NCBI GenBank assembly: GCA_029858565.1 | Contig: JAOUEV010000005.1 | Location: forward strand, 47,739-111,738 | Reading direction: 5' to 3' | Source: Nitrospirota bacterium | GTDB lineage: Bacteria; Nitrospirota; UBA9217 | DNA length: 64,000 nucleotides | Part shown: positions 1 through 64,000 of the stretch, piece by piece | Layout: every line of letters starts with the position of its first letter | Numbering within the stretch: the first letter of the stretch is position 1 | The notes under the pieces: model-generated | The model's input: only the letters and a program-made list of their open reading frames with translations | Databases searched by the model: none | Told to the model about the DNA's origin: nothing | Position numbers and translations under genes: made by a program

Positions 1-893
1 CGGATCAGGTCTTCGTGCTCCTCTTCATGGGGATTAATATGGATCATGATGTCACCCACGTTGTTGAACCTCTCAAAGATAAGCTTCTTCACCTCTGTGG
101 CGATGGCATGGGACCGCCGCACGGTCATTTGCGGGTCCATGTCGAGTTTCAGGTCCACGATCAGATACTGACCGGACCGCCTGCAGCGGAGTTCGTGGAC
201 CTGCTCGACGCCCTCCACGCCTTCGGCCAGCTTGATCATATCGTCAACACAGATATCCTGAGGCCGTCCGTCCATCAGTTCATGGGCCGCGGTCATAAAG
301 GTCTCATAGCCGATGTGGAAGATAAAGAACGAGGTGAGTCCCGCGGCGATCGGGTCCAGGATGACGAGACCGAAGAATGCGCCGGTCACGCCCACAAGCG
401 TACTGACCGACGTGATTGCATCCTTGCGATGGTCCTTGGCCGCCGCGAGGATGGCGGGGCTGCCGAGATGCTTTCCGACACCGATGGAATACCGGTAGAG
501 GGCTTCCTTGATGATGATAGTGAGGAATGCGGCCGCGACCGCGACCGCTCCCGGCACCTCGTAGGTCCGGTCGATGATCGTGTGCGCCGAGCGGTACAGT
601 ATCCAGCCGCCGGTGGAGAAAATGACCAGCGATACGATGATGGCCGCGATACTCTCGGCCCTGCCGTGGCCGTAAGGGTGCTGATCGTCGTAAGGCTGCC
701 TGCCGATATGCAGGGCGACCATGCTGGAAAAGATGGCGATGAAATCCGCCGCACTCTCCATGCCGTCGGCAAATACGGCCTCGGACCTGCCGAAATGGCC
801 TGCAAGCAGCTTCATGGTCATGAGCGCCCCGTTCGCCCAGAACCCCGTCTGGATAACGCGGTTTGCGCTCCCGAACCGTTCGTGTCGTTCCAC
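1..893 (-). CDS. Cation diffusion facilitator (CDF) family transporter, 3' end outside window
   Basis: Reverse-strand frame with GTG start at 893 reads VERHERFGSANRVIQTGFWANGALMTMKLLAGHFGRSEAVFADGMESAADF...GDIMIHINPHEEEHEDLI, a CDF pattern. Absent from the ORF track (GTG start, open at window edge). Confidence 0.9.
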   Translation of the reverse strand, partial: MERHERFGSANRVIQTGFWANGALMTMKLLAGHFGRSEAVFADGMESAADFIAIFSSMVALHIGRQPYDDQHPYGHGRAESIAAIIVSLVIFSTGGWILYRSAHTIIDRTYEVPGAVAVAAAFLTIIIKEALYRYSIGVGKHLGSPAILAAAKDHRKDAITSVSTLVGVTGAFFGLVILDPIAAGLTSFFIFHIGYETFMTAAHELMDGRPQDICVDDMIKLAEGVEGVEQVHELRCRRSGQYLIVDLKLDMDPQMTVRRSHAIATEVKKLIFERFNNVGDIMIHINPHEEEHEDLI

Positions 894-902
894 AGGCCCT
901 CC

Positions 903-1316
903 CTACTCCTCGATTCCCTTCGCGCGCAGGCGCTTTTTCGACGCCGTCTTTTTCTTGCTCTCCAGGATCCGTTCCTTGAGCGCGGCAGGCCGGGGCCGTT
1001 TTCTGCGCCGTTCCTTTTCCGCAGCCTGGACCGCTTCCTTCCGCGTCCGCTCCAGAACCGCCTCGATCTTTTCCGCAAGCTGGCGGTAGGCGATTTGGCG
1101 ATTCCGGGCCTGCGAACGTTCAGTACTGCACTTCACCTCGATGCCTGTGGGAAGGTGCTTGAGGTACACGCAGGTCGAGGTCTTGTTCACATTCTGTCCG
1201 CCTTTTCCCCCGGAGCGGACGAACTTTTCCACAACATCCCCCGGCTGAAAGCGCGCTTTGCCCGAAAGCGCTGGCCGTCGCGTGGTTTGCCCTTTTACCT
1301 GCCCGGTAACTGCCAT
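903..1316 (-). CDS. Peptide chain release factor-like protein (GGQ domain only)
   Basis: SGGKGGQNVNKTSTCV GGQ motif, short length, Lys/Arg-rich C-terminus. Confidence 0.88.
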   Translation of the reverse strand: MAVTGQVKGQTTRRPALSGKARFQPGDVVEKFVRSGGKGGQNVNKTSTCVYLKHLPTGIEVKCSTERSQARNRQIAYRQLAEKIEAVLERTRKEAVQAAEKERRRKRPRPAALKERILESKKKTASKKRLRAKGIEE

Positions 1317-1485
1317 GACCTGATTCTACTCGATGAAGAATGTCTTTACAAGGTGCTAGTATGTGGCGTTACAGATTGATGTAAAATTACATATTTACAT
1401 TGCGGAAAGACTATAATTTATGTTATATGTGAAATTAACAAAATATATTGTCAGTTGTACCGTCATTTTTCGGGAGGGCGTATTC

Positions 1486-2106
1486 ATGAGTACCGGACCG
1501 GATATTGCAATGGACCAAAAACTGCAGGCCTATATCAACCAGCAGGTCGACCGGAGGGTCATCAGCGCATCCAAGCAAATCTTCGACGCCTTGACCAAAA
1601 AGATCAATGCCGTCGAGAGCAAAGTGCAGCAGGTTGAGGCAAAGGCGGTCAAAAACCGCGTTGCCGTCGTCGCCTCCAAGGGAACCCTGGACATGGCCTA
1701 CCCGCCCCTCCTGCTCGCGACCACTGCGCGCAGCATGGGAATCGAAGCATCGATCTTCTTCACGCTCTACGGAATGAGTATCCTGAAAAAAAACGCCCGG
1801 CTCAAGGTCGCGCCCCTGGCCAACCCGGCCATGCCCATGCCGGTGCCGAACATCATCGGCGCGCTCCCCGGGATGACCGCCGTGGCATCGATGATGATGA
1901 GCGGGATGTTCAAGAAACAGCAGGTCCCGCCCATCAAGGAGCTCCTGACCATGGCACGGGAAACGGGCGTCAAGCTCGTAGCATGCCAGATGACAATGGA
2001 CGTCCTGGGCATCAAACAGGAGGACCTCGTCGAAGGCATCGAATTCGGCGGCCTCGCGACGTTCATCGAGTACGGCATGGAATCGACCATCACCCTTTTT
2101 GTGTGA
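1486..2106 (+). CDS. DsrE/DsrF-like (peroxiredoxin-family) protein
   Basis: ATG at 1486 after a GGGAGGG RBS-like run; VAVVASKGTLDMAYPPLLLATTARSMGIEASIFFTLYGMSIL and C-terminal CQMTMDVLGIKQEDL are typical. Confidence 0.8.
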   Translation: MSTGPDIAMDQKLQAYINQQVDRRVISASKQIFDALTKKINAVESKVQQVEAKAVKNRVAVVASKGTLDMAYPPLLLATTARSMGIEASIFFTLYGMSILKKNARLKVAPLANPAMPMPVPNIIGALPGMTAVASMMMSGMFKKQQVPPIKELLTMARETGVKLVACQMTMDVLGIKQEDLVEGIEFGGLATFIEYGMESTITLFV

Positions 2107-2154
2107 GCAGAGAACTGCTCGCAGAATCTTTGAACAGAAAGGCGGGACCACACC

Positions 2155-2583
2155 ATGTCATCAGGCATCCCGGTTTTGACGCAAAAAGGCAAAGAGGCAG
2201 TCAAAAACCTCCAGATCAATCTCACCGCGCGCTGCAGAAACATTCTGGTCCAGGTGGACGGCAAACGTTCGCTTGACGACATCCGCGTTCTCTTCCGGGG
2301 GCTCGACGGCCTGGAGGACGGGATCCAGCGGCTCGTGAGCGAAGGATTCATCGACATCGGCAAGGCATGCACCGATATCGTGAAGGAACTGGTGAACAAT
2401 CAGCTCGGAACGAAAAGCGCAACGCTCCTTCGCAAGATCGACGAAATGCATGGAAAATACGGAGATACCTGCTGGGAACATCTGGACGAACTGAACAAGG
2501 CCGCGCGCCTGTTCTACGGTGAAATCGTCGCGCAGAACCTTACTTCCGAAATCACGAAAATCCTGAAGGACGCGAAGCGATAG
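2155..2583 (+). CDS. Hypothetical protein, possible winged-helix-like N-terminal module
   Basis: ORF in line with neighbours; LTQKGKEAVKNL...VDGKRSLDDIRVLFRGLDGLEDGIQRLVSEGFI resembles small winged-helix modules (tentative). Confidence 0.6.
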   Translation: MSSGIPVLTQKGKEAVKNLQINLTARCRNILVQVDGKRSLDDIRVLFRGLDGLEDGIQRLVSEGFIDIGKACTDIVKELVNNQLGTKSATLLRKIDEMHGKYGDTCWEHLDELNKAARLFYGEIVAQNLTSEITKILKDAKR

Positions 2584-2695
2584 CGTTGTTGCCGGGCCCC
2601 TCCCTCCCTCTTCCCGCTGGAAAAAGCCTTTCAACTGTGCTAGAGTAATAGCCATTGGTTCCCCATTTTTCGCGTCTCTTTTTAGGAAAGGTGCC

Positions 2696-4183
2696 ATGGC
2701 CCAACTCGACAAGCTCATCGACAAACTCCAAGACGATCAGGAGATCATCATGGAATCGGGCAAGACGCCGATGCTCAAATCCGACGCCGGCATGAAACCG
2801 ATGATCAACCAGCAGCTTTCAGCGCAGCAGCTCATCGCGCTGCTCCAGGAGATCGCGCCGCTCTCGAACCGGGCGACGCTCGCCCAGCGGAAGCCGGCGA
2901 AATTCGATTACACCGTTGGCAGCAAGACCGTCACCGTGAATTACGCGCCCCAGGGCGACCGGATCACGGCGACCATCGCGGTTCCGGGCGATGAGGTGCT
3001 CGAGGATGTGGCGGCCAAAGCGGCAGCAGCAGCGCCCGCCGCCGCCACTGCCATGGATGCGCTCATCAAGGCAAAGCAAGCAGGCGGGGAACCGGAGATC
3101 AACCTGCTGCTCCGCCGCATGTTCAAGATGAACTGTTCGGACCTCCATCTTACGTCGAATCACAAGCCCATGGTCCGGCTGCACGGTGAAATGCAGGAGT
3201 TCGAGGACCTCCCCCCCACGACCCCGGAGCGGATGAACAGCATGCTTCGGGAGATCATGCCGCCGCACAATGTGGTCCAGTACGATGAGGTGCACGACGC
3301 GGACTTTGCCCATGAGATCCAGGGACTGGCACGCTTCCGGGTGAACGTGTTCATGGACCGTTTCGGCATGGGCGCCGTCTTCCGCCAGATCCCCATGGAG
3401 ATCGTGACCGCGGAAAAGCTCGGGCTCTCCAAGGAGGTCCTGGACCTGTGCTACCTGTCCAAGGGGCTCGTTCTCGTGACCGGGCCGACGGGGTCGGGCA
3501 AATCGACCACCCTGTGCGCGCTGGTAGACTTCATCAATCGCAACAGAAAGGACCATATCATCACGATCGAAGACCCGATCGAGTTCGTACATCCCAAGAA
3601 GAACTGCCTGATCAACCAGCGCGAGGTGCATGTCCACACCAAGTCGTTCTCCAACGCCCTGCGCGCCGCCCTGCGCGAAGACCCGGACATCGTGCTCGTC
3701 GGCGAAATGCGTGACCTCGAGACCATCGCCATCGCGATCGAGACCGCGGAGACGGGCCACCTCGTCTTCGGCACGCTGCACACGACAACGGCGGCGTCCA
3801 CTGTCGACCGCATCATCGACCAGTTCCCCGCCGACCGGCAGGCACAGATCCGGGCCATGCTCGCCAATTCCCTCAAGGGCGTGATTTCCCAGACCCTGTG
3901 CAAAAAGCTCCAGGGAGGACGGACCGCCGCGCTTGAGATCCTGTTCATCAACAGCGCGGTCTCGAACCTCATCCGGGAAGGCAAGATCTACCAGATCCCA
4001 TCGATCATGCAGACCGCCAAGAGCCAGGGCATGGTCCTTCTGAACGAGGCGCTCTTCAAGCTGGTTGTCGACAAGACCGTAGCGCCCGAAGAGGCATACA
4101 TCAAGGCCATTGACAAGCAGGGGTTCGTCACCATGCTCAAATCAAAAGGCATCACCGTGAACATGCAGGGATTGGGCGAGTAA
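2696..4183 (+). CDS. pilT: PilT/PilU-type type IV pilus retraction ATPase with extended N-terminus
   Basis: Walker A GPTGSGKSTTL, EDPIEFVH, ALREDPDIVLVGEMRD, TGHLVFGTLHTTTA. Confidence 0.93.
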   Translation: MAQLDKLIDKLQDDQEIIMESGKTPMLKSDAGMKPMINQQLSAQQLIALLQEIAPLSNRATLAQRKPAKFDYTVGSKTVTVNYAPQGDRITATIAVPGDEVLEDVAAKAAAAAPAAATAMDALIKAKQAGGEPEINLLLRRMFKMNCSDLHLTSNHKPMVRLHGEMQEFEDLPPTTPERMNSMLREIMPPHNVVQYDEVHDADFAHEIQGLARFRVNVFMDRFGMGAVFRQIPMEIVTAEKLGLSKEVLDLCYLSKGLVLVTGPTGSGKSTTLCALVDFINRNRKDHIITIEDPIEFVHPKKNCLINQREVHVHTKSFSNALRAALREDPDIVLVGEMRDLETIAIAIETAETGHLVFGTLHTTTAASTVDRIIDQFPADRQAQIRAMLANSLKGVISQTLCKKLQGGRTAALEILFINSAVSNLIREGKIYQIPSIMQTAKSQGMVLLNEALFKLVVDKTVAPEEAYIKAIDKQGFVTMLKSKGITVNMQGLGE

Positions 4184-4198
4184 GAGGAGGCGCATGTC

Positions 4199-4663
4199 AT
4201 GAACGGTCATCGAGAATTTGCGGTTCCCAAGGAAAAACAGCTTGTCACGGTCCACCTCCTCGGCGGGGAAATCGGAGAAGGCAACATCTTCCTGGAGTTT
4301 TACCCCGATGCCAGAACGCTCCATCAGAAGATCGTCGCTTTTCTCGAGGACAAGAACGAGTTTTTCCCCCTCTCCAGCGGAGGTGCGCCGGAGTTCGTAA
4401 GGAAAAGGTCCATCCGCATGGTCGAGGTCCACTATCCCGAGGACGAAGACCAGTTCAACATCATGCACGTCGAGCTTGTCACGGTCGTGTTCCGCGACGG
4501 TTCGCAGGTGAGCGGTGACCTGCTGGCCGATGTTCCCGAGGAGAAGAAACGTCTCTCCGACTGCCTCAATCTCCCCTTGAACTTCCTCTGCACGCGCACC
4601 TACGGGAAGGTGAGCTACATCAACAAGGATTCCATCCTGAAGGTCACGACCGCGGGGAAGTAG
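4199..4663 (+). CDS. Hypothetical protein, DUF6812-like, two similar halves
   Basis: ORF with spacing and RBS consistent with co-transcription with pilT; TVHLLGGEIGEGNIFLEF and TVVFRDGSQVSGDLLADV halves. Confidence 0.6.
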   Translation: MNGHREFAVPKEKQLVTVHLLGGEIGEGNIFLEFYPDARTLHQKIVAFLEDKNEFFPLSSGGAPEFVRKRSIRMVEVHYPEDEDQFNIMHVELVTVVFRDGSQVSGDLLADVPEEKKRLSDCLNLPLNFLCTRTYGKVSYINKDSILKVTTAGK

Positions 4664-4791
4664 CAGGACCAGGTTCAAGGTATTACCTCATCGCAGCACC
4701 CGGGAGCCGGGCAGAATCCTGCCTGATTCAGAATCGGATATTCGTCCGCCCGCGGGCACAGGCGAGCGCTGACAACAAGAACGTTACCGTC

Positions 4792-5880
4792 ATGACCGCT
4801 CTGCGCGACTACAAACCTCTCTTCTACAGCAAGCTCACGGAAACCCATCTGTTCAGCGAGGTTGGCCGGATCATCGCGTCCGAGCTGGAATCCCGGGACC
4901 TGATCCGCAAGATCATCGCCGCTATCGGGAAGTCCATCCAGTTCGAGGAGGCATCGGTCTACGTGGTCAAGAAGGACCTTACGGGCCTCATCCCGATGTT
5001 CTTGAGCAATCCCGCGCCCGGCCGTGAACCATTCCAGACCATCTACTTCGACAATGGCGCTCCAGGCGAGATCGCGGCGAGCGGCGAACCTCTCATTCTT
5101 ACCGACTGTTCCGCGTGGGAAACCTTTCTCCATTTCCCCGGCGAACAGCGCAGGTCCGGCAGTTATGTGGGCATTCCCCTCAAGAACGATATCCGCATTG
5201 TTGGCGTAATGGGGTTCAGCCACAGCAGACCGTCAGCATTCACCGTCGACGACTTCGACCTTTTACGCACACTGTCCCATACGATCTCGGCAGGCATTGA
5301 GAAGGCTGACCTCTTCATGAAGGCAATGGAGATCGCGAGGTCCGACGAGCTGACCGGCCTGTTCAATTACCGGGTGCTCCTGGAGAAGCTCGCTGAGGAG
5401 ATCGGCAGGCAGGCGAGAACCGGCAGGGACCTTTCCTTTATCATGATCGACATCGACAACTTCAAACGCGTCAATGACCGCTATGGCCACCTCGAAGGGA
5501 GCCGGGTCCTGGCGCAGCTGGGCGCGCTTCTGCGGGATACATTCCGGACGGGAAGCACGGACAGCTGCTACCGCTACGGCGGAGAGGAATTCTCGATCCT
5601 CCTGGCCGAAACGGATATCGGCAAGGCTTTGGAGGTTGCCGAGCGGTTGAGAAGTGCGATCGAGCAATACCCCTTCACGCTGAAATCGGCTCATTCCGAC
5701 GAGGTCCTGACGGTGAGCCTCGGCGTTTCCTCCCGCCGGAAAGGCGACAGCAAGGGGGCCATGGAGCTGATCCGGGAGGCCGATGTAGCTCTCTATCGGT
5801 CCAAATCCCTGGGTAAGAACAGGGTCACCGGCTACAGCGCTGACCTGACCATGCCGGACCGGACCCAGAATATCCCGTGA
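4792..5880 (+). CDS. GAF-like plus GGDEF domain diguanylate cyclase
   Basis: DELTGLFNYRVL...IMIDIDNFKRVNDRYGH...YRYGGEEFSILL. Confidence 0.92.
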   Translation: MTALRDYKPLFYSKLTETHLFSEVGRIIASELESRDLIRKIIAAIGKSIQFEEASVYVVKKDLTGLIPMFLSNPAPGREPFQTIYFDNGAPGEIAASGEPLILTDCSAWETFLHFPGEQRRSGSYVGIPLKNDIRIVGVMGFSHSRPSAFTVDDFDLLRTLSHTISAGIEKADLFMKAMEIARSDELTGLFNYRVLLEKLAEEIGRQARTGRDLSFIMIDIDNFKRVNDRYGHLEGSRVLAQLGALLRDTFRTGSTDSCYRYGGEEFSILLAETDIGKALEVAERLRSAIEQYPFTLKSAHSDEVLTVSLGVSSRRKGDSKGAMELIREADVALYRSKSLGKNRVTGYSADLTMPDRTQNIP

Positions 5881-5968
5881 TGCCTGCCCGAGCTGCAATA
5901 CATTCCGGTAGTCTGTCGCCACAGGGAATTGACGTCGGCCAACAGGTAATGGCCGTGCCGGGCGCACA

Positions 5969-6000
5969 ACAAAAAACGGCCTGTCTTCGAAGACAGGCCG
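5969..6000 (-). terminator. Intrinsic terminator downstream of ychF
   Basis: Perfect stem CGGCCTGTC-TTCGAA-GACAGGCCG followed on the minus strand by a T-run. Confidence 0.85.
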
Positions 6001-6031
6001 CTCGTTATTACTTGCTCCACTTTTCTCCCGG

Positions 6032-7126
6032 CTACACATTGAACCGGAAGTTCATGATATCCCCGTCTTTGACCACGTACTCCTTGCCTTCGGAGCGGAG
6101 CATTCCCGCAGCCTTGACCGCCTGCTCGTTCTTATACTTCATCAGGTCGTCAAAGTGGAAGACCTCCGCGCGGATGAATCCCTTTTCAAAATCCGAATGG
6201 ATCTTTCCCGCTGCCTGCGGCGCCTTGGTGCCCTTGACAATGGTCCAGGCCCGCACTTCCTTCTCGCCCGCGGTCAGATAGGTGATAAGCCCTAAAAGTT
6301 CGTAGCCTGCGCGGATCATCCGGTCGAGGCCTGATTCCTTGAGCCCCATGCCGGCGAGGTACTCTTTCCGCTCGTCGGGCGGCAGCTGGGCGATCTCGCC
6401 CTCCACCTGGCCGGAGATCACAACAACCCGGGCGCCCTCCGCTTCAGCGATCTTCTTCACGGCATCCACATGGGGATTCGGCTTGTCCACCATGTCCTCG
6501 GCGACATTCGCCACGTACAGGACAGGCTTCGCCGATAACAAGGCATAGCTCTTGAGCCACAGGAACTCTTCATCGGAATGGCTGGCTCTGCGGATGGGTT
6601 CGCCCTTTGCGAGCATATCCTTGAGCCGCCGCATGAACTCCACTTCCTCCAGGGCCTTTTTATCGCCGGTCTTGGTCATCTTCTCCGCCTTGTACAACCG
6701 CTTCTCGACGGCATCCAGATCGGCAAGCATAAGCTCCGCTTCGATCACTTCGATGTCCTCTTTGGGATCCACCTTGTTCGCGACATGAATGACGTTGGGG
6801 TCCTCGAAGCAACGGACCACATGCGCGATCGCATCCACCTCGCGGATATTGGCCAGGAACTTGTTGCCCAGCCCCTCTCCCTTGGAAGCGCCCTTCACCA
6901 GTCCGGCGATATCCACGAACTCCATGGTCGTGGGTACGATCTTTTGCGAATGGTAGATCTCGGCGAGTTTCCCCAGCCGCTCATCAGGCATGTCCACCAC
7001 GCCTACGTTCGGATCAATGGTGGTAAAAGGATAATTCGATGCCTGTGCTCCGGCCGATGTGAGCGCGTTGAATATAGTGGACTTGCCCACGTTGGGAAGC
7101 CCTACGATGCCGCAATTGAAACCCAT
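6032..7126 (-). CDS. ychF: Redox-regulated ribosome-binding ATPase YchF
   Basis: [23 protein letters not shown]...[18 protein letters not shown]...[31 protein letters not shown]. Confidence 0.97.
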
Positions 7127-7146
7127 GCTGAACTCCTTTGTAATGA

Positions 7147-7710
7147 TTACTTCTGATTGACCGCATTCATCGCCTTGGTCAGGCCGTCGGCAATGATCAT
7201 CCTGACGGCTTCCGCGGCCCGGTCGATTGCTTCGGCTGCTGCTGCACGTTCCTCTGCGCCAAAGGGGCTCAGAACATAATCAGCAGACTCCATTCCTGTG
7301 GGCGGCCGACCGATCCCCACCCGGACCCGGATGAAATCAGCGGAGCCGAGGCTGTCGATCAGGGAGCGCAGTCCATTATGACCGCCATGGCCGCCTCCGG
7401 TCTTGATGCGGACCGTCCCCAGCGGAAGGTCCAGCTCGTCATGGACAACGATAATGTCCCCCACCGCGGCATAGGCATCGCGCATGACAGCAGCGACAGA
7501 CCTGCCGCTGTCGTTCATAAATGTCTGTGGTTTGGCTACGAGAACGTTCTCGGCACCCAGACGAAGCTTTCCCATGAGCGCGTGATGCTTTTCCTGCGCA
7601 AGCGGGGCGGCCGCCTGCCGCGCTAGCTCGTCGGCTGCCATGAACCCCGCGTTATGGCGGGTACGTTCGTACTTCCTGCCCGGATTGCCGAGCCCGATAA
7701 CGATCCTCAT
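7147..7710 (-). CDS. pth: Peptidyl-tRNA hydrolase
   Basis: MRIVIGLGNPGRKYERTRHNAGF...KPQTFMNDSGRSV...VHDELDLPLG...GGHGGHNGLRS. Confidence 0.97.
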   Translation of the reverse strand: MRIVIGLGNPGRKYERTRHNAGFMAADELARQAAAPLAQEKHHALMGKLRLGAENVLVAKPQTFMNDSGRSVAAVMRDAYAAVGDIIVVHDELDLPLGTVRIKTGGGHGGHNGLRSLIDSLGSADFIRVRVGIGRPPTGMESADYVLSPFGAEERAAAAEAIDRAAEAVRMIIADGLTKAMNAVNQK

Positions 7711-7845
7711 CGTTCTTGACCGGTCCGTCCCCCGCGGGGAGGAAATAGGCTGGGGTGCGTATTGTCAGCATTCAAGGGAAAACCCATCTTCACGCGACCG
7801 CTCTTCAGGGGAGAAGAGAGCGTTCTGAACAGCCCCCAAAATATC

Positions 7846-7877
7846 GGAACCCGAAACAGACTCCTGTTTCGGGTTCC
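7846..7877 (-). terminator. Strong hairpin downstream of rplY
   Basis: 14-bp stem GGAACCCGAAACAG-ACTC-CTGTTTCGGGTTCC; weak T-run on the minus strand. Confidence 0.6.
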
Positions 7878-7905
7878 GGAGCGTACATGACAGTTGCAGC
7901 TAAGG

Positions 7906-8658
7906 CTACTTCTTGGGAGCGGCTTCCTTGCCCTTGGCGCCGGCCGCGGGAGCAGCTTCCTTGCCCTTGGCGCCGGCCGGTGCAGCAGCCGCTTCGCCTT
8001 CTTCCTTCTTCTTGCCCACAACCTCGGGCTCGCCGGTTTCAGCGGTAGGCGCGGCCGACAGCATGGCCTCAAGCTTCTCTGCCGAGATCGGCGGCTGAAT
8101 GGTCGCGACCGTGGCGTCTCCGTCGGTCAGGATGCGGACGCCCTCAGGGGCCTTGATGTCCCGCACGTGCAGCGACTCGTTCACCTTGAGGTTGGTGATA
8201 TCAACATTGATGGAGTCCGGGATATTGGTCGGAAGGCACTCCACCTCGAGCTGGCGCTGACCGTACTGGAAGATGCCGCCTTCCTTCACGCCGATGGAAT
8301 TGCCCGTGATATGCACAGCCACCTGGATCTTCACCTTTTCGTTCATGGCGACTTCCATGAGGTCAAGATGCATCAGCGCTCCGGAGAGCGGATCGAGCTG
8401 GTAGTCCTTGATCAGCGCCAGGCGCTCGCCTGCGCCGGCACCGCCCTCCAGTTTCAGGTTGATCAGCGCATGTTCGCCGCCCTCCCTGTTCAACACCTTC
8501 GTCACGTCCTTGTTGACCATCGAGATGGGCAGGGACTTGCCGTGGCTGTAGAGGACCGCCGGGATCATCTTGTTCCTGCGCAAACCCCGGGCAACCCCTT
8601 TGCCCGCATTCTCTCTCACTTGTGCCGTCATAGCTACGCGTTCCATTGCTTCCTCCAT
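7906..8658 (-). CDS. rplY: 50S ribosomal protein L25/general stress protein Ctc
   Basis: RVAMTAQVRENAGKGVARGLRRNKMIPAVLYSHGKSLPISMV; position between pth and prs. Confidence 0.95.
   Translation of the reverse strand: MEEAMERVAMTAQVRENAGKGVARGLRRNKMIPAVLYSHGKSLPISMVNKDVTKVLNREGGEHALINLKLEGGAGAGERLALIKDYQLDPLSGALMHLDLMEVAMNEKVKIQVAVHITGNSIGVKEGGIFQYGQRQLEVECLPTNIPDSINVDITNLKVNESLHVRDIKAPEGVRILTDGDATVATIQPPISAEKLEAMLSAAPTAETGEPEVVGKKKEEGEAAAAPAGAKGKEAAPAAGAKGKEAAPKK
7922..7979. repeat. Direct repeat in rplY 3' end: two identical 25-nt copies, period 33
   Basis: gcttccttgcccttggcgccggccg at 7922-7946 and 7955-7979; encodes repeated GAKGKEAAP. Confidence 0.9.
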
Positions 8659-8771
8659 ATACCGTGGTAATTACCCTAAAATGACCACTGATCAAGACAA
8701 ATGAACACAGTTAAGATCAAACTGCCTTTATCTCTTCTTATCCGTGGTTGATGCTCTGTTTTATATCATCT

Positions 8772-9722
8772 TCATACGAACAGCGAACTGAGCGACGATT
8801 CGTCATGAATGCGGTTCATCGCTTCGGCAAGAAGCGGCGCCACGGACAGGACCGTGAGCTTTTTGCATTCCTTCTGTTTGCTGTCGAGGGAGATCGTGTT
8901 CGTCACGATCAGCTCGTCGAGCGCGGAATCGTTGATCCGCTGGATCGCCGGTCCGGAAAGCACCGCATGGGTACAAGCCGCCATGATCGCTCCGGCGCCC
9001 GCCTTCTTCAGAGCGCCCACGCCCTCGGTCATGGTACCCGCGGTATCCACCATGTCGTCAAGCAGCAGACAGTCGCGCCCATTCACGTCCCCGATGATAT
9101 GCATGACCTGGGCCACATTGGCCTTTTCCCGGCGCTTGTCGATGATCGCCAGGGAAGCGTCCAGCCGTTTGGCAAAGGCCCGTGTGCGTTCCACGCCGCC
9201 CGCATCGGGTGATACCAGCGTAAGGTTCTTCAGGTTCTTCGACCGGATGTAGTCCAGCAGCACCGGAGCGGCGAACAGGTTGTCCACCGGGATATTGAAG
9301 AATCCCTGGATCTGCCCTGCGTGCAGGTCGATGGTCAGCACCCGGTTCGCGCCGGCGGAGGTGATCAAATCGGCAACGAGTTTGGCCGTGATCGGCACGC
9401 GGGGCTGCGCTTTCCGGTCCTGCCTGCTGTACCCGTAATAGGGAAGCACCGCGGTGATGCGGGCTGCCGAAGCGCGCTTGAGCGCGTCGATCATGATCAG
9501 CAGTTCCATGAGATGCCGGTTCACCGGATTCGAGGTCGGCTGCACCACGAAGACCTCGGAACCCCGGACATTATCAACGATCTGGACATTGATCTCCCCG
9601 TCGCTGAAACGGGTGACAACGGCGTTCCCCAGCGGAAGGTTCATCCGCTCACAGATCTCTTTCGCTAGAGCGGGATTGGCGTTCCCGGAAAAAACCTTGA
9701 TGCCGTGCTTGGCTCTGACCAT
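8772..9722 (-). CDS. prs: Ribose-phosphate pyrophosphokinase
   Basis: KVFSGNANPALAKEICERMNLPLGNAVVTRFSDGEINVQI...DLHAGQIQGFFNIPVDNLFA...LLLDDMVDTAGTM. Start at internal Met (MVRAKHGIKVF) preferred. Confidence 0.97.
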   Translation of the reverse strand: MVRAKHGIKVFSGNANPALAKEICERMNLPLGNAVVTRFSDGEINVQIVDNVRGSEVFVVQPTSNPVNRHLMELLIMIDALKRASAARITAVLPYYGYSRQDRKAQPRVPITAKLVADLITSAGANRVLTIDLHAGQIQGFFNIPVDNLFAAPVLLDYIRSKNLKNLTLVSPDAGGVERTRAFAKRLDASLAIIDKRREKANVAQVMHIIGDVNGRDCLLLDDMVDTAGTMTEGVGALKKAGAGAIMAACTHAVLSGPAIQRINDSALDELIVTNTISLDSKQKECKKLTVLSVAPLLAEAMNRIHDESSLSSLFV

Positions 9723-9759
9723 CGTTCCCTCTTGGCGCTGCCGCGTCATGCCGGTTCTG

Positions 9760-9833
9760 TGGTTCGGGGACAGGGAGTCGAACCCCGATTCAAGGCTTCA
9801 AAGGCCTCTGTCCTACCATTAGACGATCCCCGA
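9760..9833 (-). tRNA. tRNA-Gln (anticodon TTG), CCA encoded
   Basis: Reverse complement TCGGGGATCGTCTAATGGTAGGACAGAGGCCTTTGAAGCCTTGAATCGGGGTTCGACTCCCTGTCCCCGAACCA: 7-bp acceptor stem, anticodon loop with TTG, GGTTCGA T-loop. Confidence 0.95.
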
Positions 9834-9847
9834 GCATGGGGTGAAAC

Positions 9848-9875
9848 AGGAAAAGGATAGGCGCTGCGCCTATCC
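9848..9875 (-). terminator. Terminator between spoVG and tRNA-Gln
   Basis: GGATAGGC...GCCTATCC stem followed by TTTTCC on the minus strand. Confidence 0.65.
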
Positions 9876-9909
9876 TCTCTGGATTGATACCGAATCGGCT
9901 GCGTACTGC

Positions 9910-10215
9910 TTATGGTGCGTCCGGAGGGATTTCCGTCTTCTCCGGCCGCTTGGTGGGATTGGCAAGCTCCCGCTCATATTCCGCCAGCACCCTGGTCTCG
10001 ATCATCTGGCGGGTTTCGCTATTCAGCGGATGGGCAATGTCCTTGAAGGTCCCATCCTTCATTTTTCTGCTGGGCATTGCCACGAACAGGCCCGTGTTCC
10101 CATGGATGACCCGGAGGTCCCTGATAAGAAAAACAGTATCCAGGGTGATGGTGGCATAGGCCTTTAATCGCTCTTCGTTGACGACAGGAAACACCCGGAC
10201 TTCCGTGATCTCCAT
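9910..10215 (-). CDS. spoVG: Septation protein SpoVG family
   Basis: MEITEVRVFPVVNEERLKAYATITLDTVFLIRDLRVIHGNTGLFVAMPSRKMKDG. Confidence 0.96.
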   Translation of the reverse strand: MEITEVRVFPVVNEERLKAYATITLDTVFLIRDLRVIHGNTGLFVAMPSRKMKDGTFKDIAHPLNSETRQMIETRVLAEYERELANPTKRPEKTEIPPDAP

Positions 10216-10275
10216 ACGCGCCCCCCTACCGTATGAACACCCAGTTCCTGTTGCTGGACAACGCTGCGTTCCCCG

Positions 10276-11151
10276 TTACGGCGTGGACCGGAGATATTCC
10301 CCATACAGAGGCTCGGTCACGACCGGCGCCGGGAAGACCTTCCATCCCCGGGACCCGATCCGTTCCGCGGCCGTTCTGCATGCTGCCTCAGTTTCAAAGA
10401 TCCCGAATACCGTCGGTCCGCTGCCGCTCATCCGCGCTCCAAGCGCTCCGGCATCCCGGAGTGCCTGTTCCATCTCTCCGATGACCGGATGGGCCGGCGC
10501 CGTGACCGTTTCCAGGTCATTGTGAAGCGACTGGGCCAGCTGACCGACTTTGAGCCTTGCAATTTTATTACAGTCGACCTTCTTTGTCAACCGTAAATTT
10601 AGGTTCTTATAGACCCAGGCGGTCGAGGTCTCGAACCCCGGGTTCACCAGAAGTACCCAGAACAGGGGAGGCGGCGGCAGGGTTTCCAGCACCTCTCCCC
10701 GTCCCCGGGCAATCGCCGTCGGGCCATGGAGAAAGAAGGGCACGTCCATGCCCAGGCCTGTGCCGATCTCCGCCAGCTGCGCCCGGGACAGGAGCCCTCC
10801 TGTCAAGACATTGCATGCCACGAGCACAGCTGCGGCATCACTGCTGCCGCCCCCCAGTCCCGCGGCAACGGGAATATTCTTGTTGATCGTGATGGAGAGC
10901 CCCATCCCGGGACGGGACCGGTCCAGCACTGCCCGGGCCGCGCGGTACGCGATGTTCCCCTCGCCGACCGGAACACCTGCGGCATCGCAGGTAACACTGA
11001 TGCCGCCCTGTGCTTCCCGGACCGAAACACGGTCGTACAGGCCCACGGCCTGCATCAGCATTTCCACATCATGATAGCCGTCAGACCGCTTACCAAGGAC
11101 AGAGAGGCAGAGATTGACCTTCGCCGGAGCGAACAACACCAGTTCCTTCAC
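10276..11151 (-). CDS. ispE: 4-diphosphocytidyl-2-C-methyl-D-erythritol kinase
   Basis: FAPAKVNLCLSVLGKRSDGYHDVEML...PVAAGLGGGSSDAAAVL...ARMSGSGPTVFGIF. Confidence 0.96.
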   Translation of the reverse strand: MKELVLFAPAKVNLCLSVLGKRSDGYHDVEMLMQAVGLYDRVSVREAQGGISVTCDAAGVPVGEGNIAYRAARAVLDRSRPGMGLSITINKNIPVAAGLGGGSSDAAAVLVACNVLTGGLLSRAQLAEIGTGLGMDVPFFLHGPTAIARGRGEVLETLPPPPLFWVLLVNPGFETSTAWVYKNLNLRLTKKVDCNKIARLKVGQLAQSLHNDLETVTAPAHPVIGEMEQALRDAGALGARMSGSGPTVFGIFETEAACRTAAERIGSRGWKVFPAPVVTEPLYGEYLRSTP

Positions 11152-11906
11152 TGCATATCCCCCTGAAAGATCGTCTCCTCCACCGGGCCATTGATCTCTA
11201 CTTCCTCGTAAAGGACCGTAAGCCGCAGCGCCCGGTCGGGATTCTCGAGCACCACTGTCATCGGAAAGGAGTATCCCGAAATGGAGCGTCGCCCCTCGAA
11301 CCGCCCCCGATAGACCAGCCTGTCCCCGTCGTACCGTTCCTCGCTGTCGGCAAGGCCCCTGTCCGCCGGTTCTCCGGACGGCCGGAACACATGAACCCTC
11401 CGAACGGCCCCGCCTTCGGAGAACTGGACCATGCAGCGGCCTGCTGTTTCACAGGCTGCCCTGACCGGGACCTCGGTCTGCGGAGCGATCACGTTCCCGC
11501 CAAGAGCGGCGCAGAGCTCTCCGGGAGACAGCGACACTCCCAGCGCGCGCTCCAGCCCGGCCTGACCCACGGAAATGAACTCCTCTTCGCCCGGCGGCCG
11601 GAGCAGTACCGTTCTCCCGTCCGAGAGCAGCGCGAACAGGGATTCTCCAAGAGGGCCGAACCCGTCGACCCGGAGCTTTCCGCTGCTGTTCATCACGATG
11701 GCAACGCTCTCATAGGACCGGCGCCTGCCCTTGCGTTCGGTCTCGACCCGCGCGACCGCTTTCACGGTCACGAGCTTATGCCGCTGCGCGTCCAGCGCCT
11801 GCACCAGCGGGCCGGGAGACACCTCCTGCCCGGGAAGGTCCGGCAATCGGTGGTGGCATGCGGCAGGCAGGGTAAGGAGCAGGAGGGCGAGAAAGCGGAT
11901 CTTCAC
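11148..11906 (-). CDS. Outer-membrane lipoprotein, DUF4292/LolB-like
   Basis: Lipobox-like LLLTLPAACHHRL; GFGPLGESLFALLSDGRTVLLRPPGEEEF; overlaps ispE start. Confidence 0.65.
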   Translation of the reverse strand: MKIRFLALLLLTLPAACHHRLPDLPGQEVSPGPLVQALDAQRHKLVTVKAVARVETERKGRRRSYESVAIVMNSSGKLRVDGFGPLGESLFALLSDGRTVLLRPPGEEEFISVGQAGLERALGVSLSPGELCAALGGNVIAPQTEVPVRAACETAGRCMVQFSEGGAVRRVHVFRPSGEPADRGLADSEERYDGDRLVYRGRFEGRRSISGYSFPMTVVLENPDRALRLTVLYEEVEINGPVEETIFQGDMQ

Positions 11907-13675
11907 GGTTTGGCTTTCTGAGGGTTCTTTTTTGGCTTCTTCGCCGGCTGGTCAGGGCTGACGATCTTATCGGGATCGCCGAAGCCCGCTGCGCGGAACT
12001 TGTCGCGGAGCTTGGGATTCCTGGGCTCGGTCTCGAGCGACCGGATCCATTGCTTCTGCGCCTGGGTCTTTTTTCCGCGCTTCAGCAGTATATCGCCGTA
12101 ATGCTCCAGCATCACCGGGTCTTCAGCCTTGGACTTTTCCATTGCCCTGGTCATGACCTCAAGGGCCTCGGCATACATGCCCTTCTGGTAATAGACCCAG
12201 GCGAGACTGTCCAGTATATAGCCGCTATCCTGCTTGATCAGCAGCGCACGCTTGATCAGCGACAAGGCCTCATCAAGGTTCTCGCCAGCCTCTGCGTAGG
12301 TATACCCCAGATAGTTCAGAGCGTCGGCATGGTCCGGCTTTATCTCCAGTGTCTTGCGGAGCGCGGCCCGCATATCGTCTTTCTTTCCCTGCTTTTCATA
12401 GGTGATGGCCAGGGAGAAGTACAGGTCATCGCGGTCCGGGGCCATGGTGATCCCCCTGAGCAGGACCGCGGACGCTTCGGCGTATTGTTCAAGGTCCATA
12501 TAGGCATCGGCAAGGTAAAGATAGAGCTCCGGCTTGCCGGGCTGTTCCTTCACCGCTTTGTCGAGGAGCGGAATAGCGTCCTGGACACGGTTCTGGCGGG
12601 CCAGGATGTATGCCGTCTGCAGGATCGCATCGGTGTCTCCTGCGTCAAGTTTGAGGATGTCGCTGTAAACGGCCCGCGCTTCGTCATAGCGGTCCTGGGC
12701 AATGAGGACCGACCCCAGATAGTGGCGGACCTTGATGTTGTCCGGGAGAGCATCGACCGCAACCTGGAAGGCGGCCGCGGCCTCGGCATAGCGTTTTTTC
12801 TCGACGTAGATGAGACCCATCTTCACATAGGCGTCATAGTTCTTGTCGTCATCCGTCACGATCCGCCGGAACTGGTCAAGCGCCTGGTCAAGCTCGTTCT
12901 CCTGGATCAGAAGCTGCGCCATGCGCTGCCGCAGTTCGGTATTGTGCGGATTCAGGGTCAACGCTTTCCGGTAGGACGCAATGGCATCGGCGGTACGGCC
13001 GGTCATTTCATAGACAATGCCCATGCCCGTGTGCGCCGGTTCGAACTCATCACGTATGGATATGGCGCGCTTGAACTCGGCAAGCGCCTCGGGAAACATC
13101 TTCCGCTCGGTGTAGATCCTGCCGATGTAGTACGGGGACATCAAAGAGGCCGGGGTCTTCTTTTCCAGGGACCGGAACGTCTCGATAGCGTCATCATATC
13201 GTTTCAGGCTCGCCAAAAGGGACCCCAGGTACAGAGCTCCCTCCTCATTGCCCGGATCGATGGCCAGGACGCGGCGATAGAGCTCCACCGCTTCGTCATA
13301 CTGCCGTTTCCCCGAGCTGATGCCGGCGAGCATCAGCAGCGTCTCGGTCCGGTCCGGCGACAGTTCGATCGCCTTGCGCGCGTACCGGGCCGCGTCGTCC
13401 GTCCTTCCCCTGCGAAGCGACAGCGCGGCGAGCGAATGGGCGATATCAGCGGACCGGGGATCGAGCTGCGACGCCTTTGCATATTCGGCCATGGCATCGT
13501 CGAGCTCGCCCTGCTCCTCGAGCAAGGTTCCGTTCATGAAGTGCAGATAAGCGTCGGACTGGCGTGTTTCGGACTCATCCAGGCGGCCCTGCAGCACCTC
13601 GGGAACACGGGGAGCGGTCGCGCCGCAGGACGCAGCAAGTAGCGCGACCAGGCATATGATAGGAAATGCTTTCAT
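11903..13675 (-). CDS. Tetratricopeptide repeat lipoprotein
   Basis: Signal peptide/lipobox (ALLAASCGAT) and many TPR units. Confidence 0.9.
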   Translation of the reverse strand: MKAFPIICLVALLAASCGATAPRVPEVLQGRLDESETRQSDAYLHFMNGTLLEEQGELDDAMAEYAKASQLDPRSADIAHSLAALSLRRGRTDDAARYARKAIELSPDRTETLLMLAGISSGKRQYDEAVELYRRVLAIDPGNEEGALYLGSLLASLKRYDDAIETFRSLEKKTPASLMSPYYIGRIYTERKMFPEALAEFKRAISIRDEFEPAHTGMGIVYEMTGRTADAIASYRKALTLNPHNTELRQRMAQLLIQENELDQALDQFRRIVTDDDKNYDAYVKMGLIYVEKKRYAEAAAAFQVAVDALPDNIKVRHYLGSVLIAQDRYDEARAVYSDILKLDAGDTDAILQTAYILARQNRVQDAIPLLDKAVKEQPGKPELYLYLADAYMDLEQYAEASAVLLRGITMAPDRDDLYFSLAITYEKQGKKDDMRAALRKTLEIKPDHADALNYLGYTYAEAGENLDEALSLIKRALLIKQDSGYILDSLAWVYYQKGMYAEALEVMTRAMEKSKAEDPVMLEHYGDILLKRGKKTQAQKQWIRSLETEPRNPKLRDKFRAAGFGDPDKIVSPDQPAKKPKKNPQKAKP

Positions 13676-13762
13676 GGTATCAGTCTAAGTGACGGTATGT
13701 CCCCTGTCAAGACAAAGAGATGATGATCTTGCGGCGGCCTGGCAGTTCGGGCGTGAAGCGGA

Positions 13763-14533
13763 TCACCGGGACCGCAGGAGTTCCCGCAGCCGTCCGAGAC
13801 CCGGCTCGATATCCTCGGCATCGTGGGCTTCCAGCGTGTACACCGGACGCAGGGCATGCTCCCGCAGCAGCCCGAAGAACTTGGCGAAATCCACCGTGCC
13901 GGTCCCCGGGACCAGGTGGGAGTCGGCTGACCCGGCATTGTCGTGCAGGTGGGTCTCGATGATATGTTTTCCCAGGCGCTGGAACCACTGCTCCATGGGT
14001 ACGGATGAGAAAATGTTGAAATGGCCGGTGTCAAAACAGAACCCGAAATCGCGGTGCCCGATCTTCTCGATCAGGAGCGCCAGCGCCTCGGGGTCCTCGT
14101 CGAACACGTTCTCCACGGCCAGACGCGTCCCGGCCTTCACCGCCGCTTCGACCACCCGCGGCCAGACCTCCATGCTGTTCTCGAGCCAGATGTCTGTCCG
14201 GCCCGCATAGCGCCACCGGTCATAGGCCGCGTGAAATACGATAACGCGCGGCCGCAGGACCGACGCCACGCCCAGGACCTGCTTGAACCGCATCTGGGTC
14301 GCCGAGCGCACCATGCGGTCCACGGCCCCGGGATTCAGGTCCATGAAGGGAGCATGGATCGTGATCGACGGTCCCCAATCCAGGGCGTCGGCGATCAAGG
14401 CCAGGTCCCCGTGCTCCAGCTGGTCGAGCACCGACGAGGGAAAGTAGATCTCAAGATCGTACTTCCGCTTCCGGAGCAGTTCCCGGTAGTCCTTCAGCTT
14501 GGGAAAAGGGATATGGACGTGGATGGGGTCCAT
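13763..14533 (-). CDS. Sugar phosphate isomerase/epimerase (xylose isomerase-like TIM barrel)
   Basis: AVENVFDEDPEAL...GFCFDTGHFNIFS...HIIETHLHDNAGSADSHLVPGTGTVDF. Confidence 0.9.
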   Translation of the reverse strand: MDPIHVHIPFPKLKDYRELLRKRKYDLEIYFPSSVLDQLEHGDLALIADALDWGPSITIHAPFMDLNPGAVDRMVRSATQMRFKQVLGVASVLRPRVIVFHAAYDRWRYAGRTDIWLENSMEVWPRVVEAAVKAGTRLAVENVFDEDPEALALLIEKIGHRDFGFCFDTGHFNIFSSVPMEQWFQRLGKHIIETHLHDNAGSADSHLVPGTGTVDFAKFFGLLREHALRPVYTLEAHDAEDIEPGLGRLRELLRSR

Positions 14534-14539
14534 GAGACC

Positions 14540-14824
14540 TCAGCTCTTGGATGGACAGGACCCGCCTGCGCAGCCCCCGCATGCCGCGGGTTTTGCCTCC
14601 GCTGCCGGCGCGGGAGCGGTCTCGGAGGACTTTTTCTTGTCCGCAGAAGCGTAGTCAGTTGCATACCATCCGCTTCCCTTCAGAACAAAGGACGTGGGAG
14701 AAAGCACCTTGCGGACCGCTGAAGCATGACAGATCTGGCAGACAGTCGCCAGAGGATCGCTGAACTTCTGCATGACCTCGAACCTGCCTTTACAGGAGTC
14801 GCATTCGTATTCGTAAACCGGCAT
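14540..14824 (-). CDS. FmdB family zinc ribbon protein
   Basis: MPVYEYECDSCKGRFEVMQKFSDPLATVCQIC...FVLKGSGWYATDYA. Confidence 0.93.
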   Translation of the reverse strand: MPVYEYECDSCKGRFEVMQKFSDPLATVCQICHASAVRKVLSPTSFVLKGSGWYATDYASADKKKSSETAPAPAAEAKPAACGGCAGGSCPSKS

Positions 14825-15063
14825 ACCATTCACCTTCCTTCAAAACGATTGTTGCAGGGAAGGTTAATTATAAACAATGCATTGGTTAAAGACAACATTT
14901 TTTCAGTCGCTTTTATTGATGAACAGGGCTCTTCCTAGCGATGAACCCAGGCTTGGCCGCTCTTTGTCCCAACATATTAACGCATAATTTGTGTTTACCA
15001 AGACTAATTTGCTGTTTTCTCAGGGTATTTTTCGGGTATTTTTAAAAAAAGGGGAATAGTCAC

Positions 15064-15091
15064 TTGACAACCTGGGATTTATTGCTACAAT
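15064..15091 (+). promoter_or_regulatory. Sigma70-type promoter for the downstream lipoprotein gene
   Basis: TTGACA (15064-15069), 16-nt spacer, extended -10 TGCTACAAT (-10 at 15086-15091). Confidence 0.75.
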
Positions 15092-15309
15092 TGACGCTGT
15101 CACGGGAAAAACCGCTGATTTGCTGCGTTCGATCGAGCTCTTTCAGTGGACGTTGATGATTTCCCTTCGCTCTTACTGTTACCTGAAAATTCACTCTATT
15201 GCAAGGAAAGGAGGGGCAGCTTCATTTCTGATTCTTTAGTTGTATCGGCATAAACAGGTTACTATCGCATCAATTCATGGCGTTACTATTTCAACAAGGA
15301 GGAAAGACG

Positions 15310-16944
15310 ATGAAAAAGTTTTTGTATGTTACACTGGTTTTGTCTTTGATGACGTTCGGGCTCTTCGGCTGTTCTAATATGCCGACCAATTTTGCGGTAA
15401 TTGAAGGAAAAGCAGCCAACCCGGGCGTGCTCTACGGCAAGGTGGTCGACTACTCGACCCGCGCCGGAGTTGCGAATGCCACGGTGTACCTGAAAGTTTC
15501 CGGCGAGTGGCGCCAGGTGAACACCAAGACGGCCACGACAACGGGCGCTGAAAATGTCGCCGGCGATTTCACCATCAACAATCTTCCGCTTGCGTCCTGC
15601 ATGCAGATGGTCATCAAGACCCCCCAGGGCGCTTCCTATGTGACGTACAAGGACGACTGCGTCTGGATCGACCAGCAGGGCAACTACGAAAACCAGTCGA
15701 ACTGGGAAGTGGCCTATGATTACGGCAATGTCGAAATGGTGACCGGCGTGAACTTCAGCGTTTATGTCGTCAACACTGACACGGGCAACTACGTGACCAA
15801 GTCCGACGGCAGCGCGCTCGCGATCTACAACGGCTGGTGGACCGATACCCTGGCCGACGAAATGGCAACCCGGGACACCACTGACACGAACAAGTACACG
15901 ATAATCGTTCCTCAGACGTTTGCCAACTTCCAACTTTGCACACCCGCGGTTGACACTACCGGTGATGGGATATTTGATGTGACCAGCGGCTGCGCTTTGG
16001 TTGCGAATTATAACTCATCAATGCTCACCAATGAAGGAACGCTGAACACGAACATCCTCGTATCGAACATCAACACGTACACAGCGGTTGCCAAGGTTGC
16101 CGACAACATGGCGCCGAAGGGCGCAAATGCCGGCGGAACCACTCTTGATGTGCTCGCCAAGACCGACAACATGAAGATCTTCTTCAACCAGCCTGTTGAG
16201 ATCGCCTCGGGCGGCAACAGCCTGCGGCTGAACTACACAGACAACCTGAAGACCCTGACCGCCAATGCAGTGGTGACCGAGCTCACTGCCACGATCGCGC
16301 TCAGCTCGAGCAACACCCTGATGACCATCACGCCCTCGGCGGCGTTCATCGAGAACGAAACGTACACCTATGATGCGGACAGCGTCTCACTCCGCGCCCA
16401 ATCGGCGACAAACGGCAACCAGGACACGGTGTACTCGCTTGCCAACCTTATGGGCACCAACGGTTCGTTCTACATTTATGCAACCGGCAACGGCACGATG
16501 GGCTCCACGCCTGCCCTCTCGGTTGACAATGCCAACTTCTGCAACAATAATACGGCGATCACCACTGGCGACCCCGTAGTCTGCGCTGCCGCAGCCCCGA
16601 TGCTGGTCTTCCCGGAGAACGTCTGGGGTACGGTCAGCCTGATCAGCAGGCAGTCCGGCACGACCACGGTCACCTACGTGAACAACGCACCGGCGGCCAT
16701 CACCGGCCAGGGCGCTATTTCCTACCTCGTAACACAGGCATCTACGTCCACGGCCTTCACCGGCAACACCTACGGTTACAAAGCAACCGGATCCGCGTTC
16801 CTGTTCAACCTGAACACCGCTCTCGGCACCGGAGCCATTGCTGACAACACGACCGCGGCTCCCCAGACACTGAATCTCGAAATCAATGCCTATGACGCGG
16901 AAGGCAATGTTTACCACCAGGTAGGCAGTTTCGCAGTTCAGTAA
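15310..16944 (+). CDS. Secreted lipoprotein with carboxypeptidase-regulatory-like and SbsA/Ig-like domains
   Basis: MKKFLYVTLVLSLMTFGLFGCSN lipobox; VLYGKVVDYSTRAGVANATVYLK; KTDNMKIFFNQPVEIASGGNSLRLNY; start at 15310 behind AAGGAGGAAAG. Confidence 0.85.
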   Translation: MKKFLYVTLVLSLMTFGLFGCSNMPTNFAVIEGKAANPGVLYGKVVDYSTRAGVANATVYLKVSGEWRQVNTKTATTTGAENVAGDFTINNLPLASCMQMVIKTPQGASYVTYKDDCVWIDQQGNYENQSNWEVAYDYGNVEMVTGVNFSVYVVNTDTGNYVTKSDGSALAIYNGWWTDTLADEMATRDTTDTNKYTIIVPQTFANFQLCTPAVDTTGDGIFDVTSGCALVANYNSSMLTNEGTLNTNILVSNINTYTAVAKVADNMAPKGANAGGTTLDVLAKTDNMKIFFNQPVEIASGGNSLRLNYTDNLKTLTANAVVTELTATIALSSSNTLMTITPSAAFIENETYTYDADSVSLRAQSATNGNQDTVYSLANLMGTNGSFYIYATGNGTMGSTPALSVDNANFCNNNTAITTGDPVVCAAAAPMLVFPENVWGTVSLISRQSGTTTVTYVNNAPAAITGQGAISYLVTQASTSTAFTGNTYGYKATGSAFLFNLNTALGTGAIADNTTAAPQTLNLEINAYDAEGNVYHQVGSFAVQ

Positions 16945-16975
16945 AATCGCATAGTGATGCGCAGGATCGCACCTC

Positions 16976-17006
16976 AGCCCCGTGGGTTTCCCACGGGGCT
17001 TTTTTT
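16976..17006 (+). terminator. Intrinsic terminator after the lipoprotein gene
   Basis: AGCCCCGTGGG-TTT-CCCACGGGGCT followed by T-run. Confidence 0.95.
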
Positions 17007-17149
17007 GACAACAAACTCTTGCGGCCGCTTTCGGGCGGTTTGCCTTTTATCGAAAAAAACCGTATAGTTACCATGCGCAATTTCCCGGATCATCAACCAT
17101 TCCGCGGCTGCTGTATATACTCACTTTTGTCCGGAGGCCAGAACTGATC

Positions 17150-18340
17150 ATGAATCGCACACTCCTTTCCCTGCTGACACCTCTGCTTCTGTTTTTTGCG
17201 CTGATCCTTTTCGCCCTGCAAGTCCTGTTGCCGCAGGCATCGGCCGAAAACACCGCCCCTGAACTGACCTGGGCATGGCGGAAGAACTTCAAGAATGCGG
17301 AGCTTCATAATCTCGCCGCCGCCTGGAACGGCTCCCTCTTCGCAGTTGCGGTCACCGACAGATCGCCGGCCAAGAATAAAGGCGAGGTGATCATCGGCGT
17401 TGACGCCGACTCCAAGGTGATCAAGGACTGGAAGATCGGAAAAAAGGTCCGGAACCTCGCTCTGGACGGCGGCGGCACCCTGCTGTTCGCGGAACTGGAG
17501 GACGGAACCTTTCACATCTACGACCATTGGAAAACGAAAACCCAGCCCATGACGCTCCCCGTCAAGGTCCGGGAAGCGATCGTCTCTCCGAAGTCCGGCC
17601 TGATCGTCGCATCAGTGGTGAATAACGACGGGACCTCTTCCCTCCGGGCTTTTTCAGGAAAAGCAAAGCAGCTCTGGAAGTATGAGAGCGTTCCGGCTGA
17701 CGGATGGATGGGAATGTTCCCCTTCGCGGAAAAGGACAAGACCGTCCTCCTTGCCTCGAAAACCGGCAAGATAACGCTTTTCGAAGATGCGAAACCGCTC
17801 TGGAGCATCGACACCGGCGGCGGGCTCAGTTCCCTTTCGTCGTCTTTTCTTCAGGGCTCGCTCATCGCCGCGGCCTCGGCAGGCGACAAGGGGTCAGTGC
17901 GGTTCTTTGACGACAAGGGAACGCAAACGGCGATGTCCGGCCTGCCGTCGGAACGCATCTCGCTCTCCTGTGCCGACGCGGGTGAAGCCTGCGCCGCCCT
18001 GACGATCAACAAGACGGACCGGGAACTGCGTTTTCTTTCCCCCCAGGGCAAGGAGCTTTGGAAGGCCCGCTTTCCAGCGGCGACCCTCGCGACCAGCGCT
18101 GTCGTGGCCGCTGACCACGCCAGAATCGTCATCACGGCAGTCGAACAGCAGGGCAAGGAATCACTGCGCGCATGGGACGCAAAGGGGAAGGTGCTCTGGA
18201 ATGCTCCCATCGAAGGCGGCATAAAGGAATGGAAGACCTCCTGGAACGGCAAAAAGATCATCGTCGTGACAAAGGACTCGCGCCTGGTCTTTTTCAACCT
18301 CGAACCGCGCAAAACCTCCGCACCGGGAGCCGGTAAATGA
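17150..18340 (+). CDS. Secreted beta-propeller (PQQ/WD40-like) protein
   Basis: N-terminal signal segment and repeated ...LWSIDTGGGLSSLS..., ELWKARFPA..., VLWNAPIEGGIK blades. Confidence 0.75.
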   Translation: MNRTLLSLLTPLLLFFALILFALQVLLPQASAENTAPELTWAWRKNFKNAELHNLAAAWNGSLFAVAVTDRSPAKNKGEVIIGVDADSKVIKDWKIGKKVRNLALDGGGTLLFAELEDGTFHIYDHWKTKTQPMTLPVKVREAIVSPKSGLIVASVVNNDGTSSLRAFSGKAKQLWKYESVPADGWMGMFPFAEKDKTVLLASKTGKITLFEDAKPLWSIDTGGGLSSLSSSFLQGSLIAAASAGDKGSVRFFDDKGTQTAMSGLPSERISLSCADAGEACAALTINKTDRELRFLSPQGKELWKARFPAATLATSAVVAADHARIVITAVEQQGKESLRAWDAKGKVLWNAPIEGGIKEWKTSWNGKKIIVVTKDSRLVFFNLEPRKTSAPGAGK

Positions 18341-19112
18341 GCGGAAGAATGCTGTTCTCCGTCGCCGGCGCCGTCTTTCTTTTCACGTTCCTTTGCTGTC
18401 CGGTCACAGGCGCTTATGCCTCGGAAAACGGCCTCCTCTGTCCGTCCTGCTCACTGGAACCGACGCTCCATGCCGGCGTTGTGTTCGAATTTGCCGGCCA
18501 TGATCGGCAGTACCGGGGATTCGAGCTTGTTGGCCGCTATGCTCCCGCGCCCTGGATGCTGTCCGCCCGGTACCGGATCGACTCCTACCGGTTTGACTAC
18601 TTCGGCATGACCTGGGACACCTTTCAACAGGTCATACACAATCAGACGCTGACCGGGACCGCTCTGACGGCGTATGACGCAAAGGAGCGGAGAACGGAAT
18701 CCGATGTTGCCGCGGGATACAGCCTTGCCTCGGGCAGGATCACGCTCTCCGGGGGGGGGCGCTTGCTTGATCTGGACAATGATTTCTCAAGCATGACAGC
18801 GGTCGGCCCTTGTTCAGGTTCGAAGGCAATCAGCAGACCGCGATCGGGAAATTCGAATTGGGTGCGAATATCGCCTGGTTCACGCACACCTCCGTCAGGA
18901 ATATGCGCGGGTATTACGAATTTGTTCGTCCCGAGGGAGAACGCACCATTTCCTATCTCGGCGAACCCCGTTACGAGATCGGCTGGACGCTTCTTGCCAG
19001 CCCGTTCAGCGGATCCCTGAAACGGCTTTCCTTCGGCTACGACGGGTCCACGCTCGGCCTGAAGTACAATAACCGCTATTATCATGGCCTTGCCATCCGG
19101 GCGGTTTTCTAG
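18337..19112 (+). pseudogene. Outer-membrane beta-barrel-like protein, frameshifted in this sequence
   Basis: N-terminal part in frame of 18337 (signal peptide, barrel-like), C-terminal part in frame of 18810 (LFRFEGNQQTAIGKFELGANIAWFTH...YYHGLAIRAVF); switch at about 18783-18810. Confidence 0.7.
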
Positions 19113-19205
19113 ACCCTCCTCCGGGAGATCGCCTCCTCTCTCAGTTCCAACTTATATGATTCCCTTCCTTGCATTCTCCTCTTTCCCATGGTACCCTGCC
19201 TTCCC

Positions 19206-21137
19206 ATGACCATCAGCAAGATCCTCGGCACCAGCGGCGCTGTTGCCCGGGCAATGGGCCCGGACTTCGAGGAGCGGCCGCAGCAGCTCCAGATGGCCGA
19301 AGCCGTGCTCCGGTCCCTCCAGGCGAAGAACCATCTGATCGTCGAGGCGGGCACGGGCGTGGGCAAAAGCCTCGCCTACCTCGTGCCGCTCGTGCTCTGG
19401 GCCCGCGAGGAAAACTGCCGCGTTGTGGTGGCGACGTACACCAAGGCGCTCCAGCAGCAGATCATCCAGAAGGACATCCCCTTTCTCAAGAAAGTGCTCG
19501 GCGACTTTCGCGCGGCCCTGTGCGTGGGCGGGGAGAACTATCTCTGCCTCCGCAGGTTCGACCAGCTCCGGATGCACGATCTCTACGAGCAGTCCGATGT
19601 GGAGCCGCTGAACCGGCTTTTCGAATGGTCCACCGGCACCAGGACCGGCCTCAGGAGCGAACTGAACTTCGAGCCGCCTGCCGGGCTGTGGGCAAAAGCC
19701 TCGCGCGAAGCGGACCTCTGCTTTAACCGGGACTGTTCCTATTACAAGGAATGCTTTTACCAGCGGGGGAAACTGCTGGAGCAGCAGGCCCAGGTGCTTG
19801 TGGCGAACCACCATCTCTTCTTCGCGGACCTGGCGACCGGCGGCAATGTCCTGCCCCAGCACCGCGCCGTGGTGTTCGACGAGGCACATCAGATCGAGGA
19901 TGTTGCCACGGACTACCTGGGCATCGAGATCTCCAATTATTCCGTGCGCCATCTTCTCGATAACCTGTTGAGCCAGCGGACCAGGAAAGGCCTGCTCACC
20001 CGGCTGAAGGCCCCGGGGCCGGAGGTCCAGGCCGCCCGGGAGATCGTGGACGGGCTGCGCCAGAGCGCGGAGAACTTCTTCCTGAACCTGCATGAAGTGC
20101 TTCGTCATGACCCGGTGCAGCGCGTACGGAAGCCGGACATCGTGCCGGACATCCTGAGCGACCACCTGGCGCTGCTCAAGGACGCCCTGCTCAGCCTCAC
20201 GGTGGAAACCCATGAAGAGGAACAGGAAATAAAGGCCTTTGCCGGACGCGCCGCAGGCCTCGCCGCCGCCATCCGGCACAACCTCGCCCAGAACCAGGAG
20301 GGTTTTGTGTACTGGGCCGAGCGCGAGAGCAAGCGGTACCGCCTGGTCGCTTCGCCCATCGACATCGCGGACACGCTTCGCGAGCACCTTTTCGGCAAGC
20401 TGGACTCGGCCATCCTGACCTCGGCCACGCTTTCGTCCGCCGGTTCCTTCACCTACATCAAGGGACGGATCGGCCTGGACGAGCCGACCGAGCTTTTGCT
20501 TGATTCTCCTTTTGACTTCGAGAAGCAGGCGTTGCTCTATGTATCCCCGGGCCTCGACGACCAGCAGGCGGAAGGCTACCAGCAGCGGTTCGACCGGGAA
20601 CTCCTGGCTGTTCTCGGCACCACGCGGGGACGGACCCTGGCGCTGTTCACGAGCTATGGCCAGATGAGAAAATCCGCGGAGACCGTCAGGCGGGAGTTGC
20701 CGGACATCACGATCCTGTGCCAGGGGGAAATGCCCGCCTACCGGCTGATCGAGCAGTTCAAGGAACGATCAGCAACCGTGCTCTTCGGCACTGCATCGTT
20801 CTGGCAGGGCATCGATATCCCCGGAGACGCGCTCCAATGCGTCGTGATCGCCAAGCTCCCCTTTGCCGTGCCTGACGAACCCCTGATCGAGGCGCGCATG
20901 GAGCGGCTCAAGAACCCTTTTTTCGAGTACCAGGTGCCCCAGGCCACGCTGCTCTTCCGCCAGGGATTCGGCAGGCTGATCCGGACCAAGACCGACCGGG
21001 GCGTAGTCGCGGTGCTTGATTCGCGTATTATGACCAAGAACTACGGCAAGTGGTTCCTCCGGTCCCTGCCCAAATGCAGGATCACCGACGACCGGGAGGA
21101 GTTCGCCGCTTTTTTCAGAAGCCTGCAAAAGGATTAG
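19206..21137 (+). CDS. ATP-dependent helicase, DinG/XPD family
   Basis: LIVEAGTGVGKSLAYLVPL, four-Cys Fe-S region (CVGGENYLC...CFNRDCSYYKEC), VVFDEAHQIED, QGFGRLIRTKTDRGVVAVLDSR. Confidence 0.93.
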   Translation: MTISKILGTSGAVARAMGPDFEERPQQLQMAEAVLRSLQAKNHLIVEAGTGVGKSLAYLVPLVLWAREENCRVVVATYTKALQQQIIQKDIPFLKKVLGDFRAALCVGGENYLCLRRFDQLRMHDLYEQSDVEPLNRLFEWSTGTRTGLRSELNFEPPAGLWAKASREADLCFNRDCSYYKECFYQRGKLLEQQAQVLVANHHLFFADLATGGNVLPQHRAVVFDEAHQIEDVATDYLGIEISNYSVRHLLDNLLSQRTRKGLLTRLKAPGPEVQAAREIVDGLRQSAENFFLNLHEVLRHDPVQRVRKPDIVPDILSDHLALLKDALLSLTVETHEEEQEIKAFAGRAAGLAAAIRHNLAQNQEGFVYWAERESKRYRLVASPIDIADTLREHLFGKLDSAILTSATLSSAGSFTYIKGRIGLDEPTELLLDSPFDFEKQALLYVSPGLDDQQAEGYQQRFDRELLAVLGTTRGRTLALFTSYGQMRKSAETVRRELPDITILCQGEMPAYRLIEQFKERSATVLFGTASFWQGIDIPGDALQCVVIAKLPFAVPDEPLIEARMERLKNPFFEYQVPQATLLFRQGFGRLIRTKTDRGVVAVLDSRIMTKNYGKWFLRSLPKCRITDDREEFAAFFRSLQKD

Positions 21138-21157
21138 ACGGCAAAAAACACAGCAGA

Positions 21158-21322
21158 TCCTTTTTTTCGCGCAAAGCCGCAAAGGCGCAAAGAAATTCTC
21201 CTATGAGGCGCCTAGGATACTTTTCTTCATTTGAATTGCCGGGACATTGGATGTTTTTTATCGTTTTGAACTTCGCTCGCGCCATTCTTTGCGGGCTTTG
21301 CGGCTTTGCGCGAGATAAAAGG
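21158..21322. repeat. Inverted pair of CGCAAAG-type short-unit repeats
   Basis: Left tttcgcgcaaagccgcaaaggcgcaaag (~21165-21192); right ctttgcgggctttgcggctttgcgcgag (~21287-21315), inverted. Confidence 0.85.
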
Positions 21323-21390
21323 TTTCGACTCTCATGTATTGAATAGTATTGCGGCAAGCAGGACAACCCGCAGATCACGAGGAGCTTCAC

Positions 21391-22422
21391 ATGCAACTGC
21401 ACTTCACCCGAACCAACGGCCTTGTTGACGAGGCCATCGACCGGCTCATCAGCCAGGCCGAGGGCGTGCGCAGGCCGGAGTATGTGCGCGAAATGATCCT
21501 GTCAGCGCTCAAGGCCGGGCAGGAGGACGATGAGCGCGCTGACATCAAGCTCATGAACTCCACGCTCAAGGAGATGCGGTTCACGGCCAAGGTGTTCGGC
21601 CCCTACCGCCAGGTGCGCAAGGTGACGGTCTTCGGTTCCGCGCGCACTTCGCCCGATGAACCTGTTTACCAGATGGCACAGGATTTCGGGCGGGCGCTTG
21701 CCGCAGCCGGGTTCATGGCCATAACCGGAGGAGGAGGCGGGATCATGCGCGCTGTGAACGAGGGAGCGGGTCCCGAGCACTCCTTTGGCGTGAACATCAG
21801 GCTCCCTTTTGAACAGAACCCGAATCCCGTGCTGGCCGGAAATCCACGGCTGATCACTTATAAGTATTTTTTCAACCGCAAGGTCGCTTTCCTGAAAGAG
21901 GCTCACGCAATAGCCCTGTTCCCCGGCGGATTCGGCACACTTGATGAGGCAATGGAAACCCTCACCCTGGTCCAGACAGGCAAACGTGATCCCCTGCCGC
22001 TCATTCTGATCGACGAGCCCGGAGGCTCGTACTGGAAAGCCTGGATACGGTTCTTTGAAGAGGAAATGCTGACACGGGGATATGTGACTGGGTCGGATTT
22101 CGATCTCTTTGAGCGGGTCGATTCGATCGAGGCCGCTGTGGAAAAGATCAAGCACTTCTACAAACGGTACCACAGCCTGCGGTACGTGGAAGACCGGCTG
22201 GTTGTACGGCTCCTGGCTCCGCTTGAGCCGGACCAGGTCCGGGACCTGCAGGAGAGATTCCGGGATATGCTTGCACCGGGCGGCAGGATGGAGCTGTCAA
22301 GCGCAGACGAGGCCGAGGCCGGCGAAGAGGAGATCATCAGGCTGCCGCGGCTGGTCGTGGACTTCAACCGCAGGGATTTCGGCAGGCTCAGGAATTTGAT
22401 CAACGCGATCAACGAGTACTGA
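21391..22422 (+). CDS. LOG family Rossmann-fold protein
   Basis: VTVFGSARTSPDEPVYQMAQDFGRALAAAGFMAITGGGGGIMRAVNEGA...ALFPGGFGTLDEAMETLTLVQTGK. Confidence 0.93.
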   Translation: MQLHFTRTNGLVDEAIDRLISQAEGVRRPEYVREMILSALKAGQEDDERADIKLMNSTLKEMRFTAKVFGPYRQVRKVTVFGSARTSPDEPVYQMAQDFGRALAAAGFMAITGGGGGIMRAVNEGAGPEHSFGVNIRLPFEQNPNPVLAGNPRLITYKYFFNRKVAFLKEAHAIALFPGGFGTLDEAMETLTLVQTGKRDPLPLILIDEPGGSYWKAWIRFFEEEMLTRGYVTGSDFDLFERVDSIEAAVEKIKHFYKRYHSLRYVEDRLVVRLLAPLEPDQVRDLQERFRDMLAPGGRMELSSADEAEAGEEEIIRLPRLVVDFNRRDFGRLRNLINAINEY

Positions 22423-22431
22423 GGCGGCCTG

Positions 22432-22860
22432 CTACCGCACGTACTCGGTCAGAAAATGCACCTGCGCCTGGAGCTTCTTCACGTGCGCCCTCACCACGTC
22501 GCGGATCGAGATGAGCCCCACGATCTCTCCTTCGTCCACGATCGGCATGTGCCGGAAGTTCTTCTGAACCATCACCGCCATGACGTAGTCGTTCTGATCG
22601 TCCGCCTCGGCCACGAGCAGGTTCTCGCTCTTGACCATGATGTCCGCGACGCGCACGCCGTCCAGGTCGCAGCCGGTCCTTCCCAGGATGCGCACCACAT
22701 CCCGTTCCGTCACGATGCCGCAGAGCTTGCCGTCATCCTCCACGAGCAGGGCGCCGATGTTCTTGTCCATCATGATCCGCGCCACCTCGGGAATGCCCGT
22801 GTCCACGTCCACGGTCAGCACTTCGCTGCCTTTTTCCTTCAGAATATCCCGCATGGTCAT
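22432..22860 (-). CDS. CBS domain protein
   Basis: Two CBS repeats: GALLVEDDGKLCGIVTERDVVR and HMPIVDEGEIVGLISIRDVVR. Confidence 0.93.
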   Translation of the reverse strand: MTMRDILKEKGSEVLTVDVDTGIPEVARIMMDKNIGALLVEDDGKLCGIVTERDVVRILGRTGCDLDGVRVADIMVKSENLLVAEADDQNDYVMAVMVQKNFRHMPIVDEGEIVGLISIRDVVRAHVKKLQAQVHFLTEYVR

Positions 22861-22912
22861 AGAAATGACCTCCTAACCCGGACAAACCGGAACCAATACA
22901 GAGTCAAGATCG

Positions 22913-23002
22913 ATCTCGCGCAAAGCCGCAAAGGCCGCAAAGGAATTCACCGGTTATGAATTACTTCGCCTTTCTTTGCGACTTCGCGTCTTTGCGAGAG
23001 AA
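22913..23002. repeat. Second inverted pair of CGCAAAG-type repeats
   Basis: ctcgcgcaaagccgcaaaggccgcaaagg ... cctttctttgcgacttcgcgtctttgcgagag. Confidence 0.85.
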
Positions 23003-23050
23003 CAGCCTTTGTCTTTCGATTCTTGCTCTTTCATATATCTTTTTCAGCTG

Positions 23051-24562
23051 CTAATTCAGAAAATTCATCGTCAGCTTGCTCAGACTGTCCAACGGCGTCC
23101 AGTAGAGGCCGAAGAGCAGCGTCAGGAACGTCAGGACCCCGAGCACGGCATAGGAAACGTAGCGCTCCGTCGTCATGGCCGAGAGCGGCGCTCCCTTCAC
23201 CCGCTTGGACAGGAACATCATTTTTACAACCCGGGCATAGTAGAAGAGCGAAATGACGGTGTTCAACACCGCCACGACTGCGAGCCAGTATAAGCCGGGC
23301 CCCTTCTTGATCACCGCCATCAGCAGGTAAACCTTGCCGATGAACCCGGCAAAGGGCGGGATGCCTGCCAGGGAAAAGAGCGCTATGGCCATGGCGGACG
23401 CCAGAAAAGCCCCCTGGGGGCCCTTCCATCCCAGCCCTTCGTACCCGTCGAGACGTTCGGTGTAGTATTCGTTCGCTATCACGATGGCCACCAGGAACGC
23501 CGCCAGGTTCATGAGCAGGTACACGGCGAAATAGAAGAACACGGCGCTGATCCCGAAGGCGCTCCGGCTCGCAACGGCCATGAGGGCATAGCCCGCGTGG
23601 GCGATGCTGGAGTAGGCCAGCAGCCGCTTGATGTTCCGCTGCGGCAGCGCCGCGAGGTTCCCCACGGTCATGGTGAGCGCGGAAAGGACCGCGATGGTGA
23701 AGGTCCAGTCGAACTGCGCCGCCGGCGGCGCCTCGGCCTGGGCTCCCACACCGAAGACCTGGTAGAGCACCCGCATCAGGATCGCGAAGCCTGCCGCCTT
23801 GGGCCCCACGGACAAAAAAGCGCTGAACGCGGTCGGCGCGCCTTCGTACACGTCGGGGCTCCAGAGATGGAACGGGAACGCCGCGATCTTGAAGCCCAGG
23901 CCGGTGAGGATGAAGGCGATGGAGATGAACAGCATGGACCCGGACACCTGGTTTGCAACAAGGTACGCTCTGATCGCGCTGAAATCCAGGGAACCGGTCA
24001 GGCCGTAGAGCAGTGAAAAGCCGTAGATCATCACCCCGGATGCGACCGCGCCGTAGAGCAGGTACTTCACCGCGGCCTCGGTGGTGCGCTCGTCGCGGTC
24101 CACGAAACCGGTCAAGAGGTAGGACGTGAAACTCAGGAGTTCCATGCCGAGATAGAGCATCAAAATGTTGTTCGAAGCAATGAACAGCATCATGCCGAGG
24201 CAGAGAGAAAGCGCGAGCACCGTGTACTCCATCGAGTCACGGAACCGCTTCGACGTTTCGCGCGCCAGCAGGGAAAAGAGGAGAAACAGAATACCCGAGA
24301 CCAGGCAGAGGATCTTGAACAGACGGCCCAGGCTGTCGCTCCGGAGAAGACCATGGAATATCTCCGTTGAGCCGGGGCGGGTCGCGCAGGCGACAATTTC
24401 GAGCGCGAGCGTCACCGCAAGCCCGAATATTCCCAGCGAGTAATAGAGACCGGGCGTTCCCTGCTCCTTCCTGATCAAGAGGCTTGCAGCAAGCAGCAGG
24501 ATGATGTAGACCGACAGGAACCCTTCGGATGCGAAGTATGTGAGACTTTCGAGGTTATTCAT
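23051..24562 (-). CDS. nuoN: NADH-quinone oxidoreductase subunit N
   Basis: Proton-pumping antiporter-like family; order L-M-N. Confidence 0.95.
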   Translation of the reverse strand: MNNLESLTYFASEGFLSVYIILLLAASLLIRKEQGTPGLYYSLGIFGLAVTLALEIVACATRPGSTEIFHGLLRSDSLGRLFKILCLVSGILFLLFSLLARETSKRFRDSMEYTVLALSLCLGMMLFIASNNILMLYLGMELLSFTSYLLTGFVDRDERTTEAAVKYLLYGAVASGVMIYGFSLLYGLTGSLDFSAIRAYLVANQVSGSMLFISIAFILTGLGFKIAAFPFHLWSPDVYEGAPTAFSAFLSVGPKAAGFAILMRVLYQVFGVGAQAEAPPAAQFDWTFTIAVLSALTMTVGNLAALPQRNIKRLLAYSSIAHAGYALMAVASRSAFGISAVFFYFAVYLLMNLAAFLVAIVIANEYYTERLDGYEGLGWKGPQGAFLASAMAIALFSLAGIPPFAGFIGKVYLLMAVIKKGPGLYWLAVVAVLNTVISLFYYARVVKMMFLSKRVKGAPLSAMTTERYVSYAVLGVLTFLTLLFGLYWTPLDSLSKLTMNFLN

Positions 24563-24571
24563 GATTGATAC

Positions 24572-26071
24572 CTACAATGCCGCCACCACCAGCGCATTCA
24601 GCGATCCCAGCGTGGACTTCATCAGGTTCAGCACCGGATGAGGGAATACGCCCAGGACCACGACCAGGACCGCGAGCGGAGCAAGGCTTGCTATTTCCCG
24701 GCCGGTCAGGTCCGGCAATAAAGCATACTTCTGGTTTACCGCGCCGAGGAAGACCCGCTGCAGGGTCCAGAGGCAATAGGCGGCCGTAATGATCACGCCG
24801 GTCGCCGCGATGACCGCAAGCACGGTGTGCGTCTTGAAAGCGCCCAGGAGCACGAGCGCCTCGCTGATGAAGCTGTTCAGACCGGGCAGGCCCAGGGCCG
24901 CGAAGAAGGCCAGGAAAGTCACGAAAGCATAATTCGGCGTCACCGACGCAAGCCCGCCGAAGCCTTCGATCTCGCGGTGGTGCGCCCGGTCGTAGACCAC
25001 GCCCACAAGCAGGAACAGCATCGCGGTCACCACCCCGTGATTGAACATCTGGAGCACCGCGCCGTTCAGACCTTCGTCGGTGAAGCTCGCCATGCCGAGC
25101 ATCACGTAGCCCATGTGGCTGATGCTGGAGTAGGCCACGAGCTTCTTCAGGTCCTTTTGCGCCATGGCGCAGAGCGCGCCGTAGATGATGTTGATCGTGC
25201 CGATCACCGCCATGACCGTTGCCATGGAGCGGGTGACGTCGGGCAGCAGGCTGAAGTTGATCCGAAGGATGCCGTAGGTGCCCATCTTGAGCAGGATGCC
25301 CGCCAGCACCACGCTGATAGCGGTCGGCGCCTCCACGTGCGCATCGGGCAGCCAGGTGTGGAAGGGGAACAGCGGAACCTTGATCGCGAAGCCGATGAAG
25401 AGCCCCCACCAGAGGATCGCCCGGTAGCCCAGGACGCTGCTGTTCCTTGCCAGCTCCGTGAGATCAAAGGTGTGCGGAGTCGAGACCAGGTAGGCATAGA
25501 TGATCACCAGCAGCATCAGCACCGAGCCGACCAGGGTATAGATGAAGAACTTGATCGCCGCATACTCCTTTCGAGGCCCCCCCCAGATGCCGATCAGAAA
25601 GTACATGGGCAGCAGCATCACTTCCCAGAATATGAAGAACAGGAAGAAATCGAGGGCAACGAAGACCCCCATCATCCCGGTCTCGAGCAGCAGGAACAGG
25701 AAGTGGTATCCCTTGACGCCCTTTTCGATGTTCCAGGAAGCCAGGATGCAGAGCGGGCAGATCAGCGCGCACAGCAGGATCATGGGAATGCTCAGGCCGT
25801 CAACGCCCACGAAATAGTTGATATTGAAGTCCCGGATCCAGGCGTGCTTCTCCACGAACTGAATGCCCGCTTCCGTGGTGAATCCCGACGAAGATGTGTT
25901 GAATCCGGCGAACAGCATGCCGGCCAACAGCAGCGGGATCAGGGTGAAAACGAGGGCGGTCCGGCGGATCGCGTCTTTCCGGTCACGGGGGATCAGCAGC
26001 ACGACCGCGCCGCCAAGAAGCGGGAGAAAGGTGATGAGCGTCAGAATATGATTATGAATGAACTCCGTCAT
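24572..26071 (-). CDS. nuoM: NADH-quinone oxidoreductase subunit M
   Basis: FVGVDGLSIPMILLCALICPLCILASW...LPDAHVEAPTAISVVLAGILLKMGTYG; start at internal MTEFIHNH (26071). Confidence 0.96.
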   Translation of the reverse strand: MTEFIHNHILTLITFLPLLGGAVVLLIPRDRKDAIRRTALVFTLIPLLLAGMLFAGFNTSSSGFTTEAGIQFVEKHAWIRDFNINYFVGVDGLSIPMILLCALICPLCILASWNIEKGVKGYHFLFLLLETGMMGVFVALDFFLFFIFWEVMLLPMYFLIGIWGGPRKEYAAIKFFIYTLVGSVLMLLVIIYAYLVSTPHTFDLTELARNSSVLGYRAILWWGLFIGFAIKVPLFPFHTWLPDAHVEAPTAISVVLAGILLKMGTYGILRINFSLLPDVTRSMATVMAVIGTINIIYGALCAMAQKDLKKLVAYSSISHMGYVMLGMASFTDEGLNGAVLQMFNHGVVTAMLFLLVGVVYDRAHHREIEGFGGLASVTPNYAFVTFLAFFAALGLPGLNSFISEALVLLGAFKTHTVLAVIAATGVIITAAYCLWTLQRVFLGAVNQKYALLPDLTGREIASLAPLAVLVVVLGVFPHPVLNLMKSTLGSLNALVVAAL

Positions 26072-26088
26072 GTACGATCTCCTTTGCC

Positions 26089-28167
26089 TTAAACCGTCAT
26101 CAGCCGGATCACAATCCCCAGCGCCACCATGCAGACCAGCACCAGCACGTACACCTGCACCCTGCCAGTCTGCAGCTTGCGCACCTGTTCGCCGAAAGAG
26201 AGCGTCGAGTCGGCAACAAGGTTCACGGCGCCGTCCACGTAGGCCTGATCGAACCAACCGGCGATCCGCGCTTGCGTCCTGAGCGCGAGCCCGCTCACAT
26301 TCACCAGCAGGTCGATGACGTGCCGGTCGAACAGGGCAAGGACGCGGCTCAGGATCTTCGTGCCGGTCACGAACAGGGCGCCGTAGATCTCATCGATATA
26401 ATATTTGTTGTACACCAGCCGGTGAACGGGGCCGAGCCGTTCGGCCAGCATCACCGGGATGTCCGGCCTGGCCAGGTAGAAGAGATAAGCCAGTCCTCCC
26501 CCTGCCAGGGCAGCGCAAACCGACGCAGCCATGAGTACATACTCAATGGGATCGTGCGTCCCTGCGGTCCCGTGATGACCAAGAACCGGGGCCAGGAATT
26601 CGGCGATCCGGTTCGACCCTCCCAAGGCCGCTGGCACGCCGACTAGACCGGCTGCTGCCGAGAAACCTGCAAGGATGATAAGAGGAACCGTGATCGCGGC
26701 CGGCGATTCAGATATCACGCGATCATGAGCATGCTCACCGTGGTCGTCATGATGGTTATGATGTGCATCCCGCCTCGTCTCACCGAAGAATGTCAGAAAG
26801 AGCAGCCGCGCCATATAGAATGCCGTGATGCCCGCTGTCAGGAACCCGGCGAACCAGAGGCCGGGATGGCCGTGTTCGCCGCTCCAGGCCTGCCACAGGA
26901 TCTCGTCCTTGCTGAAGAAGCCGGAGAGCGGAGGCATGCCCATGATGGCAGCAGTGGCGAGAGCAAAGGTTGCGAAGGTCCTGGGCATGTGCTTCCGGAG
27001 ACCGCCCATCTTCCTGATGTCCTGCTCATGGTGCATGCCCAGGATCACGCTGCCCGCGCCCAGGAACAAACAGGCCTTGAAAAACGCGTGAGTCATGACG
27101 TGGAACAGACCGGCTGACCAGGCCCCGACGCCCATGGCGAGAAACATATAGCCGAGCTGGCTCACCGTGGAATAAGCAAGCACCTTCTTAATGTCGTTCT
27201 GGAGGCATCCCATGGTCGCGGCAAGCAAGGCGGTTCCCGCGCCCGTAACCGCGATCACCGCCATTGCCGTGTGGCTCATGGAGAACAGGAAGTTCAGCCT
27301 GCCGACCATATACACGCCCGCGGTCACCATGGTCGCGGCGTGGATCAGCGCGCTGACCGGTGTGGGGCCGGCCATGGCGTCAGGCAGCCAGACGTAGAGC
27401 GGGATCTGGGCAGATTTGCCGGTCGCGCCGAGGAAAAGCGCCAGGCAGATCACGGTCGCGAGGCTTGCGCCGAAGATCGTGGCGTCCTTCAAAAGGTGGG
27501 CATGTTCGGCAAGATACGAAAAACTCAGGATCGACGTCCCGGCGGACGGTCCTGCTGCCTTCGCAAGAAACCAGTAGAGCAGGAATAGACCTGCAATGAA
27601 CCCGAAATCACCCACCCGGTTCACGATAAATGCTTTGTTCGCTGCCGTGGTATTTTGTTTCTCCTGAAACCAGAACCCGATCAGGAGGTACGAGCAGAGC
27701 CCCACCCCTTCCCATCCCACGAACATGAGCAGCGCATTCTCAGCCAGCACCAGAATGAGCATGGAAAAGACGAACAGGTTCAAATAGGCGAAATACCGCG
27801 AGATCCCCTGGTCGCCGTGCATGTACGCGGTTGAGTACACATGGATCAGGAACCCGATCCCCGTGATGATCAGCAGCATCATTGCGCTCAAGGGGTCGAA
27901 GAGGAACGCTATCTCGACCTGCAGCGTTCCCAGGCTCATCCAGGTGTAGGCATGATTGACGATCGCAGCGCCGTGGCTGCCGGCAACGACGATGAATGCA
28001 GCCGTGGACAGCAGAAAGGACAGGAAGACCATCGCGGAGGCGATATATCCCGATGCCGTCCCGCCGAACCGCTCCCGGAGCCGCTTTCCGAAGAAACCGT
28101 TCACCACCGCACCCAGCAGGGGGAGCAGAACGATGATAAAACCATATGATTTAATAAAATAGGTCAT
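26089..28167 (-). CDS. nuoL: NADH-quinone oxidoreductase subunit L
   Basis: LPDAMAGPTPVSALIHAATMVTAGVYMV...HAFFKACLFLGAGSVI. Confidence 0.96.
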   Translation of the reverse strand: MTYFIKSYGFIIVLLPLLGAVVNGFFGKRLRERFGGTASGYIASAMVFLSFLLSTAAFIVVAGSHGAAIVNHAYTWMSLGTLQVEIAFLFDPLSAMMLLIITGIGFLIHVYSTAYMHGDQGISRYFAYLNLFVFSMLILVLAENALLMFVGWEGVGLCSYLLIGFWFQEKQNTTAANKAFIVNRVGDFGFIAGLFLLYWFLAKAAGPSAGTSILSFSYLAEHAHLLKDATIFGASLATVICLALFLGATGKSAQIPLYVWLPDAMAGPTPVSALIHAATMVTAGVYMVGRLNFLFSMSHTAMAVIAVTGAGTALLAATMGCLQNDIKKVLAYSTVSQLGYMFLAMGVGAWSAGLFHVMTHAFFKACLFLGAGSVILGMHHEQDIRKMGGLRKHMPRTFATFALATAAIMGMPPLSGFFSKDEILWQAWSGEHGHPGLWFAGFLTAGITAFYMARLLFLTFFGETRRDAHHNHHDDHGEHAHDRVISESPAAITVPLIILAGFSAAAGLVGVPAALGGSNRIAEFLAPVLGHHGTAGTHDPIEYVLMAASVCAALAGGGLAYLFYLARPDIPVMLAERLGPVHRLVYNKYYIDEIYGALFVTGTKILSRVLALFDRHVIDLLVNVSGLALRTQARIAGWFDQAYVDGAVNLVADSTLSFGEQVRKLQTGRVQVYVLVLVCMVALGIVIRLMTV

Positions 28168-28221
28168 CTTAGTTATCGTCGATCTGTTCTAAAGGTTTTT
28201 AATCCGCATTCCGCAATCGGA

Positions 28222-28533
28222 TCACCATTTCAGCGTCGTAAGATTATCCGCATTGATGTCGCGGTACCGCTTGTAGATCGCCAGCAGCAGCGCCAGGGCT
28301 ATCGCCGCCTCGGCAGCCGCCAGCACGATCACGAACATCGAGACCATCTGTCCTTCCAGGTTGCGCGCGGTCAGCCTGCTGAAGGCCGCGAAGTTCAGGG
28401 CAGCGGAGTTCAGGATCAGCTCGATGCCCAGGAAGATGCCGATGATGCTCTTCTTCGAGACCACGGTCAGGAGACCGGCAAGGAACAGGATCAGGCTGAT
28501 GATGATATAGCTTGTAATGCCGGTCAGTTCCAT
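28222..28533 (-). CDS. nuoK: NADH-quinone oxidoreductase subunit K
   Basis: MELTGITSYIIISLILFLAGLL...KSIIGIFLGIELILNSAALNFAAF; start 28533. Confidence 0.95.
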   Translation of the reverse strand: MELTGITSYIIISLILFLAGLLTVVSKKSIIGIFLGIELILNSAALNFAAFSRLTARNLEGQMVSMFVIVLAAAEAAIALALLLAIYKRYRDINADNLTTLKW

Positions 28534-28544
28534 AGCGGTTCTCC

Positions 28545-29057
28545 CTATTGCACCGACCGCCGCGAGATCACGAGGCTGCCCACCAGGACCGCGAGCAGCA
28601 GGATCGAGACGATCTCGAAGGGCAGCAGATACTTGCTCAGGAGCAGGTCGCCCAGCCCCTTGATCGTGGTCGCGGGATAGGCCGCATTCCCGTTCATTGC
28701 CCAGCGGGCGCCCTTGAGCGCGTAGAGGAAGGAACCCAGGAGCGCCAGGGCCGCCGCGCCCGCAAGCGCCATGCGCGGGCCGGAGATCATGTTCGTCTTC
28801 CGGATCTCGTCCACGTTCTTCGTCAGCAGGATCGCGAAGAGCAGCAGCACCGACACCCCGCCGATGTACACCACCACCTGGGTGATCGCCAGGAACTCCG
28901 CATCCAGGAAGAAATAGAGCCCCGACGTTCCGAGGAAGGTGAAAAAGAGCGCGAACGCGGAGTAGAGCACGTTCCGCGAAAAAACCACGATCAGACACGG
29001 AATCGTCGTCAAAAGCGCCACGCAGAGAAATACGATGTCTCTCATTCCGATTTCCAT
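28545..29057 (-). CDS. nuoJ: NADH-quinone oxidoreductase subunit J
   Basis: SAFALFFTFLGTSGLYFFLDAEFLAITQVVVYIGGVSVLLLFAILL; start near 29057. Confidence 0.94.
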   Translation of the reverse strand: MEIGMRDIVFLCVALLTTIPCLIVVFSRNVLYSAFALFFTFLGTSGLYFFLDAEFLAITQVVVYIGGVSVLLLFAILLTKNVDEIRKTNMISGPRMALAGAAALALLGSFLYALKGARWAMNGNAAYPATTIKGLGDLLLSKYLLPFEIVSILLLAVLVGSLVISRRSVQ

Positions 29058-29077
29058 CAACTCTTCCTTCTTAATTC

Positions 29078-29551
29078 TTACTTCGTACTTACAGCTGCCA
29101 GCTTCGCCACCGGAACCGGACCGGTCACGTGCCGCACGCACAGCTCCTGCATGTTGAAACAGGCGCCCTCGAACCGCTTCGAGAACACCAGGGCGTTCGA
29201 CGGACACTCCTCCACGCAGAGCCCGCAGTACATGCACTTGGCCTGGTTCACGTCAAAGCGGGTGAGCATGCGGATCTCCGCGGTCTTTTCAACAGTGATC
29301 CTGATGCAGTTGATGGGACAGGCGCGCATGCACTGCATGCAGCCGATGCACTTGTCCAGGTCCAGCCGCAGGAAGCCGCGAAACCGGTCCGCCACGACGT
29401 CGGCAGCGGTCTTGCCCGGCCCCAGCCGGTCGGGATACTCCACGGTGATCGAGGGCTCCTTCACCCAGTAGCGGAGCGTGATCTTCATCCCGGCGATGGT
29501 GGTCGTGACCGCGTCGGCGATATTCCGGAAATATTCGGCAACCGCGTTCAT
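29078..29551 (-). CDS. nuoI: NADH-quinone oxidoreductase subunit I
   Basis: Two ferredoxin motifs CIGCMQCMRACP and CMYCGLCVEECP. Confidence 0.95.
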   Translation of the reverse strand: MNAVAEYFRNIADAVTTTIAGMKITLRYWVKEPSITVEYPDRLGPGKTAADVVADRFRGFLRLDLDKCIGCMQCMRACPINCIRITVEKTAEIRMLTRFDVNQAKCMYCGLCVEECPSNALVFSKRFEGACFNMQELCVRHVTGPVPVAKLAAVSTK

Positions 29552-30654
29552 AGCTTCGCCATCCTCCAGAATATCCCGTTCCCGTCAAAGAGGAGCATCC
29601 AGGCCGCGGTCAGCACCAGGCAGGCGAAGGAGATCGGGACGAAGTATTTCCAGCACATGGCCATCATCTGATCGATCCGGAGACGCGGCAGGGTCCAGCG
29701 CACCCAGATCGTCAGGAGGCAGAGCGGCGCGGCCTTGGCAAAAAAGACCGCCACCATCACGAGCTGCCAGCCCAGGCCGCTTGCGTAGGGGTCCCTGCCG
29801 ATGTTCCCGCCGCCCAGGAATACGGCGGCCGCGAGCGCCGCGGTGATGAAGATGCTCGAAAACTCCGCTGCAAAGAACAGGGCGAAGCGCATGCCCGAAT
29901 ACTCCACGTTGTACCCCGACACCAGCTCCGATTCAGCCTCGGGAAAATCGAAGGGCGTGCGGTTCATCTCCGCCAGACCGGAGATGAAAAAGATGATGAA
30001 TGCAACAACAGTAAAGGGATTGTGGAACAGGAACCATTGCCACGGCCAGGGTCCCTGGGCCATGACGATCTCCTGGAGCGAGAACGTGCCCGCGATCAGC
30101 ACCACGGTCAAGAGCGAAAGCGCCGTGGGGATCTCGTAGCTGATGATCTGGGCAGCAGAGCGGATGCCGCCCAGCAGCGCCCATTTGTTGTTCGACGCCC
30201 AGCCGGACATGAGGAATCCGACCACCAGAAGGGAACTCACGACGATGATGAATATCAGCCCGATGTTCAGGTCCGCGACCACGAAGGAGCCGCCGAAAGG
30301 GATCACGAGCGACGCCAGGACCGTTGAGGAGTAGACCAGATAGGGCGCGAGCTTGAAAAGTTTCTTGTCCGCCGCATCGGGGATGATGTCCTCCTTGAGC
30401 AGCAGTTTGACGCCGTCCACCGGGAACTGGAGCAGGCCCCAGGGTCCCACGCGGTTCGGCCCGACGCGGTTCTGGATATCCGCCGAGATCTTGCGCTCCA
30501 GGTAGGTGAGCATGCCCGCGATCATGCTCACGATCCCGATCACAGCCCCGCAGGGGACGGCGTAGGCCAGCAGCGTGATGACCATATCCGGCACGCCGTA
30601 GCCGCTGAGTGCAGGCTCAATGTTTTTATATATTTGATCTGCCGCGCTGTACAC
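29548..30654 (-). CDS. nuoH: NADH-quinone oxidoreductase subunit H
   Basis: YLERKISADIQNRVGPNRVGPWGLLQFPVDGVKLLLKEDIIP...AEMNRTPFDFPEAESELVSGYNVEYSGM. Confidence 0.97.
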   Translation of the reverse strand: MYSAADQIYKNIEPALSGYGVPDMVITLLAYAVPCGAVIGIVSMIAGMLTYLERKISADIQNRVGPNRVGPWGLLQFPVDGVKLLLKEDIIPDAADKKLFKLAPYLVYSSTVLASLVIPFGGSFVVADLNIGLIFIIVVSSLLVVGFLMSGWASNNKWALLGGIRSAAQIISYEIPTALSLLTVVLIAGTFSLQEIVMAQGPWPWQWFLFHNPFTVVAFIIFFISGLAEMNRTPFDFPEAESELVSGYNVEYSGMRFALFFAAEFSSIFITAALAAAVFLGGGNIGRDPYASGLGWQLVMVAVFFAKAAPLCLLTIWVRWTLPRLRIDQMMAMCWKYFVPISFACLVLTAAWMLLFDGNGIFWRMAKL

Positions 30655-30691
30655 AGGTGCTCCTTACCCCTTACGTCTTACGTTTCACGAT

Positions 30692-31816
30692 TTATCTATC
30701 TATTTCCGGAGCCACCACGTCCAGGCTGCCGATGATCGCCACCAGGTCCGCCACCATGACACCCTGGCTGATATGCTCGATGATTGTCATGGACGAGAAC
30801 GAGCCGGTCCTGATCTTGATCCGGAAGGGATTCTTCTTTCCGTCGCTGATGACGTAGAACCCCAGTTCGCCCCGGGGACACTCGGTCCGGACGTAGATCT
30901 CGCCCGCCGGCACCGTGAAAAGCTTCGGCAGTTTTGTCCTGATCTCGCCGTCCTGAGGCAGCCGGTCCAGGGCCTGGCGGATGATCCTGCAGGACTGGAC
31001 AACCTCCTCGATCCGGATGAAGTACCGGTCGTAACTGTCCCCGAGCGTCCCGTATTTCCCTCTGCCGACCGGGATGTCGAAATCAAAGCGGTCGTAGATC
31101 GAATAGGATTCGTCCTTCCGGAGGTCGAAGGCGACGCCGGAAGCGCGCAGGTTCGGTCCGGTCAGGGTGTAGTCGTTCGCTGTTTCCGCGGAAATGACGC
31201 CGACATTCGCCAGCCGGTTGATCAGGATGGTGTTGAAGGAGATCAGCTCATTGAACTCCTCCACGAACTCGTATTCAAGATGATCGACAAAGGCCCGGCA
31301 CTTTTCCGCGAATCCCGGCGGCAGGTCCTGGGCCACGCCGCCGATGCGCACGTAGTTGTGCGTCAGCCGCGCTCCGCAGAGCATTTCGATCAAATCGTTG
31401 AAGGTCTCCCGTTCCCGCAGCGCGTGCACAAAGGGCGTGACCGCGCCCAGGTCCAACAGCAGCGCGCCGAAGCCGATGAAATGGCTCGCGATGCGCGAAA
31501 GCTCCGCCGCGATCACGCGCAGATACTCTGCCTTTTCCGGGACCGCGACCCCTGCCAGCCGCTCCACCGCCACGGCATACCCCAGGTTGCAGTTGACCGA
31601 CGCCACGTAATCGATGCGGTCCGTGTAGGGCATGAACCCCTGCCAGGTGACCCGCTCGGCGATCTTCTCGATGCCCCGGTGCAGGAACCCGATATCCGGG
31701 GTTGCCTTCACCATCATTTCGCCGTCGGTCTGGAGGATGAAGCGCAGCACGCCGTGCGTGCTCGGATGGTGGGGCCCCATGTTCAGGACCATTTCCTGGG
31801 TAGAGTATTTGGACAT
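30692..31816 (-). CDS. nuoD: NADH-quinone oxidoreductase subunit D
   Basis: MGPHHPSTHGVLRFILQTDGE...DIGFLHRGIEKIAE; C-terminal DPDR-like LDVVAPEIDR. Confidence 0.97.
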   Translation of the reverse strand: MSKYSTQEMVLNMGPHHPSTHGVLRFILQTDGEMMVKATPDIGFLHRGIEKIAERVTWQGFMPYTDRIDYVASVNCNLGYAVAVERLAGVAVPEKAEYLRVIAAELSRIASHFIGFGALLLDLGAVTPFVHALRERETFNDLIEMLCGARLTHNYVRIGGVAQDLPPGFAEKCRAFVDHLEYEFVEEFNELISFNTILINRLANVGVISAETANDYTLTGPNLRASGVAFDLRKDESYSIYDRFDFDIPVGRGKYGTLGDSYDRYFIRIEEVVQSCRIIRQALDRLPQDGEIRTKLPKLFTVPAGEIYVRTECPRGELGFYVISDGKKNPFRIKIRTGSFSSMTIIEHISQGVMVADLVAIIGSLDVVAPEIDR

Positions 31817-31817
31817 A

Positions 31818-32399
31818 TTATTTCGGATTTCGGATTGCGGATTTCGGATTTAAAGTCGTTATATGTTCGATTGTTTCACTCACGCCGCATTCCGCATTCG
31901 ACAACCCGCAATCGAGAAGGTCTTCACGGGCAGTTTCAATACCGTTGTAGCTCGTCGGATACACGTAATCCTTCCGGAGCGGATAGCCCTCCCAATCCTC
32001 CGGCAGCAGCAGCCGCTTCATATTGGAATGGCCGGTAAACCGGATGCCGAGCAGGTCAAAGGTCTCGCGCTCGTACCAGCCGATGCCGGGGAACGCCCGC
32101 TCCAGGCTCGGAATTTCCGGCTGCTTCCGGTCGAGAAAAACCCTGACCGTGATCTTCGCCCTATGGACCTGCGAGTAAAGATTGTAGATCACCGCCATCC
32201 GGTCGCCGTAATCCACGCCAAGATGGTTCATGAGCGTCGAGAAACCGAGCGCCGGGTCGTTCTTGAGCGTTCCGAGGGACGCAATGAAATCCTTCAGGTC
32301 CAGAACAACCATCAGGTCGTTGTTCTTCATGGCCTCCATCGACCGGACGGACGCGCCAAGCTTCGCTGAGATCAGGTTTTGCAGCTTCTCCTGCGCCAT
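31818..32399 (-). CDS. nuoC: NADH-quinone oxidoreductase subunit C, with repeat-encoded C-terminal tail
   Basis: ERETFDLLGIRFTGHSNMKRLLLPEDWEGYPLRKDYVYP; start 32399 (MAQEKLQNL). Confidence 0.94.
   Translation of the reverse strand: MAQEKLQNLISAKLGASVRSMEAMKNNDLMVVLDLKDFIASLGTLKNDPALGFSTLMNHLGVDYGDRMAVIYNLYSQVHRAKITVRVFLDRKQPEIPSLERAFPGIGWYERETFDLLGIRFTGHSNMKRLLLPEDWEGYPLRKDYVYPTSYNGIETAREDLLDCGLSNAECGVSETIEHITTLNPKSAIRNPK
31821..31917. repeat. CGGATT / GCATTCC short-unit repeats overlapping nuoC 3' end
   Basis: ttcggatttcggattgcggatttcggatt (31822-31850) and gccgcattccgcattcgacaacccgcaatcga (~31884-31915). Confidence 0.85.
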
Positions 32400-32401
32400 G
32401 T

Positions 32402-32905
32402 TCAAGCTTCCTTTTTGAGGAAGTACCTCTCCTTCTTGATCTTTTCCTGCACTTTCATCAGCGCCTCGGTCAACGCCTCGGGCCTCGGCGGGCACCCGGG
32501 CAAATACACGTCCACGGGCAGGATCTTGTCCACGCCGCGCACCACCGAATAACTCAGGTCAAAGGGGCCGCCGCAGTTCGCGCAGCTGCCCATGGCGATC
32601 ACGTACTTGGGCTCGGCCATCTGCTCGTACAGACGGCGGAGCCGCGGGGCCATCTTGAGCGTCACCGTGCCCGCCACGATCATGAGATCCGACTGACGCG
32701 GCGTTGCCCGGAACAGGGACCCGAAACGGTCGATGTCCGCCCGGGGACCGCCGGTCTGCATCAGCTCGATGGAGCAGCAGGCAAGGCCCATGAGGAGATA
32801 CCAGAGCGAGTTCGCCCGGGCAAGGTTCACGGCCTGGTCGATCGTGGTCAGGACCGGCTCGGAATCGCCGGGCAGCCGGTTCACGATGTTGAAACGCTCA
32901 AGCAT
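32402..32905 (-). CDS. nuoB: NADH-quinone oxidoreductase subunit B
   Basis: [19 protein letters not shown]...[39 protein letters not shown]. Confidence 0.97.
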
Positions 32906-33434
32906 CGTCCTTCTCCTCCTCCCGGGGCAGTGACGCCAGCCGGGCGTTGATGCGCGCCTGGACCTCCGCGAGCCGCGCCTTGCCCCGCTCGCGCGCCTGC
33001 CCGGCCATCCAGTCCTTCAGGGTCGTTATGTTCCCCTCCACGCGAAGCTGTTTTCGCACGCCCCGGAGCCATTCGAGGTATCCGTTCTTCCAGGCATACA
33101 CCAAACCGAGGAACAGCACCGCGGCGAACACGAAGATCTCCAGGAACACCGTCGCCCCGTTCCCCGCCAGGAGAGCGTCCCGGAACCGCGCGATCACCGG
33201 AAAGATCAGGATGATTTCCACGTCGAAGATGATGAAAAGGATTGCGATCAGGTAAAACCGGGCGTTGAAGTTGAGCCATCCCGAACCCACCGGCTCCTCG
33301 CCGCACTCGTAGGTCGCGTTCTTTTCGGCATTGGGCCTGCGCGGCGCAAGTATCTTCACGAGCGACATGGTCAGAAATACAAACAAAAGCCCGGCGCAGA
33401 AAAAAACAAAGATATTTCCGTAAACATTCAGCAT
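32898..33434 (-). CDS. nuoA: NADH-quinone oxidoreductase subunit A, extended C-terminus
   Basis: [41 protein letters not shown], then ~60 extra charged residues. Confidence 0.95.
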
Positions 33435-33641
33435 GGGATTGATCCCCTGAGAGCACAGGCAAATCAGGATTTTCCAGACCCCTTTTCTGCAACGTTACCA
33501 TAGAACGGCGTTCCGGAGAAATTTATTATTTTAATGTGAAAATTAGATTGTCCTCAGGAAAAAGAGGCGTGTGAAAAAAAGTAACGCGACAGCGGGACAG
33601 TGGCGAGCTCTCTTACCCATGGCGGGGCAAAGCGAGTTCGC

Positions 33642-33860
33642 TCATTTGCAGCCCGCGCAGGACGATGATGAGCATCCGCTGCATCCCGAGGAACTTCCTG
33701 AGGAAGGGTCTCCCGAACCCTTCCCCAGACCGAACTTCGAGAGCCGCTTCTGTGTTTCTTTTGAACCGCAGAAAGGACACTCGACCACGGGATTCGAGCC
33801 GAAGACCAGTTTCTCGAAGCATTTGCCGCAGGCAGCGCATTGATATTCGTAGATAGGCAT
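33642..33860 (-). CDS. FmdB family zinc ribbon protein (second copy)
   Basis: MPIYEYQCAACGKCFEKLVFGSNPVVECPFCGS. Confidence 0.92.
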   Translation of the reverse strand: MPIYEYQCAACGKCFEKLVFGSNPVVECPFCGSKETQKRLSKFGLGKGSGDPSSGSSSGCSGCSSSSCAGCK

Positions 33861-33867
33861 GACACCA

Positions 33868-33985
33868 AGAGCAGGATTAATGAACACAGAGAAGGATCAC
33901 AGGGTTAAGGATTAAACAGGGCCCAATCTCTACGCCCCCTCATCTCCGACCTTTAATCCTCTAATCCTTGTTCACTTAATCCACC
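33868..33985. repeat. Imperfect inverted repeat, GGATTAA / TTAATCC units
   Basis: aggattaatgaacacagagaaggatcacagggttaaggattaaac ... cctttaatcctctaatccttgttcacttaatcc. Confidence 0.7.
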
Positions 33986-33992
33986 TACTCCT

Positions 33993-34637
33993 TTACTTAC
34001 CCAGCTTCTTCCAGTCCGCCAGGAATTTCTCGATCCCGATGTCCGTCAGGGGATGCTTCACCAGCTGATCGATCACGCTGAAGGGGATCGTGGCGATGTG
34101 CGCGCCGGCCATGGCAGCGTCGACCACGTGCAGCGGATTCCGGACGCTCGCGACGATGATCTCGGTCCCATATCCGTAATTATTGTAGATGGCGACAATC
34201 TGGCGCACCAGGTCCATGCCGTAGTGGCTGATATCATCAAGTCTGCCCACGAAAGGGCTGACGTATGCCGCGCCTACCTTTGCCGCGAGCAGGGCCTGCA
34301 TGGGCGAGAACACCAGCGTCATGTTCACCCTGATGTTCTTTTCCGCGAGCACCTTCGTGGCCTTCAGGCCGTCCCTGGTCATGGGCAGTTTCACCACGAT
34401 GTTCTTGTGGATCTTCGCCAGGTCCTCGCCTTCGGCGATCATGTCGTCGGCTTTCAGGCTCACGGCCTCGGCGCTGATCGGGCCGTCGACGATCGTACAG
34501 ATCTCATTGATGACCTGCTTGAAATCCCGGCCTTCCTTCGCGATGAGCGAAGGATTCGTGGTCACCCCGTCCACCACGCCCAGGCTCGCTGCTTCCTTGA
34601 TCTCTTTGACATTGGCGGTATCGATGAAGAATTTCAT
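33993..34637 (-). CDS. Transaldolase / fructose-6-phosphate aldolase family
   Basis: [36 protein letters not shown]...[12 protein letters not shown]. Confidence 0.96.
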
Positions 34638-34700
34638 GGTTTATTCGTTCTCCTCTAATATAGTTCTTGGCCTTACACCTCTTGTATCACGATTACTTTC

Positions 34701-35996
34701 TTAATTTCTCACCTTCTCAATTTCTCGGTCTTCCGCACTTTGCACTCCGCACTCCGCACTTCGAAGCGCAGCTTCGATGACCTGCACCGTATGCATGACC
34801 GCAACTTCCGCTCCTTCCAGCCTCAGACTGTCGGCGATCTGCATCCTGCAGCCGGGACAGCCGGTAAGCACGGTCGCGGCGCCCGTGGCGATGATGTCGC
34901 GGGCCTTTGATCTTCCTATGCCGCGGGACAGGGCCGGATGAACCGCTCGCATCAGGCCGCCGAACCCGCAGCACTGATCAGGACGATCCATTTCCACCAG
35001 CATCACGCCGGGGATGCGCCGAACGACGCTCCGCGCCGTCTTTGCCAGACCCTGTCCCCGCCCCAGATGGCAGGGGTCATGCCAGGTAATGCGGCCGTGC
35101 AGAGGGGTGCTCAGGTCGCTGGCTGCTAGCTTGTCCGCAAGGAACTCGTGGATGTCCATCACCGCAGCCGGCCTGATCCCCGACCGCGAGAGCAGTTCGG
35201 GATAGTCACGCTTGAACGTCATACCGCAGGACGCGCAGGCCGTGACAACAGCTTCGGCATCGAGCGCAGCCAGCACGCGGGTATTCTGTTCCGCCAGATT
35301 CCTGGCACCATCCCGATCGCCCAGGGACAGGAACGGTCTTCCGCAGCATTTCAGATCGTCAGGGATGACAACATGGTAACCGAGGTGTTCAAGCACAGCC
35401 GCCGTGGACTGTTGAATATCCTGTTGAAAGTGTCTGATCGCGCACCCGGGATAAAAAATGACTTTTTTCCTCGCGGCAACCTGTTGACCGCTTCCATTCC
35501 GCATTCCGTAGTCCGCATTCCGAATCTTCCTGCTACCCTGCCCCGCGCCGCCACCTGCCACGGATCCCTTGCTGAAATGGAGCGCCACCGGCGCAAGCCA
35601 CGAAAGGGAGCGCATTACCGCCTCATGCCGGAGCGCGCCAGCCAGCACCGACTGAACAATTCCGGCGCCGGACTCCTGGACAGCCTGTTCTTTGGCCGCC
35701 AGAATGATGCTCGTCACCGGCACCCCGCTCGCGCACTGTCCTTCGCATGCCATGCACCCGGCGCACGTGGCAAGACGGTCCTGGTACAGGTCCGACACCG
35801 CCAGTCGCCCGTCCAGGACTGCCTCGATCAAGGCGATGCGGCCGCGCGGCGACTGAGACTCCCGCCGGTCCTGCCGGAAGCTTGGGCAAACCGCGCTGCA
35901 GGCCCCGCATTTCACGCACCGGGAAATATCCTTCCGATAATTTTCTAAGGGATTTTGATGAGTTCTCTTCCGCACTTCGCACTCCGCACTTCGCAC
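34701..35996 (-). CDS. (Fe-S)-binding CCG-domain oxidoreductase subunit, GlcF-like
   Basis: CVKCGACSAVCPSF, CAGCMACEGQC, CCGRPFLSLGD, CCGFGGLMR. Confidence 0.88.
   Translation of the reverse strand: MRSAECEVRKRTHQNPLENYRKDISRCVKCGACSAVCPSFRQDRRESQSPRGRIALIEAVLDGRLAVSDLYQDRLATCAGCMACEGQCASGVPVTSIILAAKEQAVQESGAGIVQSVLAGALRHEAVMRSLSWLAPVALHFSKGSVAGGGAGQGSRKIRNADYGMRNGSGQQVAARKKVIFYPGCAIRHFQQDIQQSTAAVLEHLGYHVVIPDDLKCCGRPFLSLGDRDGARNLAEQNTRVLAALDAEAVVTACASCGMTFKRDYPELLSRSGIRPAAVMDIHEFLADKLAASDLSTPLHGRITWHDPCHLGRGQGLAKTARSVVRRIPGVMLVEMDRPDQCCGFGGLMRAVHPALSRGIGRSKARDIIATGAATVLTGCPGCRMQIADSLRLEGAEVAVMHTVQVIEAALRSAECGVQSAEDREIEKVRN
34732..34762. repeat. GCACTCC/GCACTTC short-unit repeat overlapping 3' end of GlcF-like gene
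   Basis: cttccgcactttgcactccgcactccgcactt. Confidence 0.85.
35493..35527. repeat. GCATTCC short-unit repeat inside GlcF-like CDS
   Basis: cattccgcattccgtagtccgcattccgaatc; encodes RNADYGMRN. Confidence 0.8.
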
Positions 35997-35999
35997 TGG
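35968..35999. repeat. GCACTTC/GCACTCC repeat at 5' end of GlcF-like ORF
   Basis: ttccgcacttcgcactccgcacttcgcactgg. Confidence 0.85.
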
Positions 36000-36001
36000 T
36001 T

Positions 36002-36628
36002 TTACGGCAGTATCGTCACCGGCGTGCCGAGCGACACGATGCTGAACAGTTCATCCACATCGGTGTTGGCCAGGGCGATGCATCCGTCGGTCCAGTTGTC
36101 CTTGGCGGCCAGTGCGGCCCGGTCCCCCTGGAGCCTGCCATGGATCCCGACCGCGCCGCCAAGCCTTGTTTCCCAGGGCGGCTGCTTCCCTTCCGCAGCG
36201 GACCGCTGAATCTCGCTGTATTCCCGCACGGAGATCATGCCTTTCCGCAATCCCCGCTCAGCGTGCTTCAGGCTGGGATAGCTCAAGCCCATGAACTTGT
36301 AGAACCGTTTGCTGTGGTTCATGGTGCAAATATAGAAATCGCCTTCAGGCGTTCTGCGGTCGCCGATGCGCTCCTTGTCGCCTTCGGCAAATCCCTTTCC
36401 GAACACCGCGGGATAGGTCTTGATGGGGATGTCGCCCTTGTACAGGGTGAGGGAGTAATGGGATTTCCAGATAACGATAGCCGGATCGCCGGGCAGCGAG
36501 GAGAAGAGGGAAATAAAGGCCGCTGTGTTGGTACCTGGATCATCGGGGACCGGCGCGAGGACCGCAACCGCCGCCAGTGCCACGATGAACCGGACGAAGA
36601 ACGAGAGATATTTCCAGAACACCGCCAT
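36002..36628 (-). CDS. L,D-transpeptidase (YkuD) family protein
   Basis: GDRRTPEGDFYICTMN...GGAVGIHGRL...NWTDGCIALANTDVDELFSIV. Confidence 0.92.
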   Translation of the reverse strand: MAVFWKYLSFFVRFIVALAAVAVLAPVPDDPGTNTAAFISLFSSLPGDPAIVIWKSHYSLTLYKGDIPIKTYPAVFGKGFAEGDKERIGDRRTPEGDFYICTMNHSKRFYKFMGLSYPSLKHAERGLRKGMISVREYSEIQRSAAEGKQPPWETRLGGAVGIHGRLQGDRAALAAKDNWTDGCIALANTDVDELFSIVSLGTPVTILP

Positions 36629-36639
36629 GGTCCGCTCCG

Positions 36640-36897
36640 TCAGCGCCGCCGCAGCCGCTCGTACTCGTCGGCGCAGTGCGTACTGCAAAAATGCGTCGGC
36701 GCGCCGCTGATCCGGCGAATAACAGCCCGTCCCTTGACCACATAGGTCCGGCACTGCGGATCAAGCACCATCTCTTCGCCAGGCAGACGACCGGTATCCG
36801 AGGGATCCTGCGCCGCCCGTACAGCGGCCCGGAACACCGTTTTGACCGCCTGGTACAGGACCGCGAAGAGAATGAACAGGAGGATCGCTCGGATCAT
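36640..36897 (-). CDS. Small membrane-anchored Cys-motif protein (PP0621/TRASH-like)
   Basis: N-terminal TM MIRAILLFILFAVLY then MVLDPQCRTYV...FCSTHCADEY. Confidence 0.7.
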   Translation of the reverse strand: MIRAILLFILFAVLYQAVKTVFRAAVRAAQDPSDTGRLPGEEMVLDPQCRTYVVKGRAVIRRISGAPTHFCSTHCADEYERLRRR

Positions 36898-37475
36898 GGT
36901 GACTGCTTCCGCAGCGCCTGCCGGTAGGCGTGCAGGGAACTCTTGATCGTGTCCGCCTGAGGATGTTTTGGCGCGATATGGAGGAGCTGGTCCCACGCCG
37001 CTATGGCCTTACGGTAATCCTTCTTGTCCTGACCGTACACAACACCCAGGTTGAACAGCGCGTTCTGATGTCCCGGCTCTATGGAAACGGCCCGTTCATA
37101 GGTCTCGATCGCTTTGTCGATCATTCCCAGGCTCCGGTAGCTTGTCCCCATATCGGTCATCACATCAGCGCTGTGAGGATCGATCGTGAGCGCCTGTTCA
37201 TAATAATGGATCGCGCCCTTCCATTGGTGCGCGTCGTAGTAGGCGTTCCCCAGTGCGATCACCGCGGCGAGATTGTGCGGGTCCTCGGCCAGGATCGAAC
37301 GATACTCATCGATCAGCCCCTGGTAATACGGCGTAGTGGCTTCCGGGGCAGCGGACCTTTCCTGCCTGCTGTCGTCGCCCGCGGCCGTCCGGTCCTGACG
37401 CTTGCACGATGCGCCAGCAGCCAGGGCGAACACGAGGACAACCGCGACGCCTTGTTGTAGATTAGGAATGTTCAT
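36894..37475 (-). CDS. Tetratricopeptide repeat protein
   Basis: LAAVIALGNAYYDAHQWKGAIHYYEQALTIDPHSADVMTDMGTSYRSLGMIDKAIETYERAVSIEPGHQNALFNLGVVY. Confidence 0.88.
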   Translation of the reverse strand: MNIPNLQQGVAVVLVFALAAGASCKRQDRTAAGDDSRQERSAAPEATTPYYQGLIDEYRSILAEDPHNLAAVIALGNAYYDAHQWKGAIHYYEQALTIDPHSADVMTDMGTSYRSLGMIDKAIETYERAVSIEPGHQNALFNLGVVYGQDKKDYRKAIAAWDQLLHIAPKHPQADTIKSSLHAYRQALRKQSP

Positions 37476-37518
37476 CCCCTGTGAGATACCTTTTCTCCGG
37501 ACGCCCTGCCGGTTCGGA

Positions 37519-39078
37519 TCAATGGCGGAAATGACGCATCTTGGTGAAGATCATGGCGATACCGTGCTCGTCCGCCGCCTTGATCACTTCCTCGTCCTTG
37601 AGCGATCCACCCGGCTGGATCACCGCGGTGATCCCCGCTTTTGCCGCTTCGTCGAGCCCGTCGCGGAAGGGGAAGAATGCGTCCGATGCCAGGACCGTGC
37701 CCTTGAGCGGCGACTGCGCCTTCAGGACAGCGATCCTGACCGAGTCGAGCCTGCTCATCTGGCCCGCGCCGATCCCCACGGTCCGGTCCTTGGTCGTGAA
37801 CACGATGGCGTTGGACTTTACGTGCTTGCACACCTTCCAGGCAAAAGCGAGCCCCGCGTACTCATCCTCGGTGGGCTTGCGCTTCGTAGCGACCAGGAGC
37901 GCCTTCACATCGCTGATCGTGCCAAGGTCCCGGTCCTGGTAGATCAGGCCGCCGACGACCTTTTTCAGGTCCATACCCTCGGGCGTCCCGGAGATCTTCG
38001 GACCGATGTCCAGAACCCGGACGTCCTTCTTTTTCTTCAACTCCTCAAGCGCGTCAGGCGCGAACTCGGGAGCCACGACCACTTCCACGAATGTGGCCGT
38101 CAGCTCCCTGGCGGTCTCCGCGTCCACCAGTCGGTTGAAGGCGATCACGCCGCCGAACGCGGACACGGGATCGCAGTCACGGGCCTTGCGGTAAGCCTCG
38201 ACAAGCGTATTTCCCGTGGCCACGCCGCAGGGATTGTTATGCTTCACGATCACCGCCGCGGTCCCGCCGTACTCCTTGGCAAGTTCCAGCGCGCTGTTCG
38301 CGTCAAGATAGTTATTGAAGGACATTTCCTTGCCCTGGAGCTGCCGGGCATGGGCCACGCAGGGTTCCTTCACGCCGAATTCCCGGTAGAACGCTCCCTG
38401 CTGATGCGGATTCTCGCCGTAGCGCAGGTTCTGGACCTTCTCGAGCTGAAGCGTCAGGATGTTGGGAAAACGCGTCTTCTCGTCGTCGGGAACCTGCTTC
38501 TCCATCCATGCCGAGATTGCGCTGTCGTAGCGTGCAGTGTGCAGGAACACGGTCCGGCAAAGCTCGAACTTGGTCTTGGCGGACACCTCGCCGGACGTTT
38601 TGATCTCTTCGAGCACCCGGCCGTAATCCCGGGGCGAGACCACCACAGCGACGTCACGATGGTTCTTGGCAGCCGACCGGAGCATGGTCGGCCCGCCGAT
38701 GTCGATATTCTCGATGGCGTCCTCAAAGGTCACGCCCGGCTTGGCAACGGTCTGTTCAAAGGGGTAGAGGTTCACGACCACCAGGTCGATGGGCTGGATG
38801 CCGTGCTGGTTCATCTGCTTCACATGCTCGGGATTGCTCCGGATGCCCAGGAGGCCTCCATGCACCTTCGGATGCAGGGTCTTGACGCGGCCATCGAGCA
38901 TCTCGGGGAATCCGGTGAACTCCGATACATCCTTGACCGGAACGCCTCCGTCGCGCAGCATCTTCGCGGTGCCGCCGGTGGACAGGATCTCGATCCCGAG
39001 CTTCGCCAGTTCCTTTGCAAAGTCCAGGACGCCTTCTTTGTGAGAGACACTGATAAGCGCGCGCGTTACTTTACCCAC
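37519..39078 (-). CDS. purH: Bifunctional AICAR formyltransferase/IMP cyclohydrolase
   Basis: RALISVSHKEGVLDFAKELAKLGIEILSTGGTAKMLRD...IDIGGPTMLRSAAKNH...VKHNNPCGVA. Confidence 0.98.
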   Translation of the reverse strand: MGKVTRALISVSHKEGVLDFAKELAKLGIEILSTGGTAKMLRDGGVPVKDVSEFTGFPEMLDGRVKTLHPKVHGGLLGIRSNPEHVKQMNQHGIQPIDLVVVNLYPFEQTVAKPGVTFEDAIENIDIGGPTMLRSAAKNHRDVAVVVSPRDYGRVLEEIKTSGEVSAKTKFELCRTVFLHTARYDSAISAWMEKQVPDDEKTRFPNILTLQLEKVQNLRYGENPHQQGAFYREFGVKEPCVAHARQLQGKEMSFNNYLDANSALELAKEYGGTAAVIVKHNNPCGVATGNTLVEAYRKARDCDPVSAFGGVIAFNRLVDAETARELTATFVEVVVAPEFAPDALEELKKKKDVRVLDIGPKISGTPEGMDLKKVVGGLIYQDRDLGTISDVKALLVATKRKPTEDEYAGLAFAWKVCKHVKSNAIVFTTKDRTVGIGAGQMSRLDSVRIAVLKAQSPLKGTVLASDAFFPFRDGLDEAAKAGITAVIQPGGSLKDEEVIKAADEHGIAMIFTKMRHFRH

Positions 39079-39251
39079 GATGAGGTACCTCCGGAGGGGC
39101 TTGATGCACTGCAGAATGTGTAAAATTGTAACCGGAAAACAAGGGTAAAGTCAATTTATATAAAGCAGACAGCGGGCGCAGAAGCCTGATCTTCGCGGTG
39201 TTCTGGCATGAACTTTCTCGTCCATGTGATCGTCCCTGCTCCTGCGGTTCG

Positions 39252-40139
39252 TTACTTCGGTCCCCGGATGACCACAAGCGCGGCGGGAACGACCTCGATC
39301 TCGTACACATGGTCCACAGCCTCGAAGATCTCGCCGTCAACATGTACCGGGATCGGACCGCGGCCGATGATCTTCAGCTTCCGCGTCCGGGTGAGCCGCG
39401 CATGATGCGCTGCCCGTTCGATGGTGCCGAGAAATACCTTCGGCAGGTGCCAGAGCAGCGTCGGTATGCTTAGAGGCCGCACGATGGTCATGTCAAGCAG
39501 GCCGTCATTCAGCTTCGCATGCGGGGTGAGCTTGAATCCCCCGCCCACGGTGGTCCCGTTCCCGATGGTCAGAAGATAGAGCTCCCCGTCCAGCTCTTCG
39601 TTGCCGAACGAAACGATGACCCGGACCGGATCGTATCTGCCGAGGGTCCTGACCAGGGCGCAGAGGTAAAGCCACAGGCCCCGCTTTCCGTGGTTGATGC
39701 CGTAGCTCGCCCGGTTCACCGCAGCATCGAAGCCGATCCCCACAGCGTTGGCGAAGCAGGTCCCGTTGATACGGCCCGCATCGATCAATGACAGGTTCCC
39801 GGCAAGCACGATGTCCACGGCCTGTCCGATATCATTGGGAATACCCAGCGCCTTGATGAAGTCGTTGCCCGAGCCCGAGGGGATGATGCCCAGCGGTTTC
39901 CCGGAGTGGAGCATCGCCGGCACGATCTCGTTCACCGTGCCGTCCCCTCCCACGGCAACGATCACATCGAACTCCTTGCACGCGGCGCGGGCGATCTCCG
40001 CTGCCTGCTTCGGGCCGGTGGTAAGTTCCAGGTCAAAGGCCGCGCCCCGCTCCCGAAAAAGCTCCTCTACCTGCAGGACCGCGGCACGGGCCTTGCCCCT
40101 GCCCGCGGCGGGATTCGCAATAAGCTTGTATTTCTTCAT
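39252..40139 (-). CDS. Diacylglycerol/lipid kinase family protein
   Basis: KLIANPAAGRGKA...VAVGGDGTVNEIVPAMLHSGKPLGIIPSGSGNDF. Confidence 0.95.
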   Translation of the reverse strand: MKKYKLIANPAAGRGKARAAVLQVEELFRERGAAFDLELTTGPKQAAEIARAACKEFDVIVAVGGDGTVNEIVPAMLHSGKPLGIIPSGSGNDFIKALGIPNDIGQAVDIVLAGNLSLIDAGRINGTCFANAVGIGFDAAVNRASYGINHGKRGLWLYLCALVRTLGRYDPVRVIVSFGNEELDGELYLLTIGNGTTVGGGFKLTPHAKLNDGLLDMTIVRPLSIPTLLWHLPKVFLGTIERAAHHARLTRTRKLKIIGRGPIPVHVDGEIFEAVDHVYEIEVVPAALVVIRGPK

Positions 40140-40201
40140 GGAAAGGACATTATAGGACGTGTATCAGGGCAAGTCAAACAGGAGAGCGATGGAGCGGAGG
40201 T

Positions 40202-41338
40202 TCACTGTTTCAGCTTCAAGGCGGTCTTGACCAGGATCTTCCACTGCTCTGCCGCGCCGGGACGATTCGCCTTGATCTCGTCGCACAGGGCCTCCTCGTT
40301 CCTTGGAGGCACCGTTGCCGACGGATTCTGCAGAAGCTTGATCGACTGGGACGGGCAGGTCGGCACGCAGAGGCCGCAGCCAATGCACCTGCTCCTGTTG
40401 ACCATGGCCTCGCCTCCCGGACCGGACAGGCTGATCGCTCCTACCTGGCACCGCTCCGCGCAGGTTCCGCAATGCACGCAGGTAGCTGCGGTCACTTCCG
40501 CGGAGTAGGTGCTCGCCCAGAAATCCACGGGACGGCGAAGGAACTTCTGGTACGCCAGCATGCCGCAGCAGCATCCGCAGCAGGAGCAGACGAACTCGGG
40601 CTGCTGCGCGTTCGCCGGCTGCAGCACCAGGCCGTCCTCCTCGTTCTTTTCCAGGATGGCCATGACCACCTCCCGGTCGAGTTCCCTTCCATGACCGCGG
40701 CGCAGGACCATGGCTGCCATGTCGCCGAAGGCAAGACAGGTCTCATCGCGTGATGTCTTGGCGCAGGGCCTGTTCCGCATGGCGCTGCTCTTCCGGCAGA
40801 TGCAGGGAAGCACCGCATAGGGGCCGGAAGACTCTTTCACCAGCGCCCGGATGCTATCGTACGTGGCAACATGATGCTCAACAGAAATGCTCTTGTTGAT
40901 GGGAATGGTCCGCATCTGGGAAGGTTTGACCGAGAGGAATGACTTCCCAAAGCTCAGGGTCTTCATGTAGGCGTCCGCGTCATAGAGGAACTCCAGCGAC
41001 GGATTGCCGTCCTGGGCCTCGTACATGCCGATGAGCAGCGGCAACAGGTACCAATAGGAGGCGCCGGCTCGTTCCTTCCACCCCAGGGCGCCCCTCTGGA
41101 ACATGCTTTCCAGCAGGCTGTCCGTCTGTGCTGCGGAGAATCCAGCGGCAGCGCGATCGATGATCAGGTCCCGGTGAGCCGGCTGGTAGGTGAGGTGCAG
41201 GGCGAGCTTTGCTTCATCAGGCGTGAACAGCCGTTTGAGCAGCCGGATGTCGGCCCCGGTCTTTATTGACGGGAACCCGACGGCCTGATCATCAAGGTGC
41301 TGCTGGAGGATGCGGTAGATAGTGTCGCTGTCGGTCAT
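40202..41338 (-). CDS. 4Fe-4S ferredoxin-domain protein with HTH-like N-terminus and Cys-rich motif
   Basis: CSCCGCCCG followed by CVHCGTCAERC and CIGCGLCVPTCP. Confidence 0.8.
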   Translation of the reverse strand: MTDSDTIYRILQQHLDDQAVGFPSIKTGADIRLLKRLFTPDEAKLALHLTYQPAHRDLIIDRAAAGFSAAQTDSLLESMFQRGALGWKERAGASYWYLLPLLIGMYEAQDGNPSLEFLYDADAYMKTLSFGKSFLSVKPSQMRTIPINKSISVEHHVATYDSIRALVKESSGPYAVLPCICRKSSAMRNRPCAKTSRDETCLAFGDMAAMVLRRGHGRELDREVVMAILEKNEEDGLVLQPANAQQPEFVCSCCGCCCGMLAYQKFLRRPVDFWASTYSAEVTAATCVHCGTCAERCQVGAISLSGPGGEAMVNRSRCIGCGLCVPTCPSQSIKLLQNPSATVPPRNEEALCDEIKANRPGAAEQWKILVKTALKLKQ

Positions 41339-41386
41339 GGGATCGCTCCGGAGTGATCCGCTGAATGAAAAGGATCTGGGTGGACC

Positions 41387-42757
41387 TCACCCAACCACAT
41401 TATACTCCCGCACGCGATACTTGGCGCCGAGCTCTTCCGCGATCCTGCGGCAGGCTTCGATGTCCACTTCCGGCGCTGAAACGACCGTGGCGGTGACATC
41501 GGGAATATACTTGGTCGCTTCCTTGATGAATTCCTTCACCGCGTCATAGGTCTGCGGTCCGAACTTGGGCTGGGAGAGCCTTGCGTAGACCTCGGCATTC
41601 TGGCCGTTCAGGCTGACGCTCACCGCGTCCACAAGGCCCTGAAGCTCCGGCAGGATATTCCGTTTGTGGATCAGGTTGCCATGGCCGTTCGTGTCGATCC
41701 GGACCTTGCCGCCCTTCTTCTTCACTTCCGCGGCAACCGCCTTGATCACCTCGATCCGCAGGGTCGGCTCCCCGTACCCGCAGAACACGATCTCGTCATA
41801 CCTCTTCGGATCGCCGATCTCCTTGATGAGATCATCTGCGGTCGGCTCCTCGGCAAGCCGGAGATTGTGACCTTTCACATAATCGGTGAAGTAGCGCACG
41901 CAGAACGTGCATGCCGAAGTGCAGCGGTTCGTGACATTGAGGTACAGCGAGTTCCTGATGGGATAGGTGATCTTGCCTTTTTTCGGGACATCTCCGATGC
42001 CGAAAAGCTGCATGGCATTGAAGCTCGTGATCCGCGCCACGTCATCGAAGGATAATCCCTTTGCCTTCGCGATCTCTTCGGCCGTGAACCGGACATAGGC
42101 GGGCTCGTTCCGTTTTCCGCGGTATGCCTGGGGAGCGAGATAGGGAGCATCGGTCTCGATCAGCATCTGCTCGATCGGCACCTGCTTCACCACGTCCCGC
42201 AAAACCTGGGCCTTGGGAAAGGTGACCGGCCCGGCAATGGAAATGTAAAATCCCAGGTCCATGAGCTGCCGGGCATACTCGATGTCCCCGGAAAAACAGT
42301 GCATGATCCCGCCGAGCACCGGGTCCCAGGCCTCTTTCAGGATCCTGAGCGTATCCTCGTGAGCATCCCGGTCGTGGACAATTATCGGCAGCTGCAGTTC
42401 TCGGGCCTCGTGCAGCATGTCCCGGAACTTGCGCTGCTGCACCGACCGCTGGGTGTGTTCGTAGTAGTAATCCAGGCCGATCTCGCCGTAGGCGACCACC
42501 TTCTTGTGCTTCGCGAAATGGCGGATGACCTCATAGGCGGGATGGAGGATGTCCTTGGCCTCGTGGGGATGGATGCCCACGGCCGCGTACACGCAGTCGT
42601 GTTTCTCAGCAAGCAGCACCGCGTCGCGGCTTGATTCGACCGTAGTGCCGATGGTGATGATATAGTCAACGCCCGCTTCTTTTGCGCGCTTGATCACCTC
42701 GTCGCGGTCTTCGTTGAACTCGCGCATTTCGAGATGCGCGTGGGTGTCGATGAGCAC
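41387..42757 (-). CDS. TatD family hydrolase fused to TatD-linked radical SAM domain
   Basis: MLIDTHAHLEMREF...AVGIHPHEAKD...ETDAPYLAPQAYRGKRNEP then NRCTSACTFCVRYFTDYVKGHNLRL...CGYGEPTLR. Confidence 0.93.
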   Translation of the reverse strand: MLIDTHAHLEMREFNEDRDEVIKRAKEAGVDYIITIGTTVESSRDAVLLAEKHDCVYAAVGIHPHEAKDILHPAYEVIRHFAKHKKVVAYGEIGLDYYYEHTQRSVQQRKFRDMLHEARELQLPIIVHDRDAHEDTLRILKEAWDPVLGGIMHCFSGDIEYARQLMDLGFYISIAGPVTFPKAQVLRDVVKQVPIEQMLIETDAPYLAPQAYRGKRNEPAYVRFTAEEIAKAKGLSFDDVARITSFNAMQLFGIGDVPKKGKITYPIRNSLYLNVTNRCTSACTFCVRYFTDYVKGHNLRLAEEPTADDLIKEIGDPKRYDEIVFCGYGEPTLRIEVIKAVAAEVKKKGGKVRIDTNGHGNLIHKRNILPELQGLVDAVSVSLNGQNAEVYARLSQPKFGPQTYDAVKEFIKEATKYIPDVTATVVSAPEVDIEACRRIAEELGAKYRVREYNVVG

Positions 42758-42775
42758 TTTTCAAACCTCGTGGAA

Positions 42776-42851
42776 CGTGATAGGTGAGACGTGAAACGGA
42801 AAACGTGAAGGATATCCATCCCTCACGTCTCACGTCTTACGTCTCACGGGG
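42776..42851. repeat. Inverted pair of ACGTGA/TCACGT short-unit repeats
   Basis: gtgataggtgagacgtgaaacggaaaacgtgaagg / ccctcacgtctcacgtcttacgtctcacgggg. Confidence 0.88.
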
Positions 42852-42859
42852 AGCTATGT

Positions 42860-44866
42860 TTATTTCACTTTCGCGCCCGGCGCGATCTCCTTGTCCGGCG
42901 TCACCACGGAAAGGATCTCACCGCTGCTCGCGGCCAGAAGCATGCCCTGGGACTCGACGCCCATGAGCTTGGCGGGCTTCAGGTTCGCAACGATCACGAT
43001 CTGCTTGTCCAGGAGTTGCTCGGGCGCGTAGTGTTTGCCGATGCCGGCCACGACCTGCCGCACCTCGGTGCCGATGTCCACCTTGAGCTTCACAAGCTTG
43101 TCCGATTTTTCCACCCGCTCTGCCTGCACGATCTTCCCGACCCGGAGCTGGACCTTGGCGAAGTCCTCGATGCCGATAAGGTCTGTTCCCGCTGCAGCGG
43201 GTTTATCCGCTGGTTTCTGTTCTTCCGGCTTTGTTTCCATTTTCTTTCCTTCTTTTTTCGTTTTATCAGCGTTGATCATGGTCGATCCGCGTCCTGTGTC
43301 CTTTTTTGTATCGATCCTCGGGAAGAGCTGGCCCCCGGGACAGATCGCCGTCCCTGCCTGGATCAATCCCCAGGACAGCTCATCTTCGAGCAGGGATGCG
43401 GAGATCTGCTTATCCATGCCGATACAATTCCAAATGCTCTGGCTCGTTCCCGGCATGACCGGATAGAGATGGAGTGCGACCAAACGGAGCGCTTCGGCAA
43501 GATTGTACATCACCGTTGCAAGGCGGCCCATATCATTCTTTTTTGCCAGGGTCCAGGGTGCGTTCTCCTCCACGTACCGGTTCGCCCGGGTCACAAGCTG
43601 CCAGACGCTATGGAGATATTTGTTGAACGCAAGCTGGTTAAGATCGGCTTCCACCGCTGCAGGAATGGCGCAAGCCGTCTCCCGCAGTTCGCGGTCCGTC
43701 TGATGTTCATCCCGCGCGGCCGGCACCTTGCCGTCGAAATATTTGCTCACCATGGTCAGGACGCGCGACAAGAGGTTCCCGAGATCGTTCGCCAATTCGG
43801 TGTTGAACCGAGTAACAAAGGTCTCGGTCGAATAATCGCCGTCCAGGCCAAAGGGCACTTCACGCAGTACGAAAAATCGGAACGCATCCGGACCGTAGGT
43901 ATCCACCACCTCGTTCGGATCGATCACGTTGCCGATGGACTTGGACATCTTTTTTCCGTCGCGTGTCCACCAGCCGTGGGCAAAGATGTTCCTCGGCAGC
44001 GGCAGCTCCAGCGCCATGAGCATGGTGGACCAGTACACGCTGTGGGTGGTCAGGATGTCCTTGCCCACGAGGTGATGGTCGGCCGGCCACCAGAAGGATT
44101 CCCGCGTCTTCGGGTCCGTGGAGCCCTTTGCCGCGGGGCTCAGATACCGCGTTGCCGAATAATAATTCGTCAGCGCATCGAACCAGACGTAGGTCACAAA
44201 GTCCCGGTCAAAGGGGAGCTCAATGCCCCAGGCAAGCCGCGCTTTCGGCCGCGAGATGCAAAGGTCGCCGAGCTTGTGGGTCGTAAGGAATCCCAGCACC
44301 TCGTTCCGGCGCGATTCCGGCCTGATGAACGTCGGATCATCGGTGATGTGCCTGATCAGCCGGTCCTGGTATTTGCTCATCAGGAAGAAGTAGTTATCCT
44401 CCTGGATCTGCTCCACCTGCCTGCCGCAATCCGGGCACTTGCCGTCGACAATATCCTTCTCGGTCCAGAACCGCTCGTCGGGCGTGCAGTACCACCCCTC
44501 GTAGGTGCGGCGCTCGATCTCGCCCTTGTCAAAGAGCTTCTGCAGGAACTCCTGCACGACCGCGATATGCTCCTTGTCCGTAGTGCGGATAAAAGCGTCG
44601 TTCGTGATCTCGAGCTTTTCCCAGAGCTTCCGGAAATTGACCGAGAGCAGGTCCGCGTGCTCCTTCGGCGTCCGTCCGCGCTCGTGGGCCGCTTTTTCCA
44701 CCTTCTGCCCGTGCTCGTCAGTGCCGGTCAGGAAAAAGACCGGATCGCCCTTGAGGCGGTGGTAGCGGGCCAGGACATCGGCCGCGATCGTGGTATACGC
44801 ATGGCCGATGTGCGGCACATCGTTCACGTAGTAGATCGGTGTGGTTATGTAGAATTTCTTCTGCAT
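42860..44866 (-). CDS. metG: Methionyl-tRNA synthetase with C-terminal tRNA-binding domain
   Basis: FYITTPIYYVNDVPHIGHAYTTI...GTDEHGQK...KMSKSIGNVIDP...KVQLRVGKIVQAERV. Confidence 0.97.
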   Translation of the reverse strand: MQKKFYITTPIYYVNDVPHIGHAYTTIAADVLARYHRLKGDPVFFLTGTDEHGQKVEKAAHERGRTPKEHADLLSVNFRKLWEKLEITNDAFIRTTDKEHIAVVQEFLQKLFDKGEIERRTYEGWYCTPDERFWTEKDIVDGKCPDCGRQVEQIQEDNYFFLMSKYQDRLIRHITDDPTFIRPESRRNEVLGFLTTHKLGDLCISRPKARLAWGIELPFDRDFVTYVWFDALTNYYSATRYLSPAAKGSTDPKTRESFWWPADHHLVGKDILTTHSVYWSTMLMALELPLPRNIFAHGWWTRDGKKMSKSIGNVIDPNEVVDTYGPDAFRFFVLREVPFGLDGDYSTETFVTRFNTELANDLGNLLSRVLTMVSKYFDGKVPAARDEHQTDRELRETACAIPAAVEADLNQLAFNKYLHSVWQLVTRANRYVEENAPWTLAKKNDMGRLATVMYNLAEALRLVALHLYPVMPGTSQSIWNCIGMDKQISASLLEDELSWGLIQAGTAICPGGQLFPRIDTKKDTGRGSTMINADKTKKEGKKMETKPEEQKPADKPAAAGTDLIGIEDFAKVQLRVGKIVQAERVEKSDKLVKLKVDIGTEVRQVVAGIGKHYAPEQLLDKQIVIVANLKPAKLMGVESQGMLLAASSGEILSVVTPDKEIAPGAKVK

Positions 44867-44913
44867 CTGGTCGTTAAAATCTGCTTCAAGTTTCCCCGTA
44901 AAAAAAATCATTC

Positions 44914-44987
44914 CCACACAACGCCGCGAAGATCACAGAGAAATCCCCAAATTTTGTTCTTCGTGACTTCGTGTCTTCGTGTGAGAT
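44914..44987. repeat. Imperfect inverted repeat with CGAAGTCA/TTCGTGTC units
   Basis: cacacaacgccgcgaagatcacagagaa ... ttcttcgtgacttcgtgtcttcgtgtgag. Confidence 0.75.
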
Positions 44988-45034
44988 CGCCCTGCTTGTT
45001 GACCTGAGATTTACCTCATTATGATTCAGCTATC

Positions 45035-46411
45035 TTACTGTCCGCTCGGCGGCTGAGGAGCTCCTCCGCCCGGTTGCCCGCCGCCTTGTTGACCACCGCC
45101 GCCCTTCTTTTTCTTCTTCCAGAAACGACGCCGTCTCCGGCCGCCTCCGGTCTTTTCACCCGCCTGCTGCCCTTCCTGCGGTTCCTGTCCCGGTTCGATC
45201 GGCGTCTGTTCGGATCCGGGCTGCTTATCAGGACGGAGCTGCTGCTCCGGTCGCGGTTGTTGTTTCTGCGGCTGCCGCTGCTGCTGTTGTTTCTGCTGCT
45301 GTTTTTGCGGCGGTTTCCCCTGCTGCTTGTCCCGCTGTTTCTGCTCCTGCGGCTGCCGCTGTTTCTGCTCTTTCTGGTCCTGCTGGCCTTCCCTGCGCTT
45401 CTCGGGCTTGCGGCCCTCGCGCTGCTGGTCCCCGGTTTTCTGTTTTTCCCGCTTCTGCTCCTGACGTCTGCGGTCGTCTTCCTTGCGCTGCTGGTCCTCG
45501 GCAAGCTTGCGTTCCTCGGCCTCGCGCCGTTCCTCCGCGACCTTGCGTTCTTTCTCTTCGAACTTCTCGCGGGCCGCGGCCTCTTTCATTCCCGCGATGT
45601 CCTTCTTGATCTCATCGTACATGGTGAATTCATAGGAGAGACAGCACAGGAGCCTGCCGCAGATCCCTGAGATCTTCGCGGGATTCAGCACCATTTCCTG
45701 CTTCTTTGCCATGCGGATCGATACCGGTTCAAAACCCCGGAGATAGGAGGTGCAGCACAGTTCTCTGCCGCAGGGGCCGAAGCCGCCGATCATACGGGCG
45801 ACATCGCGGACGCCCACCTGCCGCATCTCGATCCGGCTCCGGAGCTTGTGCGCAAGGTCCTTCACCAGGTCCCGGAAGTCGATCCGGTTCTCGGAAAAGA
45901 AGTAGAAGGTGACGCGGGTCGCGTCGAATGAATACTCGGCGCGGATCAGTTTCATGGCCAGCTCGCGCTCAGAGACCAGCTCCTGGCAGATCTTGTAAGC
46001 TTCGGCCTCGCGTTCGCGGTTCTTCGCAGCGCGCTGCAGATCGTCGTCCGTGGCCTTGCGAATTATTTTACGCTGCCCTTTGGACTGCGGTTGCGGCTGG
46101 GATGGGGGTTGGGACTGGGCTTTTGCCGCCGAGCCGGGTGTCTCCACCTCGATCTCGATCTCCTCTTCCTGTTCCTTGCCGTTCTCCTTCCGTCCGGACT
46201 GAACGGACTGGCCGTTCTGACCCTTCTGGTCTGCAGCGGGCTTCGGCGGAAGCGGCATGGCTTCGGCCTCGCGAACGCGCACCACGCGGGCAAAACCCTG
46301 CCCGCGGTCGGACTCGACGATCACGCTGTCCCCCACGGAGACGGGGACCTCGGTCGTGTCAAAATCGTAGATTCTCCAGTTTTCAGGGAATCGAACACCT
46401 GCTATTTTCAT
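45035..46411 (-). CDS. ricT: RicT/YaaT (PSP1 domain) protein with long low-complexity C-terminus
   Basis: GGFGPCGRELCCTSYLRGFEPVSIRMAKKQEMVLNPAKISGICGRLLCCLSYE. Confidence 0.93.
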   Translation of the reverse strand: MKIAGVRFPENWRIYDFDTTEVPVSVGDSVIVESDRGQGFARVVRVREAEAMPLPPKPAADQKGQNGQSVQSGRKENGKEQEEEIEIEVETPGSAAKAQSQPPSQPQPQSKGQRKIIRKATDDDLQRAAKNREREAEAYKICQELVSERELAMKLIRAEYSFDATRVTFYFFSENRIDFRDLVKDLAHKLRSRIEMRQVGVRDVARMIGGFGPCGRELCCTSYLRGFEPVSIRMAKKQEMVLNPAKISGICGRLLCCLSYEFTMYDEIKKDIAGMKEAAAREKFEEKERKVAEERREAEERKLAEDQQRKEDDRRRQEQKREKQKTGDQQREGRKPEKRREGQQDQKEQKQRQPQEQKQRDKQQGKPPQKQQQKQQQQRQPQKQQPRPEQQLRPDKQPGSEQTPIEPGQEPQEGQQAGEKTGGGRRRRRFWKKKKKGGGGQQGGGQPGGGAPQPPSGQ

Positions 46412-46596
46412 GATGGTTTCTGGCTTCCTTCACCCGGGATCGCGCGGCGCGCCCCCTGCTGCGGCCCTGTTCCCGGGCCGACGGTGAACACAATAATACC
46501 CTTTTCCCGGGGGATGCACAATCGTTTTTCAGCAGGGACCGGTGGTTGATTAAGGAGCAGGGCAAGTTACGCACGGAGCATCGGACCGGGCAGGGA

Positions 46597-47562
46597 TCAG
46601 GTCCCCCGGAGCTTGAGAAAAAGGTTTTCCGCCACCAGCTGGGCGCTCACCCGCCGCTCCAGGAGCGACCGGCTCGCGGTAAAAAGGTCAAAGTCCGCAA
46701 GCAGCCGGGGACGGGACAACAGCTCCGCAGCGATGCTCCCGGGAAAGGTCAGGAGTCGTTCGTCGCCGGTCTCCAGATAGACGAGCCGGTCGCGCAGCAG
46801 CTCCACCCCCATATCGATCAGCCGCTCGAACCCATCCCGGTCCTTGGCCACTCCGTCCGCCAGGCCGAGGACCTCATCATTGCGCATGCTTCCCAGTGAT
46901 GCAAGCAGGACCGCGACGTTCTCGCGCGCCGTTCGTTCCTCAGCTGCGTCCATGGCCAGCGCCCTGCCGAGACTCCCCCTGCTGAGCCCCGCAAGGAACC
47001 ATGCGTCCGCCTCGTCAAGCGAGCGTCTCTCCCGCAGGACCTCCGCGATAGTGGTGCGCGGAAGAGGCTGAAACTGCAGTTCCTGGCAGCGCGACCGGAT
47101 GGTGATCAAAAGGCTCCGGGGCATGGAGGTGACCAGGATGATGAGGGATTCACCGGGCGGCTCCTCCAGCGTCTTGAGGAAAGCGTTCGACGAAGCATCG
47201 TTCAGCGCATCTGCGCCGTCAACGATCAGCACCTTTCGCTGCCCCTCGAAGGGCCGGAGCGACATATCCGCCTGCGCTTCCCGGACCTGATCGATCTTGA
47301 TCTCCGTGCCGTCGGGCACGAGCAGATGCACGTCCGGGTGGCTCCTTGCAGCGATCTTCCGACACGAGGGGCAGACTCCGCATCCGCCGTCAGAACCGGC
47401 TGAGGGGCAGTTCAATGCCGCGGCCAGCGCGTACGCCGCCATGACCTTGCCGATCCCCGCTTCACCCGAGAACAGGTAGGCGTGGGCAAGAGCGTTGTTG
47501 GCAATGGCCCGTTTCAGGATGGAAAGGGGCCGTTCATGGCCGATGATGGAGGAGAAGGACAT
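46597..47562 (-). CDS. holB: DNA polymerase III subunit delta'
   Basis: GHERPLSILKRAIANNALAHAYLFSGEAGIGKVMAAYALAAALNC...DGADALNDASSNAFLKTLEEPP. Confidence 0.95.
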   Translation of the reverse strand: MSFSSIIGHERPLSILKRAIANNALAHAYLFSGEAGIGKVMAAYALAAALNCPSAGSDGGCGVCPSCRKIAARSHPDVHLLVPDGTEIKIDQVREAQADMSLRPFEGQRKVLIVDGADALNDASSNAFLKTLEEPPGESLIILVTSMPRSLLITIRSRCQELQFQPLPRTTIAEVLRERRSLDEADAWFLAGLSRGSLGRALAMDAAEERTARENVAVLLASLGSMRNDEVLGLADGVAKDRDGFERLIDMGVELLRDRLVYLETGDERLLTFPGSIAAELLSRPRLLADFDLFTASRSLLERRVSAQLVAENLFLKLRGT

Positions 47563-47587
47563 GGTCAGATGGTTCTCTTAATGAACT

Positions 47588-48235
47588 TCACCGGTCTTTC
47601 GCGAGCAGTTCATCCACGACCTTTTTCAGTTCACCATGGATCGCTTCGGGTGTCCCGCCTGCGGCCACCAGCCGGAAGCGTGCAGGCTCCGCCCTGGCAA
47701 GAGCGAGGTAGCCGTCCCGCACCCGGGAATGGAACTCGATAGCCTCGTTCTCGAACCGCGCCTCGGCGTGGAGGTTCTGCGAAGAGTTCCTGCCGCGTGC
47801 TCGTCCGACGCCGGTCTTCGCATCAATGTCCAGAAGGACCGTGAGACGCGGCCGGAGCCCGGCGGTCACGATCCGGTCCAGGTCCCGGATCATGGCGATC
47901 GAGAGCCCCCTGCCGTAACCCTGGTAGGCCAGCGTGGCATCGGAGAACCGGTCGCACAGCACCATGGCGCCCTTCTTGAGCGCCGGGATGATGACCTCAT
48001 GGAGATGCTGTGAACGGCTGGCGGCGTAGAGGAGCAGTTCTGCGGATGGGTCCATTGCCTTGTTCGCGGGGTCGAGCAGGACCTTGCGGATCTGGTCGCC
48101 GATAGGGGTCCCGCCGGGCTCGCGGGTCAGGACAACGGTCCGTCCTAGGCGCACAAGGTGGTCGCGCAGGAGCGCGATCTGGGTCGACTTGCCTGAACCT
48201 TCGATGCCCTCGAAGGTGATAAAAACACCAGCCAT
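47588..48235 (-). CDS. tmk: Thymidylate kinase
   Basis: FITFEGIEGSGKSTQIALLRDHL...LTREPGGTPIGDQIR...CDRFSDATLAYQGYGRG. Confidence 0.97.
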   Translation of the reverse strand: MAGVFITFEGIEGSGKSTQIALLRDHLVRLGRTVVLTREPGGTPIGDQIRKVLLDPANKAMDPSAELLLYAASRSQHLHEVIIPALKKGAMVLCDRFSDATLAYQGYGRGLSIAMIRDLDRIVTAGLRPRLTVLLDIDAKTGVGRARGRNSSQNLHAEARFENEAIEFHSRVRDGYLALARAEPARFRLVAAGGTPEAIHGELKKVVDELLAKDR

Positions 48236-50145
48236 CTACTTGAGCTCCGACGCGGGGTCGTTCGGCGCCCTGAGCGCGGCATTGGAGGTGAACAGGAGCA
48301 CCTGGGTCTTTGTACCGAGTACGCGAAGCAGCTGGCATGCCTGCTGCTGGCGCGGAGGGTCCATGCCCGCGAAAGGATCGTCAAGCAGGAACGGCAGCCT
48401 TCGCTTCCCCACGATCGCCTCGACAATGGCCGCGCGCAAGCAGAAGCAGGCCATGAGCCGGGTCCCGTCGCTCAGGGTATCAAAGGACAGCCGGTTCCCC
48501 GCCGCGTCCTGAACAACCGGATGCCCTTCCTGGCCGGTCTCGATCTTGACGTACCGTCCGCCGCTCACCGCGGTGATATTCCGCTGCGCCGCGCTCTCGA
48601 CGGCAGGCACCAGTATCTCCATCTCGATCCCGCTGATCCGGCTCGCGAGAGCGACCAGATCGTGCAGGTCCGAACCGCCGGCCCCCCCGGGTGCCGCGGA
48701 GGGCGCGCTGAAATCGGTCATTGCGCCGAAATCGGCGAAACCAGGGTCCTGCTGCACAGCCGGCGCGACAGCTCCCTCGATCCGTTCGATCTCCTGCCGG
48801 AGGCTGTAAGTGTCCACTGCGTACTTTGCCACGGCCCTGGACGCCTGTTCGAGGGTCGCGACCTCGGCCTGCTGGGCCGCGTATTCCGCCCGGACATCTT
48901 CCTCTGCCTGGCCGCCGAGGGCCATCCGCTGCTGTTCCGCGGCCTCCTCGCGCATTTCCCGGAAATACCGGTAATTGTCCGCCTTTTCCCTGAGCTCAGC
49001 CGCGCTCTTCGACTCCGTGGCCTTCATGTGCTTCAGGATGACTGCCCCGGCGTCCTGGAATTTCTTCTCAATTGCCGCCCGTTCCTTTACCAGCCCGTCG
49101 ATCTCCTTCTGCACTGCCGTATGCTGCGCATTCTTCCGGGAACTGTTGTACCAGCCCGCGACGATCAGGAGCAGCGACGCCAGGATCAGGATGGGGAAAT
49201 AGATCGCCTGCTCGTCCAACAGGATGAACAGGCCCAGGATCAGCGCGATGCCGCCCATGGCGGCGCCGGCAATGAAAAGTTTCTCGGTCACCATGTTCGC
49301 CACGGGAAGGGTGTCGCGCTGCATTGTCAGCGCTTCGATGTCCTTCTCCACGTCGTTCGTCTTGGCGGCCCGCTCGTTCTCTTCCTGTTCGTGGGTGCTG
49401 ATCAGCTCGGCAAGATTTTCGGGAAGCCCTTTGCACGCGGAAAGCTCTGCGAGCTGCGTCTCGACCTCTTCGAGCCGTCCCCTGCTCTCTTCCAGCCGCT
49501 CCAGCTTCTTGGCGATCTCGGTCAACCTTACACGGGCGGCCTCGGCCTTGTACTCGGCATCAGCAGCATCTTCGGCCTTCTGCAGCGTCTCCTTGAGCTC
49601 GGCAAGCTTCCTCTCCTGGGCAGCGTTCCTCCCCGCCGGAGCGGGGGCGGGAGTCGGCGCTGCGGCGCGCCGCGGCGTGTCCGTCGAGGGAACCGCTGCC
49701 GCTGTCGACGGGGCGGTACAGGCATCGCGCCGGAACACCAGCAGGCGGCCGTAATCGTCTGCAGTGATCCCGGGCAGCAGACCGTCCATGAACTGCGCAG
49801 TGCTGTCCCAGTCCTTGTGAAGAAGGGAGAATTCCTTGGTGGAAGCGTTGTACTTGGAGAGGTTGACGGCGCGCCTGGTGAGGTCCTGGATCACCCGGTA
49901 GTACGACCCGTCGTCGGAGTAGACGACAAGCGCGCCCCGCGATCCCTCGGGAGCTGCCCGCGACACCAGGATATCCATCTTCGACGGATCGTTCACCGGG
50001 AACAGAAGGAGGACAATGCTGTCCACCGACGTCGTTTTGCCCGACTCGTTCCCGGCGCTGATAATATTGAACCCACCTTGAAACCTGAGGCGTGCCAACT
50101 GCTGAAAACCGCGAATGCCCTGCATCACCAGTTCCACCAGGAACA
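48236..50145 (-). CDS. SMC/RecF-like AAA ATPase with two predicted TM helices between ATPase halves (YhaN-like)
   Basis: Walker A SAGNESGKTTSVDS, hydrophobic segments LFIAGAAMGGIALILGLFILL and IYFPILILASLLLIVAGW, signature LSDGTRLMACFCLR, Walker B LPFLLDDPFAGMD. Start MFLVELVMQG at 50145. Confidence 0.82.
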
Positions 50146-50230
50146 TAGAGCGCACTCCTTTCGCCACGGAGACTTGAGTGATAACTATAGCGCAAGTGCG
50201 CTCAAAGCGCAACAAGGAAAAATGGGATAA

Positions 50231-51748
50231 TCACAGTTTTTCAAGCGCTTTGAAGAGCGCTTCCGCTTTCTGGAGGGTCTCCTGGTATTCACGCTCCGGA
50301 TCCGAATCCGCGACAATGCCGGCTCCGACCTGCACGTACGCCGCATCGTCCTTCACCACAAAGGTCCGGATGATGATGTTCAGATCCAGGTCGCCGGTGT
50401 TCGCAATATAGCCGAGCGAGCCCGTATAAAGACCGCGGCTGACCGGCTCCAGTTCGTCGATGATCTCCATGCAGCGGACCTTGGGCACGCCGGTGATCGT
50501 CCCGCCGGGAAAGACCGCGCGGACCAGGTCGAACCCGTCCCTGCCCGCGGCGAGTTCTCCGCGAACATTCGAAACAATGTGGATCACGTGGGAGTAATCT
50601 TCCACGACCATCATTTCATCGACCGACACGGTCCCGTAATCGCAGACCTTTCCCAGATCGTTCCGCTCCAGGTCGAGCAGCATGATGTGCTCGGCCCGTT
50701 CCTTCTCATTTGTCAGGAGTTCGGCGGTAAGCTCTCTCGTCTCGTCGAAATCACGGCCCCGTTTCCGGGTCCCGGCGATCGGCCGCGTGTCCGCCGCCCT
50801 GCCGGACAAACGCACGAGCCGCTCCGGCGAGGAGCTTACGACCGTCAGGTCACCGAACTCGACATAGGCCGCGAAGGGGGAAGGATTGATCTCCCGCAGC
50901 ACGTTGTACAAGTGGAGCGGATCACGCCCATGGAGGTTCGCCGAGAACCGCTGGGACAGGTTCGCCTGATAGATGTCACCTGCGGAAATATACTCCTTGG
51001 CGCGGCGCACCATGGATTCGAAACGTTCCTTGGTCATCTGCGGCGTGATCGCAATAGCTCCGCCTGGCCCCGCGGACCGCTCTTTTTTGGAAGGCGCTCC
51101 CGATCCCAGCAGTTCCCGGATACGGATAAGTCTTGCCGCAGCTGCGTCATACAACCGTCCCCACTCGTCAGCCGCCGGTCTGCGATATCCCATTTCCTGC
51201 TCCCGCGCCCCGGGATTCACCAGAAGCCAGGCCTTGTTCTGAACGTGGTCATAAGCTGCGACAAGGTCCACGAAGAGGAAGCAGGACTCGGGAACAGCAA
51301 GATCGTCAGCGGCCTGATGCGGCACCTTCTCGAACTGCCGCACGAAATCATAGGAAAAGAACCCCACCGCGCCGCCGGTAAAAGGAGGGAGCCCCGGAAG
51401 CGGCTCGGTGCGGTAGTTCGCCATCAGGTCCCTGAGCTTGGCAAGCGGTTTTCGCGTGACCGCTGCCCGTTTTCCGTACTTCCCCTCGGGCGCGACGGTC
51501 CAGTGGAGATCGATGGATTCGCCGCGGGAGCGGAAGATGAGGTAGGGATCAGCGGAGACAAAGGAATACCGTCCGATCTTGCCATGAACACGGACGCTTT
51601 CGAGCAGTGCGGCATGACCGAGAGGCCGCAGTGCCTCAAGCACAGCAAGGGGAGGGAACTGCGCGGGATCGAACTCCAGCGCGATCGGCGTGATCATGCC
51701 TTTTCCTGCCGCGGACAGGAACTCTTCTCGGGAAGGATGCTGTGCCAT
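50231..51748 (-). CDS. Chorismate-binding enzyme: anthranilate synthase / aminodeoxychorismate synthase component I
   Basis: TRPIAGTRKRGRDFDETRELTAELLTNEKERAEHIMLLDLERNDLGKV...SHVIHIVSNVRGEL...GGTITGVPKVRCMEIIDELEP. TrpE versus PabB not resolved. Confidence 0.93.
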   Translation of the reverse strand: MAQHPSREEFLSAAGKGMITPIALEFDPAQFPPLAVLEALRPLGHAALLESVRVHGKIGRYSFVSADPYLIFRSRGESIDLHWTVAPEGKYGKRAAVTRKPLAKLRDLMANYRTEPLPGLPPFTGGAVGFFSYDFVRQFEKVPHQAADDLAVPESCFLFVDLVAAYDHVQNKAWLLVNPGAREQEMGYRRPAADEWGRLYDAAAARLIRIRELLGSGAPSKKERSAGPGGAIAITPQMTKERFESMVRRAKEYISAGDIYQANLSQRFSANLHGRDPLHLYNVLREINPSPFAAYVEFGDLTVVSSSPERLVRLSGRAADTRPIAGTRKRGRDFDETRELTAELLTNEKERAEHIMLLDLERNDLGKVCDYGTVSVDEMMVVEDYSHVIHIVSNVRGELAAGRDGFDLVRAVFPGGTITGVPKVRCMEIIDELEPVSRGLYTGSLGYIANTGDLDLNIIIRTFVVKDDAAYVQVGAGIVADSDPEREYQETLQKAEALFKALEKL

Positions 51749-51892
51749 GGAAAGAAAACTCTAAACGCTTCTTCCGGCAGGGTCAAGGGGTTTTTTTATT
51801 ATTGCGGTGCTTCTTCCGGCCTTGACAATCTATGCTATACTATGGATAGAGATCAGGTCAGGATGGGGTCTTTGAAAACTTGCATGCAGAAG

Positions 51893-52202
51893 AGGCGTTG
51901 CCGAACCCACACCAGAAGGTGTACACATGTTGACCCGTTACGAGGGGAATAAGGCAGCGGTTGCACGGGCGCCGGGATCGGAGCAGAAGCCACAAGTTGA
52001 GCGGCCAGCTCTCCGGTTCGCTGTACAAGGACCCGGCCAGCCGTAAGAGCCGAAAGCCCCGAAGTTCCGGTCGACGCGGGATTTAGCAGTATGCTTCATC
52101 GGTTTTGCTGGTCAGAACCAAAGAAGTGGAGGTTGTATCACCCGCGGTCACCGGAACTCGACGGAACGTTAACCAATCGGTTCGGTGGCAACGCCTTTTT
52201 TT
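51893..52202 (+). ncRNA. Candidate structured non-coding RNA, class unknown
   Basis: Closing helix AGGCGTTGCC (51893-51902)/GGCAACGCCT (52187-52196) followed by T7; nested helices ACACC-AGAA-GGTGT (51909-51922), GCCGGG/CCCGGC (51971-51976/52032-52037), AGTTCCGGT/ACCGGAACT (52063-52071/52150-52158), CGCGGG/CCCGCG (52075-52080/52141-52146). Confidence 0.7.
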
Positions 52203-52370
52203 ATCACTCTCCGCAGAACGGTACTCCCATCCACCCCATTCCCGCATGTACGGCATCGCTCAAGAGAGACCTGCATCGCACGACAGCGAATACATCTTGT
52301 TGATCGCACAGGTCCGGATTCGATCCTCCGGGAACTTGCCCTAACTCCACGACCATCTGGCGGAACAACC

Positions 52371-53621
52371 ATGGGAATACTCGCGATGATCCTCGCGGGC
52401 GGCAAAGGCGAACGGCTGCACCCGCTCACCCTGCACCGCGCGAAACCGGCCGTCCCTTTTGGCGGCCTGTACCGCATTGTCGATTTCACTCTTTCCAACT
52501 GCATCAATTCGCATATCCGCAAGATCGTGGTCCTGACCCAGTACAAGTCGCTCTCCCTGGACAAGCATTTGCGGCTCGGATGGAATGTCTTTTCCGGAGA
52601 ACTGGACGAATACGTCATCTCCGTGCCGCCCCAGCAGCGCGTCGGGGACAAATGGTATCAGGGCACTGCCGATGCCATCTACCAGAACATCTACATGATC
52701 GAGAAGGACGCGCCGGAATATCTGCTCATCCTTGCCGGCGACCACATCTACAAGATGGACTACGCAGAAATGCTCCGGTTCCATCAGGAACAGGGAGCCG
52801 ACGCTACGGTGGCGGCGATCGAGGTCCCGATCAACCAGGCCACGTCCTTCGGCGTGATCGAAGTGGACGAAAAAAGCCGCATCGTGGGCTTTGAGGAGAA
52901 ACCCAAAAATCCGAAACCGATCCCCGGGAAACCGGACCTCGCCTTTGCCTCCATGGGGATCTATTTGTTCAACACGCGGACCATCCTCGAACACCTGCGG
53001 TTCGACGCGCTCCAGGACACGGCGCACGACTTCGGCAGGAACATCATCCCCACCATGATGCGCTCGGCGCGCGTCTGCACCTACAACTTCATCGATAAGA
53101 ACCGGAAAGCGGCGAAATACTGGCGGGACGTGGGGACCGTCGATGCTTACTGGGAGGCGAACATGGACCTGGTGAGCGTCGATCCCCTGCTGAACCTCTA
53201 TGACCGGTCATGGCCCATCCGGACCCATCAGGCGCAGAATCCTCCGGTCAAGTTCGTCTTTGCCCAGGAGAAGAAGGGGGGGAGACTCGGAACCGCGCTG
53301 GATTCGATCGTGGCCAATGGCTGCATCGTGAGCGGCGGCCGGGTGCAGAACTCGGTCCTGTCGCCGAACGTCCGGGTGAACAGCTTCAGCGAAGTGCACG
53401 AATCGATCCTCATGGAGAATGTGGACATCGGAAGGCACTGCAGGATCCGGAAGGCGATCATTGACAAGGATGTGAAGGTCCCTCCCGGGACTGTTATCGG
53501 ATATGACCCGGAACAGGACCGGCAGCGGTTCTATATCAGCCCCGGCGGCATCGTGGTCATTGCCAAAGGCACGGAGATGGACGGCACCTCGCTTTCCGTG
53601 ACCGAGGACGAACTCCCCTGA
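52371..53621 (+). CDS. glgC: Glucose-1-phosphate adenylyltransferase
   Basis: MGILAMILAGGKGERLHPLTLHRAKPAVPFGGLYRIVDFTLSNCINSHIRKIVVLTQYKS...WYQGTADAIYQN. Start 52371, not the ORF-track start at 52185. Confidence 0.97.
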   Translation: MGILAMILAGGKGERLHPLTLHRAKPAVPFGGLYRIVDFTLSNCINSHIRKIVVLTQYKSLSLDKHLRLGWNVFSGELDEYVISVPPQQRVGDKWYQGTADAIYQNIYMIEKDAPEYLLILAGDHIYKMDYAEMLRFHQEQGADATVAAIEVPINQATSFGVIEVDEKSRIVGFEEKPKNPKPIPGKPDLAFASMGIYLFNTRTILEHLRFDALQDTAHDFGRNIIPTMMRSARVCTYNFIDKNRKAAKYWRDVGTVDAYWEANMDLVSVDPLLNLYDRSWPIRTHQAQNPPVKFVFAQEKKGGRLGTALDSIVANGCIVSGGRVQNSVLSPNVRVNSFSEVHESILMENVDIGRHCRIRKAIIDKDVKVPPGTVIGYDPEQDRQRFYISPGGIVVIAKGTEMDGTSLSVTEDELP

Positions 53622-53868
53622 GTTCCGCGCCTTATCTGTCGCGCTCCTTTTTCTCGCTATTCGCCCTTCTTCCCCCTGCCGTGCATCCGCGTTTACACAG
53701 CCATCAGAACGCCGTTCGGCATCATATCATCCGGCGGCGGGGCGCCGAAGACAGACCGGGTTGCCGTATCAACCGGCCAACCCAAAAGTGCAAATATCCC
53801 TATAACAGAGATTGTGTAAAAGAGATTGATGATTCTAAGGAGCGGTCCTGCTATAATGCCAATCAGCT

Positions 53869-54801
53869 ATGACCCGGAAACTCCCGCCTGACGGTCTTGA
53901 TCGGACCGCTGACTCCTGCCTGGACCTGATAGGAGCCACCCCGCTTGTCAGGATCAGCAGGATCGCGCGCGGCCTGAACCCGGAGGTCCGCATCCTTGCC
54001 AAGCTCGAACGGGTCAATCCCGGCGGGTCCGTGAAGGACCGCGCGGCCCTGCGCATGATCATTGACGCGGAACAGGCCGGCGACCTGCGCAAGGGAAGAA
54101 CGATCCTCGATTCGTCGTCAGGGAATACCGGCATTGCCTATGCCATGATCGGAGCGGTACGGGGATATGCCGTCACGATAGTCATCCCCGAGAACGCGAG
54201 CTCCGAACGCAAAAAGATCATCGCGGGATTCGGCGCAGAGCTTGTCCTCTCCAGCCCCTATGAGGGCGCCGATGGGGCCATTGGGAAGGCAAAAGAGCTC
54301 AGGGACGGGGATCCGGGACGATACTTCCAGCCTGATCAGTACAACAATCCTTCCAATGCAAAAGCTCACGAGCTGACCACCGGGCCGGAGATCATCAGCC
54401 AGACACAGGGTTCGGTCACGCACTTTATCGCCTGCGTGGGCACCGGCGGCACCATCATGGGGACCGGCAGGGCGCTGCGCGCCTTCCGCAGGGACATCAA
54501 GGTCCTTTCCGTCCACCCTGACGACGCATTGCACGGAATTGAAGGGACCAAGTTCCTTGAAGACGGAGCCATCGTTCCCGGCATCTTTGACAGGAACTTC
54601 CCTGATGAGCGTCACAGCGTGAGCACCGAGGCCGCCTTTGAAATGACAGCGCGCCTGGCACGGGAGGAAGGCCTGTTCGTGGGAACTTCCTCGGGCGCGG
54701 CGCTGTCCGCGGCACTGACATTGGCGGACAAGCTGGACCGGGGAACGATCGTGGTGATGTTCCCCGACGGAGGGGACAGATATCTGAGCAGACAACTGTA
54801 G
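53869..54801 (+). CDS. PLP-dependent cysteine synthase family protein
   Basis: IGATPLVRISRIARGLNPEVRILAKLERVNPGGSVKDRAAL...SSSGNTGIAYAMI...GTGGTIMGTGRAL. Confidence 0.95.
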   Translation: MTRKLPPDGLDRTADSCLDLIGATPLVRISRIARGLNPEVRILAKLERVNPGGSVKDRAALRMIIDAEQAGDLRKGRTILDSSSGNTGIAYAMIGAVRGYAVTIVIPENASSERKKIIAGFGAELVLSSPYEGADGAIGKAKELRDGDPGRYFQPDQYNNPSNAKAHELTTGPEIISQTQGSVTHFIACVGTGGTIMGTGRALRAFRRDIKVLSVHPDDALHGIEGTKFLEDGAIVPGIFDRNFPDERHSVSTEAAFEMTARLAREEGLFVGTSSGAALSAALTLADKLDRGTIVVMFPDGGDRYLSRQL

Positions 54802-54964
54802 CACTATTTATCCGGGCATCGTCAGGAGCATTTTTCCAAGAACGCTGTAAAGGCCGCGAGAACGTCAGAGACTGGAACGTGAATGTCTTGATCAGCATTC
54901 CTTCGCGTCCCTTGCACACTCGCGGTTCCAGAATTATATATCTGCCGTTGTGCTGGGAGGGATC

Positions 54965-55411
54965 ATGTTAACCGCTCATACGATAGAAGCAATCTCAAAG
55001 CAGGCCGTTGCCGAGTATCCGGCTGAATGCTGCGGCATCGTGACCGGCAACGCCTCGTCCCAGACAGTCCATCCCTGCAGGAACCGGCAGGATGAGCTCC
55101 ATGCCAGCGATCCGGAACAGCATCCAAGGACGAGCCGCGAAGCCTATGATATCGACCGGAACGAGATGGAGAGCATCTTCCGCGATGCCGCGGCGCATGG
55201 CGAGCAGGTCATCTGCTTCTATCACTCCCACATCGACTGCGGCGCCTATTTTTCCCAGATGGACAGGGAGGTCCAGACGGTTTTTGGCGAGCCCGAATTC
55301 CCTGAGGCGGTCCATGTGGTCCTATCGGTCCAGAACAGGCAGGTGGCGGAGATCAGGGGATTTTGCTGGGACAAATCAGCGGAGGATTTCACTGTGATCC
55401 CTATCCCCTAG
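54965..55411 (+). CDS. JAMM/MPN+ (Mec/Rpn11-like) metallopeptidase
   Basis: ECCGIVTG and complete JAMM motif HSHIDCGAYFSQMD (HxHx7SxxD). Confidence 0.93.
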   Translation: MLTAHTIEAISKQAVAEYPAECCGIVTGNASSQTVHPCRNRQDELHASDPEQHPRTSREAYDIDRNEMESIFRDAAAHGEQVICFYHSHIDCGAYFSQMDREVQTVFGEPEFPEAVHVVLSVQNRQVAEIRGFCWDKSAEDFTVIPIP

Positions 55412-55538
55412 CCCCCTCCACCTTGCGTTCGAGAGATTCCTTAGATATACTAGTAATTACATCAACCTGGCGCCGGAAAAACGGGGTACCATCGACCTCC
55501 GGCACCCCGTGCATTCCCTGGAAAGCGAGTGAAACACC

Positions 55539-55910
55539 ATGATCTGGACTCCCCTTCGGAGCAACGGGCTCCGGTGCCGTGCATTGATCCTTGCGAGTAT
55601 CGTCATGCTCCTGCTGCTATCCGGATGTGCGTCCCTGTTCCCTGAACAGCACAGGTCCGGCCGCGGAAGCGGCGACTCCCGGTCCCCGCAGCGCCAGTCG
55701 GTGCGGACGGGCGCAGATGCCAGGGACCAGCAGCATTATTACGATATCGGGCTGCAGCATTATTCCAAGGAAAACTACGATAGGGCGAAACGTGCGTTCC
55801 AGCATGTGGTTGACATGGGTCCTTCCACGCCCCTGGGGCTGAAAGCGCAGGAGAACCTGAAGAAGATCCAGCAGATCGAGAAAACCCTCCAGGAGATCGA
55901 ATCAAAATGA
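55539..55910 (+). CDS. Small TPR-type lipoprotein
   Basis: Lipobox MLLLLSGCAS; YYDIGLQHYSKENYDRAKRAFQHVVDMGPSTPLGLKAQENLKKIQ; overlaps next start. Confidence 0.75.
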   Translation: MIWTPLRSNGLRCRALILASIVMLLLLSGCASLFPEQHRSGRGSGDSRSPQRQSVRTGADARDQQHYYDIGLQHYSKENYDRAKRAFQHVVDMGPSTPLGLKAQENLKKIQQIEKTLQEIESK

Positions 55911-57754
55911 CCGACCACTCGGGAAATGGAAAAGACGGGACCCTGGTCGCCGCACCGCCTTCCGCCAATGAGATGCAGGGGCCGCCGGAACAACCGAGCG
56001 AAGCGAAACCGGTCAGACACCGCCGTCCTTTTTTCATGCGCTTGTCACGATTTCTGTCATCGCTCAGCGTCCGGTCCAAGATCGCGGGCATGCTGCTGCT
56101 GGTGCTCTGCACGGCCGTGCTCTCCCTGGGCCTTTACACCTTTACCCGCCAGAATTCGCTTCTCCGGAGCGAGATGAGGAGCCGCGCAGAGACCCTGGTC
56201 CAGCAGCTGGCCTCGGCGGGCAAGGAAGGGCTGCTGACCAAACAGGAGCTTCCGGTCGTTTCCACGATCTCGGACATCCAGAACCGCGTCGACGTTGTCT
56301 ATGCCCTGGTCCTGGATGATGAAGGAAGGGTCTTTGCGCACAGCGATTTTTCGAAAAAGAACGCGGTGCTCACCGGCCCGGTGGACCGGGCGGCCATGAA
56401 AGCCGACGGCCTGCTGTTCCAGGAGGTCGACCTGATCGGGGATCCCGTGCTCGACGCGGCAGTTCCCGTGCTGCTCAAGTCCAAGAACCTCCGGATCGGC
56501 GTCGCCCGGATCGGGCTGTCGCAGAAAGCGCTGAATGAACAGATCAGCGCACAGCTGCGGACCTATCTCTGGATCGCGCTCGGTTTCATCTGCGGAGGCC
56601 TGGTGATCTCGTTCCTCGTAGCACGCATGCTCACCAAACCGCTGGACTCCCTGGAGGAAGGCATCCAGATCGTTGCCAAGGGAGACCTGCGCAAGCTCGT
56701 GCAGGTCCGATCGAATGATGAGATCGGCAGACTGACGAACGCCTTCAACCAGATGATCCTGAGCCTCCGGGAAAAGCTCCTGATGGAAAAATACCTTTCC
56801 CAGACAACGGTCCTGAGCATCAAGGAGCACCGCGATGTCTCCCAGCTGAAGCTGGGCGGCGAGCGGAAATACGTAACCGCACTGTTCTCCGACGCCCGGG
56901 GGTTCACGTCCCTTTCCGAAAAAATGACGCCCGAGGAAGTGGTCAGCCTGATGAACGTCTATCTGAACCTGCAAACCACGGTAATCCATCAGTTCGGCGG
57001 CATCGTCGACAAGTTCGTGGGCGATGAGGTCATGGCGATCTTCGAGGGCAAGGGTATGGAGGTCAATGCGGTCCGGGCCGCCGTGGAGATCCAGCATTAC
57101 TGCGAGGCATTGAACGCTGCGCGTGCCGCTGCAGGCGAGCAGACCGTCAGCGTCGGCATCGGTCTGAACAGCGGCGACGTGGTCATGGGCAACATGGGCT
57201 CCGAGGACCATATGGATTACACGGTGATCGGCGACAGCATCAATGTGGCTGCCCGGCTTTGCGGCGTAGCCCAGCCCGGACAGGTCCTGATCAGCAAGTC
57301 CACGGCCGATGAAACCGGCGACGAGACGACCCGGAACGAGCTGCCTGCGGTCCGGCTCAAGGGCAAGGACCAGCCGATCAGCATTGCAGAGATCGTTTCC
57401 GTAAAGGGCGGTTCCCGCCGCTATATGCGGAAAGAAACGGACATCCCGGTCTCCTACAGTCTGGAGGGTTTCTCCGATGAGCTGAACTCGGCCATGGTCA
57501 AGAACATCGGCCCCGCCGGCTGCCTGCTCCAGACTGAAGTTCCCATTGCCATCGGTTCGAAGCTGAACATCACTTTCAACATTTACGCGCTCGGGACGGT
57601 CACGGTCCACGCGGCGGTCTATCATGCCAGGAAGATCGAACGGCAATATTATATCGGCCTCTGCTTCGAGAACCTGCAGCAGGAGATCCGGCACAAGATC
57701 GTTCAGTGGATCCATCAGGTGAACTCGGGCATCGGCGAGGGGCTCTTTCTTTAG
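55907..57754 (+). CDS. Membrane HAMP - class III adenylate/guanylate cyclase - PilZ protein
   Basis: TM segments, HAMP, TALFSDARGFTSLSEKM...KFVGDEVMAIFEG...GIGLNSGDVVMGNMGS...YTVIGDSINVAARL, then PilZ-like RRYMRKETDIPVSY...VKNIGPAGCLL. Confidence 0.9.
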   Translation: MTDHSGNGKDGTLVAAPPSANEMQGPPEQPSEAKPVRHRRPFFMRLSRFLSSLSVRSKIAGMLLLVLCTAVLSLGLYTFTRQNSLLRSEMRSRAETLVQQLASAGKEGLLTKQELPVVSTISDIQNRVDVVYALVLDDEGRVFAHSDFSKKNAVLTGPVDRAAMKADGLLFQEVDLIGDPVLDAAVPVLLKSKNLRIGVARIGLSQKALNEQISAQLRTYLWIALGFICGGLVISFLVARMLTKPLDSLEEGIQIVAKGDLRKLVQVRSNDEIGRLTNAFNQMILSLREKLLMEKYLSQTTVLSIKEHRDVSQLKLGGERKYVTALFSDARGFTSLSEKMTPEEVVSLMNVYLNLQTTVIHQFGGIVDKFVGDEVMAIFEGKGMEVNAVRAAVEIQHYCEALNAARAAAGEQTVSVGIGLNSGDVVMGNMGSEDHMDYTVIGDSINVAARLCGVAQPGQVLISKSTADETGDETTRNELPAVRLKGKDQPISIAEIVSVKGGSRRYMRKETDIPVSYSLEGFSDELNSAMVKNIGPAGCLLQTEVPIAIGSKLNITFNIYALGTVTVHAAVYHARKIERQYYIGLCFENLQQEIRHKIVQWIHQVNSGIGEGLFL

Positions 57755-57870
57755 CCCGGAGCCTGAATTGCGGAAAACCTTAACCCAGAGAAAGGCGATT
57801 GACATTTAGCGGGATTACAGCTAAGCTAATATTTATCGAGGGGATTTTGGCACGTTCCTGCTGAACACCG

Positions 57871-57906
57871 ACCGCAGAAACTGCATGGTTTTTGCGGTTT
57901 TTTTTT
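57871..57906 (+). terminator. Leader hairpin with T9 tract upstream of RRM gene (candidate attenuator)
   Basis: ACCGCA (57871-57876) / TGCGGT (57893-57898) then T-run to 57906; RRM ATG at 57929. Confidence 0.7.
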
Positions 57907-57928
57907 CAATCCACCGGATGGAGGGACC

Positions 57929-58288
57929 ATGGGAAAGAAGTTGTATGTAGGAAACCTGGCGTACAGCACCACAGAGGACGATCTGCGCGATACCTTCGCG
58001 AAGATCGGCGAGGTCGCGTCGGCAAAGCTGATCATTGATCCGACGAACGGCCGGTCCAAGGGATTCGGGTTCGTGGAAATGGGATCGGACGACGATGCAC
58101 AGAAGGCGATCTCGCAGTTGAATGGGACCGACCTGCACGGCAGGACCATCACGGTCAACGAGGCCCGGCCTCCGAAGGAACGCGGCGGCGGTGGCTATGG
58201 CGGCGGTGGTTACGGCGGTGGCGGCAGAGGCGGTGAACGTCGCGGCGGTGGCGGCGGCAGAGGCGGCGATCGGGGCGGTTGGCGTTAA
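57929..58288 (+). CDS. RNA-binding protein: one RRM and Gly/Arg-rich tail
   Basis: KKLYVGNLAYSTTEDDLRDTFAKIGEV...RSKGFGFVEM (RNP2/RNP1) and GGGGYGGGGYGGGGRGGERRGGGG. Confidence 0.97.
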   Translation: MGKKLYVGNLAYSTTEDDLRDTFAKIGEVASAKLIIDPTNGRSKGFGFVEMGSDDDAQKAISQLNGTDLHGRTITVNEARPPKERGGGGYGGGGYGGGGRGGERRGGGGGRGGDRGGWR

Positions 58289-58310
58289 TATTTACATGAT
58301 TAAAAATGAA

Positions 58311-58338
58311 AGGGAGACCATGAGGTCTCCCTTTTTTT
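58311..58338 (+). terminator. Intrinsic terminator after RRM gene
   Basis: AGGGAGACC-atga-GGTCTCCCT then T7. Confidence 0.95.
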
Positions 58339-58360
58339 GTGTCTATTTGAGGTAGAACGG

Positions 58361-58405
58361 CCCCACGTGGCCGCACGGATCGGGCAACCACGCGGGGTTT
58401 TTTTT
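58361..58405 (+). terminator. Second hairpin plus T-run in tandem
   Basis: CCCCACGTGG (58361-58370) / CCACGCGGGG (58388-58397), then T8 (58398-58405). Confidence 0.7.
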
Positions 58406-59746
58406 CTATTCGTAGCCCGTGACCACCGATGTTCTGGGTTTGCTTTTGCCCCACCGTGAATTGGAACCGCCTTCCGAGCGTCGCGATCCGCCGGCAAATC
58501 CCCGTTTTGCGTCGTACCTGTTGCTGCGCGAGGCATCTCCGCTGCCGGACCTGCCCCGGGAGTTCCTCGAAAAGAACTCTCTCGGCAAAGCGAGCGACGG
58601 TCCCGCGGTCGGTTTGAAGCCATCTACCTCGACAACCGGGATGGAGCGCTTCAACAGCCGCTGTATCCCTGTCATGAGTTCCTGTTCTTCCCCGGAGACC
58701 AGGGAGACCGCTTGGCCGCTCAGTCCCGCCCTTCCGGTGCGGCCGATGCGGTGTACATAATCCTCGGCAACATGAGGCAGCTCGAAATTGACCACATGGG
58801 GAAGACTCTCGATATCAATGCCCCGGGCCGCGATGTCCGTGGCCACGAGCACCCGGACCCGTCCCTGCTTGAAATCCGCCAGGGCGCGGGTGCGCGCGGT
58901 CTGGCTCTTGTTCCCGTGGATCGCCGCGGCGGTGATGCCGCCCCGGTCGAGCTGCTCAGAAAGCTTGTTCGCGCCGTGCTTGGTGCGGGTGAAGACCAGG
59001 ACCTGCTTCCAGTCTCCCTGTTTGATCAGATGCGCCAGCAGGTCGCGCTTGCGCTCCCGGTCAACGGGGTGCACGGTCTGGGAAACGCTCTCGGCGTCCA
59101 TGGTGCGCCGCGCAGCCTCGATGCTCACCGGCGCATTCATCATGCGGTCCGCGAGTTCGCGGATCTCATGGGGGAACGTGGCTGAAAAAAGAAGGTTCTG
59201 CCGCTTCGCGGGAAGCAGCTGGATGATGCGCTTGATGTCATGGATAAAACCCATGTCGAGCATGCGGTCCGCCTCGTCGAGCACCAGGATCTCGATGCCG
59301 CCGAGGTCCACATTCCTCTGGCCCGCGTGATCCAGGAGCCGGCCCGGGGTCGCCACGAGGATGTCCAAACCCCTGCGGAATGCCTGGTTCTGGGGTTCAT
59401 ACCCCACGCCGCCGAAGACCACGGTCGAGCGGAAGGACAGATGCCTGCCGAGCGCCACAACGGTCTCGCCGATCTGGGCCGCAAGCTCGCGAGTCGGCGT
59501 CAGCACTAAAACTCGGGGCCTGCGGTCCTGCGGTCCGCGCTGGCGAGGCGACGCGTTCAAAAGCTGGAGAACGGGCAGCACAAATGCCGCTGTCTTGCCT
59601 GTACCGGTCTGCGCGGACGCGACCAGGTCCTTGCCCTCGATCGCCGGCGGGATTGCCTTGAGCTGGATCTCCGTGGGCTTTTCATAGCCGCACGAGGCGA
59701 CCGCGCGCATCAGGGACGGGTGAAGATTCAATTGCTGAAATGACAT
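58406..59746 (-). CDS. DEAD-box RNA helicase
   Basis: [47 protein letters not shown]; start [11 protein letters not shown] at 59746. Confidence 0.96.
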
Positions 59747-59763
59747 AACTACCTTTCGTATCC

Positions 59764-59799
59764 AAGTGCGAAATGCGGAGTGCGGAGTGCGAAGTGAAC
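59764..59799. repeat. GCGGAGT/GCGAAGT short-unit repeat upstream of DEAD-box gene
   Basis: aagtgcgaaatgcggagtgcggagtgcgaagtgaac. Confidence 0.85.
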
Positions 59800-60129
59800 G
59801 GATTCCAGACAGTGCACGCAACATAGCGTGATCATGCCGGGATTGCGCATTCGCAAAAAAAGCACCCGAAACGCGATCGGATCTTTTGATCCGCTTGCCA
59901 CAGGCGGATCGGTTAATTGTTTTGAACCTTGGTGAGTGAGCGGAATATCGTGTGGCGGGATTGCCGCTGGGTTCCAAATACGTCTCCAACCGGAAACCCT
60001 GCTAGATGAAGCGAGAGGAAAAGGTCAGGACGAGCCTAGTTGTCTGTTACGGGAGATACTATACACTGCAGACCAGGGGAATACCACATATATTTTGAGC
60101 AGTTCGGGAAAACTTCCATCCTCCCGAGG

Positions 60130-60518
60130 TCAATCGGACAGGTCGCGTTTTTCCAGGGTCTTCATCAAGCGGTCGAATTCTATGGGTTTGCTCAGGAAAA
60201 GATCCGTACCCGTACCCGCGAAGTCGGTCCCGTCATGATGGCCGCTCATGGCTATGATGACCGACGCAGGAAAGCGCTCCCGCAGGAACCGAACGAACGA
60301 CGGCGCATACTTGCCGTCCATGCCGTAATCAATGATGAACGCGTCAAAGGGGTGGCGCAGGACATACCGGGATGCTGTAGGACAGTCAACGCTGCAGTGC
60401 ACTTCATACCCGTTCTCGTCCAGGACCATCTGGAGCACCGTCCGGAAGGTCTTGTCGTCCTCCACAACGAGCACCCGCTTCTTGTCTGTCCCGGCTGCCA
60501 TTCCCTCTTCTTCGGCCA
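60130..60518 (-). CDS. Single-domain response regulator (CheY-like)
   Basis: KRVLVVEDDKTFRTVLQMVLDENGYEV...AFIIDYGMDGKYAP...VIIAMSGHHD...FLSKPIEFDRL. Start choice uncertain. Confidence 0.87.
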
Positions 60519-60863
60519 TGCATCCCTCCGCGGATACGAATCGTGCAGCGTGCTCGTAATGGCATATGAGCGCTCCAAGACTCATTCTAAGTCCGGAAAC
60601 GATGATCCGACATCCCCGGAGTGGGGTATTTTTAGGGTATCGAGTATTTGCGCATTGAAAGAATTTTAATTGGCGGGAACTGATAAAGAAGAGCACCTAT
60701 CCACGGATTTCACAGATCAACAGCGCTTTTAATTACCTACCGTCAATTCGAGAATCGTCTTTTGGAGTACATTCCCTTTTTATATTTAGCGGCTGAATTC
60801 GAAGTTACCTGCGCTCATCTGCGGCCAGCGCCGTTTCTCCAATGATCAGAGTAAGCAATGGAG

Positions 60864-60897
60864 AAAATGAAAAGGCCGCCCGAAACAGGGCGGCCTT
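60864..60897 (-). terminator. Intrinsic terminator downstream of fba
   Basis: AAGGCCGCCC-tgtttc-GGGCGGCCTT then TTCATTTTC on the minus strand. Confidence 0.85.
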
Positions 60898-60921
60898 GTT
60901 CCAGCAATTCCTGAGGAAGTC

Positions 60922-61920
60922 CTATGCCCGTCCCGCCGATCCCAGCACTTCCTTGTTCTTGTGGATGATCATCTTGATCAGTTCGTCCCGCGCCGGGCCG
61001 AGGTACTTCCGGGGATCGAACTCGGCAGGCTTTTCCGCAAGGGTCTTCCGGATCATTGCGGTCATGGCCAGCCTGCCGTCGCTGTCGATGTTCACTTTAC
61101 AGACCGCGCTCGTGGCGGCCCGGCGGAGCTGCTCGGCCGGGATGCCCACGGCGTCCTTGAGCTTGCCGCCGTTGGAGTTGATGATGTTCACGTACTCAGG
61201 CACCACCGACGACGCTCCATGCAGCACGATCGGGAAGCCCGGGATGCGCCGCTCGATCTCCTCGAGAATGTCGAATCGGAGCGGCGGCGGAACGAGCACG
61301 CCGCGCTCGTCACGGGTGCACTGCTCGGGCTTGAACTTCATGGCACCATGGGACGTGCCGATCGAGATCGCCAGGGAATCAACGCCGGTCTTTGCAACGA
61401 AATCCTCGACCTCCTCGGGCTTGGTATAGGTCGATTTCTCCGCAACCACCGCGTCCTCGATGCCGGCCAGAACGCCGAGCTCGCCTTCGACGGTCACGTT
61501 GAACTTGCGGGCGTACTGCACCACCTTCCTGGTGAGCTTCACGTTATCCTCGTAGGAATGGTGGGAACCGTCGATCATGACCGACGAGAATCCGGAATCG
61601 ATGCAGGACTTGCAGAGCTCGAAGGTGTCGCCGTGGTCCAGGTGCAGGGCGAACTTGACCGGAGATTTGGCGTCCTTGATCATGGCGACCGCGCCCATGG
61701 CCAGGAACCGGAGGAGCGTCTGGTTCGCGTACTTCCGCGCCCCGCTCGACACCTGCAGGATGAACGGCGACCTGGACTCCACGCATCCCATAACGATTGC
61801 CTGCAGCTGCTCCATGTTGTTGAAGTTGTATGCCGGGATGGCGTACCTGCCCTCCATGGCCTTCTTGAACATGCTGCGGGTGTTCACCAGACCGATGTCC
61901 TTCCAAGAGACCTTCTTCAT
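60922..61920 (-). CDS. fba: Class II fructose-bisphosphate aldolase
   Basis: AIPAYNFNNMEQLQAIV...FALHLDHGDTFELCKSCIDSGFSSVMIDGSHHSYEDNVKLTRKVV; start 61920. Confidence 0.96.
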   Translation of the reverse strand: MKKVSWKDIGLVNTRSMFKKAMEGRYAIPAYNFNNMEQLQAIVMGCVESRSPFILQVSSGARKYANQTLLRFLAMGAVAMIKDAKSPVKFALHLDHGDTFELCKSCIDSGFSSVMIDGSHHSYEDNVKLTRKVVQYARKFNVTVEGELGVLAGIEDAVVAEKSTYTKPEEVEDFVAKTGVDSLAISIGTSHGAMKFKPEQCTRDERGVLVPPPLRFDILEEIERRIPGFPIVLHGASSVVPEYVNIINSNGGKLKDAVGIPAEQLRRAATSAVCKVNIDSDGRLAMTAMIRKTLAEKPAEFDPRKYLGPARDELIKMIIHKNKEVLGSAGRA

Positions 61921-62075
61921 GTCCTTCCTCCTCGGAAATTGATCATGCGTCGGATTTGTCCGGACCGGGGCGCCCCCGGCGAACGCGCTAAGAATACAAT
62001 ACTGGACCGAAAATGGCAAGGCAAAATCAGGCGTGCGCGGGCCATCGTGCGGACAGACAATGGTTGCGAACTGCC

Positions 62076-62708
62076 TTAACCGACGGTCCTGCTGATCTCC
62101 GTGAGGCTCTTCCGCGGTTTAGAAGATGCCTTTTCATCAGGAACACCGAGAGGCAGAAGCGCTGCAATGAACTTCTCCCTGCCGTAACCAAGTATCTTCT
62201 CGAAAGCCTCCTGGGCGACCAGCGGCCCGGTCATCCAGCAGGAGCCGTAACCCAAAGCATGGGCTGCCAGGAGCATGTGCTCGATTGCTGCGGCAACGCT
62301 CTGGAGACCCGGGTTCGGCCTGAGGCGTGCAATGTCCTCGGCGCTGTAGCCCATGCGTGCCAGAAGTTGGTTCGCTGAAGCGTCATAAGCTTCCATGAAT
62401 GCCGCGATCACAACAGGAGCTTTTTCGAAAAAAGTGTAATAGTTGCTCTTGTACGCTGCAAGCCGCTGAGCCTGCTTCTCATTTTCGGCAAAAGGCAGCA
62501 TCCGGTCCACCTGCTGCCGCACAGCCTCGGCCATGTTCGCGAGCAGCGCCTTGTCCCTGAGGACCAGAAAGCTCCAGGGCTGGGTATTGTTCGCGCTCGG
62601 CGCGAGCCTGCCGGCGTCGAGGATCCGGCGGATGTCCTCTTCAGGCACGGGCTGGTCCTTGAAACGGCGGATACTCGTTCGTTGTGCGATTGCGTCGAAC
62701 AGGTCCAT
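62076..62708 (-). CDS. Nitroreductase family protein
   Basis: MDLFDAIAQRTSIRRFKDQPVPEEDIRRILDAGRLAPSANNTQPWSFLVL. Confidence 0.95.
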   Translation of the reverse strand: MDLFDAIAQRTSIRRFKDQPVPEEDIRRILDAGRLAPSANNTQPWSFLVLRDKALLANMAEAVRQQVDRMLPFAENEKQAQRLAAYKSNYYTFFEKAPVVIAAFMEAYDASANQLLARMGYSAEDIARLRPNPGLQSVAAAIEHMLLAAHALGYGSCWMTGPLVAQEAFEKILGYGREKFIAALLPLGVPDEKASSKPRKSLTEISRTVG

Positions 62709-62789
62709 GATTGCGGTCACCTCAAAGAGAAGGCCTGGTTGAACACGAGGCTTTAAATGAAACGCATGGTCTCACGTGACCATTGAGTA

Positions 62790-62999
62790 TCAGGCTGGAG
62801 ACAGATCGAACAACGCCTTTCCCGGCGCGAATCTCTCGACAGCAGGAAGTGTATAAAGCAACATTGCCAGATACACCGCCATCGTGGCCATAAAAAGCAC
62901 CAGCACCAGCTTACCCGAAGCCCGCTTCCTAAGAAAAACGGCCATGCTGTCCATGTGCAGTATCCATTTCCCGAGGTTCGGCGTGATCAAATGACCCAC
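62790..62999 (-). pseudogene. Possible 5' remnant of a small membrane protein gene
   Basis: VFLRKRASGKLVLVLFMATMAVYLAMLLYTLPAVERFAPGKALFDLSPA then TGA; same frame continues YSMVT then TGA. Confidence 0.4.
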
Positions 63000-63053
63000 A
63001 TGCGGGCACGCGCCGTCTTCTGGCGCGTCACTGCCGAACCGCTCGCGATTCCT

Positions 63054-63416
63054 TCACGATGCGCCCTGCCGGGTGACGATCATATCGAAAAGTTGTTCGA
63101 AAGCGTCAAACCACTTGTGCTGCGAGATCTCGTGGACGGAAGCGCCGGTGATGAAAACACCCTTGTTCTCGTAACAATACATCACCTCGATCCCGAACGT
63201 GATCTCCCGGGAATTGGCCTTATTGAGCCGCAGGCAGCATTCCGTTCGGTCGCCGACGGCAAACTGCCGGCAGCTTTCGAACAGGATGCCGTTCCTGCTG
63301 AAATTTCCTATGACCGCTGCTACCTGTTCCTTATCGTGCCGTACCGTGAAGGTAAGGTACTTCCGGCAGGGGTCGGGAATGTCGTGCCGCGGCTCTTTTC
63401 GATTGTCGATCTTCAT
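63054..63416 (-). CDS. PilZ domain protein
   Basis: RKEPRHDIPDPCRKYLTFTV...VIGNFSRNGILFES. Confidence 0.8.
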   Translation of the reverse strand: MKIDNRKEPRHDIPDPCRKYLTFTVRHDKEQVAAVIGNFSRNGILFESCRQFAVGDRTECCLRLNKANSREITFGIEVMYCYENKGVFITGASVHEISQHKWFDAFEQLFDMIVTRQGAS

Positions 63417-63914
63417 GAGGCCGTCGCATCAGGAACGCCATTATGCCTGATGCCTCCCTTTCATTCAATGAACCCGATTGCGTGGCAAGGATCGTGACAG
63501 CACTTCGGGGTTACTGTTTCTACCAGCGCCTTTCATCATCTCCATATATGCTCATCATGATATTTGCATCAAGAACCATGTTCTGTACGGCCGGCCAACC
63601 TGTTTTTCAGGGGATGAAATACGGTAGCATAATTCGGCGACAAGAACAATGAAATTAGGAGGGAACGCAAAGCGCCCCATGGAGTTCCGCAAGAATCGAA
63701 CGGTCGATCAATGTCGCCGACACAATCTGTTCCCATCGTAATCCTAGCGAGCTACCATTCTCTTCATGCAATGTGTCCTGCTCCTTCAGATCACAAGATA
63801 ACGCCGGGTGGAGAAGCGCAGGTTTTCTGCGCCACGATGCACAATTAACCGGAAGTGGTTCCCGCCATCCGACGCTACCCTGCACTGAATACTTTTCGAA
63901 ACGCTCATGCGCCA

Positions 63915-63944
63915 CAAGAAAGGCCTCCCGATTCCAGGAGGCCC
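63915..63944 (-). terminator. Terminator for a minus-strand gene entering from the right edge
   Basis: GGCCTCC-tggaatcg-GGAGGCC followed by TTTCTT on the minus strand. Confidence 0.75.
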
Positions 63945-64000
63945 GCGCATCCACAACGGATATGTTCACTCAGCCTTCGTCATGCCATGTGTTTGTACGC

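What the first reader, a model, noticed from the sequence alone, without database searches (positions are those of the whole stretch)
51836..52202. Candidate novel ~310-nt structured RNA between divergent trpE/pabB and glgC
Seen directly: a 10-bp perfect closing helix (51893-51902 with 52187-52196) is followed by seven Ts. Inside it are a 5-bp AGAA-loop hairpin (51909-51922), a 6-bp long-range helix (51971-51976/52032-52037), and a 9-bp plus 6-bp stacked long-range helix (52063-52080/52141-52158). All are nested and non-crossing. A TGCTATACT extended -10-like box lies at 51836-51841; a TTGACA at 51822-51827 is too close to be its -35. The motifs I associate with RNase P RNA (GAGGAAAGUCC), SRP RNA (GUCAGGUCCGGAAGGAAGCAGC) and tmRNA ends are absent. 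Inference: an independently transcribed, intrinsically terminated RNA, or a very long glgC leader (about 170 nt separates the T-run from the glgC start).
Basis: partly seen in the sequence, partly recalled or inferred. Interest (0 to 1): 0.8.

Follow-up and report, generated by a model that had tools for sequence, protein, structure and literature searches.

The report
New 300-nt RNA family with boxA
Between two unrelated metabolic genes of an uncultured Nitrospirota bacterium lies a gene for a roughly 300-letter folded RNA of a previously undescribed family, whose leader carries the same switch (boxA) that the cell otherwise uses only for its ribosomal RNA, suggesting an important but still unknown cellular RNA.

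Summary
51893-52196 is a structured non-coding RNA with no Rfam match. It has homologues in all 14 held genomes of its Nitrospirota family: 12 'A' copies like this one and 9 dispersed 'B' paralogues. Sequence profiles found no convincing match in the other sampled Nitrospirota genomes (396 scanned in all). On 12 A copies the fold shows strong covariation: 95% of cells paired, 22 of 60 pairs with compensatory change, 0 of 500 shuffles as good. The A copy is always divergent from trpE, while the downstream gene varies, so a glgC leader is excluded. The genome's tmRNA, RNase P RNA and 6S RNA lie elsewhere.

In the whole genome GRTCTTTGAMAACT occurs exactly only here, in the 16S leader and in the 16S-23S spacer. 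It lies 14-25 nt before the closing helix in 11 of 12 A copies. B copies lack it; most start exactly at the helix.

Proposed mechanism: a boxA/NusB-S10 tether promotes closure of the closing helix; the RNA then works in trans as an RNP or scaffold RNA. Transcription, processing and function are inferred.

The parts
51833..51841 (+). extended -10 promoter TGCTATACT; predicted +1 near 51848
   Evidence: TGnTATAnT present in 12/12 A-type homologues; the upstream TTGACA (51822) is not conserved and too close
51867..51880 (+). boxA antitermination site GGTCTTTGAAAACT in the leader
   Evidence: identical to this genome's 16S leader boxA and one base from the 16S-23S spacer boxA; GRTCTTTGAMAACT has only these three exact occurrences in the 3.9 Mb genome; conserved in A-type leaders, degenerate in G002
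51893..52196 (+). RNA core (mature RNA, inferred): closing helix to closing helix
   Evidence: aligned in 12 A-type copies; z = -4.1; covariation; B-type copies with an adjacent -10 begin at the same nucleotide, 6-8 nt after it
51893..51907 (+). P1 closing helix, 5' strand (pairs with 52179-52183 and 52187-52196)
   Evidence: 99-100% of cells paired in 12 homologues, with A-U/U-A and C-G/U-A exchanges
52179..52196 (+). P1 closing helix, 3' strand
51909..51922 (+). P2 hairpin ACACC-AGAA-GGTGT
   Evidence: 94% of cells paired; a hairpin at the same place is seen in most B-type copies
51929..51939 (+). P3 5' strand GTTGACCCGTT (pairs with 52160-52164 and 52168-52173)
   Evidence: duplex found in all 12 homologues; extended in B-type copies
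51944..52060 (+). arm I: P4 GGGG/CCCC, P5 GGC-GCGG/CCGT-GCC, P6, P7 and the P8 hairpin
   Evidence: P5 GCGG/CCGT: 4 of 4 pairs with double changes; P6 present in every homologue with different sequence
52063..52158 (+). arm II: P9 long helix 52063-52080/52141-52158, capped by P10/P11 hairpin 52093-52127
   Evidence: P9 duplex -17 to -32 kcal/mol in all 12 homologues; P11 5 of 7 pairs with double changes
52196..52202 (+). U-run directly after P1; P1 is the only substantial stem next to it
   Evidence: sequence; no local terminator hairpin found
51758..51786 (-). predicted promoter of the divergent trpE/pabB (TTGACC-17-TAGAGT)
   Evidence: the GGTCAAG conserved upstream of the RNA in most homologues is its -35

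Best explanation
The locus is a gene for an undescribed, roughly 304-nt structured non-coding RNA, the A type of a family found only in one Nitrospirota family. It has its own extended -10 promoter, divergent from trpE. Shown by sequence comparison: the promoter, the boxA leader, the closing helix P1 with two long arms, the U-run, and dispersed B-type paralogues without boxA. Inferred: NusB-S10 binds boxA and tethers the 5' end to RNA polymerase. This protects the untranslated transcript from Rho. It also keeps the 5' strand of P1 near the exit channel, so that P1 snaps shut when its partner emerges about 290 nt later, completing the fold and promoting termination at the U-run. The mature RNA then acts in trans as a structural or RNP-type RNA, not as a leader of a neighbouring gene.
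For: Homologues in 14/14 genomes of the family. Covariation and every helix recovered in each A homologue. Conserved promoter and boxA, with boxA shared exactly only with the rRNA operon in the whole genome. boxA to P1 spacing of 14-25 nt in 11/12 resembles the 18-19 nt boxA-boxC spacing of the E. coli 16S leader, where tethering of boxA is thought to help the leader-trailer helix form (PMC10250234). boxA is described there as necessary and sufficient for antitermination complex formation. No local terminator hairpin, so P1 must supply the stem. Most B-type copies start exactly at P1, and B copies lie in unrelated contexts, which points to a trans-acting, self-contained RNA. Non-coding: most indels are not multiples of 3.
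Against: No transcript data. B-type copies do without boxA, so the tether is not essential for the fold. boxA in G002 is degenerate and G005 has a 39-nt spacing. rRNA-type antitermination could in principle hinder termination at the U-run. No protein partner or target was identified, so the cellular function is open.
Confidence: 0.72

Rival explanations
1. It is a long 5' leader or attenuator of glgC: the closing helix and U-run act as a terminator controlled by a signal.
For: glgC is the next gene downstream, 168 nt after the U-run, on the same strand.
Against: Only 3 of 12 A-type loci are followed by glgC; in the others the downstream genes differ, are on the other strand or lie beyond the contig end. 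The conserved neighbour is the divergent trpE. B copies have unrelated contexts.
Confidence: 0.03
2. It is a diverged copy of a known housekeeping RNA (tmRNA, RNase P RNA, 6S, SRP).
For: Similar length, a closing helix, one conserved A copy per genome.
Against: No Rfam match in the window or six homologous loci; the genome has its own tmRNA, RNase P RNA and 6S RNA with strong scores elsewhere.
Confidence: 0.03
3. It belongs to a mobile or guide-RNA system (omega RNA, bridge RNA, intron-like) and spreads as an element.
For: B copies are dispersed, up to four per genome (G010), and one stands in tandem with the A copy in G007; one B copy (G012) lies next to what looks like an IS110-type transposase start (by eye).
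Against: No shared mobile gene beside the copies, no Rfam match to HEARO or introns at the RNA, no exact-pattern match in viral contigs and no blastn match in phages or plasmids, and stable vertical linkage of the A copy to trpE.
Confidence: 0.07
4. It is a regulator of, or a sponge for, the Nus machinery: the boxA leader titrates NusB/S10 as a growth-rate signal.
For: Perfect rRNA-type boxA on a single non-rRNA transcript.
Against: The conserved body and the boxA-less B copies make the body, not boxA, the likely functional part.
Confidence: 0.05
5. It regulates the divergent trpE/pabB gene through the shared promoter region or in trans on its mRNA.
For: trpE is adjacent in 12/12 A loci.
Against: B copies lie elsewhere. 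Complementarity to trpE was not systematically tested.
Confidence: 0.08

Closest known systems
rRNA operon leader with boxA and leader-trailer helix (rrnTAC; PMC10250234)
   Same: boxA identical to this genome's 16S leader boxA, followed at a spacing like that in E. coli by the 5' strand of a long-range helix that closes the transcript.
   Different: The body is a 300-nt RNA without a match to rRNA; the 3' end carries its own U-run.
Large structured bacterial RNAs of unclear function (OLE, ROOL, GOLLD, raiA; PMC12286853, PMC11706538)
   Same: Highly structured, apparently independently transcribed, not attached to a downstream gene.
   Different: No Rfam match to any of them; shorter than OLE, ROOL and GOLLD (from memory); found only in one Nitrospirota family; boxA leader.
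boxA upstream of CRISPR arrays (Stringer et al., as cited in PMC7862264)
   Same: boxA on a long untranslated non-rRNA transcript.
   Different: A single folded RNA, not a repeat array. The survey of boxA targets in PMC5725501 states that it did not consider non-coding RNAs.

Membership tests
tmRNA (RF00023) | match to the covariance model; one gene per genome | tested here: not met
   no match at the locus; the genome's tmRNA is at G000:C22:16045-16394, 202.5 bits
RNase P RNA (RF00010) | match to the covariance model | tested here: not met
   no match at the locus; the genome's RNase P RNA is at C140:4496-4862, 276 bits
6S RNA (RF00013) | match to the covariance model | tested here: not met
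   no match at the locus; the genome's 6S RNA is at C27:51021-51197, 89.3 bits
Any Rfam 15 family (4227 models) | covariance model match at the RNA | tested here: not met
   window at E<=5 and six homologous loci at E<=2: only weak matches below the gathering score at or near the RNA
boxA antitermination transcripts | boxA sequence matching the organism's rRNA boxA near the 5' end | tested here: met
   14/14 identity with the 16S leader boxA; 3 exact sites in the genome
boxA antitermination transcripts | binding of NusB/S10 and Rho resistance | not testable with these tools
   needs biochemistry
cis-regulatory leader (glgC) | conserved position upstream of the regulated gene | tested here: not met
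   downstream gene varies; glgC in 3 of 12 A loci
protein-coding gene | reading frame kept in homologues | tested here: not met
   most indels are not multiples of 3; the longest open stretch in the core of about 103 codons is 29-96 aa, in differing frames
large homo-oligomeric RNAs (OLE, ROOL, GOLLD) | assembly into RNA multimers | not testable with these tools
   needs cryo-EM or mass photometry

The most novel reading that the evidence does not exclude
A new class of cellular RNA machine: a housekeeping RNA of an entire Nitrospirota lineage, made with the rRNA antitermination and folding machinery because it must assemble co-transcriptionally into an RNP or RNA-only complex, with a set of boxA-free paralogues specialised for other partners.
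Probability: 0.3. Interest if true: 0.88.

Novelty: new variant of a known kind. Interest (0 to 1): 0.7.

Why it matters
A bacterial RNA of this size with covariation, lineage-wide conservation and no Rfam relative is a real addition. This one also links a stand-alone non-coding RNA to the boxA/Nus system, so far described for rRNA, CRISPR arrays, phage nut sites and some mRNAs. It offers a natural small test object for the idea that the antitermination complex is a chaperone for long-range RNA helices: a 300-nt RNA with a boxA and one closing helix, plus boxA-free natural paralogues as controls.

Tried and rejected
Rfam on the window and six homologous loci (no family). Known housekeeping RNAs (present elsewhere in the genome). 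glgC leader (synteny not conserved). Coding gene (frameshifting indels). Viral contigs by exact pattern, and phages and plasmids by blastn (no match). A Mycobacterium pattern hit (L046) looks like coding sequence and lacks the rest of the RNA, so chance. Weak hits in other Nitrospirota: three were read (G124, G085, G088); they show no RNA ends and look like coding sequence. The other weak hits outside the family (best 6.8e-4 for R1, 4.3e-4 for R3) were not read. The first alignment mixed orientations and was redone. A pseudoknot between the P8 loop GUUGA and UCAAC in the P3 3' strand, checked by eye only, is not supported: the partner changes without compensation in G001, G002, G005 and G008. 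A full-length covariance model with structure was not attempted because calibration of about 300 positions would exceed the stated limit; sequence-only profiles were used, so distant homologues may have been missed. B-type copies were not sought outside Nitrospirota.

Full report
Observation. The core 51893-52196 folds with -128.0 kcal/mol against -106.8 +/- 5.1 for dinucleotide shuffles (z = -4.1, 0 of 300), and a closing helix of at least 9 bp between the ends arises in 3 of 5000 shuffles. No Rfam family matches the region, even at E<=5. In six homologous loci at E<=2 the only matches at or near an RNA copy are weak and below the gathering score.

Homologues. blastn found the element in most genomes of the same family. 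A sequence profile (R1) over 396 Nitrospirota genomes found a member in all 14 genomes of the family and nothing convincing elsewhere. Profiles with the more divergent copies (R2, R3) agree. A pattern scan of 85,462 species gave only Nitrospirota MAGs (for example GWC2_57_13, UBA9217) plus one Mycobacterium hit that looks like coding sequence. In the held set the relatives jump from 'same family' to 'same phylum', so the family may stand alone in its order or class (inference). Twelve copies are of the type in the window (A). Nine are paralogues (B): G001:C68, G004:C179, G006:C58, G007:C80/C119, G010:C6, C14, C143 and C179, and G012:C193. The two genomes without a detected A copy, G004 and G010, are 74% and 83% complete.

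Structure. On the alignment of the 12 A copies (A4), RNAalifold gives a single nested fold. Of its 64 pairs, 60 were counted (two small weak stems were left out): 95.1% of cells are standard pairs, 22 pairs have compensatory changes, no shuffle of 500 reaches the observed value on any of five measures, and slid controls fall to 35-43% paired. The structure was derived from these sequences, so the slid control leans towards it, and three of the 12 (G008, G011, G013) are close to each other. Pairwise duplexes show P3, P4/P5, P6 and P9 in each homologue although the sequences are only 52-72% identical to the window. The fold is: P1 closing helix of 15 bp, P2 hairpin, P3 long-range helix, then two arms, arm I (P4-P8) and arm II (P9-P11).

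Non-coding. Most indels between homologues are not multiples of three, and no reading frame spans the core in any homologue.

Context. The A copy stands divergently from trpE/pabB in 12 of 12 loci. The downstream gene is glgC only in the window, G001 and G012. Pfam confirms both window genes. The GGTCAAG conserved upstream is the -35 of a predicted trpE promoter. B copies stand beside unrelated genes. So the RNA is not the leader of a downstream gene.

boxA. About 20 nt downstream of the predicted start lies GGTCTTTGAAAACT (51867-51880). The 16S rRNA leader of the same genome has the identical 14 bases, and the 16S-23S spacer has GGTCTTTGACAACT. In the entire genome GRTCTTTGAMAACT occurs exactly three times: here and at these two rRNA sites. 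The genome's tmRNA, RNase P and 6S genes are not among these sites. The motif is conserved in A leaders (degenerate in G002) within an otherwise poorly conserved stretch. Its distance to P1 is 14-25 nt in 11 of 12 copies and 39 nt in G005, measured from the end of a 10-nt boxA core. The 16S leader boxA is the same in G006, G008 and G011.

B copies. They lack boxA. Where the -10 box is adjacent, the first base of P1 lies 6-8 nt after it (for example G006, three G010 copies, G012), so transcription should begin at P1; G004 has a leader of about 33 nt. Several have a separate hairpin terminator shortly downstream. This argues that P1 belongs to the mature RNA and is not merely a terminator stem. 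In G007 a B copy follows the A copy by about 74 nt, which suggests origin by duplication.

Mechanism. In E. coli, boxA is described as necessary and sufficient for formation of the antitermination complex, and tethering of boxA is thought to help the leader-trailer helix to close; boxC lies 18-19 nt after boxA in Enterobacteriaceae (PMC10250234). The A-type RNA has the same layout: boxA, a short spacer, the 5' strand of a long-range helix, a body of about 290 nt, the 3' strand and a U-run, with no local hairpin next to the U-run. The most economical model is that the Nus complex protects the transcript and holds the 5' strand of P1 so that P1 closes as soon as its partner emerges. That step is inferred. 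The cellular role is inferred only as far as: acts in trans, as a folded RNA, probably with proteins.

Known and new. A survey of boxA targets explicitly left out non-coding RNAs (PMC5725501), and boxA elements upstream of CRISPR arrays have been reported (PMC7862264). No paper in the library was found that describes this RNA; the search was limited to open-licence papers, and the one candidate-RNA list searched for Nitrospira (PMC2864571) has no mention in its main text. I rate it a new RNA family of a known broad kind (large structured bacterial ncRNA) with an unusual boxA leader.

Noticed in passing
L084 (G006:C58) 8903-8983, - strand: Group II intron domain match exactly at the gathering score (40 bits), about 3.7 kb from a B-type RNA copy.
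   Followed up: no
L081 (G004:C179) 5172-7196 in RNA orientation: The B-type copy of G004 is convergent with genes that look like rtcB and archease (RNA repair); the only copy with such neighbours (by eye).
   Followed up: no
L136 (G007:C80 45300-46059) and L135: Tandem A and B copies about 74 nt apart; the contig breaks inside the B copy and seems to continue on C119 with one base difference.
   Followed up: partly
L105 (G012:C193), downstream of 4977: A start resembling an IS110-type transposase (VCVGIDYHKRYAV...) follows the short B copy; could be an insertion next to it.
   Followed up: no
window 51786-51758, - strand: Predicted promoter of trpE (TTGACC-17-TAGAGT) whose -35 is conserved in most homologues; the two divergent promoters lie within about 85 bp.
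   Followed up: partly
window 48236-50215, - strand: Conserved SMC-like ATPase (weak SMC_N/AAA_23 match) travels with trpE and a thymidylate-kinase-like gene in several related genomes.
   Followed up: no
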